A stretch of DNA of 64,000 nucleotides, taken from assembly GCA_019800895.1 (NCBI GenBank), contig JAHVKF010000002.1, forward strand, positions 496,001 through 560,000, written 5' to 3'. Position numbers and translations under genes: made by a program. This stretch comes from Halomonas denitrificans (GTDB lineage Bacteria; Pseudomonadota; Gammaproteobacteria; Xanthomonadales; Wenzhouxiangellaceae). The first letter of the stretch is position 1. Every line of letters begins with the position of its first letter. This document shows positions 1-64,000 of the stretch, piece by piece. The notes beneath the pieces were generated by a model. The model made no database searches, was not told the DNA's origin, and worked only from the letters and a program-made list of their open reading frames with translations.

Positions 1-1077
1 GGCATGGGCCGCGACGAGCCGATCACCACGCCGGAGCAGGCCCGCGAGTGGGTGCGGGACGTCGCCGACAAGGGCGCGAAGGGCGTGAAGTTCTTCGGCG
101 CACGGCCGGAGGTGCTGCTGGCGGCGATCGACGAATGCCGCGAGCAGGGCATCGGCAGCGCCATGCACCATGCCCAGATGGACGTGGCCCGCGCCGACGT
201 GCTCGACACCGCGCGGGCCGGCCTGACCACCATGGAACACTGGTACGGCCTGCCCGAGGCGCTGTTCCACGACCGGACCGTCCAGCATTACCCGGTCGAC
301 TACAACTACGCCGACGAGCAGCATCGATTCACGGAAGCCGGCCGGCTCTGGGCCCAGGCTGCCGGCCCCGACGACCCGCGCTGGCAGGCGGTGCGCGACG
401 AGCTGATCGAACTCGGCTTCGTGCTCAACCCGACGATGACCATCTACGAGGCCAACCGCGACTTCATGGCCGCGCGCACCGCCGAGTGGCACGCCGACTA
501 CACGCTGCCCTCGCTGTGGGACTTCTTCGCACCGGACCGCAACGCTCACGGTTCGTACTGGTTCGCGTGGACCGCCGCCGACGAGATCGCGTGGCGCGAC
601 AACTTCCGCCGCTGGATGGCGTTCCTGAACGACTACAAGAACCACGGCGGCCGGGTCACGGTCGGCTCGGATTCCGGCTACATCTACAAGCTGTTCGGCT
701 TCGGCACCGTCGAGGAACTGATGCTGCTGCAGGAAGCCGGCTTCCACCCGCTGGAGGTCCTGCGCGCGGCGACTCTGCACGGCGCCGAGACGCTGGGGCT
801 GGACGAGGAGATCGGGTCGATCGAGGTCGGCAAGCGCGCCGACCTGCTGGTCGTCGACGCCAATCCGCTGGCCGACTGGAAGGTCTTGTTCGGCACCGGC
901 GCGATCCGGGTCACGGAAGACAACGAAGTGGTGCGCACCGGCGGCGTCCGGTGGACCGTCCGCGACGGCATCGTCTACGACGCGCCGGCCCTGCGCGCCG
1001 AGGTGCGGGCGATGGTCGAAAGCGCGTGGCAGGACGCGGGCCGGATCCTGACCCAGCCGGGATCGGCCGCCGACTGA
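1..1077 (+). CDS. amidohydrolase-family metal-dependent hydrolase (5' end outside window)
   Basis: This is the C-terminal part of an imidazolonepropionase-like amidohydrolase. The frame is open to the window edge, so the ATG at position 4 is probably internal. Visible family features are MHHAQMD (a metal-ligand His segment on a TIM-barrel strand), GSDSGY (the late Asp strand) and the closing composite domain GSIEVGKRADLLVVDANPL, typical of amidohydrolases. The N-terminal HxH metal site must lie upstream. The substrate cannot be read from this part; cyclic amide or peptide-like substrates are usual for the family. The next gene begins about 80 bp downstream in the same direction. Confidence 0.8.
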   Translation, partial: GMGRDEPITTPEQAREWVRDVADKGAKGVKFFGARPEVLLAAIDECREQGIGSAMHHAQMDVARADVLDTARAGLTTMEHWYGLPEALFHDRTVQHYPVDYNYADEQHRFTEAGRLWAQAAGPDDPRWQAVRDELIELGFVLNPTMTIYEANRDFMAARTAEWHADYTLPSLWDFFAPDRNAHGSYWFAWTAADEIAWRDNFRRWMAFLNDYKNHGGRVTVGSDSGYIYKLFGFGTVEELMLLQEAGFHPLEVLRAATLHGAETLGLDEEIGSIEVGKRADLLVVDANPLADWKVLFGTGAIRVTEDNEVVRTGGVRWTVRDGIVYDAPALRAEVRAMVESAWQDAGRILTQPGSAAD

Positions 1078-1155
1078 CCGAACCTCGGCAGGTGGCCGAC
1101 CGGAGAACGGGGGCCTATACTGGATTCAGCCCCGGGCATTGCAAGGAGAGCCGCC

Positions 1156-1584
1156 ATGCACACGATCGACCAGATCCTCGACCGCAAGGGCCGCGACACG
1201 CACTGGGTCGCGCCGGACAGCAGCGTGTTCGACGCCATCCGCCGGATGGCCGAGCTCGGGATCGGGGCGTTGCTGGTCATGGACAACGGCAAGCCCGTCG
1301 GCATGCTGTCGGAGCGCGACTACGCGCGCAAGGTCATTCTCGAAGGCAGGAGCTCGCGTGAGACTCGGGTGGCCGACATCATGTCCGCGCCGCTGGTTAC
1401 CATCGAGGGCCGCGCCACGGCCGACGCCGGCCTGGCCCTGATGACCAAGAAACGCATCCGTCACCTGCCCGTGCTCGACGAGGGGGAGCTCAAGGGCGTC
1501 GTCTCCATCGGTGACCTGGTCAATGCCGTGATCGACGACCAGAGCCTGCTGATCGAGCAGCTGGAGCGCTACGTCACCGGCTGA
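1156..1584 (+). CDS. CBS-domain protein
   Basis: A 142-residue protein consisting almost entirely of two CBS domains (a Bateman pair). The first repeat ends in GMLSERDYARKV and the second in LKGVVSIGDLVNAVI, the usual strand-helix ends of CBS repeats. Such free-standing pairs bind adenine nucleotides and act as energy or ligand sensors. No catalytic domain is attached, so the regulated partner is unknown. A good ribosome site (AAGGAG) sits about 10 bp before the ATG. Its TGA shares one base with the ATG of the next gene, so the two are probably co-translated. Confidence 0.85.
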   Translation: MHTIDQILDRKGRDTHWVAPDSSVFDAIRRMAELGIGALLVMDNGKPVGMLSERDYARKVILEGRSSRETRVADIMSAPLVTIEGRATADAGLALMTKKRIRHLPVLDEGELKGVVSIGDLVNAVIDDQSLLIEQLERYVTG

Positions 1585-2495
1585 TGCCGGCCGGGTGTTT
1601 CGACCGGGTCCTCGACCGGCTGGCCGACGCCCTCGGTCGTTCACCGGGCCGTGCGCGAGAGCGCTTCGACCTCGAACCCCGCTCGAACGGCCCGTTCCAT
1701 CGCACCTTCCGGCTCCGGATCGATTCGGAGCGCTTCTTCGTCAAGCAGGCAGCCGGTGCGGCCGCCGACTCCCTCGCCGCCGAAGCCGACGGCCTCACGC
1801 GCCTGGCCGCGGTTGGCGCGGTTTCCGTGCCGGCGGTGCACGCGATCATCGGCGCCGACGACGACCTGGAGACCGCCTTGCTCGTGCTCGAGTGGCTGGA
1901 CCTGGGTCCCCTCCACGGCGCGGCGGCGGCGCAACTCGGCGAGCACCTGGCCGCTCTTCATCGCGACGGCATCGGCGAGCGCCACGGTCTCGATCGCGAC
2001 AACTGGATCGGCGCTACGCCGCAGGTCAATGCCCCGACCGCGGACTGGACGACGTTCCTGTTCGAGTGCCGGATCGGTCCGATGGTCGATCGCCTGGCCG
2101 ACGCCGGCAAGCGATTCGGGTCGGACACCCTGCCGCGTCTGCGAAACACCTGGAGCGCCGCGTTCGCCGACTATCGCCCCCTGCCGTCGCTGCTCCACGG
2201 CGACCTCTGGGCCGGCAACGCGGGTCAGGGGGCCGACGGTACGCCGGTGATCTTCGATCCGGCCGTCCATTACGGCGACCGTGAATGCGACCTGGCCATG
2301 GCGTCGCTGTTCGGCGGCTTCGACGCCTCGTTCTTCGAAAGCTACGAAGCGGCCTGGCCGCTCGACGCCGGCTGGGAATTCCGGCGCGGGTTCTACCAGC
2401 TCTACCACGTACTGAACCACGCCCTGCTGTTCGGCGGAGGCTACGTCGAGGAGGCCCGCCAGCGTATCGCCCACCTGCTCCGCGGCCGCTCCTGA
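1584..2495 (+). CDS. fructosamine kinase family protein
   Basis: A 303-residue aminoglycoside-phosphotransferase-fold kinase of the fructosamine/ketosamine-3-kinase family, which phosphorylates sugar adducts on proteins or amines so that they decompose (deglycation). Seen in the sequence: FHRTFRLRIDSERFFVKQ (nucleotide-binding Lys region), the catalytic LLHGDLWAGN loop near residue 210, and VIFDPAVHYGDRECDLAM, which carries the metal-binding Asp. The length matches the family (about 290-300). The start overlaps the stop of the CBS gene (TGATG). The true substrate is not proven by sequence. Confidence 0.85.
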   Translation: MPAGCFDRVLDRLADALGRSPGRARERFDLEPRSNGPFHRTFRLRIDSERFFVKQAAGAAADSLAAEADGLTRLAAVGAVSVPAVHAIIGADDDLETALLVLEWLDLGPLHGAAAAQLGEHLAALHRDGIGERHGLDRDNWIGATPQVNAPTADWTTFLFECRIGPMVDRLADAGKRFGSDTLPRLRNTWSAAFADYRPLPSLLHGDLWAGNAGQGADGTPVIFDPAVHYGDRECDLAMASLFGGFDASFFESYEAAWPLDAGWEFRRGFYQLYHVLNHALLFGGGYVEEARQRIAHLLRGRS

Positions 2496-2621
2496 ACGCG
2501 CGAAGAGCCGACCGCCTGCGCATGTAGGTGCCGGGTGGGATTCGCCTTCGCTCGAAGCGCTCGATTCGGCGTCTGGCGTGGCGTGGAGGGAACTGTTTGC
2601 GTGCTGCGGTATCCTAGAGTC

Positions 2622-3005
2622 ATGGTCCTGCACGCCCTTCGTCGCCGCTCGTCCCGCGTCAGCCGCGTTCTGGCGATGCTGTTCGTGGTGCTGTGGGCCG
2701 CTATCGTGGCCACGCCGTGCGTGATGGCGATGCAGGCCGAACCCGAGCCGCACGCGGCGCACGACTGCCCGCACTGCCCGCCGACGCCGTGCCACGAACC
2801 GGCCGCGCCGGCCGACTGCGACGAGACCGATCCCGCCGATCGGCTGCGCAGCGCCGATACCTCCCCGTTCGCGGTCGCCCTGCCGGGCGACGCCCCGGCC
2901 ACGCCTCCGGCGGGGTTCGCTGCTCGCTTGGCCCCGGCCGGCGCACACGCGCTGAGCCGGGACGGTCCGCGACCCCACCTGCTGCACGTCCGCTTCGACG
3001 AATAA
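2622..3005 (+). CDS. small exported Cys/His-rich protein heading the copper island
   Basis: A 127-residue protein. I start it at the ATG at 2622 because the frame opens further upstream (2535) without an export signal, whereas MVLHALRRRSSR followed by LAMLFVVLWAAIVATPCVMA looks like a signal peptide. The mature part carries HDCPHCPPTPCHEP, a compact Cys/His cluster suited to metal binding, followed by a Pro/Ala-rich tail. I do not recognise a named family. Small Cys/His proteins of this kind often precede Cus/Czc efflux genes, and here cusC follows after 71 bp. A role in periplasmic metal capture is inference. Confidence 0.6.
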   Translation: MVLHALRRRSSRVSRVLAMLFVVLWAAIVATPCVMAMQAEPEPHAAHDCPHCPPTPCHEPAAPADCDETDPADRLRSADTSPFAVALPGDAPATPPAGFAARLAPAGAHALSRDGPRPHLLHVRFDE

Positions 3006-3076
3006 CCGGTCTCCGCTAAACCCTGGATTGCCCGAGCGTGCGCACCGGGCGCGTTCCCGTTCTTTCGGAGATCACC

Positions 3077-4306
3077 ATGCGAACACTATCGATCCTGCTG
3101 CTGGTGCTGGCCGCCGAGGCCGCCCCCGCCCTTGATCTTACCGACGCCGAGCGCCTCGCGATCGACGCCGACCCCGAAGTCCAGGCCCTGGCCGCGCATG
3201 CGCGCGCCGCCGGCCTGGACGCCATCGCCGATGCCCAGTTGCCCGACCCGATGCTGGCCCTCGGAGCCACGGCGGTACCGCTGCCCGAACTCGACGTGAT
3301 CGACGAGCCGATGTCGCAGTTCCAGCTCGGGATCGAGCAGCGCGTGCCGCCGCGCTCGATGCGCAGCGCGAAAGCCCGGCGCGCCGAAAGCGAGGCCGAC
3401 GCGCTGGCCCTGCAGGCCGAGCGACGCGCGCTGGAGGTCCGGACCGCGGTCCGCCGGAGCTGGACCGAGACCGTTCGTCTCCAGCAACTGATCGACCTCA
3501 CGGAGCAGCGCGCCGAACTGCTGGATCGCTATGCCGAAGCGCTCGACGCCGGCCTGCAATCGGGGCGCGTCAGCCAGCAGGACCTGCTCGAAGGCCGCAG
3601 CCGGGCGATCCGGGTCCAGCGGCTGCTGGCCGACCTCCGTGCCCGGAAGGCCGAGCAGCGCGCCGCGCTCGCCGAACGGCTTCCCGGCACCGCGCTGCCG
3701 GCGCGATTGCCGCACGGCGAACTGCCGGTCCGCTTACCGGGCGAGGGCACGGCGCGGCCGGACCTGTCCGGCCATCCCGCCGTCCGCGCCGCGAACGCGC
3801 AACTGCTGACCGCCGAGGCCGGCATCGACCTGGCCGAAGCGGCCTTCGATCCGGGCTGGTCCTGGAACGTCGGCGTCGGGCGGAGGATCGGCGACACGCC
3901 GATGGGCGCGCCGAGCGAGACGATGCTGAACGCCCGCATCGCGATCGACCTCCCGCTGTTCACCGAACGCCGCCAATCGAAGCGCCTCGAAGCCGCGCAC
4001 GAGCGCTATCGCGCCGCTGCGGCAGGACCGGTCGAGGTTCGCCGGACCCTCGACGCGCGCCTGGCGTCGGCGCTTGCCACGGCGGAGGAGTACGCCGCCC
4101 TGGTCGACGTGTACGGCGACGAAGTGCTGCCGCCGGTGCGGGCCGCCGCCGAAGCGGCCCGGGACAAGTATCGGAACGGATCGATCCCGCTGGAAGCCGT
4201 CCTCGCCGCCGAGATCGAGGTGCTGGACGTTCGCAACGAACGGATCCAGGCCGAGCGCGAGCTCGATCGGGCCCGGATCGAACTCGCCTACCTGGGAGGC
4301 CTGTGA
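3077..4306 (+). CDS. TolC-family outer-membrane factor of heavy-metal efflux (CusC/CzcC-like)
   Basis: A 409-residue outer-membrane channel subunit of a tripartite RND pump. The ATG at 3077 is chosen because it follows CGGAG and opens a signal peptide (MRTLSILLLVLAAEAAPA). The mature protein is a long heptad-like helical protein with two OEP repeats (roughly residues 25-200 and 220-400), including ADAQLPDPMLALG near the start and KYRNGSIPLEAVLAAEIEVL near the end, both common in CzcC/CusC-type factors. It lacks a clear lipobox. Its stop overlaps the start region of the adaptor gene, giving the order outer-membrane factor, adaptor, RND permease. Confidence 0.85.
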   Translation: MRTLSILLLVLAAEAAPALDLTDAERLAIDADPEVQALAAHARAAGLDAIADAQLPDPMLALGATAVPLPELDVIDEPMSQFQLGIEQRVPPRSMRSAKARRAESEADALALQAERRALEVRTAVRRSWTETVRLQQLIDLTEQRAELLDRYAEALDAGLQSGRVSQQDLLEGRSRAIRVQRLLADLRARKAEQRAALAERLPGTALPARLPHGELPVRLPGEGTARPDLSGHPAVRAANAQLLTAEAGIDLAEAAFDPGWSWNVGVGRRIGDTPMGAPSETMLNARIAIDLPLFTERRQSKRLEAAHERYRAAAAGPVEVRRTLDARLASALATAEEYAALVDVYGDEVLPPVRAAAEAARDKYRNGSIPLEAVLAAEIEVLDVRNERIQAERELDRARIELAYLGGL

Positions 4307-5775
4307 TGGAACGCAAAACGACCCTGTTTGCACGCACCCTGCTCTGGGCGGCCCTGGCCGCGCTCGCTCCAGCGACCGCGCTTGCCCAGTCCACCGATGC
4401 CGACCCGGCGCCGCGCACCGCATCGGATCACGACGACATGCGCCACGCCGGAATGGATCATGGCGAAATGGACCACGCCGGAATGAACCATGGCGAAATG
4501 AGCCACGCCGGAATGGACCACTCGCAGATGGACCACTCGCAGATGGACCACTCGCAGATGGACCACTCGCAGATGGACCACTCGCAGATGGACCACTCGC
4601 AGATGGACCACTCGCAGATGGACCACTCGCAGATGGACCACTCGCGCGCGGAGCGCTCGAGCGCTCCGGACGGCGAACGCGAGATCGCCTACTGGGTCGC
4701 ACCGATGGACCCCTCCTATCGCCGCGATCGGCCGGGCAAGTCGCCGATGGGCATGGACCTGGTGCCGGTCTATGCCGACGAGCTCGAGCCGGCCGGGACG
4801 GTCCGGGTCGAACCCGGCGTCCAGCAGCAGATGAACCTGCGCACCGCCGAAGTGCGCGAGGGCCGGCTCTGGCGGCGCATCGACACGGTCGGCCGCGTGA
4901 CCTGGGACGCGGAGCGGCTGTCGCACGTCCACTCGCGGGTCGCCGGCTGGATCGGCGAGATCGGTGTCGAGGCGGCCGGTGAGCCGGTGGAAGCGGGCCA
5001 GCTCCTGTACACCCTGTATTCTCCGGAACTGGCGAACGCGCAGGACGAGCTGCTCCGCGCCCGCAACGGCGGCGCCGGCCTGGTCCGGAGTGCCCGCGCA
5101 CGGCTGCGCACGCTCGGCGTCCAGCCAGCGGTCATCGAGCGGATCGAGCAGGCCGGCCGGACGATCGAGTACCTGCCCTGGTACGCCGAGCGCTCGGGCG
5201 TGGTCAGCGCGCTGGGCGCCCGCGACGGCATGCGCGTGACGCCGGACCTCGAGCTGATGGAGATCGCGGCCGAGACGCCGGTCTGGGTGATCGCCGACGT
5301 GGCCGGTCGCCAGGTCGACTGGCTGGCCGACGACCAGGTCGCGGAGATCACGACCGCGTACCGGCCCGGCGAGACCTTCCGCAGCCGGATCGACTACCTG
5401 TACCCCGAGCTCGACCCCGCCACCCGGACCCAGCGCGTGCGCCTGCCGGTCGCGATCGACTCGCCGCGGCTGAAGCCCGGCATGTGGGTCGACGTGCGAA
5501 TCTTCGCCGGACCCGTCGACGGAAACGTCTTCATCCCCCGCGAGGCGTTGATCCGTACCGGAACGCAGGAGCGGGTGATCGTCCGCAGCGGCGACGAGAC
5601 CTTCGAAGTCCGCGAGGTGACCTCCGGCATGGAAAGCGGCGAGTTCGTCGCGATCCTGGCCGGGCTCCGGCCCGGCGAGACCGTCGTCACCTCGGGCCAG
5701 TTCCTGCTCGATTCCGAGGCCAACGTCGCCGCGGACGGCGCACGCATGGAGGGCAGCGGCCATGCCCACCACTGA
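4306..5775 (+). CDS. cusB: RND efflux periplasmic adaptor (CusB-like) with His/Met repeat
   Basis: About 489 residues; a membrane-fusion protein joining the inner-membrane pump to the outer-membrane channel. Order: signal peptide (to about residue 28), an unusual run of M-x-H-x-x pentapeptides (about residues 45-114), a degenerate heavy-metal-binding segment (WVAPMDPSYRR...SPMGMDLVPVY), then barrel-sandwich, beta-barrel and membrane-proximal domains ending in RPGETVVTSGQFLLDSEA. GTG at 4303 and ATG at 4306 are both possible starts; GGGAGG at 4294-4299 favours the ATG. In E. coli CusB, N-terminal methionines receive Cu/Ag, so the Met/His array is well placed for metal capture. Confidence 0.88.
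   Translation: MERKTTLFARTLLWAALAALAPATALAQSTDADPAPRTASDHDDMRHAGMDHGEMDHAGMNHGEMSHAGMDHSQMDHSQMDHSQMDHSQMDHSQMDHSQMDHSQMDHSQMDHSRAERSSAPDGEREIAYWVAPMDPSYRRDRPGKSPMGMDLVPVYADELEPAGTVRVEPGVQQQMNLRTAEVREGRLWRRIDTVGRVTWDAERLSHVHSRVAGWIGEIGVEAAGEPVEAGQLLYTLYSPELANAQDELLRARNGGAGLVRSARARLRTLGVQPAVIERIEQAGRTIEYLPWYAERSGVVSALGARDGMRVTPDLELMEIAAETPVWVIADVAGRQVDWLADDQVAEITTAYRPGETFRSRIDYLYPELDPATRTQRVRLPVAIDSPRLKPGMWVDVRIFAGPVDGNVFIPREALIRTGTQERVIVRSGDETFEVREVTSGMESGEFVAILAGLRPGETVVTSGQFLLDSEANVAADGARMEGSGHAHH
4438..4647 (+). repeat. 15-bp tandem repeat encoding M-x-H-x-x pentapeptides
   Basis: Fourteen consecutive 15-bp units inside the adaptor gene. The first five are diverged (MRHAG, MDHGE, MDHAG, MNHGE, MSHAG). 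The next eight (4513-4632) are identical at the DNA level and encode MDHSQ, and one MDHSR unit closes the run. Identity of the eight at the nucleotide level, including third codon positions, points to recent expansion by slippage or unequal recombination, while the frame and the Met and His positions stay intact. Confidence 0.95.
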
Positions 5776-5802
5776 TCGAACGCGAACGAACGGAGGCCGG
5801 TC

Positions 5803-8800
5803 ATGATCGACGCCGTGATCCGCGCCTCGATCGCGAACCGGGGCCTCGTCGTGCTGCTCGCGCTGCTGCTGTTCGGCGCCGGCCTGTACGCCCTGCGCGC
5901 CACGCCGATCGACGCGATCCCCGACCTGTCCGATCCGCAGGTGATCGTCCGCGCACCGTATCCCGGCCAGGCACCCCAGGTGGTCGAGAACCAGGTCACC
6001 TATCCGCTGACCACCGCGCTGATGGCCGTCCCGGGGGCGCACACGGTGCGCGGTTTCTCGATGTTCGGCGACGCGTTCATCACCATCCTGTTCGAGGAAG
6101 GCACCGATCCCTACTGGGCGCGGGCCCGGGTACTCGAGTACCTCAGCCAGGTCTCGGGCCGCCTGCCGGACGGGGTGCGCGCCGCCCTCGGCCCCGACGC
6201 GACCGGCGTCGGCTGGGTCTACAAGTACGTGCTGGTCGACCGCTCCGGCACCAACGACCTGGCCCGGCTGCGCGCACTGCAGGACTGGTTCCTGAAGTTC
6301 GAACTGCAGGCCGTGCCGGGGGTGTCCGAAGTCGCGACCATGGGCGGCCAGGTCCGCGGCTATCAGGTCGTGCCGGACCCGCATCGGATGCGCGCCCTCG
6401 GCCTCGATCTGGGCCGGCTGAGGCAGGCTATCCAGGCCAACAACGCCGAGACCGGCGGCTCGCTGCTGGAGCTCGCCGAGGCCGAATACATGGTCCGCGC
6501 CGACGGCTACCTTCAGTCGCTCGACGACCTGCGGGCCGTACCGACCGGGCTCGTCGCCGACGGCACGCCGGTGCTGCTCGGCGACGTCGCCGAGATCCGG
6601 CGCGGGCCGGTCGCGCGGCGCGGCGTGATCGATCTCGACGGCGAAGGGGAAGTCGTCGGAGGCATCGTCGTGATGCGCCAGGGCGAGAACGCCCGCGCGG
6701 TGATCGACGCGGTCAAGGCCCGGCTGGCCGAATTGCAGGGCAGCCTGCCGGAGGGGGTCGAGATCGTCGAGACCTACGATCGCTCCGGTCTGATCGATGC
6801 GGCGGTCGCCACCCTGTGGTCGAAGCTGATCGGCGAGTTCGTCGTCGTGGTGCTGATCATCGGCCTGTTCCTGTGGCACTTCCGCTCGTCGCTGGTGGTG
6901 CTGGTCTCGCTGCCGCTCGGCGTGCTGGCGGCCTTCGTGGTCATGCACCTGCAGGGCATCAACGCCAACATCATGTCCCTCGGCGGCATCGCGATCTCGA
7001 TCGGCGTGATGGTCGACGCGGCGATCGTGCTGATCGAGAACGTCCACCGGCACTTCGAGCGGGCCGGCCAGGATCTGCGAGGCGAGGACCGCTGGCGCGT
7101 GGTCGAGCGCGCGACGCTCGAGGTCGGTCGGCCGATCTTCTTCACGCTGCTGCTGGTCGCGCTGTCGTTCCTGCCGGTCTTCGCCTTGCAGGCGCAGGAA
7201 GGGCGGCTCTTCGCGCCGCTGGCCTTCACCAAGACCTATGCCATGGCCGCGGCTGCCGGGCTGGCGATCACGCTGGTTCCGGTGCTGGCCGGCTATTTCA
7301 TCCGCGGCCGGCTGCGGGGCCGCGACGGCAACCCGGTCGCGCGCGGCCTGAAGGCCCTGTATCGACCGATCGTCCGCTTCTCGGTCCGCCACCCGGTGGC
7401 GGTCGTGGTTGCCGGCCTGCTGCTCGGCCTGTCCGCGCTGTTCCCGTATTCGCGCATCGGCAACGAGTTCATGCCGACGCTCGACGAAGGCAGCCTGATG
7501 TACATGCCGACCACGCTGCCGGGCCTGAGCCCCGGCGAGGCCCGCGAACTGCTCCAGCAGACCGATCGCATCATCGCCTCGCACCCCGAGGTGGCGCGCG
7601 TGATGGGCAAGATCGGCCGCGCCGATACCGCGACCGACCCGGCGCCGCTGACGATGGTCGAGACCTTCATCACGCTGAAGCCCCGCGACCAGTGGCGGCC
7701 CGGCGTGACCACCGCCGACATCCGTCGCGAGCTCGACGAAATGGTCGACTTCCCCGGCCTGACCAACGCCTTCGTGTTCCCGATCCAGACCCGGATCGAC
7801 ATGCTGCAGACCGGCATCCAGACCGACGTCGGCATCCTGGTCACCGGCGAGGATCTCGGCACGATCCAGCAGCTGACGACCCGGATCGCCGAGGTCGTCG
7901 AACCGCTGCCCGGCACGGCCAGCGCCTTCGCCGAGCGGCCGGCGGGCGGGCGCTACGTGACGCTCTCGCTCGACCGGACCGCAATCGCCCGCTACGGGCT
8001 GACGGTCGCCGAGGTCCACGACGTCGTCCGCTTCGGCATCGGCGGCGCCTCCGTCACCGAGACGGTCGAAGGGCTCGAACGCTTCCCGGTCACGCTGCGG
8101 CTGCCGGCCGACTGGCGCGATTCACCGCAGCGGCTGGTCGACCTGCCGCTGCAGACGCCGGTCGGCGCAACGGTGACGCTGGGCCAGGTCGCGCGGGTCA
8201 CGATCGACGACGGTCCGCCGCGGATCCGGACCGAGAACACGCGGCCGGCCGGACTGGTGCTGATCGAGGTCGCGGGCGTCGATCTCGGCAGTTGGGTCGA
8301 GCGCGCACGCGAGGTGCTGACGAGCGAAGTCGAGTTCCCGCCCGGCTATGCCTTCGCGATCCGCGGCCAGTACGAGTACCTGGAGCGGGCGTCGGAACGG
8401 CTGGCACTGATGGTGCCGGTCACGCTGGCGATCATCGTCATCCTGCTGATGCTGACCTTCAGTCGCTTCGCCGACGTCGCGCTGGTGCTCCTGGTCGCGC
8501 CGCTGTCCCTGGCCGGCGGCCTGTGGCTGATGTGGCTGCTCGGCTACAACCTGTCGGTCGGCGTGGCGGTCGGCTTCATCGCCCTGGCGGGCCTGGCCGC
8601 CGAGGTCTGCGTGCTGATGGTCGTCTATCTGAACCAGGCCGTGGACGCCAGCGACATGGACCACGTTCAAGGCGCAACGCTCGACGACGCGATCGTCGAA
8701 GGCGCGGTTCGCCGCGTCCGTCCGATCACGATGACCCAGGCCACCGTTTTCCTGGGCCTGTTGCCGGTGATGCTGACCAGCGGCATCGGCTCGGAGGTCA

Positions 8801-8952
8801 TGCAGCGGATCGCTGCACCGATGATCGGCGGCGTGTTCGCCGTCTGGCTGTCGGCGCTGGTCGTCCTGCCGGCGGCCTATCGACTGTGGCACGGTAGACA
8901 CCGACACGCCCACGACGCTTCATCCACGGGAGAAGGAGGAACGCAACGATGA
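5803..8952 (+). CDS. cusA: heavy-metal efflux RND permease, CusA (Cu+/Ag+) type
   Basis: A 1049-residue proton-driven inner-membrane pump with 12 predicted membrane segments and two large periplasmic loops, the normal size for HME-RND permeases. Family marks include DAIPDLSDPQVIVR near the N-terminus and GVMVDAAIVLIENVHRH in TM4. The TM4 motif (MVDAAIV.IEN) matches monovalent CusA pumps rather than the divalent CzcA motif IVDGAVV.VEN. Met residues in the periplasmic cleft fit Cu/Ag binding. A CGGAGG ribosome site lies about 10 bp before the ATG. Its stop overlaps the next start (ATGA). Confidence 0.92.
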   Translation: MIDAVIRASIANRGLVVLLALLLFGAGLYALRATPIDAIPDLSDPQVIVRAPYPGQAPQVVENQVTYPLTTALMAVPGAHTVRGFSMFGDAFITILFEEGTDPYWARARVLEYLSQVSGRLPDGVRAALGPDATGVGWVYKYVLVDRSGTNDLARLRALQDWFLKFELQAVPGVSEVATMGGQVRGYQVVPDPHRMRALGLDLGRLRQAIQANNAETGGSLLELAEAEYMVRADGYLQSLDDLRAVPTGLVADGTPVLLGDVAEIRRGPVARRGVIDLDGEGEVVGGIVVMRQGENARAVIDAVKARLAELQGSLPEGVEIVETYDRSGLIDAAVATLWSKLIGEFVVVVLIIGLFLWHFRSSLVVLVSLPLGVLAAFVVMHLQGINANIMSLGGIAISIGVMVDAAIVLIENVHRHFERAGQDLRGEDRWRVVERATLEVGRPIFFTLLLVALSFLPVFALQAQEGRLFAPLAFTKTYAMAAAAGLAITLVPVLAGYFIRGRLRGRDGNPVARGLKALYRPIVRFSVRHPVAVVVAGLLLGLSALFPYSRIGNEFMPTLDEGSLMYMPTTLPGLSPGEARELLQQTDRIIASHPEVARVMGKIGRADTATDPAPLTMVETFITLKPRDQWRPGVTTADIRRELDEMVDFPGLTNAFVFPIQTRIDMLQTGIQTDVGILVTGEDLGTIQQLTTRIAEVVEPLPGTASAFAERPAGGRYVTLSLDRTAIARYGLTVAEVHDVVRFGIGGASVTETVEGLERFPVTLRLPADWRDSPQRLVDLPLQTPVGATVTLGQVARVTIDDGPPRIRTENTRPAGLVLIEVAGVDLGSWVERAREVLTSEVEFPPGYAFAIRGQYEYLERASERLALMVPVTLAIIVILLMLTFSRFADVALVLLVAPLSLAGGLWLMWLLGYNLSVGVAVGFIALAGLAAEVCVLMVVYLNQAVDASDMDHVQGATLDDAIVEGAVRRVRPITMTQATVFLGLLPVMLTSGIGSEVMQRIAAPMIGGVFAVWLSALVVLPAAYRLWHGRHRHAHDASSTGEGGTQR

Positions 8953-9497
8953 ACACTCGAACCGAACACCACGGGAACGAGGGAATGAACCCCTATCTGC
9001 GCTTCGCGCTGATGATCGCCAGCTCGATGCTGGTGATGTTCGGGCTGATGTACCTGCACACCTACGCACTCGATCACGTCCGCTGGAGCGAAACCCGGTT
9101 CTTCATGACCCTGATCATGGGCGGCGGCATGGTCCTGGTCATGTTCGCGTTCATGCGGCAGATGTACCGGAATGCCACGGCCAACCTCGTGCTGGTCGCC
9201 GTGGGCATCGTGATGATCGCAGGCGCCACCTGGCTGGTCCGCAGCCAGAACACGGTCGACGACGTGGCCTACATGCGGGGCATGATTCCGCACCACTCGA
9301 TCGCCATCCTGACCAGTGAACGTGCGCAGATCGAGGATCTCCGGGTCCGCGAACTGGCCAACGGCATCATCCGCGCCCAACGCAAGGAGATCGAGGAGAT
9401 GGACTGGTTGATCGAGGACATCCGCGAGAACGGTCCGGCAACCACAGCGGCCGAGGTCGACCGACGACCGCTGCCCGAGTTCGAGGGCCGCCTGTAG
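8949..9497 (+). CDS. DUF305 domain membrane protein
   Basis: A 182-residue protein with three predicted N-terminal membrane helices (about residues 18-40, 48-68, 75-95) followed by a C-terminal DUF305 four-helix region: YMRGMIPHHSIAI, then ELANGIIRAQRKEIEEMDWLI. DUF305 proteins belong to the ferritin-like clan and are common in copper and heavy-metal loci; the paired His and Glu residues suggest metal binding. The ATG overlaps the cusA stop, and GGAGAAGGAGG lies just upstream inside cusA, so it is translated with the pump. The biochemical role is not established. Confidence 0.85.
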   Translation: MNTRTEHHGNEGMNPYLRFALMIASSMLVMFGLMYLHTYALDHVRWSETRFFMTLIMGGGMVLVMFAFMRQMYRNATANLVLVAVGIVMIAGATWLVRSQNTVDDVAYMRGMIPHHSIAILTSERAQIEDLRVRELANGIIRAQRKEIEEMDWLIEDIRENGPATTAAEVDRRPLPEFEGRL

Positions 9498-9575
9498 ATC
9501 AACGGGACCACGTACATGACCGCCGGCCCGAAGCCCGGGTCGGCGGCCGAATTCGCTCAGAACGGGAGAGAACCG

Positions 9576-10319
9576 ATGACGAACAAGGCAGTGTTGTATC
9601 GCATGGTAATGGACGATCACCTGTGCCCCTACGGCCTGAAATCCAAGGACCTGCTCGAGCGCGAAGGCTACGAGGTCGAGGACCACCACCTGACCCGCCG
9701 CGACGAAGTGGACGCGTTCAAGGCGGAGCACGGCGTGGAGACCACGCCGCAGACCTTCATCGACGGCCGGCGCATCGGCGGCTACGACGACCTGAGGGCG
9801 TACTTCGACAAGCGTGTGCAGGATGAAGACGACACCAGCTACCAGCCGGTGATCGCGATCTTCTCGGTCGCCGCGCTGATGGCGCTTTCGATCAGCTGGG
9901 CGGCCATCGGCGACCTGCTGACGCTGCGCGCCTTCGAGTGGTTCGTCGCCATTTCCATGTGCTTCCTGGCCGTGCAGAAGCTGCAGGACCTCGAGAGCTT
10001 CTCGACCATGTTCCTGAACTACGACCTGCTGGCCCGTCGCTGGGTGCCCTACGGCAAGGTCTACCCCTTCGGCGAGGCAGCGGCCGGCATCCTCATGCTG
10101 TCGGGCAGCCTGGTCTGGCTATCGGCCCCGATCGCGCTGTTCATCGGCACCGTCGGTGCGGTATCGGTCTTCAAGGCGGTCTACGTCGACAAGCGGGAGC
10201 TCAAGTGCGCCTGCGTCGGCGGCAACAGCAACGTGCCGCTCGGGTTCGTGTCGCTGACCGAGAACCTGATGATGATGGCCATGGGAATCTGGATGCCAAT
10301 ACGACAATTCGTGCTCTGA
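9576..10319 (+). CDS. glutaredoxin-MauE/DoxX-like membrane fusion protein
   Basis: A 247-residue fusion. Residues 1-80 form a glutaredoxin domain; residues 90-240 form a four-helix MauE/DoxX-like membrane module. The active-site motif is CPYG (C17) where classic glutaredoxins have CPYC, so this is a monothiol version. The glutaredoxin cis-Pro region is present as ETTPQTFIDGRRIGG. The membrane part contains a CAC pair in the stretch KRELKCACVGG, which could exchange disulfides with the thioredoxin-fold domain. The start is taken at 9576 after GGGAGAG. A role in thiol or copper redox handling is inferred from the neighbours. Confidence 0.82.
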   Translation: MTNKAVLYRMVMDDHLCPYGLKSKDLLEREGYEVEDHHLTRRDEVDAFKAEHGVETTPQTFIDGRRIGGYDDLRAYFDKRVQDEDDTSYQPVIAIFSVAALMALSISWAAIGDLLTLRAFEWFVAISMCFLAVQKLQDLESFSTMFLNYDLLARRWVPYGKVYPFGEAAAGILMLSGSLVWLSAPIALFIGTVGAVSVFKAVYVDKRELKCACVGGNSNVPLGFVSLTENLMMMAMGIWMPIRQFVL

Positions 10320-10467
10320 CCAGTTACCCGAGAGAAGGCCGGATAGCTCGCATCGACACACGGGGCGCGGGTCAACCACCTCGACGGACGGACTCCTTGT
10401 GGGCTAGAGCGATTTTCGACGCATCGTGAGCGTACGGTTAGTGAACTGCAACCTGAAGGAGTCAAGC

Positions 10468-10761
10468 ATGCAAGATATCGACCGAATGCGCGAGATGCCC
10501 TTGAGAGAGCGCGTGCTCTCGATCGGACACGCGCTTTCTTTGTTTCTTCTTCTGAATTATCTCCTCTGCGTCGGCTTCGGCCTGCTGGCACCGGAGTCCT
10601 TGCGCATGTTCGAGGCCTGGGCTCCACTCCTGCCTGGATTCGAGTGGTTGACCCCTCTGGGATTCACCGCCGGAGCCATCGGTGCCTATGGGTACGGCTG
10701 GTATATCGCCGCCCTCTTCGTTCCACTCAAGGCCTGGGCCGAGAACCGACGCCGGCCTTGA
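10468..10761 (+). CDS. DUF5676 family small membrane protein
   Basis: A 97-residue two-helix membrane protein starting at the ATG after AAGGAG (10456-10461). The segment LSLFLLLNYLLCVGFGLLAP is the first helix, EAWAPLLPGFEWLTPLGF the conserved loop, and YGYGWYIAALFVPLKAW the second helix. This pattern matches DUF5676 membrane proteins, which commonly sit next to copper efflux and DUF305 genes. Function is unknown. A 148-bp spacer separates it from the gene before; I see no convincing promoter in that spacer. Confidence 0.78.
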   Translation: MQDIDRMREMPLRERVLSIGHALSLFLLLNYLLCVGFGLLAPESLRMFEAWAPLLPGFEWLTPLGFTAGAIGAYGYGWYIAALFVPLKAWAENRRRP

Positions 10762-10807
10762 TGGACACTCACTCCAGTCGACTGGACCTTCAGCAAGAGA
10801 GAAACGC

Positions 10808-11905
10808 ATGAAAACCACCGCAATCGTGATCAAGACGCTGGCCGTTTCGGCCATTCTGGCCACCCTGGGGGCGCTCGCCTTCGCCTGGAGCGGGCTGTAC
10901 CCCGTTGCTGCCGGCTCCGGACATACCGGACCCGTGGCGTGGTGGCTCGAAACCGTCCGCGAACGATCGGTCGCAGTCCGATCCGCCGATCTGATCGTTC
11001 CGGATGATCTCGACTCACCAGAACGAATTGCCGCCGGCGCCGGTCACTACAAGAGCATGTGTGCAAGCTGTCACGGAGCGCCAGGGGGGCAACCCGCCGA
11101 CGCGTGGGACCCCGCCCCTCCGGCGATCTTCAGGGAGCGTGTCGATCCCGCGGAAGCGTTCTGGACCATCAAGCATGGGCTGAAAATGACTGCCATGCCC
11201 AGTCACCTCGATCACAGCGATGCGGAGAACTGGGACACGGTCGCCTTCGTTCTCGCCCTGCCCGACATGGACGCTGCCGAGTACAGCGCCTTGACGGCAA
11301 ATGCCTCGCATGACCATGGGGACGGCGGTGGGCACGACCATGGAGGCGGCGGCGGGCACGATCATGGCTCTGGCGCACATCATGGGCATGACATGCCGCG
11401 CGAGAGTCCAGATATGCACCCGGCGTCCGGCGGCAATGGCTCGCACAGCAGCGGACACCATCACGCCATGGATGCATCGAGCCCGGAAACCGTGTTGGAC
11501 GGCTTCCAACACGCATTGACCGAAGGCCGCGCGGAAGAAGCTCTCGCCTATCTGCATCCCGACGCAACCGTCGTCGAAGGTGGCCACGTGCAATCCGTGG
11601 ACGACTACCGTGGCGGACACCTGGGCAGCGACATGGCGTTTCTTGCCCGGGTCGGCATCGAACGACTGGCTCGGTCCATCCATTCGGGCGGCGGACAAGC
11701 GACGGTCGAGACGCGCTCTCGATTCACAGGAGAGATCGACGGCGAGACACTCGATCTCGAAAGCACCGAGTTCGCCACGCTGGTCGAAACCGAAGACGGT
11801 TGGCGGATCAGCCAGATTGCCTGGACTACGCGGCCCTACGGCGAAGCGCAGAGCGATGAGCCGGTTCACGAACATGCCCCTGGAGACGATGACCATGACC
11901 ATTAG
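10808..11905 (+). CDS. cytochrome c fused through a His-rich linker to a SnoaL-like domain
   Basis: A 365-residue exported protein starting at ATG 10808 (the frame upstream lacks a signal). Order: an N-terminal membrane anchor or signal (about 8-30), a class I cytochrome c with heme motif CASCH (85-89) and a likely Met ligand in KMTAMPSHL, a Gly/His linker (about 167-222, repeated HDHG units), and a SnoaL/NTF2-like domain (about 226-355) from TVLDGFQHALTEGRAEEAL to WRISQIAWTTR. It ends with a second His/Asp tail. Cytochrome c modules occur in metal loci, but the fusion to a SnoaL fold is unusual. The 3' end overlaps the next start. Confidence 0.8.
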   Translation: MKTTAIVIKTLAVSAILATLGALAFAWSGLYPVAAGSGHTGPVAWWLETVRERSVAVRSADLIVPDDLDSPERIAAGAGHYKSMCASCHGAPGGQPADAWDPAPPAIFRERVDPAEAFWTIKHGLKMTAMPSHLDHSDAENWDTVAFVLALPDMDAAEYSALTANASHDHGDGGGHDHGGGGGHDHGSGAHHGHDMPRESPDMHPASGGNGSHSSGHHHAMDASSPETVLDGFQHALTEGRAEEALAYLHPDATVVEGGHVQSVDDYRGGHLGSDMAFLARVGIERLARSIHSGGGQATVETRSRFTGEIDGETLDLESTEFATLVETEDGWRISQIAWTTRPYGEAQSDEPVHEHAPGDDDHDH

Positions 11906-12398
11906 AAGCGCGTTATCGGCTGGACTGCTGCTCGCAGCGACTGCCCTGACTGCCGCCTGCCAGGTCCAATCGACCGATCAACCTGCACCGGTCGAGACCG
12001 AGCTCTCTCGGCAAGTGATGACCGTCTACCACGACCCCACCTGCGGTTGCTGCGGCCTCTGGGTCGATCACATGCGGGAAAACGGCTTCGTCGTGGACAT
12101 CGTGCCGACCCGCGACATGAACGCCGTCAAGCTCGATCTCGGCGTGCCTCGCGATCTGTCCTCCTGCCACACGGCCGTGGTCGGCGACTACGTCATCGAG
12201 GGCCATGTCCCGGCCGAAGATGTCAGTCGCCTCCTTGCAGAGCAGCCCGAGGCATTCGGTCTCGCCGTACCCGGCATGCCGCTCGGATCGCCCGGCATGG
12301 AAAGCAACGGACGGCGGATGCCCTATGACGTGATCCTTTTCGGCGCAGACGGCACTCGGTCCGAGTTCAATCACTATGGGGCGATCGATCCGAAATGA
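11889..12398 (+). CDS. DUF411 metal-binding exported protein
   Basis: A 169-residue protein of the DUF411 family, common in copper and heavy-metal resistance loci. The start is at ATG 11889 (or 11895), overlapping the end of the cytochrome gene. A lipoprotein-type signal is visible (LLLAATALTAAC, C24), followed by the family signature YHDPTCGCCGLWVDHM with a CxCC cluster, then LSSCHTAVVGDYVIEGHVP and a C-terminal MPLGSPGME loop. The Cys and Met residues suit Cu(I) binding at the periplasmic face. The precise role is unknown. Confidence 0.85.
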   Translation: MTMTIRSALSAGLLLAATALTAACQVQSTDQPAPVETELSRQVMTVYHDPTCGCCGLWVDHMRENGFVVDIVPTRDMNAVKLDLGVPRDLSSCHTAVVGDYVIEGHVPAEDVSRLLAEQPEAFGLAVPGMPLGSPGMESNGRRMPYDVILFGADGTRSEFNHYGAIDPK

Positions 12399-12418
12399 GA
12401 TGTACTCACGGTCTCGCA

Positions 12419-12645
12419 ATTGAGCCGACACCCAGCTTGCCCCTGTCAGGGCTTGTGGCAAGGCGCCGGTGTAGCCAGCCTACTTCAAGCATCGGGAACG
12501 GCGCCATAAGCCCTGACAGTCAAGCCCGAAGGGAGCGACGGACGCGTTCGCTCGCTGCATTGCGCTCCCTTGGCATAGGCCCACTCTGCCTGCACTTGCG
12601 CGCCTTGCCGACAAATGCGTCCGTCGCTCTGGGTGTCGGCTCAAT
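12419..12645. repeat. 227-bp inverted-repeat element with two internal stems
   Basis: Perfect 16-bp terminal inverted repeats (ATTGAGCCGACACCCA at 12419-12434, complement at 12630-12645) enclose two further long stems: 12443-12454 with 12508-12519 (plus GGCGCC at 12463-12468 and 12500-12505), and a 13-bp stem 12533-12545 with 12617-12629. Together they fold as a three-way, cloverleaf-like structure in DNA or RNA. There is no coding frame of note. It could be a small non-autonomous mobile element (MITE-like) or a structured RNA; no clear target-site duplication is visible. Confidence 0.75.
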
Positions 12646-12905
12646 AATGGGACCGTTGGTAACCTTAGAACCCGTGCGGGCAATCCCTGATCGATGCGCC
12701 CCAGCCCGCTCTGATCGAGGCATGCAAGGAAATGGGGCATACCCCGGCAATTGATTCCTCGAGCCTGAAGCCGCGATGACCATGGTGATGGCGCTACATC
12801 AATGAGCGGGCTTCGCGGAAACACAATCCGCAAGCGAGGCAGCGCCATGGACATGGGCCCTCTTCTCCACGTCGCTGTTTATCTTTCCCTGACCAGGACT
12901 CACTC
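12646..12905. other. gene-free spacer
   Basis: The 260 bp after the inverted-repeat element hold no supported gene. An imperfect hairpin (GCTTCGCGGA with TCCGCAAGC) lies near 12820-12835. The promoter for the following gene cluster should be here, but no strong -35/-10 pair stands out. Confidence 0.5.
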
Positions 12906-13412
12906 ATGAACGACTTCTTGAAGCTCCTATTCTCTCTGGCCCTGCCGCTTGCTGCCCAGTCCGTCGGGGCCGACAACGACAAGGACGCGATTGTGGAAAT
13001 CATCACAGCGGTCGAACATGGCTGGGAGAACGCGGACGGCACGCCCTTCCGCGAGCATTTCCTGGACACGCCGGGGGCCCGCTACTTCGAGAGCGGCGGT
13101 CAGAATGTCGGGCTCGACGACCTGGTCGAGAATCACGTCGAGCCGGAGGGCGACGCGTTGGCGGACTTCGAACTCGACTTCTTCGACCCGGAAATCCACG
13201 TCGAAGGTGACATGGCCTGGGCACTCTTCGACACGGAAATCCGCGCGACGGTCCGCGCAACCGACCGCGCCCTTCACAATCGCGGACGCGCGACCTTCAT
13301 CTTCCGCCGCGTCGATGGCGCCTGGAAGGTCGTGCACACCCATTCGTCCTCGCGTCCGGTCGCGGCCGAGCCGACGGATGACAATGGACACGATCACGGA
13401 GGGAATCATTGA
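12906..13412 (+). CDS. exported SnoaL/NTF2-like protein
   Basis: A 168-residue protein with a signal peptide (MNDFLKLLFSLALPLAAQSVGA) and one SnoaL/DUF4440-like domain: DAIVEIITAVEHGWENADG at the first helix and RRVDGAWKVVHTHSSSR on the last strand. The C-terminus is His-rich (NGHDHGGNH), like the tail of the upstream cytochrome fusion. Members of this fold bind small ligands; here a metal-related periplasmic role is inferred from the His tail and neighbours. Its TGA overlaps the TTG start of the next gene. Confidence 0.78.
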   Translation: MNDFLKLLFSLALPLAAQSVGADNDKDAIVEIITAVEHGWENADGTPFREHFLDTPGARYFESGGQNVGLDDLVENHVEPEGDALADFELDFFDPEIHVEGDMAWALFDTEIRATVRATDRALHNRGRATFIFRRVDGAWKVVHTHSSSRPVAAEPTDDNGHDHGGNH

Positions 13413-14710
13413 GTTCGAACTATGAGAAGAACAGTCTGACCCTCGGCGGCACCGTCGCCATGGGCACCGGCGTCATGATCGGCGCCGGAATCTTCGCGCT
13501 GACCGGCCAGATCGCCGAGCTGGCCGGCCCCCTCTTCCCGTTAGCCTTCCTGGTTGCAGCCGCCATCAGCGGATTCAGCGCCTACAGCTACATCCGGGTG
13601 TCGAGTCGCTACCCCTCGGCCGGCGGCATCGCCATGATTCTCGAGAAGGCCTACGGGCCCACGTTCGTCACCGGCGCAGCCTCCTTGCTGATGGGCTTTT
13701 CAATGATCATCAACGAAAGCCTGGTCGCCCGCACCTTCGGGTCCTACACGCTGCAGTTGTTCGACGGCGTCGACCGGGATCGCTGGGTACCGATCCTCGC
13801 CGTCGCCCTGATCGCCGCGGCCTTCCTGGTGAACATCGCCAACAATCGGATCATCGGGACCGTGTCCAAGATCACGGCGTTCCTCAAGGTCGGCGGCATT
13901 CTCCTGTTCGCCGGCGTGACGCTCTGGGCGGCCAACTTCGAGTTCCGGCCCGCCTCGAACCCGAGCGGCGAGCCGACCACGGCCCTCGGCTTCGTCGCTG
14001 CGGTGGCCCTCGGTATCCTCGCCTTCAAGGGCTTCACGACGATCACCAACAGCGGCGCGGAGGTCGTGGACCCCGAACGGAACGTCGGCCGCGCTATCGT
14101 GTATTCGCTGCTGATCTGCCTCGTGGTGTACATGAGCGTGTGCCTCGCGGTCGGCTCGACCTTGACCATCGAGCAGATCGTGGCCGCGAAAGACTACTCG
14201 CTCGCGGAGGCCTCTCGGCCGGCTGTCGGCCGCTACGGCGTCTGGTTCACCGTCGGAGTCGCGATCATCGCCACCGCCTCGGGCGTCCTCGCCAGCATCT
14301 TTGCGGTGTCCCGAATGCTGGCGATGCTGACCGACATGCGACTGATTCCGCATCGACATTTCGGAATGCCCGGATCCATCCAGAAGCACACGCTGGTCTA
14401 CACCGTGGTGATCGCCGCGTTGCTGGCCGCGTTCTTCGATCTGAGCCGTATTGCATCAATGGGGGCGATTTTCTACCTTGTGATGGACATCATCGTCCAC
14501 TTCGGCGTCTGGCGGCACCTACGGAACGAGGTGGGAGCACGTGGGTCGATCCTGATCACCGCGATGCTGCTCGATGCGATCGTGCTGGCGGTCTTCCTGA
14601 CCATCAAGTGGCAGCAGGACGTCTTCATCGTCGCTGTCGCCGCGGCCGGCATCCTCGGCATCTTCGCATTCGAACGGCTGTACCTGCACCGGCGCCGATC
14701 CAGCGGCTGA
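13409..14710 (+). CDS. APC-superfamily amino acid permease, TTG start
   Basis: A 433-residue secondary transporter with about 12 membrane helices. The TTG at 13409 is chosen because it follows GGAGGG, overlaps the previous stop (TTGA), and is needed for an intact first helix: LGGTVAMGTGVMIGAGIFALTG is the APC TM1 signature (GxGxMIGAGIF). The next ATG (13460) would cut into it. Substrate is unknown; the APC family carries amino acids and polyamines. Its position between a SnoaL protein and a Cu-ATPase is odd and suggests supply of a metal-binding amino acid or export of an adduct, which is speculation. Confidence 0.85.
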   Translation: MSSNYEKNSLTLGGTVAMGTGVMIGAGIFALTGQIAELAGPLFPLAFLVAAAISGFSAYSYIRVSSRYPSAGGIAMILEKAYGPTFVTGAASLLMGFSMIINESLVARTFGSYTLQLFDGVDRDRWVPILAVALIAAAFLVNIANNRIIGTVSKITAFLKVGGILLFAGVTLWAANFEFRPASNPSGEPTTALGFVAAVALGILAFKGFTTITNSGAEVVDPERNVGRAIVYSLLICLVVYMSVCLAVGSTLTIEQIVAAKDYSLAEASRPAVGRYGVWFTVGVAIIATASGVLASIFAVSRMLAMLTDMRLIPHRHFGMPGSIQKHTLVYTVVIAALLAAFFDLSRIASMGAIFYLVMDIIVHFGVWRHLRNEVGARGSILITAMLLDAIVLAVFLTIKWQQDVFIVAVAAAGILGIFAFERLYLHRRRSSG

Positions 14711-14772
14711 CCGGACATCATCCATCGTCCCGCATCCCCTGATGCTTGGGGACCACCGAAGAGAGCACTCGA

Positions 14773-17010
<2,238 letters not shown>

Positions 17011-17022
17011 CCCGGAACCGCG

Positions 17023-17397
17023 TCAGCCCACGTGCTGGTCGACCAGCACCGGGTTGCCGTCCGGATCGACGACCACGAAGCTGGCCGGGCCCGAGCCGGA
17101 TTCATCCGCCTCCTGCGCCGGTTCGAGGCCCGCCGCCTTCAGACGCCTCTGGATCTCGCGCACGTCGGTGAACGACTCCAGCGTTTCGCACTGCTGGGTC
17201 CAGCCGGGGTTGAAGGTCAGCATGTTGCGCTCGAACATCCCCTGGAACAAACCGATGGTGTGATCGCCGTTCCTGAGGATCAGCCAGTTCTGGTCCGCGT
17301 TGCCGCCGACCGCTTCGAAGCCCAGCGCCTCGTAGAACGCCCGCGACGCGGCCAGGTCGGCCACGGCGAGGCTGATCGAGAAGGCTCCAAGATCCAT
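17023..17397 (-). CDS. VOC family (glyoxalase/bleomycin-resistance-like) protein
   Basis: A 124-residue vicinal-oxygen-chelate fold protein made of two beta-alpha-beta-beta-beta modules: [22 protein letters not shown] at the start and [20 protein letters not shown] at the end. Single-domain VOC proteins act as dimers, often as dioxygenases, lyases or binding proteins. The specific reaction cannot be told. Start ATG 17397 follows a GGAGAGA ribosome site. It converges on the Cu-ATPase gene with only 12 bp between stops. Confidence 0.85.
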
Positions 17398-17461
17398 GGT
17401 CTCTCTCCGATGTACACCTCGGCACATCATCGCCCGCCCGCTGCGGCACTACAATGCCGCC

Positions 17462-17818
17462 ATGGAGATCTTCAAGGAATTCCAGGTCGAGGCCGCCCAC
17501 CGGCTGCCGAACCTGCCCGATACGCACAAGTGCTCGCGCCTGCACGGCCACTCGTTCAGGATCGCCGTCCACGTCTCGGGGGAACCCGGCGCGGACACCG
17601 GTTGGGTGATGGACTTCGCCGACATCAAGCGGGCGTTCCAGCCGCTGTTCGACCGCCTCGATCACCACTACCTGAACGAGATCGAGGGGCTGGAAAACCC
17701 GACCAGCGAGGTGCTGGCCCGGTGGGTATGGCACCGCCTGGCGCCGACCCTGCCCGGCCTGTCGAAGGTCGTGGTACGTGAGACCTGCACCGCAGGCTGC
17801 GTCTACGCCGGCGACTGA
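17462..17818 (+). CDS. queD: 6-pyruvoyl-tetrahydropterin synthase/6-carboxytetrahydropterin synthase
   Basis: A 118-residue QueD-type enzyme that converts 7,8-dihydroneopterin triphosphate to 6-carboxy-tetrahydropterin in queuosine/7-deazaguanine synthesis. Zinc ligands are seen in VEAAHRL and LHGHSF, the catalytic Cys in THKCSRLHGHSF, and the catalytic Asp-His in LDHHYLNE; the closing ETCTAGCVY loop carries the substrate-binding Glu. The length fits the family (about 120). Start at ATG 17462; the upstream extension has no family match. No other queuosine genes are in the window. Confidence 0.92.
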   Translation: MEIFKEFQVEAAHRLPNLPDTHKCSRLHGHSFRIAVHVSGEPGADTGWVMDFADIKRAFQPLFDRLDHHYLNEIEGLENPTSEVLARWVWHRLAPTLPGLSKVVVRETCTAGCVYAGD

Positions 17819-17837
17819 ACGCCGAATCCACCGCGCC

Positions 17838-18560
17838 GTGAATTCGTTCCGGTTCTGGATGCTGTTCGCTCTGGCCCTGCCGGCCGCGATCCGGACGCGG
17901 CGTACGGCGGTCCGAGCCGAGGGGGCGGCCGGGCCGGTCATGGGCTCGATCGGGTCCGGACCGGTGTTCCGGCTGGTCGGGCTCGGCGATTCGATCATCG
18001 CCGGCGTCGGCGCCTCCACCCACGCGCGCGGCCTGGTCGGCCGGGCCGCCGAGCACCTGGCCGAGGCGCACCGACGCTGCGTGCGCTGGTCCGTGCACGG
18101 TCGAAGCGGCGCGACCAGCGCTTCGATTCGGCAGCAGCTGATGCCCGACGCAGACCTCGAGCAGGCCGACGCCGTCGTCGTCTCGGCCGGCGTCAACGAC
18201 CTGACCCGACTGAGCAGTCCACGCCGGTATGGCCACGACCTGGGCGCCTTGCTCGATGCGATCGAGCGGCGAGCTCCCGATGCCCGCATCGCCGTGGCCG
18301 GCATGCCGCCACTGGAGCATTTTCCAGCGCTGCCGCCGTCACTTCAGCGGGCGTTCGGGATCCGCGGCCGCCAGTTCGATGATGTGATCCGGAACGTGGC
18401 GGCGTCCCGCAGCCGAACGGTCCACGTGCCCATCGTGGTCGATGACGAAACGGCCGCCCGGCGCGACGCCTTCTCCGCCGACGGCTTCCACCCCTCCGAG
18501 GCCAGCTACGTGCCCTTCGGCCGGGCCGCCGCCGATGCGCTGAGCGGATGCTTCGACTGA
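17838..18560 (+). CDS. SGNH/GDSL hydrolase family protein
   Basis: About 240 residues with a GDSL-like esterase core: block I LVGLGDSIIAG (catalytic Ser), block III VSAGVNDL (Asn), and block V DGFHPSEASY (Asp and His). A hydrophobic N-terminal stretch (FWMLFALALPAAI) suggests export or membrane anchoring. The start is uncertain: GTG 17838, ATG 17859, and an ATG at 17778 overlapping queD are all possible, and none has a strong ribosome site. Likely substrate classes are acyl or acetyl esters; no neighbour narrows this down. Confidence 0.78.
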   Translation: MNSFRFWMLFALALPAAIRTRRTAVRAEGAAGPVMGSIGSGPVFRLVGLGDSIIAGVGASTHARGLVGRAAEHLAEAHRRCVRWSVHGRSGATSASIRQQLMPDADLEQADAVVVSAGVNDLTRLSSPRRYGHDLGALLDAIERRAPDARIAVAGMPPLEHFPALPPSLQRAFGIRGRQFDDVIRNVAASRSRTVHVPIVVDDETAARRDAFSADGFHPSEASYVPFGRAAADALSGCFD

Positions 18561-18632
18561 TTCCGGCAATCCGGCTGTAACGTTACCGGCCCGCGGTACG
18601 TCTACTGGACAGGAGCCGACGCCGGAGGACCG

Positions 18633-18872
18633 ATGCGCATTCGCAGGAAGGCCCGGAAATGGGTCGTCAATCTGTGGACCCTTGCGCTTGCCGTGCTCGG
18701 CGCTACCGGTCTGAACCCCTTCGAGGCCGTCGAGCCGGTGATGGAGCGATCCATGATCGTCCGCGACGTGCAGACCTGGAGCGACGCGCCGGCCGGCCTC
18801 GACGCGCAATGCGTGGTCCCCCGACCCGCCCCGGGGACCGGCTCCCCGATGCGGGCCGTCGACACCGGATGA
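18633..18872 (+). CDS. small protein with one hydrophobic segment, unknown
   Basis: A 79-residue frame preceded by GGAGGA about 5 bp before the ATG. It has a basic N-terminus (MRIRRKARKW) and one hydrophobic helix (LWTLALAVLGATGL), then a Pro-rich tail with a single Cys. No family is recognised. The good ribosome site and topology argue for a real gene; the short length and GC-rich context argue for caution. Confidence 0.4.
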   Translation: MRIRRKARKWVVNLWTLALAVLGATGLNPFEAVEPVMERSMIVRDVQTWSDAPAGLDAQCVVPRPAPGTGSPMRAVDTG

Positions 18873-18952
18873 GAACCCGGGGCCCGGGCCCGACGGCGCG
18901 GCGCGCCGGGGCCGAGCGGGTCAGGTGATTCCGGGTCGGTCCACGTTCGGCG

Positions 18953-19711
18953 TCAACCCGGCACGAACTCCGGCTCCAGGTCCATGGCCTTGCGGAACAC
19001 GACCAGTGCGCCGCCGACCATCACGGTCAGGAAGACCACCAGGCCCGCGCCGAAGCCCATGAAACTGGACGTCCAGGCGCCTTCGAAATACTGCGCGGCG
19101 GCCGGTCCTTGTTCCACCGGCACCATGCGCATCCCCGCCATGGCCGTGTAGTGCATGCCGCAGACGGCAACCCCCATGAGCAAGGGGCTGAGCTGTCGCT
19201 TCACGCCATCCCAGTTCACGAAGATATGAAGCGCGACCGTGGAGGCGACGATCGCGATGGCAATCGACAACCAGTACGGGACCGGGTCGTGCGACATCTC
19301 GGCCGCCATGCGCATGGCGCCCATGCCGACGTAGTGCATGGCCGCGACACCGAGACCGAGCAGCACGCCGGAGGCCAGCCATGCGGCCCGATTGCCCTTC
19401 CATCGGAACACGGTCCAGAAGGCGGCGAAGGCCAGTGCGATCGGGAACAGGGCCGACGCCACGGTTCGCGTCACATCGTAGGTGACCGCCATATCGGTCC
19501 GGAAGGCGAGCATGCCGATGAAGTGCATCGCCCAGATGGCGCATCCGCCGAAGACGACCGCGGCCAGCGCGAGCCAACCGAAGTTCAGCGATCCGGTACG
19601 ACGATCGACGATGTAGTCGGCCACGTACAGGCTGACGAACGCGCCGGTGACGGCGACAAGATAGGACACCCCGATCATGCCGAGGTCGTGCGATGCGATG
19701 AACGATTCCAT
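18953..19711 (-). CDS. MHYT-domain integral membrane protein
   Basis: A 252-residue protein with seven predicted helices and three MHYT-type motifs: AIWAMHFIGM, AAMHYVGMGAM and CGMHYTAMAGM. The MHYT domain was proposed to sense oxygen, CO or NO through copper bound by its Met and His residues. Usually the domain is followed by GGDEF, EAL or kinase outputs; here it stands alone, so it would act as a bare sensor or copper-binding membrane protein. It lies 2 kb from the copper island, on the opposite strand. Confidence 0.88.
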   Translation of the reverse strand: MESFIASHDLGMIGVSYLVAVTGAFVSLYVADYIVDRRTGSLNFGWLALAAVVFGGCAIWAMHFIGMLAFRTDMAVTYDVTRTVASALFPIALAFAAFWTVFRWKGNRAAWLASGVLLGLGVAAMHYVGMGAMRMAAEMSHDPVPYWLSIAIAIVASTVALHIFVNWDGVKRQLSPLLMGVAVCGMHYTAMAGMRMVPVEQGPAAAQYFEGAWTSSFMGFGAGLVVFLTVMVGGALVVFRKAMDLEPEFVPG

Positions 19712-19797
19712 GAAGCGATCCCCTTGGTGGATGAAGCGAACGGGCAGAACCTAATCGCGCGACATGAACGCGCGCATCGACACACGTCAACCGGAGG

Positions 19798-22308
19798 TCA
19801 ACGCATCTCCTGGAGCCGCTCCGGTTGCGGGACGGGCCGCGACTCCACGCGCCCGCTTTCCAGGATCGCCAATGCCTGTTCCGCGTCGCGCCTCAACGGG
19901 TCGTCGGCGGGAAGGTGGGCGCGACGGATGCCCACCGCTTCGTCGATCGCGCGGCGGGCCTCCTCGGCGCGGCCGGCGGCCGCCAGCGCGCGGCCGAGCC
20001 CCAGCAGGCTCCAGGCCAGATGGGGATGTCCCTCGGGCAGGCCCGCTCGCTGGATCTGCAGCGCCCGGCGATGCTCACGCTCGGCAGCGACCGGGTCGCC
20101 CTGGCGGAGCCGGAGCGTACCGATCTCGTTGTGTGCCACGGCCACCTGGAGATGGTCGTTACCGAGGGCCGCCATCAGATCGTCTCGCGCTCCGATAAGG
20201 AGATCTGCGGCAGACGCATGATCGCCGGACTCCCGCGTCGCGATGCCGAGATTGAGCTCGGCCTGTGCGATCCGGAAGTGCCCCGGTTCCAACCCGGCTC
20301 GCCGAACGGCCAGTGCTTCGGCAAGGAGGGACCGGGCCTCCTCGATCCCGCCGTAGTCCTTGAGCATCAGGCCGAGGTTGCTGAGCGTCTGTGCGAGGTC
20401 GGGATGACCGGGGGGCAGCAGGCTCCTGCGCATCGCAAGCGCCTCGCGAAACAGCGGTTCGGCCCGCTCGGGCCGGCCCTGAAGGTAGTGCATCAAGGCC
20501 AGGTTGCTGACGAGTGTTGCGGTTCGAGGACTTCCAAGGGTGAAGCCGGCCTCGGCGTCGGTCCGACGGCGCAATGGAATGGCCTCTTCCAGGGACGCGA
20601 TCGCTTCGTCGAAGCGGCCGAGGCGGTACAGCGCGGATCCGTAATCGTTCAGGCGGTCGGCCAGCAGCGCGGCATCCTCCGCGTCCCGCGACCGGGTCAG
20701 CGCCAGGCCCTCTTCCAATAGCGAAATGGCTTCGCCGGGGTGGCCGGACTGGGCCAGGGTGCGGCCGAGGCCGGACAGCGCACGCGCTCTTCGATCGCGA
20801 CTCCCGGGGCGGATCCGCTCGAGGATCTCCAGGTACCCCGCCTCGGCCTTTGCGAACGCGCCCGACAAGCGGTCGGTCTCGGCGCGTTCGATCATCAGGT
20901 CCAGCCGCTGATCATCCGAAACCGTATCAGCGGTCAGCGCCCGGTCCAGCAGCTGTCCGGCCCCTTCATAGTCTCCCAGGCGCTGGTAGGTACGACCGAG
21001 AATCGAAAGGAAGCGAGCCTGCACCGATGGTTCAAGCGACTCGGTGGCCAGCCCCTCGCGTCCGCGGTCGAGCAACTCCTTTGCCGTGAGGGCCTGGCCG
21101 GGCGAGCGGTCGGGATCGGCGCTGATGAAGACCTGCTCGAGGAAGGCCGCAAGTTGTCGTGCACTGTCGCGCTCGCGTTCGAAGCGCTCGGCCTGGAAGC
21201 GGGACACGACGCCGAAGCCGAGGACCAGAACCGCGACGGCGCACAGACCGGCCGTTGCCCAGGGGTGCCGCTGGACCCGCTTCAGGAAGCGATAGGCGAC
21301 GCCACCCCCACACGCTGACACCGGTTCCTTGCTGCGCCATCGCCGCAGGTCTTCGGCGAACGCGCCGGCGCTTTCATAGCGGTGATCCGGCGCACCGGCC
21401 GTGGCCCGCGCCGCGATCCGCTCCAGTTCCCGCGTCCCTCGCGTCCGGCCCGGCTCGGTCGATTCGATCAGGTTCTCGAGCATCCGGCCCAGCGCGAACA
21501 CGTCGCTGGCCGGTCGCGGGCGCCGCCCGTCACGAAGCTCGGGAGCGGCATAGGCCTCGGTCATGTAGCGAGCGCCCGACACCGGATCGGACCCGTCCAG
21601 CATGCGTGCAACGCCGAAATCGAGCAGGCGAACGCGGTCCTGCCCATCGACCATCACGTTGCCGGGCTTCAGGTCGCCGTGCACGACGAGATTGCGATGA
21701 GCGAAGGCAACCGCCTCGGCCAGCACTCGGAGCTGATCGACGCAGGCCTCGCGGTCGGCGGCATGCGCGCGGCACCAGTCATCGAAGCGTCGGCCTTCGA
21801 TGTATTCCATCGCGATCCAGGGTTGGCCTTCCTCGTCCACGCCTGCATCCAGCAGGGGCGCGATGTTCGGGTGGGCCAGCTCCGCGAGCAGGTCGCGCTC
21901 CCTGCGAATCCGCTCCCTGGCCTCGCCCGCGAGCAGCCCCGGCGGCATCAGTTTCAGCGCAACGGGCCGCTTGAGCTCGCCGTCGGCCTTGCGGGCAAGG
22001 AACACCGCACCCATGCCGCCGGTCGCCAGAAGGCGTTCCAGCCGATAGGGCCCGACCCGCCGGCCGGGCGCCCAGGCGGCGTCCAGTTCGGCCGCCAGTC
22101 CACGACCCAGCGATCGCTCGAGACCGTCGAAGAATCGGCTCGCCTCCGCTTGCCGGTCCAGCAGCGCGCGCAGTCGCGCCGCGCGTTCGGGCTGCGTCGC
22201 GGCCATCCGGTCCAGCGTCGCATGACGTTCGGCGTCCGCCAGTTCTTGCAGTCGCTCGAGCGCATCGAGCAGTTCGCGCAGCGCCGAATCGTCCGGACCG
22301 TTGCTCAT
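19798..22308 (-). CDS. serine/threonine protein kinase with TM helix and TPR repeats
   Basis: An 836-residue Hanks-type kinase. Residues 1-80 are a helical leader, about 85-330 the kinase (GGMG loop, VALK Lys119, HGDLKPGN 210-217, DFG 230-232, APE 255-257), about 352-368 one membrane helix, and about 400-830 an array of tetratricopeptide repeats. The usual HRD is HGD, a substitution common in bacterial kinases of this group. The ATG at 22308 overlaps the stop of the sigma-factor gene (4 bp), so the kinase is coupled to it. Coupled ECF-kinase pairs usually use phosphorylation to switch on the sigma factor. The kinase faces the cytosol. Confidence 0.88.
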   Translation of the reverse strand: MSNGPDDSALRELLDALERLQELADAERHATLDRMAATQPERAARLRALLDRQAEASRFFDGLERSLGRGLAAELDAAWAPGRRVGPYRLERLLATGGMGAVFLARKADGELKRPVALKLMPPGLLAGEARERIRRERDLLAELAHPNIAPLLDAGVDEEGQPWIAMEYIEGRRFDDWCRAHAADREACVDQLRVLAEAVAFAHRNLVVHGDLKPGNVMVDGQDRVRLLDFGVARMLDGSDPVSGARYMTEAYAAPELRDGRRPRPASDVFALGRMLENLIESTEPGRTRGTRELERIAARATAGAPDHRYESAGAFAEDLRRWRSKEPVSACGGGVAYRFLKRVQRHPWATAGLCAVAVLVLGFGVVSRFQAERFERERDSARQLAAFLEQVFISADPDRSPGQALTAKELLDRGREGLATESLEPSVQARFLSILGRTYQRLGDYEGAGQLLDRALTADTVSDDQRLDLMIERAETDRLSGAFAKAEAGYLEILERIRPGSRDRRARALSGLGRTLAQSGHPGEAISLLEEGLALTRSRDAEDAALLADRLNDYGSALYRLGRFDEAIASLEEAIPLRRRTDAEAGFTLGSPRTATLVSNLALMHYLQGRPERAEPLFREALAMRRSLLPPGHPDLAQTLSNLGLMLKDYGGIEEARSLLAEALAVRRAGLEPGHFRIAQAELNLGIATRESGDHASAADLLIGARDDLMAALGNDHLQVAVAHNEIGTLRLRQGDPVAAEREHRRALQIQRAGLPEGHPHLAWSLLGLGRALAAAGRAEEARRAIDEAVGIRRAHLPADDPLRRDAEQALAILESGRVESRPVPQPERLQEMR

Positions 22309-22895
22309 CCGTCCGGGGCCAATCGCTCGTGCAGCAGCGTGCAGGCCAGCGACCAGCGCCGCTTGATCGTCGCCGGGGACCGCTCCAGCAACGCCGACAG
22401 CTCCTCGACGGTCAGCCCGCCGAAGATCCGTAGGTGGACCAGCTCGCCCAGGTCGGAGTCGGCACGGCTCAAGGCATCCAGGGCCTCGTCCAGGGCCAGC
22501 AACTCTTCGCTGCGCTCGGACGAGACCAGCTCCAGCGCCGCATCCCCGACCCGCCGCAGGTGACCGCCGTGCCTCACCGCCTGCGCGCGGCGCGCGTTGT
22601 CGATCAGTACGCTGCGCATTGCACGCGCCGCGGTCCGGTAGAAGTGCAGCGGATGTTCGGGCTCGCTGCCCGATGCGTGGGTCAGGCGCTCGTAGGCCTC
22701 GTGCACGACGCTGGTCGTGCCGGGCCCTTCGGGGTTGTGGAACCGCCTGCGCTGGGAATGGGCCAGGGTGCGCAGCTCGTCGTACAGGCGGGGAAACCAG
22801 TCGGAGGTCCAGTCGATCGCGTCTTCCGGGGCCCCCTCCGGCGCCCCGTCGTTCGGATCTGAGCCGCTGCGCGCGGATTCCTCGTAATTGCTCAT
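22305..22895 (-). CDS. ECF-type RNA polymerase sigma factor
   Basis: A 196-residue ECF sigma factor with sigma-2 (DWFPRLYDELRTLAHSQRRR to RAMRSVLIDNARR) and sigma-4 helix-turn-helix (FGGLTVEELSALLERSPATIKRRW) regions. It resembles the ECF group linked to Ser/Thr kinases (the TIGR02999-like set) rather than to anti-sigma factors, and here the kinase gene overlaps its stop. No obvious anti-sigma gene lies nearby. The divergent gene 145 bp away, encoding an exported propeller protein, is a candidate target. Confidence 0.88.
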   Translation of the reverse strand: MSNYEESARSGSDPNDGAPEGAPEDAIDWTSDWFPRLYDELRTLAHSQRRRFHNPEGPGTTSVVHEAYERLTHASGSEPEHPLHFYRTAARAMRSVLIDNARRAQAVRHGGHLRRVGDAALELVSSERSEELLALDEALDALSRADSDLGELVHLRIFGGLTVEELSALLERSPATIKRRWSLACTLLHERLAPDG

Positions 22896-23039
22896 GAAAG
22901 GGGAGCCGTGTCGATCGTCGACGCGACGCGGCTCGGAGCCAGTGTGCCAAAGCCTCCGGTGCTTGTCACCGGGTCCGGCGTCCGAGGCCTGCGTGCCGCC
23001 GCCCCGTCAGGAATCTCGCGATCGACCCGGAGACCGAAC

Positions 23040-25214
23040 ATGACCGCCATCGCCCGACCGACAAGACCGCTGCTGCCCGTCCTCCTGGCCCTGCTGCATC
23101 TTCCCGCGCTGCACGCCGGCACCCTGGGCGAATCGTGGTTCGAGTACGCGCGCATCGCGATGAGCGGCCAGGAGGTCAATGCCAACTTCGGGACGTCGAT
23201 CGCGATGACCGGAGAATGGGCGGTCGTCGGCGCGCCCTTCGACGACAACGGGCCACAGGACGTCGGCCGCATCGAATTCTGGCAACGCGTTCCGGGCCAG
23301 GGCACCTGGGTCCGGCGCGACATCGTCTACCCCCTCGGGGCCACCAGCACCGACCTCTTCGGCGAGGATGTGGATATCGACGGCGACTTCGCCGTGGCCA
23401 CGGCCAGGGGCCTGGATTGGTTCGACGCCGAGTTCGCCGGCGCAGCGATCGTGCTCCAGCGCAGCGGATCGTCGTGGAGCGTGGACGGTCAGCTCGTCGA
23501 TCCGGACGGCTTCGCAGAGTTCATGGGGTACGCCGACGACGTCGCCATCGGAGGCGACACGGTCGCCGTCGCGTACAACAGCGCAACCGGGGGTGGACTG
23601 CAGCGCGGCAAGGTCGACCTGTTCGTCAACGGCCCCGGCTGGGCGCATGTCCAGACCATTTACGGCACCGTCGACGGCCGGCGAATCCCCGACGACCTCG
23701 ACATCGAAGGCGACACGCTGGTCTTCAGCGACGACTCGGCCAACGGCTTTCTCGGAGAGGTCTACGTCTATCAGAGAAGCGGCGGCACGTTCTCGCTGGC
23801 CCAGACCCTGGCCCCGCAGAGCCCGACCCCGGGTTCGTTCGGTTACGAGCTGGCGCTGAAGGGCGACCGCCTGGCCGTCATCGCGGTCGACTGGATCGAG
23901 ATCTTCGAGCGGGTCGCCGGCACCTGGCAGCACCTGCAGAGCATCAACGTGCCGGGCATCCGCCTCGGCACGGCCAATTCGAACGGGGAAACGCTGGCGT
24001 TCAGCGGCGACCGGATCCATGCGATTCGCGACGGCACCGGCGACGTGCTGTCGTTCCTCTGGGACGGCAGCCAGTACCAGCCCGAGGCCGATATCGTCAC
24101 GCCCAGCGAAGCCACGAACCTGGCCTCGGCGCTCGGCACCAGGCTGCTGGTCGGCCATCCGTTCGAAAGCAGCGGGCGCGGCCGGGTCGACGTCTACCAG
24201 TACGCGCTCAATACCGCCACGTCGATCGACGTCAGCCCCTCGCCGTCGGTCAGTGGCAGCTCGACGACCATCTCCGTGACCGTTGCCTCCGATAGTTTCA
24301 CGCCGATGGGGCGCGTGTTCATCGAGCGCGACGACGGCGGCTTCCTGTGCACCATCGCACCGCTGCTCGGCGGTTCCGGTTCCTGTACCAGCCCGGTCGG
24401 ACTGCCCGGCGACTACGAACTCGTCGCCCGCTACGATGCGGACCTCGGCTTCGTCGACAGCGTGTCCGCGCCCTTCCCGCACACGGTGCTGCCGGCCCCG
24501 ACCACCACGACCATCACCTCGGACTCGCCCGATCCATCGCCGGGCGGCACGCCGATCGTCGTGACCTACTCCGTCGCCGCCGAAGAACAGCGCGGAAGCC
24601 ACCCCGCCGGCGATCCCCCGCCGGTGCCCACGGGCAACGTGACCGTCGGCGACGGCGTCGACAGCTGCGTCGGTACCGTCGCGGACGGCCAGTGCACGAT
24701 CGTGCTGAACACGCCCGGCAACCGCAACCTGGTCGCCAGCTACGAAGGCGACAGCCTGTTCGCCGCCAGCAGCTCCCCGCCGGAGCCCCATGCGGTGGTC
24801 ATCGCTGCCGACCTGGCGATCGACAAGCGCCAGTGCAGCGGCCTGACTCGGCCCGAGGCCACACACCGGTTCCTGCTGCGGATCTCCAACAACGGCCCCA
24901 GTACCGCCGAGTCCACCGAGGTGGTCGACGAACTTCCGTTCGACATGGCCTTCGTGCAAGCCTCACCGGGCTGTAGCGAAACGGCCGGCGTCGTGACCTG
25001 CACGCTCGGCGACCTGGTAGCGGGAGAATCGGTCGAGCGGGTGATCGAAGTTCTGGTCTCGGCCGATCCGGAGCCGACCATGATCAACTCGGCCAGCGTC
25101 AGCAGCCTGATCGACGACCCGAGCCTCGGCAACAACAGCGACGTGACCGTGACCGTTCGCCTGGATGCGCTGCTGAGCGCGGACGGCTTCGAGTTCTGCG
25201 GCGAGTCGCCCTGA
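23040..25214 (+). CDS. exported FG-GAP-like beta-propeller protein with Ig-like and DUF11 domains
   Basis: A 724-residue secreted or surface protein. The ATG at 23040 is chosen: it follows GGAG and opens a signal peptide (TRPLLPVLLALLHLPALHA). Residues about 30-370 form FG-GAP/integrin-alpha-like blades (GTSIAMTGEWAVVGAPFDDN is the blade type, repeated with variations), then two Ig-like (Big_3_5) modules around 380-560, and a DUF11 domain (about 575-705, ending in DDPSLGNNSDVTVTV). The C-terminus is LLSADGFEFCGESP, a short motif discussed in the findings. Probably adhesive or structural. Confidence 0.8.
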   Translation: MTAIARPTRPLLPVLLALLHLPALHAGTLGESWFEYARIAMSGQEVNANFGTSIAMTGEWAVVGAPFDDNGPQDVGRIEFWQRVPGQGTWVRRDIVYPLGATSTDLFGEDVDIDGDFAVATARGLDWFDAEFAGAAIVLQRSGSSWSVDGQLVDPDGFAEFMGYADDVAIGGDTVAVAYNSATGGGLQRGKVDLFVNGPGWAHVQTIYGTVDGRRIPDDLDIEGDTLVFSDDSANGFLGEVYVYQRSGGTFSLAQTLAPQSPTPGSFGYELALKGDRLAVIAVDWIEIFERVAGTWQHLQSINVPGIRLGTANSNGETLAFSGDRIHAIRDGTGDVLSFLWDGSQYQPEADIVTPSEATNLASALGTRLLVGHPFESSGRGRVDVYQYALNTATSIDVSPSPSVSGSSTTISVTVASDSFTPMGRVFIERDDGGFLCTIAPLLGGSGSCTSPVGLPGDYELVARYDADLGFVDSVSAPFPHTVLPAPTTTTITSDSPDPSPGGTPIVVTYSVAAEEQRGSHPAGDPPPVPTGNVTVGDGVDSCVGTVADGQCTIVLNTPGNRNLVASYEGDSLFAASSSPPEPHAVVIAADLAIDKRQCSGLTRPEATHRFLLRISNNGPSTAESTEVVDELPFDMAFVQASPGCSETAGVVTCTLGDLVAGESVERVIEVLVSADPEPTMINSASVSSLIDDPSLGNNSDVTVTVRLDALLSADGFEFCGESP

Positions 25215-25292
25215 CCGTTCGGAACAAGGCGCCTTTACTTCGGTGCGCGAGGCCTGCACCATCGATGCGTCGTCACGAACGGGGTTCAATGC

Positions 25293-25832
25293 ATGCTGCG
25301 ATCAGGAACCGATCTACCAGGAGGGCGGACTCTCGGAGCACGGTTGCTCGCCTCCGTGTTGCTGTTGCTGCTGGCTTCGGGCGCGCAGGGGCAGACCAGC
25401 GCCGCGGAGGGCTGCAGCACGGTTCGCGTGTATCCCTTCCCGCTCAATGCCGAGCGGCCGCTGACGGCACAGGTCCACCGGCTTTGCAACCAGTCGACCA
25501 CGTTTCTCGAAACGGTGACCGCGCAGGTCACCGGCGAAACGATCCGGATCGGGACGACCTGCCGGTTCAGCCCGTTGCCGACGATCAGCTGCCAGATCGG
25601 CCAGGTGGAGATCGGGGCCCTGGACGCCGGGACCTACACGGTCGAGGTCGTCGACGAAGAAAGCAGCAACCTGCTGTTCAGCGATTCGCTGACCGTCGGT
25701 CGGGTGACGTCGGTGCCGACGCTGCCCGCGTCCGGGATGGCCGTGGCCGCGCTGGCGCTGCTCGCCTTCGGGCTGCTGGCCTTGCGCCGCGGTCAGGCCG
25801 GCCGCAGCCGCTTCTCGAACAGACGCTCGTAG
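25293..25832 (+). CDS. exported protein with IPTL-CTERM-type sorting tail
   Basis: A 179-residue protein: N-terminal signal (LLASVLLLLLASGAQGQ), a central beta-rich domain with three to four Cys (EGCSTVRVYPFPLNAERP..., TCRFSPLPTISCQIGQVE), and a C-terminus of VPTLPASGMAVAALALLAFG followed by LLALRRGQAGRS. This is the layout of IPTL-CTERM tails (short motif, one helix, basic end), recognised by an exosortase/archaeosortase-like system in other proteobacteria; no sortase is in the window. Its last 40 bp overlap the convergent sulfotransferase gene. Confidence 0.75.
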   Translation: MLRSGTDLPGGRTLGARLLASVLLLLLASGAQGQTSAAEGCSTVRVYPFPLNAERPLTAQVHRLCNQSTTFLETVTAQVTGETIRIGTTCRFSPLPTISCQIGQVEIGALDAGTYTVEVVDEESSNLLFSDSLTVGRVTSVPTLPASGMAVAALALLAFGLLALRRGQAGRSRFSNRRS

Positions 25833-26539
25833 CTCGGCACGCAGCAGGCCGCGACGTCGGCCGCTTCGCCGTCGAGACGCGGCGGTTCGGCCGGCGGCGG
25901 GCCGAAGCCCGTCGATCTCCACACCGCGTCGTACCAGTGCGGCGCCCACAGGCCGTCGGTCTCGCGCGGACCCTCGGGCCAGCGCAGCATGCGATTCGTG
26001 AACTCGATACCCAGCCGGTCGCACAACGCGCGAAGGTGGCCTTCCGGGTCGCGCAGGAACTCGCCGGAGTCGATGATCGGGGGGTCCTGGCCCAGCTCCT
26101 GGGTGACGAAGCGGTACAGCGCCCACTGCTGCGGGACGCCGATCGCCTCGTCGGACACCGTGTCGCGCTTGTTCAGGTACGACGCGACCACGGCCCGCGG
26201 ATCGCGGATCAGGAAGGCGTGGGTGAAGCCGCCTAGCCATTCCGCGTCGAGCATCGGCGGCAGCAGGTGGTGGGTCATGTGCTTCTGGTACCAGACGGCC
26301 CGGCTGGCGGGCACCGGGCCCGCCAGCGTTCGCCAGACGACCCGCCAGTCGGTCTCCATCGCCTCGATGATCTCGTCGGCCATCGGGTGCGACTCGCCGC
26401 TGGCCTCCAGCCAGGCGCCGTAGAGCGGTTCGTCGGTCACGGCCGTGTCGGGCCGGTTCTCGAACGCGCGCATCATCGCCGTGGAGATGTTGCGCGGCCC
26501 GGACCACATGGCGATGCGGAGTGGGTTCTTCGCGGTCAT
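25793..26539 (-). CDS. sulfotransferase-like family protein
   Basis: A 248-residue P-loop protein of the sulfotransferase clan: MWSGPRNISTAMMRAFENR is the 5'-phosphosulfate loop, HAFLIRDPRAVVASYLNKR the 3'-phosphate-binding region, and IIDSGEFLRDPEGHLRALCDRL the later conserved helix. PAPS-dependent sulfation of a small molecule is the family reaction, but members near aminotransferases may do other chemistry. It precedes, on the same strand, a class IV aminotransferase; this gene pairing occurs in other proteobacteria, though here a repeat array separates the two. Confidence 0.8.
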   Translation of the reverse strand: MTAKNPLRIAMWSGPRNISTAMMRAFENRPDTAVTDEPLYGAWLEASGESHPMADEIIEAMETDWRVVWRTLAGPVPASRAVWYQKHMTHHLLPPMLDAEWLGGFTHAFLIRDPRAVVASYLNKRDTVSDEAIGVPQQWALYRFVTQELGQDPPIIDSGEFLRDPEGHLRALCDRLGIEFTNRMLRWPEGPRETDGLWAPHWYDAVWRSTGFGPPPAEPPRLDGEAADVAACCVPSYERLFEKRLRPA

Positions 26540-26580
26540 CGGATCGCGTCCTCGCGGCGAGCCTCGACGATCAGATTTCC

Positions 26581-27120
26581 GTCGTCCCGGACTTGATCCG
26601 GGATCCAGCGACTCCGGCCTGCGTTGCTGAAAGTCACTGGGCCCCGGATCGGTGTCCGGGGCGACGGAATCGAGAGCTCGATCATCGCCCCGCGTCCACG
26701 ACCCTTGGCGGACGCCGACTCCTCCGCCCTGTCGACCCGGGCTCGATCCGGGATCCAGCGACTCCGGCCTGCGATGCTGAAAGTCACTGGGCCCCGGCTC
26801 GGGCGCCGGGGCGACGGAATCGGAAGCTCGATCATCGTCCCGCGTCCACGACCCTTGGCGGACGCCGACTCCTCCGCCCTGTCGACCCGGGCTCGATCCG
26901 GGATCCAGTGACTCCGGCCTGCGATGCTGAAAGTCATTGGGCCGCGGCTCGGTGTCCGGGGCGACGGAATCGGAAGCTCGATCATCGTCCCGCGTCCACG
27001 ACCCGTGGCGGACGACGACACCTCCACCCTGTCGTCCCGGGCTCGATCCGGGATCCAGCGACCTGGAATGTCGACCGTGAACGTCGCTGGGCCCCGGCTC
27101 GGGGGCCGGGACGACGGATC
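26581..27120. repeat. four-unit 150-bp tandem array of palindromic repeats
   Basis: Units begin at about 26581, 26731, 26881 and 27031 (the shared GGATCCAG falls at 26601, 26751, 26901 and 27051, an exact 150-bp period). The last unit is truncated near 27120. Each unit holds a short palindrome (CCCGGGCTCGATCCGGG) and a longer one (GGGCCCCGG...CCGGGGCG) flanking a less conserved spacer. Because 150 is divisible by three, frames stay open through it on both strands, but these carry no domain and are not genes. It fills the whole gap between the sulfotransferase and aminotransferase genes. Confidence 0.93.
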
Positions 27121-27131
27121 ATGGAAATCGG

Positions 27132-28016
27132 TCATGCCGCTGCCTCCTTGTCCAACAACTCGGCATACAACTGCTGCAACCGCTCGGTCACCGGCCCCCG
27201 TTTCCCGCTGCCGATGGTGCGCCCATCGACGACGCCGACCGGCTTGAGCCCCGACAGCGTGCCGGTGACGAACGCCTCGTCGGCCGCGTAGACGTCGGTC
27301 AACGTGAAGGTGGTCGCGGCATGCGGAATGTCGTGAGCCGCGCACAGCTCGAGCACGTGACCACGGGTGATGCCGCCGAGGCAATAGCGACCGTCGGAGG
27401 TCATGACGGTGCCGTTCCTGACGATGAAGAAATGGGTGGAGTTGCAGGTCGCGACGAAACCGTCCGGGTCGAGCATCAGCGCCTCGTCGGCACCGGCCAC
27501 CGCGCCCTGGATGCAGGCCAGGATGCAGTTCAGCTTGCTGTGGCTGTTGAGGCCCGGGTCCTGCACGTCCGGCGCGCCGCGTCGCACGTGCACGGTAAAC
27601 AGGTCCAGCGGCGTCGTCCGTGCGGCCTCGGTCACGGGATGGTGGCCGGGGATGATCACCAGCGTCGGCCCGCCGGCCACCAGGCGCGGGTCCTGGTACG
27701 GCTCACGGCGCACGCCACGGGTCAGCATGATCCGCAGATGGGCATCGTCGACCAGGCCGTTTCCGGCGATCACCCGCTGCACCGCATCGACCAGCGCGCT
27801 TCGATCCGGAATCCCGGCCATGAACAGGGCCTTCGCGCCTTCCATCAGGCGGTCGATGTGCGCAGCCAGGAAGGCCGGCCGGCCGCCGACCACACGCACA
27901 CCCTCCCAGACGCCGTCGCCGAGCACGAAGCCCGAGTCGAACACCGAGACCTTCGCCTCGTTCTCCGCCACGAGTTCGCCGTTGATCCAGATCCGGTAGC
28001 CGTCGTTCCGCGTCAT
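27132..28016 (-). CDS. class IV aminotransferase (branched-chain / D-amino-acid type)
   Basis: A 294-residue PLP enzyme of fold type IV. The start of the family is clear (IWINGELVAENEAKVSVFDSG), the PLP Lys sits in LNSHSKLNCI, and FVATCNSTHFFIVRNGTV plus GGITRGHVLELC form the cofactor-phosphate site. It could be a branched-chain aminotransferase, a D-amino-acid transaminase or an aminodeoxychorismate lyase; the sequence alone does not settle it, though the length fits the first two. The stop lies 12 bp from the repeat array. Confidence 0.88.
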   Translation of the reverse strand: MTRNDGYRIWINGELVAENEAKVSVFDSGFVLGDGVWEGVRVVGGRPAFLAAHIDRLMEGAKALFMAGIPDRSALVDAVQRVIAGNGLVDDAHLRIMLTRGVRREPYQDPRLVAGGPTLVIIPGHHPVTEAARTTPLDLFTVHVRRGAPDVQDPGLNSHSKLNCILACIQGAVAGADEALMLDPDGFVATCNSTHFFIVRNGTVMTSDGRYCLGGITRGHVLELCAAHDIPHAATTFTLTDVYAADEAFVTGTLSGLKPVGVVDGRTIGSGKRGPVTERLQQLYAELLDKEAAA

Positions 28017-28121
28017 CGCGCGCCCTCCCAGTCCCGTTCACGACGCGTCGAGTGTAGCCGGGATGACGGGCGGCGAGCGGCTGGGGCAGAATGGCGATCG
28101 GCCCCGTCCACGGAAATCCCG

Positions 28122-29453
28122 ATGCCTCGCACGCTGCTGTCTGCCGCGCTCGTCCTCCTGTTCGTTTCGACTGCGATCGCCTCGCCCGGCGACCCCGGCC
28201 GCGCGGTGCTCGATCCGCGCGAGCGTCCCGCGGTCGAGAACGCCATCGTTGCCGATCGCCTGGCCAACCTCCTGCCGGAGCTGATGGCCGAAACCGCCAT
28301 CGACCTCTGGCTGGTGCTGAACCGGGAATACGCCGAGGACCCGGTCTACTTCACGCTGGTGCCCCAGCCGAGCTTCGCCGCGCGGCGCACCACCATGCTG
28401 CTGTTCCACCGCCAGGACGACGGCAGCGTGCAGCCGATGACGGTCAACCGCTACCCGCTGGGGGAGCCGTATGAATCGAAGTGGTCCGGGGGCGACCTCG
28501 AGGCGCAGTGGCAGGCGCTCGGCGAGCTCATCGGCGAACTCGATCCCGAGCGGATCGGCATCAACGTCTCGAGCACCTGGCCGGAGGCCGACGGCCTGAC
28601 CCACGGTCTTCACCGCAAGCTTGTCGCCGCGCTGCCCGATGGGTTCGAGGACCGGCTGGTCTCGGCCGAGGACCTGGTCGTGCGCTGGTTCGAGACCCGC
28701 ACGAAGCAGGAACAGGATCTGTACGCGCACGTCGTCGGCCTGGCTCGCGGCGTGATCGCCGAGGCCTTTTCCAACCGCGTCATCACTCCGGGCGTGACCA
28801 CGACCGACGACGTCGCCTGGTACATCCGTCAGCGCTACGAATCGATGGGCCTGCCGATCTGGTTCATGCCCTACGTCAACATCCAGCGGCGAGGCCAGGA
28901 GTGCACGGCAGAGTCAGCCTTCTGCGGCGTCGAGGGCACGATCCAGCGCGGCGACGTGCTGCACACGGACGTCGGCATCTGCTACCTGAAGCTGTGCACC
29001 GACACGCAGGAAATGGGCTACGTACTCCGCCTGGGCGAAGACGAGGTCCCGGACGACCTGAAGAAGGCGCTGGCCGAGGGCAACCGCTGGCAGGACCTGC
29101 TGACCGCCGAGTTCGAGGTCGGCCGCACCGGCAACGAGGTCCTGGCTGCGGCGCAGGCCGTGATGGACGACCAGCGCTGGGCCTACAACGTCTATACCCA
29201 TCCGATCGGCTTCGTCGGCCACGGCCCGGGCGCGACGATCGGCATGTGGGACCTGCCCGGTGCGGTGCCGAACACCGGCGACTGGCCGCTCTACGCGAAC
29301 ACCGGTTTCTCGATCGAAGGCAACATCGCGCTGCCCCTCGAGCGATGGGACGGCCAGCACGTGCAGATCAAGCTCGAGCAGACTTCGATCTTCGACGGCG
29401 AGCGGGTGATCTACGCGGCCGGGCGCCAGACCGAGTGGCACGTGGTCCGCTAG
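28122..29453 (+). CDS. exported M24-family metallopeptidase (Xaa-Pro aminopeptidase-like)
   Basis: A 443-residue pita-bread peptidase. The ATG at 28122 opens a signal peptide (MPRTLLSAALVLLFVSTAIA), so the enzyme acts in the periplasm or outside. Residues about 30-190 form the creatinase-like N-terminal domain and 195-440 the catalytic domain. The metal ligands are visible as Asp in LHTDVGICY, Asp in KLCTDTQEMG, His in GFVGHGPGATIG, Glu in SIEGNIAL and Glu in QIKLEQT. The expected role is removal of residues before proline, or a related amide hydrolysis. Confidence 0.86.
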   Translation: MPRTLLSAALVLLFVSTAIASPGDPGRAVLDPRERPAVENAIVADRLANLLPELMAETAIDLWLVLNREYAEDPVYFTLVPQPSFAARRTTMLLFHRQDDGSVQPMTVNRYPLGEPYESKWSGGDLEAQWQALGELIGELDPERIGINVSSTWPEADGLTHGLHRKLVAALPDGFEDRLVSAEDLVVRWFETRTKQEQDLYAHVVGLARGVIAEAFSNRVITPGVTTTDDVAWYIRQRYESMGLPIWFMPYVNIQRRGQECTAESAFCGVEGTIQRGDVLHTDVGICYLKLCTDTQEMGYVLRLGEDEVPDDLKKALAEGNRWQDLLTAEFEVGRTGNEVLAAAQAVMDDQRWAYNVYTHPIGFVGHGPGATIGMWDLPGAVPNTGDWPLYANTGFSIEGNIALPLERWDGQHVQIKLEQTSIFDGERVIYAAGRQTEWHVVR

Positions 29454-29481
29454 GACGCATCCTGGGCCCGGGCCGCACCGC

Positions 29482-29967
29482 GTGACGGACGACGACCGCT
29501 GGTTCGAGGTCGACGGCCGCCGCTGGCGCCGCACCGACCCCGCCATCCCGGATTCGCTCGAACAGGAACTGGTCGCCGAGTTGATGGCGGCCCGGCGCGC
29601 GGTCAAGTCGGCGAAGGACCGCAGCGATGAATCCTCGTTGCGCGACGCCCGGGCGCGCGTCCAGGACGCCAAGGTCGCGCTCGGCGAACGGGGCGCTCCA
29701 TGGTGGGAACCGCGCGAGGAGGAGGCGCTGCGCGAACGCCTGTCGGCAGCCATTCGAACCCTGCTTCGGAAGCGCGGCGACGACAAGACCATCTGTCCGT
29801 CGGATGCCGCGCGAATTGCCGGCGGGGAGGAATGGCGCGACTGGATGCGACTGGCGCACGACGTGGCGTGGCGGCTTGCCGACGAGGGGTGGCTCGACGT
29901 GCTCCAGGACGGCGAACGCGTCTCCGCGCCGCCGCCGGGCCCGATTCGCTTGAAACGTCGCGACTGA
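29482..29967 (+). CDS. DUF3253 domain protein
   Basis: A 161-residue protein beginning at a GTG 28 bp after the peptidase stop. The N-terminus (RWFEVDGRRWRRTDPAIPDSL) is a short module often seen before DUF3253, then comes a charged helical linker (AARRAVKSAKDRSDESSLRD). The C-terminal 75 residues are DUF3253, a small winged-helix-like fold: RLSAAIRTLLRKRG, ICPSDAARIAGG and WRDWMRLAHDVAWRLADEG. Function is unknown; nucleic-acid binding is possible. Confidence 0.75.
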   Translation: MTDDDRWFEVDGRRWRRTDPAIPDSLEQELVAELMAARRAVKSAKDRSDESSLRDARARVQDAKVALGERGAPWWEPREEEALRERLSAAIRTLLRKRGDDKTICPSDAARIAGGEEWRDWMRLAHDVAWRLADEGWLDVLQDGERVSAPPPGPIRLKRRD

Positions 29968-29988
29968 ACGGCTGCCCGCCGATTCGCC

Positions 29989-30330
29989 CTAGATCTCGAT
30001 GTGCGTGCCGATGATCTCCTCCGGCGTGCAGATCGAGCCGCGGGCATTGGTCTGGTCGAAATACTCGTACCAGCCGATCGACTCGATGTCCTGTTCGAAC
30101 ATTCGCGCAAGCTTCTCGTCGGGCATGCGAAACACGGACACGAAGACATGATCCGACTTCATCGGCGTGTCTTCGTCGACCGTCGCCATCGCCAGCGTTT
30201 CGATACCCATCTCCTCATGCTTCTCGATCAGCGGCATCATTCGCTCGAAGAATGCCCGGCGGTCGTCCTTCGACAGATCGAGCCAGGCCTGCTTCGGCGT
30301 CCAGTGCTCGACATAGATGTACATGCTCAA
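29989..30330 (-). CDS. small uncharacterised protein (possible DUF6616 family)
   Basis: A 113-residue cytosolic protein starting MSMYIYVEHWTPKQAW and running through a ferredoxin-like alpha/beta pattern: strand, helix (KDDRRAFFERMMPLIEKHEE), strand (IETLAMATVD), strand (HVFVSVFRMPD), helix, then YEYFDQTNARGSICTPEEI. It resembles dimeric alpha-beta barrel proteins and possibly DUF6616. No signal peptide and no catalytic motif can be assigned. It converges on the DUF3253 gene with a 21-bp gap. Confidence 0.7.
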   Translation of the reverse strand: MSMYIYVEHWTPKQAWLDLSKDDRRAFFERMMPLIEKHEEMGIETLAMATVDEDTPMKSDHVFVSVFRMPDEKLARMFEQDIESIGWYEYFDQTNARGSICTPEEIIGTHIEI

Positions 30331-30405
30331 AACTCAAGGTTGAAAGAAAATCGGTTCGTCAGGTCTCGCCATGATGGCCGGACGCTGCAGATCGTCGATT
30401 CTCGA

Positions 30406-32730
30406 TCAGCACTTGATGTCGATGATCGCCTCGGCGAAACCGCCCCGGCCGTCGCTGATCCGGTAGCGGACCTGCAGCGGTGCGCCGCTCCAGTTGGTCG
30501 GCTCGAACCGCACCCGGTTGTCCTCGGTCACGGTGAAGGTGCCGACGTCCGCACCCGGCAGGTCCAGCAGCTCGACGATGCTCAGCGGATCCCCGTCCGG
30601 GTCGCTGTCGTTGGCCAGCACGTCGATGACCACGACGCTGTTGCGGTCGGTGAGGACGAAATCATCGCTGGCGACCGGCGGCGTGTTCGGCGTCGCGGGC
30701 GTGACCGTGACCGAGACTTCACCCGTGACTTCGGCGCCGCCGGCGTCGCGCACCGTGTAGGTGAACGAATCGGTGCCCGTAAAGCCGGCATCGGACGCGT
30801 AGCGAACGCTGTCGCCGACGATGCTGGTGGTGCCGCCGCTGGCCGATGACACGGAGACCAGTTCGAGTTCATCGCCGTTCGGGTCCGAATCGTTGGCCAG
30901 CACGTCGATCAGCACCGGCACGCCGGACACGGTCTCGGCGCTGTCGGACTGCGCAACCGGCGCATCGTTGGCGACGCTGACGGTGACCGTGGCGGTCGCC
31001 GTATCGGTGCCGTCGCTCACCGTGTAGGTGAAGCTGTCTTCGCCCTGGAAGCCTTCCGCCGGCGTGTAGGTCAGGAACTCGCCGCTGTTGACCACCGAGC
31101 CGGAGGCGGGCTGGGTGACGCTGGTGATGCTCAGCGCATCGCCGTCGGGATCGTCGTCGTTGGCCAGCACGTCGATGAACACGCCTTCGCCGTTGCGGGC
31201 GGCCACGGCAACGTCGTTCTCGGCGACCGGTGCCCGGTTCAGGAACTCGCGATCGCCGAGGCTCACTGTGGTGCTGGTGCGCTCGAAGCGGTACACATCG
31301 ACGGTGCGCTTGTGCTGCGCCGGGTTGCGCAGCGCGCGGAGAACCCAGGCCGGCACCTCCTGCACTTCTTGCTCACGGACCACGACGGCTTCGGCGATCT
31401 CCACCGGCTCCGGATCGACGACGACCGTTTCTTCGGTCTCGACGACCCGAACGAAGCGGACGTCCACGCGGCGATTCATCTCTCGGTTGTCTTCGGATGT
31501 GTTCGGCACGAGCGGCTCGGTCTCGCCGCGCCCGTCGATCACGATCGCTTCGGGGTCGACGCCGAGCGCGACCAGTTCACGCTTGACCGCTTCCGCGCGC
31601 CGCATCGACAGGCCCATGTTGTAGGCCGCGGGCCCGAGGTCGCAGGTATGGCCGACGACGCTGACGCGGCCGAGAATCGGGCCGCTGGTGATCAGGTCGG
31701 CGACGCTCTGCAGGCGTGCGCGCGAATCCTCGCGCACGTCGTCGCTGTCGAGCGGGAAGAATGCATCGGCTTCCATGTCGACGTTGCTGCGGACCACGCG
31801 GGTGGTGGTCTCGGGCGGTGCATTCCGCACAGGCGCTTCGACCGTCGCCGCAGCGGCCACGGCGCCCGCGCCGGCAGGCGTTCTCGGCCGGTAGCTTCGT
31901 CCGAACGCATAGCGCCAGATCAGTGTGGCCCGGGTGTCCGAGTCGTCGATCTCGAAATCGCCGGACTTCTCGTAGTGCTCGACCGACAGGGCGAGGCTGT
32001 GGCCGGTGCCAGTGAAGAACTTCTCGGCCGTGCCGGACAGCGTGACCTGGTCCGAATCGAAGTCGCCCCATTCGTAGTCCAGGCCGCCCTGCAGGCGGAG
32101 ATTCGGCGCATCGAAGAAGCGGCCCACGCGCGCACCGACGCCGTAGTCGTAGGCCTGCTCGAAGGTCTCGGTCAGCACGTTGGTGGTCTGCAGCTGGCGG
32201 AACGGCCGGCCGTCCGGATCGGTGCCGGTCACGAACTCCTCGAACAGCTGGCTGAAGTCGTCGACCCGGCGCTCGTCCGTCAACCCGAACGAGAACTGGG
32301 TCGACCAGAAGACGTTCTCCTTCTCGTGGCCCACGCCCAGGCTGAGCTTGCGGTCGTCCCAGCGGTTCTGGTCGGCGGCCACGTACAGCTTCCAGACGCC
32401 GGGCAGGTCGTCCTGCATCGCCGGGTCGCCGTCGCCGGGCAGCCAGTGGTAGTTGAGTTTCAGGCCACCGGCCTTGTCCTGGAACCACCCTTCGGCCAGC
32501 CACGCGTCGCGCTCGCCCATGGCCAGCACGCCGAGCAGCTCGGCCACCACGTCGCCTTCATCGGACATCCCGAGACCGAGCCGCCAGTCGTCGCCGGTGT
32601 AGTCGACGCGAGCGCTGCCGTCGCTGCCGGACACGTTGACCGACTGCTGGGCATGGGCCACACCGCTCGGGGCGGCAAACGAAACCACGATCGCACCGAC
32701 CAGCGCGAAGAGAAGCGGATGACGACGCAT
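30406..32730 (-). CDS. OmpA-family outer-membrane protein with three Ig/cadherin-like repeats
   Basis: A 774-residue protein. Residues 1-27 are a signal peptide; about 28-275 form a beta-barrel domain ending in DTRATLIWRYAFGRSY; about 300-430 an OmpA/MotB peptidoglycan-binding domain (FFPLDSDDVREDSRARL, VVGHTCDLG, MRRAEAVKRELVALGV, NREMNRRVDVRFV). Then come three tandem Big_9/cadherin-like repeats (about 490-770), each with NDxDPxGD and a DSFTYTV- or YRISDGRG-type strand. Anchoring by OmpA plus adhesive repeats predicts a protein that ties the outer membrane to the wall and displays or stacks Ig domains. It is unusual for repeats to follow the OmpA domain. Confidence 0.85.
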   Translation of the reverse strand: MRRHPLLFALVGAIVVSFAAPSGVAHAQQSVNVSGSDGSARVDYTGDDWRLGLGMSDEGDVVAELLGVLAMGERDAWLAEGWFQDKAGGLKLNYHWLPGDGDPAMQDDLPGVWKLYVAADQNRWDDRKLSLGVGHEKENVFWSTQFSFGLTDERRVDDFSQLFEEFVTGTDPDGRPFRQLQTTNVLTETFEQAYDYGVGARVGRFFDAPNLRLQGGLDYEWGDFDSDQVTLSGTAEKFFTGTGHSLALSVEHYEKSGDFEIDDSDTRATLIWRYAFGRSYRPRTPAGAGAVAAAATVEAPVRNAPPETTTRVVRSNVDMEADAFFPLDSDDVREDSRARLQSVADLITSGPILGRVSVVGHTCDLGPAAYNMGLSMRRAEAVKRELVALGVDPEAIVIDGRGETEPLVPNTSEDNREMNRRVDVRFVRVVETEETVVVDPEPVEIAEAVVVREQEVQEVPAWVLRALRNPAQHKRTVDVYRFERTSTTVSLGDREFLNRAPVAENDVAVAARNGEGVFIDVLANDDDPDGDALSITSVTQPASGSVVNSGEFLTYTPAEGFQGEDSFTYTVSDGTDTATATVTVSVANDAPVAQSDSAETVSGVPVLIDVLANDSDPNGDELELVSVSSASGGTTSIVGDSVRYASDAGFTGTDSFTYTVRDAGGAEVTGEVSVTVTPATPNTPPVASDDFVLTDRNSVVVIDVLANDSDPDGDPLSIVELLDLPGADVGTFTVTEDNRVRFEPTNWSGAPLQVRYRISDGRGGFAEAIIDIKC

Positions 32731-32882
32731 GAGGAACCCCTTTCATTGAACCCGACTGACGGACCGCTATTGTCGCTCGCCAACCGGTCCACGACAACAG
32801 GCTCCCGAAGCGGCCCGGAATGATGATCGCGTCGACGCTGTGCGGCTAAGCTGGCGACCGATACCGGCGATGCTCCGACTCC

Positions 32883-34175
32883 ATGCCCCTGGCGAGCAAC
32901 CTGACCCTTCCCTGCGGCCTGACCGCCCCCAACCGGATCGCCAAGGCCGCGATGACCGAAGGCCTGGCCGAGGTGGTCGACGGCACCGCCGGCGTCGCCG
33001 GGGAGCGCATCGCGCGCTGCTACCGGACCTGGGCCGAGGGCGGCGCCGGTCTACTGATCACCGGCAACATCATGGTCGATCGCCGCTACCGCGAGCGGCC
33101 GGCAAACGTCGTCGTCGACGGCCCGCAGGACGTACGGCAGCGCGCCGGCCTGGAACGCTTTTCCGACGCAGCGAAGGCCGGCGGCGGCCTGGCCATCGCG
33201 CAGATTTCTCACGCCGGCCGCCAGTCGCCGAAGTCGATCGCGCCCGAACCGGTCGGCCCGTCCGCGGTCCGGGTCAAACTGCCCGGCGGCCTGTTCGCTA
33301 CCCCGCGGGCGCTCGACGACGGCGAGATCCTCGACGTCATCGATCGCTTCGCGACCACCGCGTCCGAACTCTGCCGCGCCGGCTTCGACGGCGTGCAGGT
33401 CCATTCGGCCCACGGCTACCTGCTGTCGGAATTCCTGAACCCGCGCGTCAACCGCCGCGACGACCGCTGGGGCGGCTCGCTGGAGAACCGCGCACGATTG
33501 CTGATCGAGACCGTGCGCGCGGTCCGCGACGCGATCGGCCCGGACAAGGCGCTGTCGATCAAGCTCAACTCCTCCGATTTCCAGAAGGGCGGGTTCTCCT
33601 TCGAGGACTGCCAGCAGGTGGTCGGCCTCCTGCACGGCGAAGGCGTGGACCTGCTGGAGATTTCCGGCGGCAACTACGAACAGCCGAGAATGATGGGCAT
33701 GGACGGCCTCGAGCCGGTGTTCGACGAGGGCGTGCGGGCGTCGACCCGGGCCCGCGAGGCCTACTTCATGGCCTACGCGGAGAAGATCCTGGAAACGGCG
33801 CGTATGCCGATCATGGTGACCGGCGGCTTCCGCACGCGTGCCGCGATGGACGAGGCCCTGGACACCGGCGTGGCGATGATCGGCATGGCCCGGCCGCTCT
33901 GCGCCGACCCGGACGCGCCACGCCGATTGCTGGCCGGCGAGATCGAGGCACTGCCGGCACGCGAGGCCTCGCTGCGATTGGGACCGGGCTGGCTCGGCCC
34001 CCAGTCACCGATCGACACCATCAAGGCCGCGAACGGTTTCGGCGCGATGGCCTTTTACTACCGCAACATCCTGCGTCTCGGCGATGGCGAAGCCACGAAA
34101 CCCCGAATGAACCTGTTCGCCGCCCTCGTCAAGCACCAGCTGCAGGAAACGAAGGACGCGAAACGCTTCGTTTGA
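32883..34175 (+). CDS. Old Yellow Enzyme-family NADH:flavin oxidoreductase
   Basis: A 430-residue FMN-binding TIM barrel. It starts LTLPCGLTAPNRIAKAAMTE, a typical OYE opening; AQISHAGRQ carries the FMN/substrate His, FDGVQVHSAHGYLLSEFL the second signature with HSAHGY, and NRRDDRWGGSLENR the classic OYE motif. The C-terminal GVAMIGMARPLCADP gives the FMN phosphate site. It lacks the FeS/Cys cluster and second domain of 2,4-dienoyl-CoA reductase (which would be about 670 residues). It likely reduces activated C=C bonds; the substrate is unknown. Confidence 0.88.
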   Translation: MPLASNLTLPCGLTAPNRIAKAAMTEGLAEVVDGTAGVAGERIARCYRTWAEGGAGLLITGNIMVDRRYRERPANVVVDGPQDVRQRAGLERFSDAAKAGGGLAIAQISHAGRQSPKSIAPEPVGPSAVRVKLPGGLFATPRALDDGEILDVIDRFATTASELCRAGFDGVQVHSAHGYLLSEFLNPRVNRRDDRWGGSLENRARLLIETVRAVRDAIGPDKALSIKLNSSDFQKGGFSFEDCQQVVGLLHGEGVDLLEISGGNYEQPRMMGMDGLEPVFDEGVRASTRAREAYFMAYAEKILETARMPIMVTGGFRTRAAMDEALDTGVAMIGMARPLCADPDAPRRLLAGEIEALPAREASLRLGPGWLGPQSPIDTIKAANGFGAMAFYYRNILRLGDGEATKPRMNLFAALVKHQLQETKDAKRFV

Positions 34176-34256
34176 GGAAAAAGCGCTCTTCCGTCCGCCT
34201 TGCCAATCGCCGCGCGCGCGCTCAGGATGGAGACTGGACCGAGCGGAAGCGCAACG

Positions 34257-34613
34257 ATGGCCTATATCGATGGATACGTGATTCCGGTACCGACCGCGAA
34301 AAAGGCGGAGTACCTGGAGCTGGCCGAACTTTCGGCCGAAGTCTTCCGGGAGCATGGCGCACTGAGCGTCGTCGAGAACTGGGGCGACGACATTCCGGAC
34401 GGCAAGCACACCTCGTTCCCGATGGCCGTCCAGTGCAAGGACGACGAAACCGTCGTGTTCTCCTGGGTGGTCTGGCCTTCGAAGGCGGCGCGCGACAAGG
34501 GCCTGAAGAGCTCGATGGACGACCCGCGCTTCGCCGACATGGGTCCTGAAGCCATGCCCTTCGACGGCAAGCGAATGATCTTCGGCGGCTTCGAAACCCT
34601 CATCGAACGCTGA
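34257..34613 (+). CDS. DUF1428 domain protein
   Basis: A 118-residue protein matching the DUF1428 family throughout: MAYIDGYVIPVPTAKKAEYL at the start, VVENWGDDIPDGKHTSFPMAV in the middle and DGKRMIFGGFETLIE at the end. The fold is a dimeric alpha-beta barrel; no reaction is known. ATG 34257 is preferred over an upstream in-frame ATG because all family members start here. It lies 80 bp after the OYE gene in the same direction. Confidence 0.85.
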   Translation: MAYIDGYVIPVPTAKKAEYLELAELSAEVFREHGALSVVENWGDDIPDGKHTSFPMAVQCKDDETVVFSWVVWPSKAARDKGLKSSMDDPRFADMGPEAMPFDGKRMIFGGFETLIER

Positions 34614-34658
34614 GCTACGAGCGATGCCGGGCGCCCGCCCGGCCCGGGACGTTCGGCC

Positions 34659-36026
34659 TCAGCGCTGCCCGACCGCCTTCTCGTACAAGCCGGGGAAGCG
34701 GCCCCCGGCGTCGCACTCCCGCTTCAGGGCGTCGTAGGCCTCGCGATCGTGGATGTCCCAGAACGTGGCTTCGTCGTAGGTGCTGCGCGAGTACAGGCTC
34801 TTCCTGCCACCGTGCTTCGCGACCAGGGTCTCGACACGTGCGTTGTAGAAGCCGTCGGGTTCGCGAGAGCGGACCATGTCCCAGAAGCCGAAGTTGACGT
34901 AGGCCGTGTCGGTGCGAAGAGGGAACAGCGAGAAGTCGTCGTTCGGAGCACCGTCGTTCGGCACGTCGCCCTTCGGCACGACGAACGGGCAGATCCAGAC
35001 GGGACGAATGCCGATTTCGGCCTCGAAGTCGGCAAGGAACGCCGCGGCGTTGCCGATCGGGATGTCGACGTCCTGGATCACCGACTCGGTGCGTGGACGA
35101 AGGCGGGAAACGAGCGACAGCGGAAAGCGGTGGCTGGCCCGCATGATCCTCTGGTAGGTCACGCTGTTCAGCCGCTTGCGGCCGAGCAACAGCCGGACCG
35201 GCGCAAGGTGGGCACCCACGTTCCGGCTGCACCAGAACCAGTCCGTATCCCATCGCCACAGGTAGTCGTGGACGGTCAGCAGGTCTTTGCGCCGCGACCG
35301 CAGGCTCTTCCAGTACGGCTTCATCCACGTGTAGTCGCTGGGCGACGCCCCGGCCGGCGGCGCCTCGACGAAGCGCGCGCGGCTCAGCACGAAGTCCCCG
35401 GGGCCGAAATACACCCCCTCGAGATAGTCGCAGGTGGGCGTTGCGCACTCCCGTCCGATCGCTTCGAACAGACGATCGGGGTCGTCGAACTTTTCGTAGT
35501 CCAGCTGCACGAAGGGCCGGACCGGGATCAGGTCGAGCCGGACCCGCGTCGCGTAGCCCAGGCTGCCGTAGGAATTCGGGAAGCCGCGGAACAGCTCGTC
35601 TCGCTGGTCGGGCCCGCAGGTCAGCACCCGGCCGTCGGCGACCAGCACGTCGATCTCGCGCACCGTATGGTGGACCAGGCCGAAACGGAACGCGCTGGAC
35701 TCGATGCCAACGCCCGTGACCGCACCGCCGACCGTGATGCTCTTCAGCTCCGGCACGATCGCCGGCGCGAGTCCGTGCGGCAGCGTGGCGTCGACCAGGT
35801 CGGCGTAGGTCGTCATGCCCTCGACCTCGGCGGTCCGCTCGTCGGGATCGACCGCCAGGACGTGGTTCAGGGACCCCACGTCGAGCGCCGTGAACTCGCC
35901 ATCCTCGCGCGTCCGGAACAGGTTGCTGGTGCGCTTCTTCAGGCGCACCGGGTCGGACGACCCTGCGAGCGCGTCGGCCAGCGCGGCGACGCGCGCCCGA
36001 TGGCGGCTGAGGTCCCGGTCGCTCAA
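34659..36026 (-). CDS. FAD-linked oxidoreductase (DWARF1/TmsA-like), TTG start
   Basis: A 455-residue flavoprotein of the VAO/PCMH superfamily. The N-terminal FAD domain reads SLNHVLAVDPDERTAEVEG, TTYADLVDATLP and KSITVGGAVTGVGIESSAFR, and the C-terminus resembles the DIMINUTO/DWARF1 sterol-reductase group (YLEGVYFGPGDFVL). There is no good ATG; I choose TTG at 36026, which overlaps the stop of the upstream gene as TTGA. Relatives next to methyltransferases in actinobacteria (TmsA/BfaA) reduce a methylene-fatty-acid intermediate to a methyl branch. Translation coupling to a Cfa-like gene makes that role plausible, but unproven. Confidence 0.8.
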   Translation of the reverse strand: MSDRDLSRHRARVAALADALAGSSDPVRLKKRTSNLFRTREDGEFTALDVGSLNHVLAVDPDERTAEVEGMTTYADLVDATLPHGLAPAIVPELKSITVGGAVTGVGIESSAFRFGLVHHTVREIDVLVADGRVLTCGPDQRDELFRGFPNSYGSLGYATRVRLDLIPVRPFVQLDYEKFDDPDRLFEAIGRECATPTCDYLEGVYFGPGDFVLSRARFVEAPPAGASPSDYTWMKPYWKSLRSRRKDLLTVHDYLWRWDTDWFWCSRNVGAHLAPVRLLLGRKRLNSVTYQRIMRASHRFPLSLVSRLRPRTESVIQDVDIPIGNAAAFLADFEAEIGIRPVWICPFVVPKGDVPNDGAPNDDFSLFPLRTDTAYVNFGFWDMVRSREPDGFYNARVETLVAKHGGRKSLYSRSTYDEATFWDIHDREAYDALKRECDAGGRFPGLYEKAVGQR

Positions 36027-37165
36027 CGGACCGGCACGTAGCGGGCGATGTCGCCGTGGCTGAGCACCAGCTGCCAGAGCTGCAGGCCGCGCGCGCGAAA
36101 GGCCCCGGCGCAGCTGTACAGGTAGTAGCGCCACATCCGGTCGAAGCGTTCGTCCAGCCCTTCGCTCACCTTCAGTTCGGGCCACGCGTCGACGTAGTTC
36201 GCCGCCCAGCCCATCAGCGTCCGGTCGTAGTCCGGGCCGAAGTTGTGCCAGTCCTCGAGGACCAGCAGACCTTCCTTGGCGCGGGTCAGCTGGGCCTCGG
36301 ACGGGATCACGCCGCCAGGGAAGATGTACTTGCTGATCCAGCGGTCGGCGGACCGGCGGCTGACGTTGCCGCCGATCGTGTGGACCAGCGCCAGCCCCTC
36401 GGGCTTCATGCAGTGCCGGACCAGGTCGAAGAAGCCCCGGTAGTTCTTCGGCCCGACGTGCTCCATCAGGCCGACGCTCACCACGCGATCGAAGGTCTCG
36501 CCGGCGCGGGCCGCATCGCGGTAGTCCCGTCGGCGGATTTCGACCGGCAGGCCCTCGCAGCGCGCCCGGCCGAACTCGACCTGGCGCCGGCTGATGTTGT
36601 AGCTGACCACCTCGCAACCGCGATCGGCGGCCAGGTAGCGAGCCAGCTCGCCGAAGCCGCCGCCGAGTTCGAGCACGCGCATGCCGGCCTCGAGGTGGAG
36701 CTTGTCGGCGACCAGTCGAAGCTTGGCCCGCTGGGCATCGTCGAGGGAAAGTGCTGCGCTGTCGCGGTCCGGCGCACTGCCGTAGTAGGCGCAGGTGTAC
36801 TGCATCGTCGGGCCGAGCATCGCCTCGTACAGCCGGTTCGACAGGTCGTAGTGCTGCTCGGCGACGCGCCGCGAGCGGCGGCGGCTCTGCAGGTTGCCGA
36901 TCCGGCCGAGCACCACGTGCACCAGCAGCGACGGCGTGCGCAGCGATCGATCGGCGCCGACGGAGATCAGGCGAGCGAAGAAGCCGTCGAGGCGCTCGGC
37001 GTCCCACCAGCCGTCCATGTAGGCCTCGCCGGCGCCGAGCGTGCCTTCGGCCAGCACCCGCTTGAACAGACGGTCGTCGTGGACCCGGAGGTCCCAGGGC
37101 CGGTCGCCGCCGATCTCGATGTCGGCGGCGCGAAGCAGGCGTTCGACGGTCTGGCGTGCGGACAT
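36023..37165 (-). CDS. cfa: cyclopropane-fatty-acid synthase family SAM methyltransferase
   Basis: A 380-residue enzyme, close in length and sequence to E. coli Cfa (382). It keeps LFKRVLAEGTLGAGEAYMDG, MQYTCAYY (C125, equal to C139), EHVGPKNY (E235), HTIGG (H262), NFGPDYD (Y313) and a C-terminal AGAFRARGLQLWQ. The SAM loop is VLELGGGFGE rather than the usual VLDIGCGWG. It transfers a methylene group from SAM to a phospholipid double bond, giving a cyclopropane or, with a reducing partner, a methyl branch. ATG 37165 is chosen; the frame extends upstream without family similarity. Confidence 0.88.
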   Translation of the reverse strand: MSARQTVERLLRAADIEIGGDRPWDLRVHDDRLFKRVLAEGTLGAGEAYMDGWWDAERLDGFFARLISVGADRSLRTPSLLVHVVLGRIGNLQSRRRSRRVAEQHYDLSNRLYEAMLGPTMQYTCAYYGSAPDRDSAALSLDDAQRAKLRLVADKLHLEAGMRVLELGGGFGELARYLAADRGCEVVSYNISRRQVEFGRARCEGLPVEIRRRDYRDAARAGETFDRVVSVGLMEHVGPKNYRGFFDLVRHCMKPEGLALVHTIGGNVSRRSADRWISKYIFPGGVIPSEAQLTRAKEGLLVLEDWHNFGPDYDRTLMGWAANYVDAWPELKVSEGLDERFDRMWRYYLYSCAGAFRARGLQLWQLVLSHGDIARYVPVR

Positions 37166-37536
37166 GACGACGTGGAGGCTCCCGATCGCGACCGGCCGCG
37201 CGACATGCCGGCGTCGCCGGCGGCTCGGTGAGGAGCACAGTAAACGGCCGGTCTCGCCGAGGTCAAGACCGGGTCCGCACTCGAACAAACGAAGAGTTCC
37301 GGCCCCTGCCCGAGCGCGCCGCGGCAGGCGGCTCGAGGATCGGTCCCGTCCGGAACGCGCCCGCTGCCGACCCCGCGTGCGTCCTCGCTGATACGAAATG
37401 CCGGACGGGCCCGCTTACACAGGCGAGTCGAACAGAAAACCGTCGAGCGGGTGCGCCGGCCGGGAACGATCGGCCGGATCGGCCACGAAGATTCCGTGGC
37501 GCACACACCACGACGTCACGACAGCCGAGGAATCCG
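37166..37536. other. divergent intergenic region, no gene seen
   Basis: The 371 bp between the cfa start and the giant Rhs gene hold no supported frame. Short palindromes (GCCGGCGTCGCCGGC near 37208, GGCCGGGAACGATCGGCC near 37465) are visible. Promoters for both directions should lie here, but no strong -35/-10 pair stands out. Confidence 0.5.
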
Positions 37537-40500
37537 ATGACCGAATCCAGAACCCGTGTGGCCGCGATGGCGCTGCTCATCGTCCTGACCACCGCCCTGA
37601 CCACGGCCCTGACCACCGTGGCCACCCTTGCAGAAGCCGGCGCAGTCCGTGGCGACCCCTCCGACCTGCTGTTCACCGACTCCTTCGAGTCGCCGATTTC
37701 GGACATGCGGCTCGCGAAGTCCGCGTCGGTCGATGAGATCGAGGTCGAGCAGGCCTTCCAGTACGTACTGAGCGTCGACAACCTCGGGCCGGACGACGCG
37801 ACCGACCTGGACCTGGCGGACACGCTCCCGGCCGGGGTCGACGTCACCGCGCTTGCCGCCGACGCCCCGCTCCTGTGTTCGTCCGGCCCCGGGACCGTGA
37901 CCTGCACCGCCGACGTGCTTCCGCTCGGGTCCTACACGGTGACCATCGACGTGGTCGCGCCCGACACCGCCGGCGCGATCGTGAACTCGGCCACCCTGAG
38001 CGTGAGCAGCGCGGACCCCAGCCCGGTCGGCACGGTCAGCGACGGCGGCGTCCAGGTGCTGTCGCCCCCGCCGCCGGGCGAGGGTCCCCAGGTGCTGCCA
38101 CCGCCCGTGCACCCGGGGCAGATCAGCCCCGTACGCGACACCGCCGCGAGCTGGACCACCGGGAGCAATCCGCCGCAGACCGGCGTGACGCCGGGGGCGC
38201 TGGACGAGCGCCGGGCGAGCCTGCGCACCGGTCGGGTCGTCGATCGTGCCGGCGCGCCGATCGAGGGCGTCGTGGTCCGGGCGCTGAATGCACCGGATCT
38301 CGGCCAGACGCAGACCGACGCGAACGGCTACTACACGTTCGCGTTCAACGCCGGCGGCGCCACGGTCCTCGACTTCCAGTCACCGGACCGCCTGCCCGTC
38401 CAGCGCCGGTTCACCAGCGCGTGGAACGAATGGGGCCGGCTCGAGGACATCGTGATGACCGGCATCGACGTGGCGTCCCAGACCACGTCGCCGGTGCCGG
38501 GAGCCGGGCACTGGCACGACGCATCGACCGAAACCGACAGCGACGGCAGCCGGACCGGTCGGCTCTACCTGCGGCCGGGCACGGAACTCGCCGCACGCCT
38601 TCCCGACGATTCGCTCGTCCCGCTCGGCGGAACCCTGAATCTCTCGGTGACCGAATACACGGTCGGCCCGAGCGGTCCCGCTGCCATGCCGGGCCTGCTC
38701 CCGGACTCCTCCGGCTACACCTACGCCGCCGAAGTCCGCGTCGCCGAAGCCGAGGCCCTCGGCGCCGCGCGCGTGGAGCTCAGCGTCCCGGCCGTCCTGT
38801 ATCTCGACGACTTCATCGGTTTCGGCCCCGGGGCACCCGTGCCGGTCGGCGTCTACGACCGACAGATCGGCGCCTGGCGGGCGAGCGAGAACGGCTTTGT
38901 CCTGACCGTGCTCGGCATCAATGGAGGCGAGGCCGAGATCGACCTGACCGGCGACGGCCTGCCGGCCTCGCCCGCCGAACTCGACGCGGTCGGGATCGAT
39001 GCGGGCGAGCGTACGCAGCTCGCCGACCTGGTCGTCGCCGACTACGCCGGCGGGCCGGTCGACCTCTGGCGCGCCGAACTGCCGCATTTTTCGCCATGGG
39101 ATCTGAACTGGCCGCTCGGCCCGCCGGACGACGCCGTCCCGCCGCCGTCCCTGTCGCCCGATCGGCCGGCCGACAACACGACGCCCGATCCCGACCCACC
39201 GACGGACCCCGGCTTCGGCCGCATCGTGATCGAGACCCGGGCCCTGATCGAGCAGGTGCCGATTGCCGGTACGCCCTTCCAGCTGGTCCATTCCAGCCGG
39301 CGCCAGCCCGGCCGGGTCGCGGTGGTCGACGTACCGGTCATCGGCGAGGGCGTGCCCGCCGGCCTGCTGTCCGCGCGCGTCGAACTGAACGTGGCCGGCC
39401 GCCGCCTGGTCGCCGAGTTCGACGGTGCGGACCTGACCGCCGGCTTGCGCGCGGAGCTGGTCTGGGACGGCAAGGACGTGTTCGGCCGTTCGCTGAACGG
39501 CGCCCAGCCGGCCACCGTGTCCGTGACCTACCGCTACCCCGGCCGCTTCGGCTTCGGCCCCGCGGGTCGAAGCTTCGGCCTGCCGGCGGTGGAGGAACCT
39601 CCGTTCTTCGTCAGCGCGCGGCGACCGGCCGAACTGACGACGGACACCCGCTTGACGGTCGATGCCGGCGGCGTCGATGCCGCCGGCGTCGGCCTGGGCG
39701 GTTGGGTGCTCGATGCCCACCACGCCTACGATCCGGTCGCGGGCGTGCTGGAGCGCGGCGACGGCCAGGTCCGCCGGGTCCCGCCGTCGGGCCGCACCGT
39801 GTCCTTCGTCGCCGGCTGCGACCCGGCGATCGGCCCCTGCGAGCAGGATACGAGCGCCGCGCAGGCGCTGTTCTCCGACGCGCGGCTGTTCGCCGTCGGT
39901 CCCGACGGCGCGATCTACGTCGCCGATTCCGGGGGAACGATCGGCGCGCGCCGGGTCCGGCGCATCGACCCGCTGACCGGCACGGTCGAGACGGTCGCCG
40001 GACGGCTCGACGGCCCCGGCGGCGGCGTGCCGGGGTGCACGGGGCCGACCGACCCCTGCGGCGACGGCGGTGCGGCCACCGATGCCTGGATGGAACTCAC
40101 CGCCCTCGTGATCGCGCCGGACGGCGCCCTGCTGCTGGGCGACGCCGGCGTGACCAACCGAATCCGCCGGGTCGATCCGGCCACCGGGGTCATCGAGTCG
40201 ATCGTGGGCAACGGGCAGGTCTGCCCCCAGGACCAGCCCTGCGGCGACGGGGGGCCCGCGACGCAGGCGGCCCTGGGTGGCGAGCTGGTCAAGGGCGAGC
40301 TGTTCTCCGCGATCCGCTTCGGCGTGGCCGCCGATGGAACCCTGTTCCTCGAACACGGCTTCGGCAACCGCATTCGACGCGTCGGTCCGGACGGCACGAT
40401 CCACACCGTGCTCGGCGTCCAGGCGCCGGGCTGGACGAACGACTGCAGCGTCGTCATCATCCCGAGCGCGCCGGGCGGCCGAACGATCGACCTGGAGGCG

Positions 40501-43500
40501 GTCCGCGAGTGCCCGGGCATCTTCGAGTCCAGCAACGACCTGGTCGTGACGCCGGAAGGTGCGGTGATCTGGACCACGGAGAACGCCAACGTCGAGTACG
40601 GCGTCGTCCGATTGAGCCCGCTCGGCGAGCTGACCATCGTGGCGGGCTTCGGCAGCGGCTACATCGGCGCCCCCGGCGCCGGTCTCGGCGACGGCGGCAT
40701 CGCCGTGAGCGCGCCGATGAACTTCGGTGGACCGGTCCTCGCTCCCGACGGATCCATCCTGGTCGGTGCCGTGCCCAACTGGCAGGGCGCCGGCCGCGTG
40801 CGCCGGATCACCCCGGACGGACTCATCGGCAGCGTCATCGGCTACGGCGGCAACGGCCCCGCCGGCATCGAGCTCGGCGGCGTCGCGCTGATCCAGCCGC
40901 TGGTGGACGGCTTCGCCCTCCCCGCAGTGGCGCCGGACGGCACGGTCCACCTGCTGGTCAAGCTGCCCGGCGGCACCGACAGCTACCGGGTCGTCCGCCT
41001 CGATCCGCCGCTGCCGGGCCTCGGCCTGGGCCAGGGCGAGCTCGCCGTGGCCGACCCGACCGGTCGGCTGCTCGACGTCTTCGACCAGCGCGGCCGGCAT
41101 CTCCGCGTGGTGTCGGCGCTGACGGGCGAAACGCTTCGAAGCTTCGTCCACAACGCCGAAGGACGCCTCGACTCGGTCGTCGACCACACGTCGGCAGGCA
41201 CCACGCTCGTCACCCGGGTCGAGCGTGACGCCGGCGGCGCACCGTCGGCCATCGTCGGGCCGTACGGACACCGCACCGAGCTCGCCGTCGACGGCAACGG
41301 CCACCTGTCGGCGATCACCGACCCGGACGGCGCGACGACGACGGTCGTGGCACGCGCGGACGGGCTGCTCCAGTCGATCACCGGGCCGCGGACGGGCGTC
41401 GATCCGGCGGTCGATACGACCTACAGCTTCGCCTGGACCGCCACCGGTGAACTCGCGTCGGCCACGGATCCGATCGGCGGCGTGACCTCGCTGACGCGCA
41501 CTGTCGACAACGGGGTCACGCGAACGACGCGGACCGGGCCCGACGGCCTGAGCACCGAGATCGCCCGCCAGGGCCTCTTCGGCGGGGCCGTTCGCCGGAC
41601 CGCCCTGGACGCCATGGGCAACACCACCGTGGTCGAGGAGCTCGCCGACGGCCGCCAGCGCCGGATCGACGCGGACGGAACGATCACGACCTGGCGCCTG
41701 GCGCCGGACCCGCGCTTCGGCATGAGTGCACCGGTCGTCGAGCGCGTCGAGACCGACACCCCGGATCCCGGTCGCGATCCCCTGATCGCCACCAGCACGC
41801 GCGAAGTCGCGCTGGACGCCGGCGGCGACCTGCAGAGCCAGACCGAAACCGTGACCGTCGGCGAAGGCCCCGCGGCGCGGACCACGGTCTCGACCTTCGA
41901 TGCAGCGCTGCGAACCTGGACCGTATCGACGCCGACCGGTCGGACCAGCAGCCGCACGCTGGATGCCTGGGCCCGCGAGATCGCCGTCGAGCGGCGTTCG
42001 GATGCGCCCGTGACCTGGATCCGCGATGGCGAAGGACGCATCACCGCGCAGACCCGCGGCGCGGGCCCGAACGCTCGCACCACCACCTTCACCTACGACG
42101 GCCCTTACGCGGTCGCCTGGACGGATGCCGTCGGCCGCACCACGACCGTGACACGCGACGCGCACGGACGGGTGCTGTCGATCACCCGACCGGACGGCGA
42201 AATCGAAGTCACCGATCGCGACGCCCATGGCAACCTGGTCACGGTGGTCGCCCCCGACGCCGTGGTCGACAAGACCCACCTCCAGGACTTCGATCCGCGC
42301 GACGAGCTGGTTGCCTACGGCGACCCGGATGGCGGCACCACGGTCTTCAGCCGCTCTCCACGCGGCCATGTCGACGGCGTGGACCGGCCCGACGGGACCC
42401 TGCTGGACTTCCTGCTGACGGCCGGCCGCCTCGATGCGCGCCAGCAGCCCGGCCTGGGCGCCGTGTCGTGGAGCTACACCGGCTCGCGGCTGTCCGGCGG
42501 CACCGCAGATGCCATCAGCGCGCTGGCCTGGGACGGCCGCTTGCTGGTCAGCGAGGCCTGGACCGACCTGTTCGCCGCCGGCGACGGACAGGCGACCGTC
42601 ACGCGCGAGTACGACGAGACCTTCCGGCCGATCGGGGAGACGATCGACGGCGTGACCGTCGCGTTCGCCTACGACGGGGACGACCTGCTCGTGCAGGCCG
42701 GCGCTCAATCCATCGTCCGCGATCCGCAGACCGGCCTGGCGCTCTCGCGCACCGTCGATGACGTGACCGTCTCCCACGATTACGACGACTTCGGCGCGCT
42801 GGTCGGTGTGACCGCGACGCACGACACGCTGGGCATCCTGTACGACCTGGTCGTGGCCCGCGACGATGTCGGTCGGGTGATCCAGCGCATCGAGACGATC
42901 GACGGCCAGACCACGACCTGGGACTACGCCTACGACGCGATCGGCCGCCTGGCCGAGGTCGTCGAGACCCCGTCGGGCCAGGCGGCCCGGCTGCGGACCT
43001 ACCAGTACGACGAGAACGGCAACCTGGTCGTCGGCCCGGCCGGGATCGCGACCTCGACCGCGGGCGATCGCCTGCTCGGTTACGGGGGGCGCGTGTTCCA
43101 CCACGACGCGGCCGGCGACCTCGAGTCGATCGACGCCGGCGGTGCGGTCACGCTGTTCGACTACGACGCCGCGGGTCGACTGCTCGGCGTCGATCTGCCC
43201 GACGGCACGGACATCGACTACCGTCACGACGCCGCCGATCGCCGCGTCGCGCGGATCGTCGACGGGGTCGCCGAGGCCGGCTGGATCTACGGCCCGGGAC
43301 CGTCACCGGTCGCGCGGCTCGATCCGGCCGACGATTCGGTCGTCACCCGCTTCGTCTACGGCGAGAAGGCGGCGACGCCCGACTACCTGGTCCACCAGGG
43401 GGTCCGGCACATCGTGGTCTGGGACGAGCGGGGCACACCGCGACTGGTCGTCGACAGCCTCACCGGCACGATCGTCGAACGTCTGGATACGGACGAACTG

Positions 43501-44220
43501 GGCGCGGCCGTCGGCACCTCGCCGTGGACCCTCGTGCCCCTCGGCTATCGCGGCGGTCTGCTCGAGCCGGCAACCGGGCTGGTGCGCTTCGGCGCGCGCG
43601 ACTACGACCCGAGCCTCGGGCGCTTCACCACGCGCGATCCGATCCTGTTCCGCGGCGGCCAGACCAATCTCTACCTGTTCGCTGCCGGCGACCCGGTGAA
43701 CCTCGCCGATCCGACCGGCTTCGGGCCGGCGTCCGGAGGCGGCGGCGGAGAACCGCCCGCATGTTCCGGTGACGGTCCTTCGACGGAAGGCCGCGGCCTG
43801 GCCGCCAGCGGCGCGCTCGGTCCGGTCGGCGTCGGCGCCAGCGCGGGAATCGCCGGCGACGGCACGCGGCCGGCTCTCCAGATCAACTTCAGCGCGGGCG
43901 TCGGCCCGTCGAGCGTCGGGCAGGTGTTCGCCGGCACCTACTACAGCGAAACGCAGGGCGAACTCTCCTCCGGCCTGGGCTTCAGCGACTCCATCGGCGC
44001 GACCGGCGCCTACTTCGTCGGCGGCGGCCTCGAGCGCACCGTCGACACCGCCGGCAACACGGGCACGGTGTCCTATTCCGGTGTCGGCATGGGCGCGGAG
44101 GCGCACCTGAACGTCAATGCCACGATCACCGTCACCGGGCCGGAGTACGACCCCCAGCCCGGACTGCAGAGCGACATTGCCGCCGGGGGCTTCCACGTGC
44201 CGGGAGGCTGCAAGCTCTGA
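37537..44220 (+). CDS. giant exported Rhs/YD-repeat protein with DUF11 and NHL propeller
   Basis: A 2227-residue protein. Order: signal peptide with a repeated LTTALTT stretch; LLFTDSFES (about 47-55); DUF11 (about 60-160); Pro-rich linker; carboxypeptidase-regulatory-like domain (GRVVDRAGAPIEGVVVRAL); a second beta region with DPPTDPGFGR linker; an NHL/SMP-like beta-propeller (about 750-1150) with repeated IYVADSGG/VRRIDP loops; YD/RHS repeats (about 1150-2000); and the Rhs core (FGARDYDPSLGRFTTRDP to NLYLFAAGDPVNLADPTG, about 2005-2061). The last 165 residues are Gly/Ser-rich and beta-like, not a recognised toxin. The layout recalls teneurins and wall-associated WapA. No immunity gene follows. 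ATG 37537 begins the signal. Confidence 0.9.
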   Translation: MTESRTRVAAMALLIVLTTALTTALTTVATLAEAGAVRGDPSDLLFTDSFESPISDMRLAKSASVDEIEVEQAFQYVLSVDNLGPDDATDLDLADTLPAGVDVTALAADAPLLCSSGPGTVTCTADVLPLGSYTVTIDVVAPDTAGAIVNSATLSVSSADPSPVGTVSDGGVQVLSPPPPGEGPQVLPPPVHPGQISPVRDTAASWTTGSNPPQTGVTPGALDERRASLRTGRVVDRAGAPIEGVVVRALNAPDLGQTQTDANGYYTFAFNAGGATVLDFQSPDRLPVQRRFTSAWNEWGRLEDIVMTGIDVASQTTSPVPGAGHWHDASTETDSDGSRTGRLYLRPGTELAARLPDDSLVPLGGTLNLSVTEYTVGPSGPAAMPGLLPDSSGYTYAAEVRVAEAEALGAARVELSVPAVLYLDDFIGFGPGAPVPVGVYDRQIGAWRASENGFVLTVLGINGGEAEIDLTGDGLPASPAELDAVGIDAGERTQLADLVVADYAGGPVDLWRAELPHFSPWDLNWPLGPPDDAVPPPSLSPDRPADNTTPDPDPPTDPGFGRIVIETRALIEQVPIAGTPFQLVHSSRRQPGRVAVVDVPVIGEGVPAGLLSARVELNVAGRRLVAEFDGADLTAGLRAELVWDGKDVFGRSLNGAQPATVSVTYRYPGRFGFGPAGRSFGLPAVEEPPFFVSARRPAELTTDTRLTVDAGGVDAAGVGLGGWVLDAHHAYDPVAGVLERGDGQVRRVPPSGRTVSFVAGCDPAIGPCEQDTSAAQALFSDARLFAVGPDGAIYVADSGGTIGARRVRRIDPLTGTVETVAGRLDGPGGGVPGCTGPTDPCGDGGAATDAWMELTALVIAPDGALLLGDAGVTNRIRRVDPATGVIESIVGNGQVCPQDQPCGDGGPATQAALGGELVKGELFSAIRFGVAADGTLFLEHGFGNRIRRVGPDGTIHTVLGVQAPGWTNDCSVVIIPSAPGGRTIDLEAVRECPGIFESSNDLVVTPEGAVIWTTENANVEYGVVRLSPLGELTIVAGFGSGYIGAPGAGLGDGGIAVSAPMNFGGPVLAPDGSILVGAVPNWQGAGRVRRITPDGLIGSVIGYGGNGPAGIELGGVALIQPLVDGFALPAVAPDGTVHLLVKLPGGTDSYRVVRLDPPLPGLGLGQGELAVADPTGRLLDVFDQRGRHLRVVSALTGETLRSFVHNAEGRLDSVVDHTSAGTTLVTRVERDAGGAPSAIVGPYGHRTELAVDGNGHLSAITDPDGATTTVVARADGLLQSITGPRTGVDPAVDTTYSFAWTATGELASATDPIGGVTSLTRTVDNGVTRTTRTGPDGLSTEIARQGLFGGAVRRTALDAMGNTTVVEELADGRQRRIDADGTITTWRLAPDPRFGMSAPVVERVETDTPDPGRDPLIATSTREVALDAGGDLQSQTETVTVGEGPAARTTVSTFDAALRTWTVSTPTGRTSSRTLDAWAREIAVERRSDAPVTWIRDGEGRITAQTRGAGPNARTTTFTYDGPYAVAWTDAVGRTTTVTRDAHGRVLSITRPDGEIEVTDRDAHGNLVTVVAPDAVVDKTHLQDFDPRDELVAYGDPDGGTTVFSRSPRGHVDGVDRPDGTLLDFLLTAGRLDARQQPGLGAVSWSYTGSRLSGGTADAISALAWDGRLLVSEAWTDLFAAGDGQATVTREYDETFRPIGETIDGVTVAFAYDGDDLLVQAGAQSIVRDPQTGLALSRTVDDVTVSHDYDDFGALVGVTATHDTLGILYDLVVARDDVGRVIQRIETIDGQTTTWDYAYDAIGRLAEVVETPSGQAARLRTYQYDENGNLVVGPAGIATSTAGDRLLGYGGRVFHHDAAGDLESIDAGGAVTLFDYDAAGRLLGVDLPDGTDIDYRHDAADRRVARIVDGVAEAGWIYGPGPSPVARLDPADDSVVTRFVYGEKAATPDYLVHQGVRHIVVWDERGTPRLVVDSLTGTIVERLDTDELGAAVGTSPWTLVPLGYRGGLLEPATGLVRFGARDYDPSLGRFTTRDPILFRGGQTNLYLFAAGDPVNLADPTGFGPASGGGGGEPPACSGDGPSTEGRGLAASGALGPVGVGASAGIAGDGTRPALQINFSAGVGPSSVGQVFAGTYYSETQGELSSGLGFSDSIGATGAYFVGGGLERTVDTAGNTGTVSYSGVGMGAEAHLNVNATITVTGPEYDPQPGLQSDIAAGGFHVPGGCKL

Positions 44221-44228
44221 GACGATCG

Positions 44229-44263
44229 GCTGCGGCGGGGCCGGCCTCCTGCGCCGCCGCAGC
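44229..44263 (+). terminator. GC-rich stem-loop after the Rhs gene
   Basis: A perfect 10-bp stem, GCTGCGGCGG with CCGCCGCAGC, around a 15-nt loop begins 8 bp after the stop. No T-run follows, so it is a candidate Rho-assisted or processing stem rather than a classical terminator. Confidence 0.4.
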
Positions 44264-44332
44264 GCCGGGCGCTGGCGCGAACATCACGGTCGCCGTGTTC
44301 CCATCGACGCTCTCGCACTCGAAAGGAGCGTC

Positions 44333-44968
44333 ATGGCGCACGTACTGGTCATCGGTGGCAGCAGCGGCATCGGTCTCGAAACGGTCAAGCTCGCGCTGGA
44401 CAAGGGACATCGCGTGCGCGCCTTCGCGCGGTCGGCCTCGGGCATCGACCTCGAGCACGAACGGCTCGAGAAATTCGACGGCGACGCACTGGACGCATCG
44501 TCGGTGAAGAAGGCACTGGACGGCGTCGATGCCGTGGTCGTGGCGCTGGGCATCAAGCTCGGTCCCGGCACGGTGTTCGGCGGCACGGACCTGTTCTCGA
44601 AGGCCACGGAGATCCTGCTGCCGGCGATGAAGGCCGGCGGCGTCGACCGGCTCCTGGCAGTGACCGGCTACGGCGCAGGCGACAGCGGCGAGACCATGAA
44701 CCCGGTGAGCCGGCTCGGCTTCAACGCCGTGTTCGCCCGGATCTACGCCGACAAGTCGAAGCAGGAGGCCATGATCAGGGACAGCGACCTGGACTGGACC
44801 ATCGCCCGACCCGTGGTGCTGACCGGTGGATCGTCGATCGACTACACCGTCCGGACCGACCCGAAGGAGTTCGGCATGGGCATCATCTCGCGCGCCAGCG
44901 TGGCCGATTTCCTCGTCAAGGCCATCGAAGACGGAACGTACTTCCGCGAAGCACCCGTGCTGAACTGA
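44333..44968 (+). CDS. NAD(P)-binding Rossmann-fold protein (atypical SDR, NAD(P)H-binding)
   Basis: A 211-residue protein starting MAHVLVIGGSSGIGLETVK, the dinucleotide-binding GxxGxG loop. It continues as an atypical SDR of the NmrA/SDR_a5 type: DAVVVALGIKLGPGT, then LLAVTGYGAG (Ser/Thr-Gly strand) and DKSKQEAMIRDSDLDWTIARP, which is the usual YxxK-less signature DLDWTIxRP. Probably an NAD(P)H reductase or redox sensor. AAAGGAG lies 4 bp before the ATG. Confidence 0.85.
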   Translation: MAHVLVIGGSSGIGLETVKLALDKGHRVRAFARSASGIDLEHERLEKFDGDALDASSVKKALDGVDAVVVALGIKLGPGTVFGGTDLFSKATEILLPAMKAGGVDRLLAVTGYGAGDSGETMNPVSRLGFNAVFARIYADKSKQEAMIRDSDLDWTIARPVVLTGGSSIDYTVRTDPKEFGMGIISRASVADFLVKAIEDGTYFREAPVLN

Positions 44969-45127
44969 TCACGTGTTCGAGCGCGCCTCGCGCAGAGGCC
45001 GGCTCGATCGGTCGTTCGGGCGAGCCTCCGCACTGGACCCGACGATCGGGATCGCCTGTTGGCGCTCCCCGTCGATGGCGCTCGGGGTAGGCTTGGGGTC
45101 CACCCAGGCACGGCTTCGACCTCAGAC

Positions 45128-45613
45128 ATGGCAGACACCGCTCCGAACGAAGAAGCACTTGCCCGCGTCCGTCAGCTGGCGCGTCTGCTCGACAGTTCCA
45201 TTTCCCTGCCGGGCGGTTACCGGATCGGCCTCGACGGCCTGATCGGGCTGATCCCGGGGATCGGCGACGCGGCGGCGGCGTCGATCTCGGCCTACATCGT
45301 GGTCCAGGCCGCACGGATGGGCGCATCGACGACGACGCTGATCCGGATGATGGGCAACATCCTCCTCGAGCTGCTGGTCGGAATCGTCCCCGTGCTCGGC
45401 GACCTGTTCGACTTCGTCTGGAAGGCCAACAACCGCAACGTCGCGCTCCTGGAACGCAACCTGCACAAGCTCGACGCCGACGATCCGTCCGGCCACCGGC
45501 TGACTCGCGCCGTGCTGGTCCTGCTGGGTGTGTTCCTGCTCCTGATCGTCCTGCTGACGGTCGGCGCGATCGCACTTCTGCTGGCGCTGCTCGGGGCCGC
45601 GGGGATCGGGTGA
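45128..45613 (+). CDS. DUF4112 family membrane protein
   Basis: A 161-residue protein with the DUF4112 signature: ARLLDSSISLPGGYRIGLDGLIG, LIPGIGDAAAASISAYI and VGIVPVLGDLFDFVWKANNRN. It ends in a long hydrophobic helix (RAVLVLLGVFLLLIVLLTVG). Members are short membrane proteins of unknown role found in many proteobacteria. The start at 45128 is the family-like MADTAPNEEAL; the frame opens further upstream without similarity. Confidence 0.85.
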   Translation: MADTAPNEEALARVRQLARLLDSSISLPGGYRIGLDGLIGLIPGIGDAAAASISAYIVVQAARMGASTTTLIRMMGNILLELLVGIVPVLGDLFDFVWKANNRNVALLERNLHKLDADDPSGHRLTRAVLVLLGVFLLLIVLLTVGAIALLLALLGAAGIG

Positions 45614-45689
45614 CCCGCGCCGTCGTTCGCCCGCGAGTTGTCGCTAGAATCGAAAGTCGAGCAACGGGCCGCAACAGGAGACGACCGAG

Positions 45690-45851
45690 ATGGCCGACAA
45701 GAAGATCCGCATCGAACACCATTCACTCTGGGGCGGCGCCTGGTTCGCCGCGTGGCTGTTCACGCTGGGGTACCTCGATCTCGGCCTGGTCCGCGGTGTG
45801 CTCGCGATCGTGCTCTGGCCCTACTACCTGGGCGACGCGCTGGCCGGCTGA
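45690..45851 (+). CDS. 53-residue small membrane protein
   Basis: A short frame, ATG 45690 to TGA 45851, with ACAGGAG about 8 bp upstream. It encodes MADKKIRIEHHSLWGGAWFA, then a hydrophobic stretch (AAWLFTLGYLDLGLVRGVLA) and a terminal YYLGDALAG. The pattern of a charged N-terminus followed by two short hydrophobic segments resembles small inner-membrane proteins that accompany larger partners. No family name can be given. Confidence 0.6.
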   Translation: MADKKIRIEHHSLWGGAWFAAWLFTLGYLDLGLVRGVLAIVLWPYYLGDALAG

Positions 45852-45875
45852 CGAATTCCCCGGCGCGGCTTCGGA

Positions 45876-46067
45876 TCAATGGCGCTTGCGGCTCTTCCAG
45901 GTGCCGCCGTACCGGTAGTGCGGGTTGTCCGGCTTGACCTGCGGCAGACAGGACGGGCAGAGGAACACCCACTCGCCGTCCTGGTCGATGCGGACGCGAT
46001 AGAGGACGTCGCGGATCGTCTCGCAACGACCGCAGGCTTTCGTTCGGACGCGCTTCGCTTTCGGCAT
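45876..46067 (-). CDS. small zinc-ribbon-like protein
   Basis: A 63-residue basic protein with two CxxC knuckles, CGRC (residues 12-15) and CPSC (about 36-39), separated by a short beta-like segment (VLYRVRIDQDGEWVFL). This is the layout of a single zinc ribbon. The C-terminus YRYGGTWKSRKRH is basic and could bind nucleic acid. Function is unknown. The ATG at 46067 is preferred over upstream in-frame starts because the conserved-looking core begins here. Confidence 0.65.
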   Translation of the reverse strand: MPKAKRVRTKACGRCETIRDVLYRVRIDQDGEWVFLCPSCLPQVKPDNPHYRYGGTWKSRKRH

Positions 46068-46173
46068 CGAGGAACCTTCTCGTCGGAATTCCATCGCGAC
46101 ATGTCCGCCCGTCGGTGCAGTGGCGCCGCGGGCGGCGGGCGACGAGAATGATCCTACCGACCGAGGGTCAATC

Positions 46174-46704
46174 ATGCGCATCCTGCTCCTCCGCCACGCG
46201 AAGTCGTCCTGGGATCACCCGGGGCTCAACGACCACGATCGCCCGCTGTCCGAACGTGGCGAGCGTGCCGCCCCGGCGATGGGTGCGCACCTCGTCGGGA
46301 CGGACCTGCAGATCGATCGAATCGTCAGCTCCACCGCCGTCCGCGCCCGGGCCACGGCCCGCCTGTTCCGGGAGGCCTTCGATCCCGGCATCGAAATGAC
46401 CACCCGACGCGACCTGTACCACGCCGACGCCGCGACGCTCCTCGCCGTCGCCGTCGAGGAAGCGGGCGGCAACCACGAATCGAGAATCCTGCTCGTCGGA
46501 CACAACCCGGGAATGCACGATCTCGCCATCGACCTCTCCGGCCAAGGCAATGCGGAACGGGTCACCCGCCTGCGGGCGAAGTTCCCGACCGGCGCGCTGG
46601 CCGAGTTCGAGGTTCCCCTCGGGGATTCAGGCACCGGCGCGGGTCACCTGCTGCGCTTCCTTCGGCCCAAGGACCTACCGGATGCAAGAGCGCTGGGTCT
46701 CTAG
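46174..46704 (+). CDS. histidine phosphatase family protein (SixA-like)
   Basis: A 176-residue phosphohistidine phosphatase-fold protein. It opens MRILLLRHAKSSWD, with the catalytic RHA motif (RHG in phosphoglycerate mutases, RHA or RHG in SixA), and carries DRPLSERGERAAP, IVSSTAVRARATARL and the second His in ILLVGHNPGMHDLAI. SixA removes phosphate from histidine phosphotransfer domains in E. coli; the target here is unknown. It starts at ATG 46174; an upstream ATG at 46120 has no signal or family match. Confidence 0.88.
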   Translation: MRILLLRHAKSSWDHPGLNDHDRPLSERGERAAPAMGAHLVGTDLQIDRIVSSTAVRARATARLFREAFDPGIEMTTRRDLYHADAATLLAVAVEEAGGNHESRILLVGHNPGMHDLAIDLSGQGNAERVTRLRAKFPTGALAEFEVPLGDSGTGAGHLLRFLRPKDLPDARALGL

Positions 46705-46792
46705 TTCGTTCGGCAGGACCGTTCGCGACCATCCACCGTAAGAATCCACCACCCCCGCGCGTCTCCCCTCGTGAACCCCACAGGAGCCAACG

Positions 46793-47452
46793 ATGGAGAC
46801 GACCTCCCCGCATAATCATTCCCCTTCCCGGGAGCATGGGACGACGATGGCGCCCGCAGTCGGGCAACCCGAGATCGAGCAGCTGGCGCGGGCGCACGGG
46901 CGAAAGGTATTTCACGCCGCCTACCGCGTGCTGGGCAATGCCGCGCAGGCCGAGGACGTGCAGCAGGGCGTGTTCATGCGGCTGCTCGAGCACCCGCCGC
47001 GCGCCGACGTCGAGAACTGGGGCGCCTACCTGGCCGCGATGGCCACCCGGGCCGCGATCGACGAGATCCGGAAGCGCCAGCGCTGGCAGCGCGTCGCCGA
47101 GCGGTTCCGCCTTGCGCCCAGGGGCGCCGAGCCCCAGCCGCTGGACGTGCTCGACGGCAGTGCACGCGCCGACCGGCTCCGCCGCGCCCTCGCCCGCCTG
47201 CCGAAGCGCCAGGCCCAGTGCTTTGCCCTGCGCTTCTTCGACGGACTGTCGCTCGAAGCCATCGCCGAATCGCTTGCGGTCACGCCGAACGCGGTCAGCG
47301 TCTCGCTCCATCGCGCAACGAACGCGCTGAAGCAGCGGATCGACGCCTTCGAATCGACGCTGGCCATCGAGACCGACGCCACCCCATCCAGCTCCGAAGA
47401 CATCGGTGATCGCGATGCAAGCGCATCGCGAGAAAAGGAGAACGCAGAATGA
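46793..47452 (+). CDS. sigma-70 family (ECF) RNA polymerase sigma factor
   Basis: A 219-residue sigma factor with sigma-2 (HGRKVFHAAYRVLGNAAQAE, DVQQGVFMRLLE) and sigma-4 (LPKRQAQCFALRFFDGLSLE, AVTPNAVSVSLHRATNALKQ) regions. The ATG at 46793 follows AGGAG. The N-terminal 25 residues are His/Ser-rich and unlike sigma-2. The last 30 residues are an acidic tail. The next gene overlaps its stop (ATGA) and encodes a membrane protein that may be the cognate anti-sigma factor. Confidence 0.86.
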   Translation: METTSPHNHSPSREHGTTMAPAVGQPEIEQLARAHGRKVFHAAYRVLGNAAQAEDVQQGVFMRLLEHPPRADVENWGAYLAAMATRAAIDEIRKRQRWQRVAERFRLAPRGAEPQPLDVLDGSARADRLRRALARLPKRQAQCFALRFFDGLSLEAIAESLAVTPNAVSVSLHRATNALKQRIDAFESTLAIETDATPSSSEDIGDRDASASREKENAE

Positions 47453-48273
47453 AAACGAAATCGACCCTGACCATCAACGCACACCCCCTGAAGCGCTACA
47501 TCGACGCCGCGCGCGAAGACGCGCCGGCCGCCAGCGCCGCCGACGCGGCCCAGCGCCGTCTGCTGCATCGTCTGGACCAGGCCGGCGAGCCCAGGGCAAC
47601 GAAGCCGGATTCCTGGAGCCCGAGCAGAAGCTGGCGCGTGCCCGCCGCGACGGCCGCGGTCCTCGCCATCCTGATGGTGCCCTTGCTGTTGACCGTGCCG
47701 GGCTCGAACGGCGGCCTGGCCTTCGCCCAGGTCCAGTCGTTCTTCAGCGACTTCCGGACGATGCATGCCCGGCTGACCACGAGCATGAACGGCAACGAGA
47801 TCCTGCGGATGGACATCGTCGTCGACGACCAGGACCGAGCACGGATCGACACGGGCGATTCGCTGACCGTGATCGTCGACCCGACCCGCCGGGAGATGCT
47901 CCAGTTGTTCCACGATGCAGGCCTTGCCGCCCGCGTGCCGCTCACCGGCGAGGACGTGGAGGAGCAGAGCACCGGCCTCGACTGGCTGGCCGAGATCCGC
48001 GAGTACCAGGGTCAGGCACGCCTGATCGAGGAAACGCGTTCGATCGACGGCGCGGAGGTCTTCGGCTTCCGCCTCACCGAGCGCGCCGTCGACATGACGC
48101 TCTGGGCCGCCGAATCGGGCCGACCGGTGCTGCTGGAGTTGGAGACCGGCAACGAGGCCGCGCCGATCACCACGCGCATCCGCTTCGACTTCGACCGGCC
48201 CGTCGATACCGACCTGTTCCGCCTGGACGTGCCTGCCGGCTACGCGAGCGAGTTCCGCTCCGACGATGGCTGA
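47449..48273 (+). CDS. membrane protein with LolA/RseB-like C-terminal region, probable anti-sigma factor
   Basis: A 274-residue protein starting 4 bp before the sigma stop. Residues 1-60 are a charged helical cytosolic region (RYIDAAREDAPAASAADAAQ, QRRLLHRLDQAGEP), about 65-85 a membrane helix (VPAATAAVLAILMVPLLLTV), and the periplasmic part resembles LolA/RseB-like curved beta sheets (VDDQDRARIDTGDSLTVIVD; FDFDRPVDTDLFRLDVP). A cytosolic head, one TM and a periplasmic sensor domain is the classic anti-sigma layout, but no ZAS or RseA signature is visible in the head. Confidence 0.65.
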   Translation: MKTKSTLTINAHPLKRYIDAAREDAPAASAADAAQRRLLHRLDQAGEPRATKPDSWSPSRSWRVPAATAAVLAILMVPLLLTVPGSNGGLAFAQVQSFFSDFRTMHARLTTSMNGNEILRMDIVVDDQDRARIDTGDSLTVIVDPTRREMLQLFHDAGLAARVPLTGEDVEEQSTGLDWLAEIREYQGQARLIEETRSIDGAEVFGFRLTERAVDMTLWAAESGRPVLLELETGNEAAPITTRIRFDFDRPVDTDLFRLDVPAGYASEFRSDDG

Positions 48274-48416
48274 TCATCCGCCCGGTATTCCATGATGCAA
48301 CCCGCGGCCTCGATCAGCAATCGGCGATCGGCGATCGGCGATCGGGGCCGCTTCTCATCGACCGGACCGAGCCGGCCGCCGCGTAGACTGTGTGCCCTGG
48401 TTCGAGCTTCGACCCG

Positions 48417-49220
48417 ATGTCCCTGCTGATCCCCCACCTCCAGCCGCTGCGCGAATGCCGCCTGGTCGCGCGCTACGACCGCTTCATCGCCGACGTGGAG
48501 TTCGACGACGGCCGGATCGAGAAGTCGCACTGCGTCAACCCGGGCCGGATGGAGGGACTGGTGCGGCCCGGGGCGCGAGCCTGGGTGTCGCCGGCGCCCG
48601 AGGACAGCAAACGAAAACTACGCTGGACCCTCGAACTGCTCGAACTCGACGGTCGCTACGTGGGCGCCAACACCCAGGTGCCGAACCGCATCGCCGAAAC
48701 CCTGGTCCGGGAGCGCGTGATCCCCGGCCTGAAGCGCTGGCGGTCGCTGGAGCGGGAAGTGCGCTACGGCGAGAACTCCCGCATCGACCTGATGCTGCGC
48801 GGCGCCACCGACCACCTGGTCGAGGTCAAGAACTGCCACCTCGTCTATCCCGACCGGCGTGCCTACTTTCCCGATTCGGTGAGCGCCCGTGCGACGAAGC
48901 ACCTGCAGGAGCTCGCCCAGGAAGCGGCCCGCGGCAAGCGCGCCACCGTGCTGTTCGTGCTCCAACGAACGGATGGCAATACCCTGCGACCCAGCAGAGT
49001 CCACGACCCGGACTTCGCCGACGCTGCACGCGCTGCGGCTGATGCCGGCGTCCGCTTCCGCGCCGTTCGCGTCGATCCCACGCCCGAGGGTTTCCTGTAC
49101 GACGGCACGCTTCCTGTGGACCTCTCCGACTACGACACGGAAAAGCCGGCGTCGTATCGGGCCGAACTGGATGAATGGTCCGGCTGGAAGCGCCGCGGTC
49201 CGGTCAAGCGAAGCAAGTAG
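48417..49220 (+). CDS. sfsA: SfsA-family nuclease
   Basis: A 267-residue protein, near the usual 230-250 length plus a short tail. Family motifs are seen: RFIADVEFDDGRIEKSHCVN (OB-like N-terminus), NPGRMEGLVRPGARAWVS and the PD-(D/E)XK-like catalytic region SRIDLMLRGATDHLVEVKN, followed by YFPDSVSARATKHLQELAQ. SfsA was described as a sugar-fermentation regulator; its fold is a nuclease and DNA binding has been reported. The 143-bp gap upstream holds a run of 7-bp ATCGGCG repeats near 48320-48344. Confidence 0.9.
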   Translation: MSLLIPHLQPLRECRLVARYDRFIADVEFDDGRIEKSHCVNPGRMEGLVRPGARAWVSPAPEDSKRKLRWTLELLELDGRYVGANTQVPNRIAETLVRERVIPGLKRWRSLEREVRYGENSRIDLMLRGATDHLVEVKNCHLVYPDRRAYFPDSVSARATKHLQELAQEAARGKRATVLFVLQRTDGNTLRPSRVHDPDFADAARAAADAGVRFRAVRVDPTPEGFLYDGTLPVDLSDYDTEKPASYRAELDEWSGWKRRGPVKRSK

Positions 49221-49337
49221 CGGGCTTCGCTCCGCCCCTTTTCCTGTCATCCCGGCCGGATGGTCATGACAATCGCCGGGGCCAGTGACTTGAGGGTTTC
49301 AAGATGCAGGAAACAAAGCCCCTGGACCCCGCATCGA

Positions 49338-49577
49338 GTGCGGGGCGACGGGTGGGAGGTGCGGACGAGGGGTGGGAGGTGCCGGGCGCCGGCACCGACT
49401 TCTCCAGCGCCTGTGGGAGAGCGCTTGCCTTCCCTGTGGGAGCTTGCCCTGCAAGCGAAACGAACCAGAAGCAAAGACACTGGGCCCTGAACTGAATTCA
49501 GGGCGACGGAAAGGAGCAAAGTCGCTGGGCCCCGCATCGAGTGCGGGGCGACGGAGGAAGGGGTGCGGGGCGACGGA
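49338..49577. repeat. 240-bp direct repeat, copy 1
   Basis: First copy of a composite element duplicated at 49607-49855. It contains GTGGGAGGTGCGGACGAGG, a GGCGCCGGCACC palindrome, a REP-like GTGGGAGCTTGCCCTGCAAG motif, and two hairpins of the form TGGGCCC...GGGCG (GAACTGAATTC and CCGCATCGAGTGCGG cores). There is no coding content. Confidence 0.9.
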
Positions 49578-49620
49578 GGAAGGGGTGCGGGGCGACGGAG
49601 GAAGGGGTGCGGGGCGACGG
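49541..49620. repeat. 22-bp tandem repeat
   Basis: Units starting GTGCGGGGCGACGGAGGAAG at 49541, 49563, 49585 and 49607 (the last only 14 bp). They bridge the two 240-bp copies and repeat the right half of the palindromic core, which looks like slippage within the palindrome. Confidence 0.9.
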
Positions 49621-49855
49621 GTGGGAGGTGCGGACGAGGGGTGGGAGGTGCAGGGCGCCGGCACCGACTTCTCCAGCGCCTGTGGGAGAGCGCTTGCGAG
49701 CGATCGCCTTCCCTGTGGGAGCTTGCCTGCAAGCGAAACGAACCAGAAGCAACGACACTGGGCCCTGAACTGAATTCAGGGCGACGGAAAGGAGCAAAGT
49801 CGCTGGGCCCCGCATCGAGTGCGGGGCGACGGAGGAAGGGGTGCGGGGCGACGGA
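49607..49855. repeat. 249-bp direct repeat, copy 2
   Basis: Second copy of the element at 49338-49577. It differs mainly by a 9-bp insert (GAGCGATCG) inside the REP-like segment, which here reads as two inverted half-sites with CTTGCGAGCG. Confidence 0.9.
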
Positions 49856-49904
49856 AAGCGGGGCGTTCCGCCGACTGGAGCAGGCCGCCTATCACCCCAC
49901 CCCA

Positions 49905-49936
49905 GTCGCCCCGGCCTCGAGCCGGGGCCCAGCGAC
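49905..49936. repeat. single inverted copy of the CCCCGG palindrome
   Basis: GTCGCCCCGGCCTCGAGCCG and the following GGGCCCAGCGAC form a hairpin identical in core to the array at 26.6-27.1 kb and to the units at 49.5 kb, but in reverse orientation. Confidence 0.85.
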
Positions 49937-50078
49937 TTTCATGCAAGCGCTCCCTGTTCGCGCCCTTCGCTCCTTCTCCTCTTTGCGCTGATCATCTAGA
50001 AGATCAAGACCAACGCCGCTGGACCCCGCATCGGGTGTGGGGCAGCAGATTGGGGTGCGGGGCGACGGGGTGCGGCGG

Positions 50079-50693
50079 CTACGGCAGGGTCGACAGCGGG
50101 ATGGTGATGATCGGCAGGCCGAGGGCATCGGTGCGGATGCGGGCGCGCAGGGGGTCGTCGATGCGCTCATCGTCGAGGTAGTAGTACAGCTCGGCCACGC
50201 CGTGGAACTGCTCGAGGGTCAGCAGGTCGATCTGCGTCGTCTGGTCGACACCGGGCACGAAGCCCAGCGGCACGTAGAAACCCCGTTCGTCGCGGTCGGT
50301 GCCGAGCGAGGTATAGAAGATCTGCAGCACGTGGCCGGCGGCCGGCTCGGCAGACGAGCTGTTCGCGGACTCCGGGTCGGCCGACACCACTTCGATGTCG
50401 AAACGGCTGCGCAGCTCCGTGGCCAGCCGGCGGTCGGCGTAGTCACGAAGCCGGGGATCGCCGACGAAGCTCGAATCGATCACGATCCGGTCACCGCGCA
50501 GCGGTTCGAAGTCGCGCTCGGGCAGGGCTTGCGCAAGTTCATCCACCGCGTAGCTGACCAGCCGCTGGGCGGTGGACCCGGTCAGCGAGTCCTGCACCTG
50601 GCGCGAGGAGCAGCCGGCCAGGATCAGCAGCGCGAGGAACGCTGCACCGAGCAGCGCCGGCGGGCGTCGGTAGAACGATTCGGTGGCGTCCAT
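50079..50693 (-). CDS. exported lipoprotein, unknown
   Basis: A 204-residue protein with a lipobox (LALLILAGC, Cys about residue 28) and a globular part without a recognised family. It opens QVQDSLTGSTAQRLVSYAVD, continues IVIDSSFVGDPRLRDYADRR and LRSRFDIEVVSADPES, and ends ALGLPIITIPLSTLP. The predicted alpha/beta region with a DELAQALP helix recalls proteins that survey the outer membrane or assemble complexes, but this is not a family assignment. Confidence 0.72.
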   Translation of the reverse strand: MDATESFYRRPPALLGAAFLALLILAGCSSRQVQDSLTGSTAQRLVSYAVDELAQALPERDFEPLRGDRIVIDSSFVGDPRLRDYADRRLATELRSRFDIEVVSADPESANSSSAEPAAGHVLQIFYTSLGTDRDERGFYVPLGFVPGVDQTTQIDLLTLEQFHGVAELYYYLDDERIDDPLRARIRTDALGLPIITIPLSTLP

Positions 50694-50830
50694 GAAGAAA
50701 GGTGGAAGTGCAAGGTCGTCTACAGGCTAACGCGCCAACGTGATCGGTTGCATGGTTCCACGAGAGCGGAACCGCCCGGCCGGGCCGGGCGATCCTCTTG
50801 GGTGTCGTTCCGGGCCGGGTTCGGCCCGGC

Positions 50831-52015
50831 TCAGCGCGGCTCGATGATCACCGAATTGTGATTCTTCTTGCGGCCGGAGTTGAAGTTGATCACGCTGGTC
50901 TTCGCGCCAGCGGGCTGATCGGAGAACTGCAGGACCAGTGCGCCGGCAGCGTCGTCGTAGTACAGCGCGTCGATCTGCGGATGCGCTTCCTCGAGCGGCG
51001 GCTGCGGGAAGTGGCCGGCTTCGCCGATGAACTGGACCATCACGGGCCGGATCCCATCCGCACTCTGGAATGCAGGGACGCGAATGTCGTTGATGCCGGG
51101 GTGCTCGGGGTCGGGTTTGACGATATCGGCCAACTGGTCGGCCGTCATGGCGGTTCCGGCGGTCCGATAGTCGGCGCTGCCGAACGGCGCCACCTTACCG
51201 TCGGCGCCGGTCGGCCCGATCCAGCCTTGCAACTGCCCGTCGCCGTGCGGAATCTGGATGACGACATAGGATTCCGCGTAGGCGGTGTTCAGAAGATCGG
51301 CATCCTGCCGGTACATCGGCAGAAGCGTGTGTTCGAACGCGTTGTTCTGCTTGTTGGAAATCGACGCCGCACTCCCCGAGATCTGCACCTGGTTCGGCTG
51401 CTGCCACGGACCGCTGACGATCCCGACCGCGCCGAGAAGGTCGTCGGCGCCGGGCGACGCTTCATGGGTACCGAGCAGGTCGAAGGCCACGCCCCTCATC
51501 CACCCTCGGCCGACGTAGGTGTCGCCATCGATCGTCAGGTTTCCGTTGATGACGCCGGCCGAACCGACCAGGACATCCATCATCGCCTTGCCGTCGAGGC
51601 TCGAGAACTGCCAGGCCGTGCCCGGCGTGCCGCCGCTCGGCGGGTCGGTCTCCGGCGGCGGGTCGGCGGTCACGATAGTGGTCAACTCGGCCGAGTCCTG
51701 GCTCAGCGACGCGGTGCCCCCGGATGCGACGTGAACCTTCAGATCGATCCCGGTCATGTTCGGCGCCAATCCGCTGATGTGGCCGGATAGTGCTACGAAG
51801 TTCGCGGCGCCTCCGGCCAGATCCACGAAGCCGCCGAGGTGGAGCGTGGATTCCTTGCGTGCTGCGATCCCGCCGCCGTTCGAGGCCTCCCAGTAACCGT
51901 TGACCGGATAGGTCAGAATCCCGACCTGGACGGTTCCCCAGACTTTGCCCGTACTGCTGTTCTCGGCGAGATTGACGGTGACGGTTTGATTCGCGTCGGT
52001 GAAGCTCCAGTGCAT
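50831..52015 (-). CDS. beta-rich protein of unknown function, partner of the TIR protein
   Basis: A 394-residue protein with no signal peptide or membrane helix. Residues 1-115 are beta-strand-rich (FTDANQTVTVNLAENSS, VNGYWEASNGGG, ANFVALSGHISGL), loosely recalling a lipocalin- or avidin-like barrel. A Pro-rich linker (DPPPETDPPSGGTPGT) follows, then a second beta domain (about 135-390) ending INFNSGRKKNHNSVIIEP. No family is recognised. It starts 15 bp after the stop of the TIR gene with AGGGAG in front of the ATG, so the two form an operon. Confidence 0.75.
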   Translation of the reverse strand: MHWSFTDANQTVTVNLAENSSTGKVWGTVQVGILTYPVNGYWEASNGGGIAARKESTLHLGGFVDLAGGAANFVALSGHISGLAPNMTGIDLKVHVASGGTASLSQDSAELTTIVTADPPPETDPPSGGTPGTAWQFSSLDGKAMMDVLVGSAGVINGNLTIDGDTYVGRGWMRGVAFDLLGTHEASPGADDLLGAVGIVSGPWQQPNQVQISGSAASISNKQNNAFEHTLLPMYRQDADLLNTAYAESYVVIQIPHGDGQLQGWIGPTGADGKVAPFGSADYRTAGTAMTADQLADIVKPDPEHPGINDIRVPAFQSADGIRPVMVQFIGEAGHFPQPPLEEAHPQIDALYYDDAAGALVLQFSDQPAGAKTSVINFNSGRKKNHNSVIIEPR

Positions 52016-52030
52016 TTCGATACTCCCTGG

Positions 52031-54190
52031 TCAGTTGTCCGATTCGAGACCTGCACCGCGCGGATCGCGCCGGCACACCTCGGCTACGACCCGATCGACA
52101 GCCTGCGCATCGCTGCGCGCACGTCGATCGAGGTCTTCCACGACCCGCCGACTGGCGGGCTCCTGCAGTAGGCCGTACGCTGCGCCGCGGCGCACCGTGG
52201 CCTCCGCACGGGTCCATTGGGTCCGGGCCCGGGAAGACTCGCCGGCCAGCGCTTCCCTATCGCCGTACAGCACCAGGGCGGCGCCTGCAATCGATGCGAG
52301 ATCGGCATCGCTCGGATGAGCAGCGGCCAGCGTTGCAAGCCGTTCGGCCTCGACCGCGATGGGTTCGAGCGCATCGCGGCAGTCGTTCACGCTGGATGCG
52401 GCAGCCGCGCCGACGCGGGCTGTCAGAACCCGGCTCGCGCCCAGCAGCGCTCCGGTCCAGGAGAATCGCTCCGCATCGATCGCGGTCAGCCGCTCGGTCA
52501 ATTCTGCAGAGCGGTCCGCGGATTCTCGAGCGGCCTCGACTTCGCCTCGCTCGAGCCGCGCGTTGCCGAGCACCCAGTGCGCGCGGGCGGCGCTTTCCAT
52601 GCCGCGCAGATCGGACGCATCGTCGGTGAGCGCTGCCTCGGCGCCCTCGACCGCAACTCGCGCGAATTCAAGCGCCCGGTCGATCTTTCCGGCGTGAAGG
52701 TAAGCCTCGGCCCGATTGATGCGGTTGACCGCCCGACGTCGAAGCACCGGGCCGTCGCTGGCGTTGTCGGCCAGCAGTTCACCGATGACCGCGTCTTCAT
52801 CTCGCCAGGCATCGTGGGCCGCGTCGAGTTCCCCCTGGCGCAGCAACGCCCGTGCCAGCCACGCATAGGTCAGCGACAGGTCGTAGCGCGCCGCACGCAC
52901 GTTGTGGGCGGTGGCCACGGATGACCGCTTGATGTCCACGGCTTCACGGAAACTGCCGGCCGCCTCGGCCAGCGCATTCCGGTTCAGCCGCATGACCCCG
53001 AGGTTGACCAGCGCCGAACCCTGCTCGCCGCGCCACTCGGGCTCGCCGGGATCGAGTTGCACCAGTCGACCGGTCAGCTCGACGGCCCGTTCCATCAAGG
53101 CTTCTGCCTCGTGCGGCGCCCCGCGCTGGAAGTACAGGGCGCCCAGGCCTTGCACGCTGTGCGCCTGCTCGAGGATGCGATCCGGGTTGTCGGGGTCGCG
53201 ACGGAGCAGCTCCGCGGAGGCCTCCACCGATTGCCGAAGAAGCTCGACGGCCTGTTCCGATTGGCCGAAGTCCATCTTCAGGTCACCCAGCAGATCGAGG
53301 ACGCGCGCGCGCCGACCCAGCGCATCGTCGTCCATGCGCAGGTCCAGCTGGACAGCGTAGTAGTCCTGGGCGCGCGTGGCGATATCGGCGAGCACATCGA
53401 TCTGCACATCCTCTTCGAGCTTGTGGCGGAGATCGCCGATCATGAACTCGACCAGGCCCTCGGCCTGGTTGCGCTGGACCTCGGCAGCGGCCTGCATCGC
53501 CAGCGCTCGATCGCGCTGCTGCACTGCGACCAGCGCCAACGCGGCCATGGCCACGGCGATCGAACCCGAGCCGATCGCGATCCAGCGGAAGCGTGCGGCC
53601 CGCCGGCGTTCGTCGCGCCGCACCAGCTCGTCGAGCCCCAGGCCCAGCAGGGCGGCGGCCAGCTTCAAGCGAGCCAGGCGCTTGCCGTCGCCGCCTCTGC
53701 GGGCATCGGCGGCCAACGGCATGTCCTCGCGTACCGCCGTGGAGTTCAGGTCATCGTCGACCTCGTAGAGCAGCGTTTCGGGAAAGCACTCGCGGTCCGA
53801 TTCGTTCGGCCGGCAGCCCTCGGCCAGGCTGGCGCCCGGTTCGCCGTCCACGACCAGCGCCAGGATTCGTTCCTTCGACCGATGGGTCTTGAACCACGCG
53901 ATTTCGCGATTGACCCATTTCGATCGCACCGAGCGGGGCGAGCAGACCACGACCATGAATTCCGCGTCGGCCATGGCGGCTTCGATCGACGCGCTGATGC
54001 CATGACCGGCAGCTTCTTCCTCGCGGTCCTTGAAGATGGGGTGTAGACGACTGGGTACGGGTCCGACCGGCGTGCTACGGCCGACCAGCGCATCCGGCGG
54101 TCGGTAGGTTTCCAGCGCACGATGCAACCAGCCGGCCCAGGCCTTGTCGGCCCAGCTGTAGCTGATGAACGCGCGGTACCGCATTCCCAT
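52031..54190 (-). CDS. TIR domain protein with TM helix and TPR-like repeats
   Basis: A 719-residue protein. Residues 4-150 are a TIR domain: RYRAFISYSWADKAWAGWLH, IFKDREEEAAGHGISASIEA, AEFMVVVCSPRSVRSKWVN, then NREIAWF with the conserved Glu96. Residues about 202-224 form a membrane helix, and 225-719 helical TPR-like repeats (YFQRGAPHEAEALMERAVEL, ALVNLGVMRLNRNALAEAAG). In bacteria TIR domains act as NAD(+)-cleaving enzymes or as scaffolds. The cytosolic TIR is N-terminal and the TPR array periplasmic if the helix is inserted once. The start is ATG 54190 or 54184. It is followed by the 394-residue unknown gene. Confidence 0.85.
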   Translation of the reverse strand: MGMRYRAFISYSWADKAWAGWLHRALETYRPPDALVGRSTPVGPVPSRLHPIFKDREEEAAGHGISASIEAAMADAEFMVVVCSPRSVRSKWVNREIAWFKTHRSKERILALVVDGEPGASLAEGCRPNESDRECFPETLLYEVDDDLNSTAVREDMPLAADARRGGDGKRLARLKLAAALLGLGLDELVRRDERRRAARFRWIAIGSGSIAVAMAALALVAVQQRDRALAMQAAAEVQRNQAEGLVEFMIGDLRHKLEEDVQIDVLADIATRAQDYYAVQLDLRMDDDALGRRARVLDLLGDLKMDFGQSEQAVELLRQSVEASAELLRRDPDNPDRILEQAHSVQGLGALYFQRGAPHEAEALMERAVELTGRLVQLDPGEPEWRGEQGSALVNLGVMRLNRNALAEAAGSFREAVDIKRSSVATAHNVRAARYDLSLTYAWLARALLRQGELDAAHDAWRDEDAVIGELLADNASDGPVLRRRAVNRINRAEAYLHAGKIDRALEFARVAVEGAEAALTDDASDLRGMESAARAHWVLGNARLERGEVEAARESADRSAELTERLTAIDAERFSWTGALLGASRVLTARVGAAAASSVNDCRDALEPIAVEAERLATLAAAHPSDADLASIAGAALVLYGDREALAGESSRARTQWTRAEATVRRGAAYGLLQEPASRRVVEDLDRRARSDAQAVDRVVAEVCRRDPRGAGLESDN

Positions 54191-54352
54191 GCCGGGGCTC
54201 CCTCGGGCGGGGCACGGCAGCCGGGTCGATCGGACCTCGGCCGCCGATGCTCCCGGGCGTGTCGTCGCGACACGGGCCGGGGTCCGGGAGCCCTCCCCGT
54301 GCGACTGCATTCCCAAGACAGCCGCACACTTCCGAACCTGGAACGTGACCGA

Positions 54353-54382
54353 AGTATAGGTTTACCGGTTGCGCAAGTACAA
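54353..54382 (-). promoter_or_regulatory. sigma-70-type promoter for the TIR operon
   Basis: On the minus strand, TTGTAC (54382-54377) and TATACT (54358-54353) are separated by 18 bp, a near-consensus -35/-10 pair in an AT-richer patch of an otherwise GC-rich gap. Transcription would start near 54346, leaving a leader of about 155 nt before the TIR ATG. Confidence 0.5.
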
Positions 54383-54455
54383 ATGCAGTCGGATCGCATG
54401 CGCGCGCCGTTGGTTCGGCACCGGGGACAGGGCCCGGTAGCGGAAGCTGTTCGAT

Positions 54456-55820
54456 CTACTCCGGCTTCTCTGGACTGTCGGGCGGCCGCGACGGTCGGGG
54501 CTGCTCGGGCGATTCGGGCGCGCCGTGCTCGACGGTCACCGGCGTGCGCATGATGACTTCGCGGTGGGGGAACGGGATCTTGATGCCGTGTTCCTTGAAG
54601 GTGTCCCACAGCGCCAGCAGCACGGTACCGCGGATGTTGGTCAGGCCGCGCTGCGGGTCGTCGATCCAGAAGCGCAGCAGGAAATTGATCGAGCTGTCGC
54701 CGAACTCGACCATCCAGCAGACCGGCGGATTGAAGCGCGAATCGACCCGCCCGATGTCGGATGCCGCTTCCTTGGCCAGGCGGATCACCTCGTGCGGATC
54801 GGAGTCGTAGGACACGCCGAAAGGCACGTCGAGGCGAACGAACTTGTTCGAGAACGACCAGTTGACCACCTGGGTGGTGATGAAATCCTCGTTCGGGATC
54901 AGGTACTCGCGGCCGTCGCGCGTGATCACCGACACGAAGCGCGCGCGCAGTTCGCGGATCCAGCCGAAGGTATCGCCGAGCGTGATCGTGTCGCCCGGCT
55001 TGATCGACTGGTCGAGCAGGATGATGATGCCGGAGATGAAGTTCGACACCACCTTCTGCAGGCCGAAGCCGATGCCGACGCCGATTGCGCCCGACAGCAC
55101 GGTCAGCGCCGTCAGGTTGATGTTGAGCAGCTGCATGCCGATCAGGACGGCAAAGATCATCAGCGAGATGCGGGTGATCTTGCCGAGCAGGACGCGCAGG
55201 GAAGGCGTCAGGTCTTCGACGGTCTGGATCCGGCCGTCGAGGATGTTGCCGAGTTTCAGCGCCACCCACAGCAGCACGCCGACAGCGATCAGAGCGGTGA
55301 TCACCTGCCACAGCGAGATCTCCAGCACCGGCAGGGTCGCGCTCTCGAGGATCAGGCGGATGTCGTCGGTGATGCCGAACAGCGATGCGGCCACGTAGAC
55401 CCACGCGACCACGGCGAACAGCTTGGCGAAGGACTTGCGGCGGATGATCCGCGACATGGCCGAGATGAACAGCCAGGCCGCCGAGAGCACCATCGCGCAG
55501 TAGATCAGCCAGGTGCTGCCGGGCCAGCCGACGATCCGGGTCACGATGTAGGTGATGCCGAGAAAGAGCGCGATGAAGAACCAGTGCAACCGGCGCAGGA
55601 ACGCGACGATGATGCGCAGCAGACCGCGCATGCCGTGGATCTTCCGGACCGCGCCTTCGATGCGCTTCTCGACCAGCTTCGACAGGAACCAGGCCGGCAC
55701 CACCGCAATCACGATCAGGCCGAGCTGATAGAGGACGACCGGCGAGCTCAGGTAGTTCAACGAAAGCTCGTAGAACGCCCTGGACTGCTCCATCAATCGC
55801 TCGAGGGTTTCTTCGTCCAC
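54456..55820 (-). CDS. MscS-family mechanosensitive ion channel
   Basis: A 454-residue channel with five N-terminal helices (about 25-45, 75-95, 105-125, 135-155, 170-190) before the conserved MscS TM3 and beta-domain: TALTVLSGAIGVGIGFGLQK is the pore-lining glycine/alanine helix and IKPGDTITLGDTFGWIRELR the beta-domain, then NWSFSNKFVRLDVPFGVSYD and a C-terminal alpha-beta region. The tail after residue 430 is Pro-rich. It opens under membrane tension to release solutes. It is encoded on the same strand as, and upstream of, the TIR gene. Confidence 0.88.
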   Translation of the reverse strand: MDEETLERLMEQSRAFYELSLNYLSSPVVLYQLGLIVIAVVPAWFLSKLVEKRIEGAVRKIHGMRGLLRIIVAFLRRLHWFFIALFLGITYIVTRIVGWPGSTWLIYCAMVLSAAWLFISAMSRIIRRKSFAKLFAVVAWVYVAASLFGITDDIRLILESATLPVLEISLWQVITALIAVGVLLWVALKLGNILDGRIQTVEDLTPSLRVLLGKITRISLMIFAVLIGMQLLNINLTALTVLSGAIGVGIGFGLQKVVSNFISGIIILLDQSIKPGDTITLGDTFGWIRELRARFVSVITRDGREYLIPNEDFITTQVVNWSFSNKFVRLDVPFGVSYDSDPHEVIRLAKEAASDIGRVDSRFNPPVCWMVEFGDSSINFLLRFWIDDPQRGLTNIRGTVLLALWDTFKEHGIKIPFPHREVIMRTPVTVEHGAPESPEQPRPSRPPDSPEKPE

Positions 55821-55950
55821 CGGTGGTGTCGTTCCTTCGCTAAACGAGCGATCGGACTATAGCACCGCGTCCGTTGCCGGCCGCTCCACGTGACAGGCAA
55901 GGCGCGATGCGGTCGTCGTGATCGCGGAGAGCGGCGTTGCGAAGTCCCGC

Positions 55951-56790
55951 TCATGCCGCTGCGTCGGGCGATCCTGTCACCTGCAGCGCACCGATGAGCG
56001 CTCGCCATTCGCCGTCGAGTTCGAGCAGGCTCGATCCGACGACATCCTCGGGCGACTCGCCGTAATAGATCCGGAGATACGCGTCGAGACCGAAGCGCTC
56101 GATGAGGTACTGGGTGAACGAGCCTTCCTGCAGATAGGCCAGGCGCAGGTCTTCGCGCGTCGGCGGATTCCGTCGCGTCGAGTCGGTGTCCTCCAGCGGA
56201 AGCAGCCCGCCGCGCTCGGCCGCGGCTTTCGCGGTCTGGAGGTGCAGGCCGCGATGGAAGTTGGGATAGGCCGGCAGCTCGTCGAGCTCCGACTGCAGGA
56301 ACACCGCCAGCCCATCGTCGAAGAAGCGGCCCCGGGTACGGCGATAGGCGCTGACCGCCAGCACGTGCACGACTTCGTGCGTGATGGCGAGGCTGACCGT
56401 GCCCTCGATGTCTTCGTCGAAGAAGGCCAGCACGCGGTCCTGAGGAATGAAGATCGTCGATCGCATCTGCGACGGCGCGGTCGCGTCGGGGTCGAGGAGA
56501 ACGCGGATCGGGACGTCGGCCCGGTCGTCGGGGTATTCCCCGGACTGGCGCAGGAACGCCAGCGTGCGCTCCCTGGCCAGCTCGACCCGGTCGGCCACGC
56601 GACGGGCCATGGCCTCCGTGACCGGTGAAGCGTAGACCACCTCGAGGCCGGGGCGCGAGTGGGTACGAATCTCGACCTCGGGTTCGGCCTCTTGCTCCTG
56701 CTCTGCCGACAGCGGGCCGAAGGCGACCAGCATGACCGTCGCGAACAGGGCGGCCGCTACGGTGCGGACCTGTGGGCGCACTTCACACAT
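55951..56790 (-). CDS. exported peptidase-MA-like (gluzincin) metalloprotease
   Basis: A 279-residue protein with a signal peptide (VRTVAAALFATVMLVAFGPL). The catalytic core has HEVVH in ITHEVVHVLAV (the HExxH zinc motif) and FFDDGLAVFLQSELD downstream, whose Asp/Glu-containing helix supplies the third ligand region in peptidase-MA/DUF1570 proteins. The strand edge IRVLLDPDATAPSQMRSTIF precedes the motif. It likely cleaves peptides in the periplasm. GGAGG sits in front of the ATG at 56790. Confidence 0.82.
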   Translation of the reverse strand: MCEVRPQVRTVAAALFATVMLVAFGPLSAEQEQEAEPEVEIRTHSRPGLEVVYASPVTEAMARRVADRVELARERTLAFLRQSGEYPDDRADVPIRVLLDPDATAPSQMRSTIFIPQDRVLAFFDEDIEGTVSLAITHEVVHVLAVSAYRRTRGRFFDDGLAVFLQSELDELPAYPNFHRGLHLQTAKAAAERGGLLPLEDTDSTRRNPPTREDLRLAYLQEGSFTQYLIERFGLDAYLRIYYGESPEDVVGSSLLELDGEWRALIGALQVTGSPDAAA

Positions 56791-57000
56791 GGGCGATCCT
56801 CCGGGAGAATGAAGCTCCAATGATCGCCATCCGCGCGCGCGGTGCAAGTGCCGCGTTTCCCGCGTTCGGCGCGCGCCGGGCGCGGCGGGGCGCGCTCCGT
56901 CCGGCCTGTCGTCACCTCCGGCGAGAATCCGTACAAAGAGATCACACCCCCGATGCCGGCCCGAAGCGATCGCCGGCTTCATCCGTTGGAGGTCGACCGA

Positions 57001-57591
57001 ATGAACATGTCCCGATCCACGATCACCGCTGCCGCGCTGACGATCAGCGCGGCCCTCCTGACCGTGCCCGCCCTGTCGCAGGACCCCGGCGAGGTCGAGA
57101 CCCTGTTCCTCGAGGGCATGCGACTCGAGATCGAGCCGATGGACGTCGCCCGGGCCGACGGCGTGCTGACCGCGCCGCTGTTCCGGCTGCGCTATTCGCT
57201 GTTCCCGGACCCGGAGGCGCGCGACCCGTTCCGCGGCATAACCGCGGGAAGGCACGTCGTCTGGATCCGGGACGGAGAGCTCGTGCCGATCCACGGCTTG
57301 GCCTACCTGTCGACCGACGATGCACTGGATGCGTTGGACGGGCTCATCGACCCGTCCTTCCGGCTCGATGGGCAATCCGCCGGGCGCTTCATGTCCGTCC
57401 TGCAGGCGGTCATGGGCCCGGACCAGTTCGACCCGGTGCCCGGGGAGGCGATCCGGAACGAGGACAACCGCTGGTATTTCATCAACGGCGAGTTCCTGAG
57501 CTACTTCAAGGGGTTCGTGGTGACCGTCGATGAGCAGGGGGCCATCGCCGATATCGACTTCGAACTCAGCATGCTCGACCAGGGGGGCTGA
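57001..57591 (+). CDS. exported protein, unknown
   Basis: A 196-residue protein with a signal peptide (ITAAALTISAALLTVPALSQ) and a GGAGG ribosome site 10 bp before ATG 57001 (57007 is also possible). The mature part is alpha/beta: VLTAPLFRLRYSLFPDPEAR, RHVVWIRDGELVPIHGLAYL, then GRFMSVLQAVMGPDQFDPVP and WYFINGEFLSYFKGFVVTVD. No family or catalytic motif is recognised. Confidence 0.7.
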   Translation: MNMSRSTITAAALTISAALLTVPALSQDPGEVETLFLEGMRLEIEPMDVARADGVLTAPLFRLRYSLFPDPEARDPFRGITAGRHVVWIRDGELVPIHGLAYLSTDDALDALDGLIDPSFRLDGQSAGRFMSVLQAVMGPDQFDPVPGEAIRNEDNRWYFINGEFLSYFKGFVVTVDEQGAIADIDFELSMLDQGG

Positions 57592-57667
57592 TCGCTTGGC
57601 GAGGCCAGCGCTGGACTTGCCGGCGCCGCTGCCGTATACAGGAACCAGTCCGTCCCGGAGCCGCCCG

Positions 57668-58228
57668 GTGGCCCGATCCCCCGAAGAACAGGCCGCAGCG
57701 ATGCTGGCCAATCTGCCCGAGAAGACCGGCAAGTCGATCGACCAGTGGTCGAGGCTGGTGGCGAAGTCCGGGGCGACGAAGCACGGCGAGATCGTCAAGT
57801 GGCTGAAGACCGAGCACGGCGTCACGCACGGCTATGCCAGCCTGATCGCCCACCAGGTCCTCAACGCCGGGGCCGAAGCGCCGGACGACGATGCGCTGGT
57901 CGAGGCGCAGTACGTCGGCAAGGATTCGCTGCGGCCGATCCACGATGCGCTGAAGGCGCGCATTTCGACCTTCGGCGACGATGTCGAATTCGCGCCCAGG
58001 AAGACCTACGTCAGCGTACGCCGCTCGAAGCAGTTCGCGCTGATTCAGCCCTCGACGAAGACCCGCGTCGATGTCGGCATCAAGCTTCCGGATCGCGGCG
58101 CCGAAGGCCGACTGGAAGACAGCGGCAAGTGGAACACGATGGTCAGCCACCGCGTGCGTCTGGAGCGCGAAGACGATGTCGACGACGAACTGGTGGGCTG
58201 GCTGCGCGAGGCCTACGACCGGGCCTGA
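57668..58228 (+). CDS. DUF4287/DUF5655 domain protein
   Basis: A 186-residue protein beginning at a GTG with CCGGAG about 10 bp upstream. Residues 5-60 match DUF4287 (AAAMLANLPEKTGKSIDQWS, EIVKWLKTEHGVTHGYASLI), and residues 90-185 resemble DUF5655 (ISTFGDDVEFAPRKTYVSVR, RSKQFALIQPSTKTRVDVGI). The two are often found together in one chain. Function is unknown; the fold suggests nucleic-acid or protein binding. ATG codons further in the frame would remove conserved residues. Confidence 0.8.
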   Translation: MARSPEEQAAAMLANLPEKTGKSIDQWSRLVAKSGATKHGEIVKWLKTEHGVTHGYASLIAHQVLNAGAEAPDDDALVEAQYVGKDSLRPIHDALKARISTFGDDVEFAPRKTYVSVRRSKQFALIQPSTKTRVDVGIKLPDRGAEGRLEDSGKWNTMVSHRVRLEREDDVDDELVGWLREAYDRA

Positions 58229-58237
58229 ACGAAAGGG

Positions 58238-59446
58238 CTAGAGCGTCGGCCGGACCGCTGCGGCGACACGCTTCGCACGCTCGACCGCGTCCTCCACCCC
58301 TTCTCCTCGCGCCAGCGCCACCCCCATGCGGCGGGTTCCGCGCACCTCGGGCTTGCCGAACAGCTTCAGGTCGGTGAAGGGTTCGGCCAGCGCCTCGGCC
58401 AGGCGATCGAACGCGACCCGATCGGACTCCCCTTCCACCAGCAAGGCGCACGATGCCGCCGGCCCGTGGTTCGGGATCTCGGTTCCGGTGCAGCCCAGGG
58501 GCAGGCCGAGCAGCGCGCGAACGTGCAGCGCGAATTGCGACAGCGGCTGGGAAATCAGGGTCACCATGCCGGTGTCGTGCGGGCGCGGCGAGACTTCGCT
58601 GAACCAGACCTCGTCACCCCGGACGAACAGCTCGACGCCGAACAGGCCGCGGCCGCCGAGCGCGCGAGTGACCTTCTCGGCGATTTCGCGGGACGTCCGC
58701 AGCGCCGTCTCGCTCATCGGCTGGGGCTGCCACGATTCGCGGTAGTCGCCGTCTTCCTGGCGATGGCCGATCGGCGCGCAGAACGCGGTGCCGCGCTCGT
58801 GGCGGACGGTCAGCAGGGTGATCTCGTAGTCGAAATCGACCAGCGATTCGACGATGACCCGCCCCTTGCCGGCCCGGCCGCCCTGCTGCGCGTAGTCCCA
58901 GGCGGCCTGCAGGTCGTCGAGGTTGCGTACCAGCGACTGCCCCTTGCCCGAGGAACTCATGATCGGCTTGACGATGCATGGAACGCCGACCCGGTCGACG
59001 GCTGCGCGGACGTCGTCCCAGTCATCGGCGAAGGCGTAGTCCGAGGTCGGCAGCCCCAGCTCTTCGGCCGCAAGCCGGCGGATGCCCTCGCGGTTCATGG
59101 TCAGCTGCGCGGCGCGTGCCGTCGGCACGACGCGGAATCCTTCACCTTCGAGCTCGACCAGGGCATCGGTAGCGATGGCCTCGATCTCGGGCACGATGAA
59201 CGCGGGCTTCTCGCGGCGGGCGATGTCCTGCAGCGCAGCGCCGTCGAGCATCGACAGGGTGTAGCTGCGGTCGGCGACCTGCATCGCCGGAGCATGGTCG
59301 TAGCGATCGAGGACGATGACTTCGCAACCGAGGCGCTTGAGCTCGACGACGACTTCCTTGCCCAGTTCACCGCCGCCGCACAGCATCACGCGCGTTGCCG
59401 TGTCGGAGAAGGGGGTGCCGATGGTCGGCGGATCGGTCGTTGGCAT
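58238..59446 (-). CDS. purT: formate-dependent phosphoribosylglycinamide formyltransferase (PurT)
   Basis: A 402-residue ATP-grasp enzyme that uses formate and ATP to formylate GAR in purine synthesis. It begins [20 protein letters not shown], then [17 protein letters not shown], the ATP-grasp region [13 protein letters not shown] and [20 protein letters not shown], and [20 protein letters not shown] with the family PRPHDTG motif. The length fits (about 392). The start is taken at 59446 (MPTTDPP); an ATG 24 bp further upstream is also open. Confidence 0.93.
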
Positions 59447-59528
59447 GAGGGCGTCCTCGAAACGTGACACGGTGCGAGGAGGATACCGGAGCGCCGCGCG
59501 CGCCGGTTCCGTGTGCAGCAGATGGCGA

Positions 59529-60341
59529 TCAGCCTTCGATCAGGCGTCGATCAGGCGTCTTCGGCCCGAGCTCCCGATAGGCGACCTGCACGGCCGACGG
59601 GCCGTAGCGTCGCTCGAGCCGGCGCACGGTGAAGTGGCCGTGCGCCATGTCCTGGAAGTGATCCAGGAACAGCACGTTGATGATCGCGCCGCCGGCGGCG
59701 CCGACCGCGGGGATGGCCTGGGCGGCGGCCTTTTCGGTGACCGGGATACTGAAGCGGGTCGCGACCTGCGCGATCAGCCGCACCATGGCCGGTGCCGTTT
59801 CCTTGACGGCGCCGGCAGTGGCTGCGTAGCGCACGGCATCCGACACCGCCTTGGCCAGCGCCGCGCGCACGGTGAAGTAGCCCGACTCCGCCGCGTTGTC
59901 CGACGGTGAACGACCGCCGAGCGCGAAGACTTCCATGCAGGCGATCCGGGCTTCCGCTTCGGACAGGTCTTCACCCTCGCTGCGGGCGATATCGGCGATC
60001 GAACGCAGCATGATCGAGGTCGAGACGGGCAACTCGGCGGCCAGCGCAGGCAGACCGAACGCGCCACCGAGCGCGCCGGACAGCGCACCGCCGACCTTAT
60101 GCAAGCGGTTCGAGGGCGGCGATCGCACGTCGCCGAGCGTGGAAAGCGCGACCCGGAGCGCGCCCCGTAGCGCCGCGTCGGAAAGCGCGACGATCTGCTC
60201 GCGCGCGCCGTCGGGCAGGTAGGCCATGCCGCGTTCGATCGGCGACGCCAGGGCATCGGTCAGCCGGGCGGTCAGCCCAGGGTTTTCCAGCAGCGATCGG
60301 GCCTGCGTCAATTCCCGCCGGTGGGGCTCGGAGAGCGTCAC
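59529..60341 (-). CDS. EcsC family protein
   Basis: About 270 residues matching the EcsC family: [39 protein letters not shown], then [20 protein letters not shown], with hydrophobic central helices and a C-terminal [20 protein letters not shown]. In Bacillus EcsC belongs to an ABC-linked operon; here it stands near membrane proteins of other families. I start it at GTG 60341 ([10 protein letters not shown], the family-like start); an in-frame ATG at 60407 would overlap the previous gene by 29 bp. Confidence 0.8.
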
Positions 60342-60378
60342 GGCGCGCACCGGGTCCCGGCGATCCGGAGCACCCGAT

Positions 60379-61215
60379 TCAGGAATCGATCTGCCGGTAC
60401 CGCGCATTGACGAAGCAGTACAGGCCGTAACAGATCAGGCCAGCCCCGATCACGGTCAACAGGACGGTCCCGTAGGTCTGGTCCTGCAGGCTTCGAAGCG
60501 CATGGCCGAGACCCCTCGCTTCATCGGGGTCGGCCTGGATCGCGGCGTTGATCACGATGCCGCCGATCAGCATCAGGGTGAAGCCTCTCGCCGCAACGCC
60601 GAACTGGGCCAGCCGGACCGTCCACGGGTTGTTGCTGCCCTGCCACTTCTTCTCGAACTTGCGGGTGGCCGAGCGGTAGCACTGATAGATGCCGACGCCG
60701 ATGAACGCGACCCCGACCAGGCCGATCAGCCAGATGCCCCACTCATGGCTCATCAGGCGCGCCGTCCACTCCCGCTGGCTGGATCCGTCGCCTTCGCCCC
60801 CACCCAGCCAGCCTGCAAGCTGCGCGGCATACAGCGCGAGCAGCGCGTACATCGACCCGCTGATGAAGAACCCCGCGCGCTGGAACAGGCCCGAGGCGTC
60901 CGACCCCTTGTCCTCGGCATCGTTGATCGCCTGGACCAGCCGCCACACCACGTAGCCCGCCAGGCCTGCGGTCATCGCGATCAGCAGGAAGTTGCCGAAG
61001 GGCTGCGAAGCGATCTTTTCCAGCGCGCCTCGCGTGCCGGTGACCTCGGCATCGCCCAGGCCGCTGTAGAGTTCGCCGAACCACTCGTAGATCGCACCCA
61101 GGGTCAGCAAGCCCACCGTGCCGTAGACGATGCCCTTGGCGACGTATCCGGCGCGAGCCACGAACTGGAATTTCGAACTTCTTCGGCGACCGGTCTGGAC
61201 TGAATCGGGCTGCAT
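60379..61215 (-). CDS. DUF1206 integral membrane protein
   Basis: A 278-residue protein with six predicted helices in three repeated pairs, the DUF1206 pattern: VARAGYVAKGIVYGTVGLLT, GLFQRAGFFISGSMYALLAL and LAQFGVAARGFTLMLIGGIV are the three repeat starts, each with an R/K-G-x-x-Y/L turn. The role is unknown, though the family is widespread in soil and marine bacteria. The EcsC-like gene lies just downstream on the same strand. Confidence 0.88.
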   Translation of the reverse strand: MQPDSVQTGRRRSSKFQFVARAGYVAKGIVYGTVGLLTLGAIYEWFGELYSGLGDAEVTGTRGALEKIASQPFGNFLLIAMTAGLAGYVVWRLVQAINDAEDKGSDASGLFQRAGFFISGSMYALLALYAAQLAGWLGGGEGDGSSQREWTARLMSHEWGIWLIGLVGVAFIGVGIYQCYRSATRKFEKKWQGSNNPWTVRLAQFGVAARGFTLMLIGGIVINAAIQADPDEARGLGHALRSLQDQTYGTVLLTVIGAGLICYGLYCFVNARYRQIDS

Positions 61216-61303
61216 GGCTGCGATCCCTCGTGGACATTGAAACGACGATTCTCCGGACGACTCTACCAGACCGGCCGACTCCGACCGGCGGCATCCACTC
61301 GAG

Positions 61304-61906
61304 TCACATCACCTGGTTGGCCAGCCAGCGCGTCCCCAGCGCAAGCGCGACGATGACCGTGGCGGCGACCAGGCTGGTGAGCAGGGCGTGACGACGCCAC
61401 ATCTCTTCCACCCGGTCGCCGTAACGTCGAACCAGCCAGGCCAGGCCGAAGTAGCGCGCGCCGCGGGCAAGGACGGCCGCGAGCACGAACAGGTAGATGG
61501 GATAGCCCGAAAGGCCGGCAGTGATCATCGCGACCTGGAACGGAATCGGCAGAACGCCGAGCGTCAGGATGGCCACGAAGCCGTAGTTGTCGAAGAAATC
61601 CTGGAACGATTCGTAGGCGCTTTCCATGCCCATCGTTTCGATGAACCAGGTGCCCAGCGATTCGTACAGCACCATGCCGACGCCATAGCCGACGACCGAC
61701 GCAACCAGGCAGCCGGCGGTGGTGACGGCTGCAAGCATCCAGATGCGTTCGCGGTTGGCCGCCATGAGAGGGATCAGCACCACTTCGATCGGAACCGGGA
61801 GAACGATGGTCTCGAGGAAGGACAGGGTGCCCAGCAGCCAGAACATGTGGCGCGATTCGCTGAGTCGCTTGAACCATCGCTTGGCGCGCTTCGATTCGAT
61901 GCCCAT
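61304..61906 (-). CDS. YqaA/VTT-domain membrane protein
   Basis: A 200-residue protein of the DedA/VTT superfamily, YqaA branch: LLGTLSFLETIVLPVPIEVV near the N-terminus (re-entrant helix with FLE and PVP), AGCLVASVVGYGVGMVLYES in the middle, and VLPIPFQVAMITAGLSGYPI at the second re-entrant helix. Relatives act in lipid scrambling and membrane homeostasis. ATG 61906 is chosen because the family-like region starts soon after; the frame continues upstream without similarity. Confidence 0.86.
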   Translation of the reverse strand: MGIESKRAKRWFKRLSESRHMFWLLGTLSFLETIVLPVPIEVVLIPLMAANRERIWMLAAVTTAGCLVASVVGYGVGMVLYESLGTWFIETMGMESAYESFQDFFDNYGFVAILTLGVLPIPFQVAMITAGLSGYPIYLFVLAAVLARGARYFGLAWLVRRYGDRVEEMWRRHALLTSLVAATVIVALALGTRWLANQVM

Positions 61907-62077
61907 GGAGCCGGACGCCTTCGACGCCAGCGCGTCGGTCAAAGCAATGCAGTCTATCGGCCCGGCGGCAGAGCGACAACCCGGAGCGTCGAGCGCCGGG
62001 CCTGTCGATCCGCGGATTCGGCGTGGAAGTCCGGTCCGAACCCGGGACGGAGGCCGCAAAAAAGCCGCGAACGACAC

Positions 62078-62096
62078 GCAATTGCCAATCGTTCTC
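62078..62096 (+). promoter_or_regulatory. candidate Fur box before the TonB-receptor gene
   Basis: GCAATTGCCAATCGTTCTC matches the E. coli Fur consensus at 12 of 19 positions by eye and lies 47 bp before the receptor start, in an AT-richer patch. Iron regulation of such receptors is usual; the site itself is a guess. Confidence 0.35.
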
Positions 62097-62142
62097 GTTT
62101 ACACTACGGCTCTTGATCGTATTCCAGAGGACGTCATTCTCC

Positions 62143-64000
62143 ATGTACCGAACTTCATCCCTGCCTCTCTCGCTGGCCGCCCTGCTGGCGCTCTCGATCG
62201 CGAATCCGGCCCTGGCACAGGACGATTCCAGCGCCGGCGCCCGCGACTCGGGCGAACCCGGCACGTCGACTTCCGACTCCCGGGACAGCACGGATCTCGA
62301 TCTGGTCACGGTGACCGGCAACGTGCTGTACTCCGACCAGATCAACGCCCTGAAGACGCCGACGCCGATCCGCGACGTGCCCCAGAGCCTGACCCTGGTG
62401 ACCGAAGAGCAGATCGAGCTGCGTGGCTTCGACAGCCTCGGCGACATCGTCGATTACACCCCCGGCGTCAACACGTCCCAGGGCGAAGGCCATCGCGACG
62501 CCATCGTGTTCCGGGGCGTGCGCTCCACCGCGGACTTCTTCATCGACGGCATGCGCGACGACGTGCAGTACTACCGTCCGCTCTACAACCTGGAACAGGT
62601 CGAGATCCTGCGAGGCCCGAATGCGCTGCTGTTCGGCCGCGGGGGCACCGGCGGCATCCTCAACCGGGTGACCAAGAAGGGCGTGATCGGCGATTCGTTC
62701 ACCGACGTCCGCGCCGGCATCGACTCCTTCGGCGGCTACAGCGTCTGGCTGGACACCAACGTCGGCGGCAACAGCACCGCGGCATTCCGCCTCAATGCCA
62801 TGTACGAGCAGCTCGACAACCACCGCGACTTCTTCGACGGCGAGCGCATCGGCTTCAACCCCACCGGCCGCTTCCTGCTTTCCGATCGAACCACGCTGGA
62901 CGTGTCCTACGAGTACATCGACCATGAACGATTCATCGATCGCGGCATTCCGACCGGTACCGACGGCCGGCCCGTCGAGGCCTTCGAGGACATCGTGTTC
63001 GGCGATCCGGAGCTGAACCTGACCACGCTCGAAGCGCACCTGTTCCGGACCGCGCTGCAGCACGAATTCTCGGCCAGCCTGAAGGGCAACGTCAGCGCCT
63101 TCTACGGCGACTACGACAAGTTCTACAGCAACTTCTACGTGTCGGGATACGACCAGGCCGCGACGCCGGACCAGGTCACGCTGGACGGTTACGTCGACAC
63201 GACGGACCGCCAGAACCTGATCCTGTCGGGCAACCTGATCGGCCAGTTCTTCACCGGGCCCATCGAGCACACCCTGATCGTCGGTTCCGAGTACATCGAG
63301 ACCGCGTCGGACCAGGACCGCTTCAACGCGTTCTGGAACACGACCCTGGACGACAACGAGATCTTCGCCGTCGCGCGCCCGCTGGACCTGCGCAACGGCA
63401 TGGGCACCAACGCCTTCGGCGTGCCGACGATGAACGACTTCACCGTCGACCTGAACGACGACACGCGGGTCGACATCGACGTGTTCTCCGCCTACATCCA
63501 GGACGAGATCCAGCTCAGCGAGTACCTCGATCTGATCGTCGGCGCGCGCTTCGACAGCTTCGACATCGACGTCCTCAACGTACCGGCCAACGAGCGCCGT
63601 TCGCGCAAGGACGAGGAGATTTCTCCGCGCGGTGGCCTGATCTTCAAGCCCTGGGAGCAGATCTCGCTCTACGCCAGCTACAGCGAGTCGTTCCTGCCCC
63701 GTTCGGGCGAGCAGTTCGCCAACATCAACGGCGCGAACAACCAGCTCGACCCCGACACCTTCAGCAACACCGAAGTCGGCGTGAAGTGGGACTTCGACAG
63801 CGGCATGAGCGTGACCGCCGCGTTCTTCGAAGTCGAGCAGAGCTCGCCGCAGGTCGCCGACAACGACCCCGAAACGCTGGACGTGATCGACTCCCAGATC
63901 CACGGGGTCGAGGCCCAGCTGAAAGGGCCGATCACCGGCCGCTGGTACATCTCGGCCGGCTACAGCTACCTCGACGGCGAGCAGGTCGACCGAAGCGGCG
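62143..64000 (+). CDS. TonB-dependent siderophore receptor (3' end outside window)
   Basis: At least 619 residues of a TonB-dependent outer-membrane receptor; the frame stays open to the window end. Order: signal peptide (SLPLSLAALLALSIANPALA), a Ser/Asp-rich linker, a possible TonB box near LDLVTVTG, the plug domain (PIRDVPQSLTLVTEEQIELR, VFRGVRSTADFFIDGMRDDV, VEILRGPNALLFGRGG) and the start of the beta-barrel. The plug resembles Fiu/FhuE-type catechol or ferric-siderophore receptors. ATG 62143 has AGAGG about 13 bp upstream and the candidate Fur box beyond it. Confidence 0.9.
   Translation, partial: MYRTSSLPLSLAALLALSIANPALAQDDSSAGARDSGEPGTSTSDSRDSTDLDLVTVTGNVLYSDQINALKTPTPIRDVPQSLTLVTEEQIELRGFDSLGDIVDYTPGVNTSQGEGHRDAIVFRGVRSTADFFIDGMRDDVQYYRPLYNLEQVEILRGPNALLFGRGGTGGILNRVTKKGVIGDSFTDVRAGIDSFGGYSVWLDTNVGGNSTAAFRLNAMYEQLDNHRDFFDGERIGFNPTGRFLLSDRTTLDVSYEYIDHERFIDRGIPTGTDGRPVEAFEDIVFGDPELNLTTLEAHLFRTALQHEFSASLKGNVSAFYGDYDKFYSNFYVSGYDQAATPDQVTLDGYVDTTDRQNLILSGNLIGQFFTGPIEHTLIVGSEYIETASDQDRFNAFWNTTLDDNEIFAVARPLDLRNGMGTNAFGVPTMNDFTVDLNDDTRVDIDVFSAYIQDEIQLSEYLDLIVGARFDSFDIDVLNVPANERRSRKDEEISPRGGLIFKPWEQISLYASYSESFLPRSGEQFANINGANNQLDPDTFSNTEVGVKWDFDSGMSVTAAFFEVEQSSPQVADNDPETLDVIDSQIHGVEAQLKGPITGRWYISAGYSYLDGEQVDRSG

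Follow-up and report, generated by a model that had tools for sequence, protein, structure and literature searches.

A methyltransferase of the Cfa lineage coupled to a BfaA-family flavoprotein: a candidate route to mid-chain methyl-branched fatty acids

What would a methyltransferase of the cyclopropane fatty acid synthase (Cfa) type make when its gene is joined to that of an FAD-dependent oxidoreductase? The question is raised by two overlapping genes in a stretch of 64,000 nucleotides from Halomonas denitrificans (the window). Two pathways to 10-methyl fatty acids are described in the literature, bfa and tmp, each with a methyltransferase of its own and with reductases that are unrelated to each other (PMC7791843). 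A methyltransferase of the Cfa lineage joined to a reductase of the BfaA type is not described in the bfa and tmp literature that was found, and this combination most likely constitutes a third architecture beside these two. In lipid profiling, 10-methyl-C16:0 is taken to mark sulfate reducers and actinobacteria; a third source in halophilic and soil bacteria would therefore matter for how such profiles are read. The pair may also account for reports of 10-methyl lipids from certain soda-lake bacteria.

The gene pair and its flavoprotein

The first gene (36023..37165, minus strand) begins with ATG and encodes P0001 (METHYLTRANSFERASE), a Cfa-type SAM-dependent acyl-lipid methyltransferase of 380 amino acids. 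The second (34659..36026, minus strand) begins with TTG and encodes P0002, an FAD oxidoreductase of the BfaA/TmsA family. The two share four bases, TTGA (36023..36026, minus strand), such that the TTG start of P0002 lies on the TGA stop of P0001; both this overlap and the length of 455 residues for the FAD enzyme had been reported in the first-pass annotation and were found in the sequence. Comparison of the junction in 30 pair-bearing relatives revealed ATGA, GTGA or TTGA in approximately half of them, while in the remainder the FAD gene mostly starts a few bases past the methyltransferase stop. Because an overlap or a near-adjacent start recurs across these 30 relatives, the coupling of the two genes is conserved and not a chance event. 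No third gene conserved with the pair was seen across nine relatives. A consensus scan detected no promoter 5' of P0001; by eye, the upstream region (37166..37290, minus strand) contains TTGACC-N16-TTTACT, possibly a weak promoter of the pair. Divergent from the pair is a seemingly unrelated, Rhs/YD-repeat-like open reading frame of 2330 amino acids (37228-44220, plus strand). The genome that holds the pair is 3.2 Mb in size, and the named organisms closest to it are Wenzhouxiangellaceae.

FAD_binding_4 (PF01565) is the single Pfam domain of P0002, and the "DWARF1-like" label initially given to the protein appears to derive only from this shared domain. A fold search with the model of P0002 returned no DHCR24 structure, a result that bears on the label in neither direction. 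Over its full length, P0002 is 43-50% identical to the product of the FAD gene in actinobacterial FAD-methyltransferase operons, and FAD proteins of Amycolatopsis, Prauserella, Nonomuraea, Acrocarpospora and Planotetraspora are among its closest sequence relatives. In these actinobacteria, the FAD gene lies directly 5' of a gene for a methyltransferase of the Cfa superfamily, which is the bfaAB arrangement; the FAD gene came first in 17 of 17 actinobacterial loci, and the same arrangement was found in Nonomuraea gerenzanensis and on a Prescottella plasmid. Amycolatopsis orientalis is included in a published listing of bfaAB operons (PMC5660069). On its sequence, P0002 is thus assigned to the BfaA (TmsA) family, a membership that rests on these actinobacterial operons and not on experimentally tested BfaA sequences. 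BfaA has been demonstrated by experiment to reduce 10-methylene chains to 10-methyl chains with NADPH (PMC7791843; PMC5660069). The plasmid, from Prescottella sp. R16, carries two divergent gene pairs of the bfaA/bfaB type, and the match to one of its FAD genes is split over two reading frames, as a frameshift would cause.

The predicted model of P0002 (pLDDT 88) adopts a fold known from DprE1, L-galactonolactone dehydrogenase (GALDH) and cytokinin dehydrogenase (CKX); the structural matches have Z scores of 26-29, span about 360 residues and are 13-20% identical in sequence. Most of the solved enzymes with such a fold act as oxidases or dehydrogenases, and Thioalkalivibrio versutus contains 1.7-3.9% 10-Me-C16:1 delta-9 (PMC8092127), as might be expected if P0002 were an oxidase or isomerase and the product of the pair an unsaturated or further oxidized methyl-branched acid (10-methyl-9-ene or similar). 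However, experiments on BfaA, a member of the same family, identify it as a reductase that depends on NADPH, and saturated 10-Me-C16:0 predominates in T. versutus at 30 C; an oxidative or isomerizing role for P0002 is hence regarded as very unlikely, and reduction is the preferred function.

A Cfa-type methyltransferase with an altered dyad

The whole of P0001 is covered by a PF02353 match of 237.5 bits, and the protein scores 495.5 bits against NF008686, the NCBI equivalog model for E. coli-type Cfa, for which the curated cut-off is 400 bits. With E. coli Cfa it shares 48% identity, and its predicted structure (mean pLDDT 77, with a weak N-terminal domain) is best matched by 6bqc, the E. coli enzyme. 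Alignment located equivalents of E. coli C139, E239, H266, I268 and Y317 in P0001, which bears out an initial claim that all key residues of a Cfa are present, and the same five were found in 30 of 30 BfaA-paired relatives. Cut-off, residues and identity all favor the main rival to a methyl-branching pathway, namely that P0001 is a conventional cyclopropane fatty acid synthase, as the name of the NCBI model states, and that P0002 is otherwise engaged (in chain oxidation, for example) or acts on another lipid. Against this, a TmpB-type methyltransferase (L134) also passes NF008686, at 567 bits, though the products of enzymes from tmpBA operons are 10-methylene acids.

The first-pass annotation had also singled out the SAM-binding loop, in which GGGFGE replaces GCGWGG. 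The replacement is real: P0001 has ELGGGFGE (residues 166-173; codons 36647..36670, minus strand) where E. coli Cfa has DIGCGWGG. This loop is, however, restricted to the Wenzhouxiangella/Thioalkalivibrio group and, in part, to Acidobacteria. The more distant BfaA-paired enzymes retain GCGWGG, and consequently GGGFGE was rejected as a functional marker and does not hold as a diagnostic feature. In paralogs of the CMAS type that lie outside the pair in Wenzhouxiangella and Thioalkalivibrio (L001, L174-L179, L188, L189), Ser mostly occupies the position of C139 and Gln that of H266; part of the Cfa bicarbonate site is therefore missing there.

The Met-Phe dyad that adjoins the catalytic Glu, absent from P0001, is a better marker than the SAM loop. 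The dyad is formed by the two residues that precede the bicarbonate-binding Glu, as in M237-F238-E239 of E. coli Cfa; at the equivalent positions, P0001 has Leu233-Met234 (LM; codons 36464..36469, minus strand). Among 64 stand-alone Cfas that were aligned, MF is found in 57, ML in six and SF in one, and the solved cyclopropane synthases 6bqc, 5z9o and 7qos all have MFEH. MF was found in none of 50 sampled methyltransferases paired with a reductase, comprising 22 Cfa-type enzymes beside BfaA (LM, LL, LC, IC or VC), six enzymes beside TmpA (IM or IL) and 22 of the BfaB type, of which 16 are proteobacterial (VL, TL, CL or ML) and six actinobacterial (LT). BfaB-type and TmpB enzymes (the latter of the tmpBA operon) are known from experiment to make 10-methylene acids (PMC7791843).

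The pattern was first noticed in gammaproteobacteria and Desulfobacterota, and the Acidobacteriota sampled afterwards agreed with it, with IM in two of two TmpA-paired enzymes and, among the stand-alone ones, MF in six and SF in one. Three independent pairs were available for the comparison, and all showed the same direction of change at F238 (sign test, p 0.25); with few independent origins, the relation between dyad and pairing is an association and not proof. The lack of MF in P0001 nevertheless counts against plain cyclopropane synthesis.

Distribution and descent of the pair

Relatives of P0002 at 70-77% identity were found in seven of the eight Wenzhouxiangellaceae genomes sampled, in none of the other 53 sampled genomes of the order and in eight of 30 Thioalkalivibrio genomes. 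All of these relatives adjoin a Cfa-type methyltransferase; carriers of the pair include Wenzhouxiangella sediminis and Thioalkalivibrio strains AKL19 and ALE14. In strain AKL19 (L026, L027) and in genome G348, the whole pair is present twice. More distant pairs, with methyltransferases 48-57% identical to P0001, occur in Acidobacteria, Nitrospirae, Syntrophaceae, one deltaproteobacterial metagenome-assembled genome (MAG), and MAGs labeled Woesearchaeota and Magasanikbacteria. The last two, with archaeal (L053) and CPR (L060) labels, respectively, are of approximately 0.9-1.0 Mb, and the presence of the pair there may reflect either horizontal transfer or a mis-binned contig. In many other proteobacteria, the partner of the BfaA-type protein is a methyltransferase of the BfaB type, which shares about 30-35% identity with P0001 and is encoded first. 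As BfaA genes are found next to either Cfa-type or BfaB-type enzymes, one reductase family has two methyltransferase lineages as partners. The two-gene unit has probably spread horizontally.

In phylogenetic trees of the methyltransferases, the BfaA-paired Cfa-type enzymes group together (support 96 and 93). The stand-alone Cfas that gammaproteobacteria, Desulfobacterota and Acidobacteria contain lie outside this group, and the BfaB-type enzymes are distant from it. That P0001 is closer to classic Cfa had been proposed from the outset, and the trees agree: it groups with E. coli-type Cfa and not with BfaB, a starred branch lying between that group and the BfaB clade. In one tree, rooted on the BfaB-type rows, the BfaA-paired Cfa-type enzymes form two adjacent branches, and their placement relative to the stand-alone Cfas varies with the columns and rows used. 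A derivation of the cyclopropane synthases from BfaA-paired Cfas was considered and discarded; the basal paraphyly that would imply it was lost on re-analysis without the dyad columns and with more rows, and no such claim is made. Across the several phyla sampled, the P0001 clade was found only beside BfaA-type genes, a further point against an ordinary cyclopropane synthase. The best trees place the TmpA-paired methyltransferases apart from the BfaA-paired ones and thereby favor convergent change of the dyad in the two groups, while one joint clade, and with it a single origin, is not rejected (AU p 0.20).

It is tentatively proposed, as somewhat less than an even prospect, that the MF dyad acts as a switch between cyclopropane and 10-methylene formation in the Cfa family, and that the P0001 lineage arose when an E. 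coli-type Cfa was separately converted to methylene formation, acquired a BfaA reductase as its partner and was then passed between phyla together with it. If so, many "cyclopropane synthase" annotations would belong to methyl-branching enzymes. The dyad offers a directly testable rule for separating methyl-branching enzymes from cyclopropane synthases, a distinction that current annotation does not make.

Proposed pathway and its relation to known systems

The pair quite probably encodes a two-step pathway to mid-chain methyl-branched fatty acids in membrane phospholipids. The substrates, products, electron donor and order of reactions that we infer are as follows. P0001 would methylate the cis double bond of an acyl chain, and the resulting cation would lose a proton to leave an exo-methylene group (10-methylene), without closure of a cyclopropane ring; P0002, translated from the overlapping start, would then reduce the 10-methylene to a saturated 10-methyl group with NADPH. 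By analogy, the pathway most likely works as does actinobacterial bfa, with the methyltransferase drawn from the Cfa lineage instead. The central idea of the first-pass annotation, a methylate-then-reduce pair resembling TmsB/TmsA (BfaB/BfaA), is thereby retained as a prediction, with a Cfa-type P0001 and a BfaA-family P0002; of the products that it had listed, methyl-branched acids are favored, cyclopropane acids are disfavored, and furan acids are unsupported at the pair, the UfaD and UfaO families being different. As the sole PF07977 protein of the host genome reads as FabZ (L252, G000:C4:45003-45398), with FabA apparently absent, and as a desaturase gene lies in another cluster, the double bond is probably introduced by an aerobic desaturase.

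A natural phenotype is on record for Thioalkalivibrio. At 30 C, T. versutus AL2 contains 19.3% 10-Me-C16:0 and some 12-methyl-C18:0 together with 38% of a C19 cyclopropane acid, whereas T. nitratis ALJ2 has cyclopropane acid and no methyl-branched acids; no gene was assigned to the 10-Me-C16:0 of T. versutus in that study (PMC8092127). A TmpA-like gene was found in one of 30 Thioalkalivibrio genomes, compared to the eight with the pair, and the pair may be considered a candidate source of this acid in T. versutus. Thioalkalivibrio genomes with the pair also carry a separate Cfa of the MFEH type (L172, L173), which fits one enzyme per product and again argues against cyclopropane synthesis by the paired enzyme. 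Taken with its dyad and its exclusive pairing, ordinary cyclopropane synthesis by P0001 is judged unlikely. The literature that was searched yielded no fatty acid data for Wenzhouxiangella.

The pair was compared with four known systems, the first of which, ufaM/ufaD/ufaO, also brings together a methyltransferase acting on phospholipid acyl chains and a flavoenzyme. This neighborhood (PMC7380195) is what would suggest a furan fatty acid, or an intermediate of one, as the product of the pair. However, the flavoenzyme families differ; UfaD is similar to phytoene desaturase-like enzymes, while UfaO belongs to DUF1365 (PMC7380195), and genes of neither type, DUF1365 included, are present at the pair or among its direct neighbors. 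Moreover, genes for an amine oxidase, a DUF1365 protein and CMAS are clustered on another contig of the host genome, and a furan product from this locus was discarded as highly improbable. That cluster, on contig C3 (L251, G000:C3:767000-780000, at approximately 1957-7866), encodes a fatty acid desaturase, an amine oxidase (UfaD-like), a DUF1365 protein (UfaO-like), a CMAS, a DUF2878 protein and a second CMAS; from its gene content, it is likely the furan fatty acid locus of the same genome.

With E. coli-type Cfa (NF008686), P0001 has sequence family, fold and catalytic residues in common. It differs in having LM rather than MF before the catalytic Glu and Asn in place of T197, and its clade is always beside a BfaA-type gene.

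The tmpBA operons of Desulfobacter, Marinobacter and Thiohalospira resemble the pair in that the methyltransferase comes first and a 10-methyl C16 product is expected. Operons of this kind, in which a geranylgeranyl-reductase-like gene comes directly after the methyltransferase gene, were detected in one genome of the gammaproteobacteria, three of the Desulfobacterota and two of the Acidobacteriota; their methyltransferase is of the Cfa type and likewise has an altered dyad, GIMEHVG compared to GLMEHVG in P0001. The partner, however, is the geranylgeranyl-reductase-like TmpA and not a BfaA-type PF01565 protein, and on this ground a reading of the pair as tmpBA was rejected. Neither in E. coli nor in yeast did the tmp reductase show activity (PMC7791843). 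In Thioalkalivibrio genome G355 (L239), a CMAS gene whose product is only 36% identical to P0001 precedes a TmpA-like gene; the two resemble a tmp pair whose methyltransferase is of a third kind.

The closest resemblance in the reductase is to bfaAB (tmsAB) of actinobacteria, in which a BfaA-family FAD protein is likewise encoded beside a methyltransferase of the Cfa superfamily, in several cases with a 4-base overlap as in the pair, and for which the same methylate-then-reduce chemistry is expected. The order of the genes is reversed, with bfaA preceding bfaB in actinobacteria and the methyltransferase first in the pair, and the methyltransferase of the pair, about 32% identical to BfaB-type enzymes, belongs to the lineage of E. 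coli Cfa, not to the BfaB clade.
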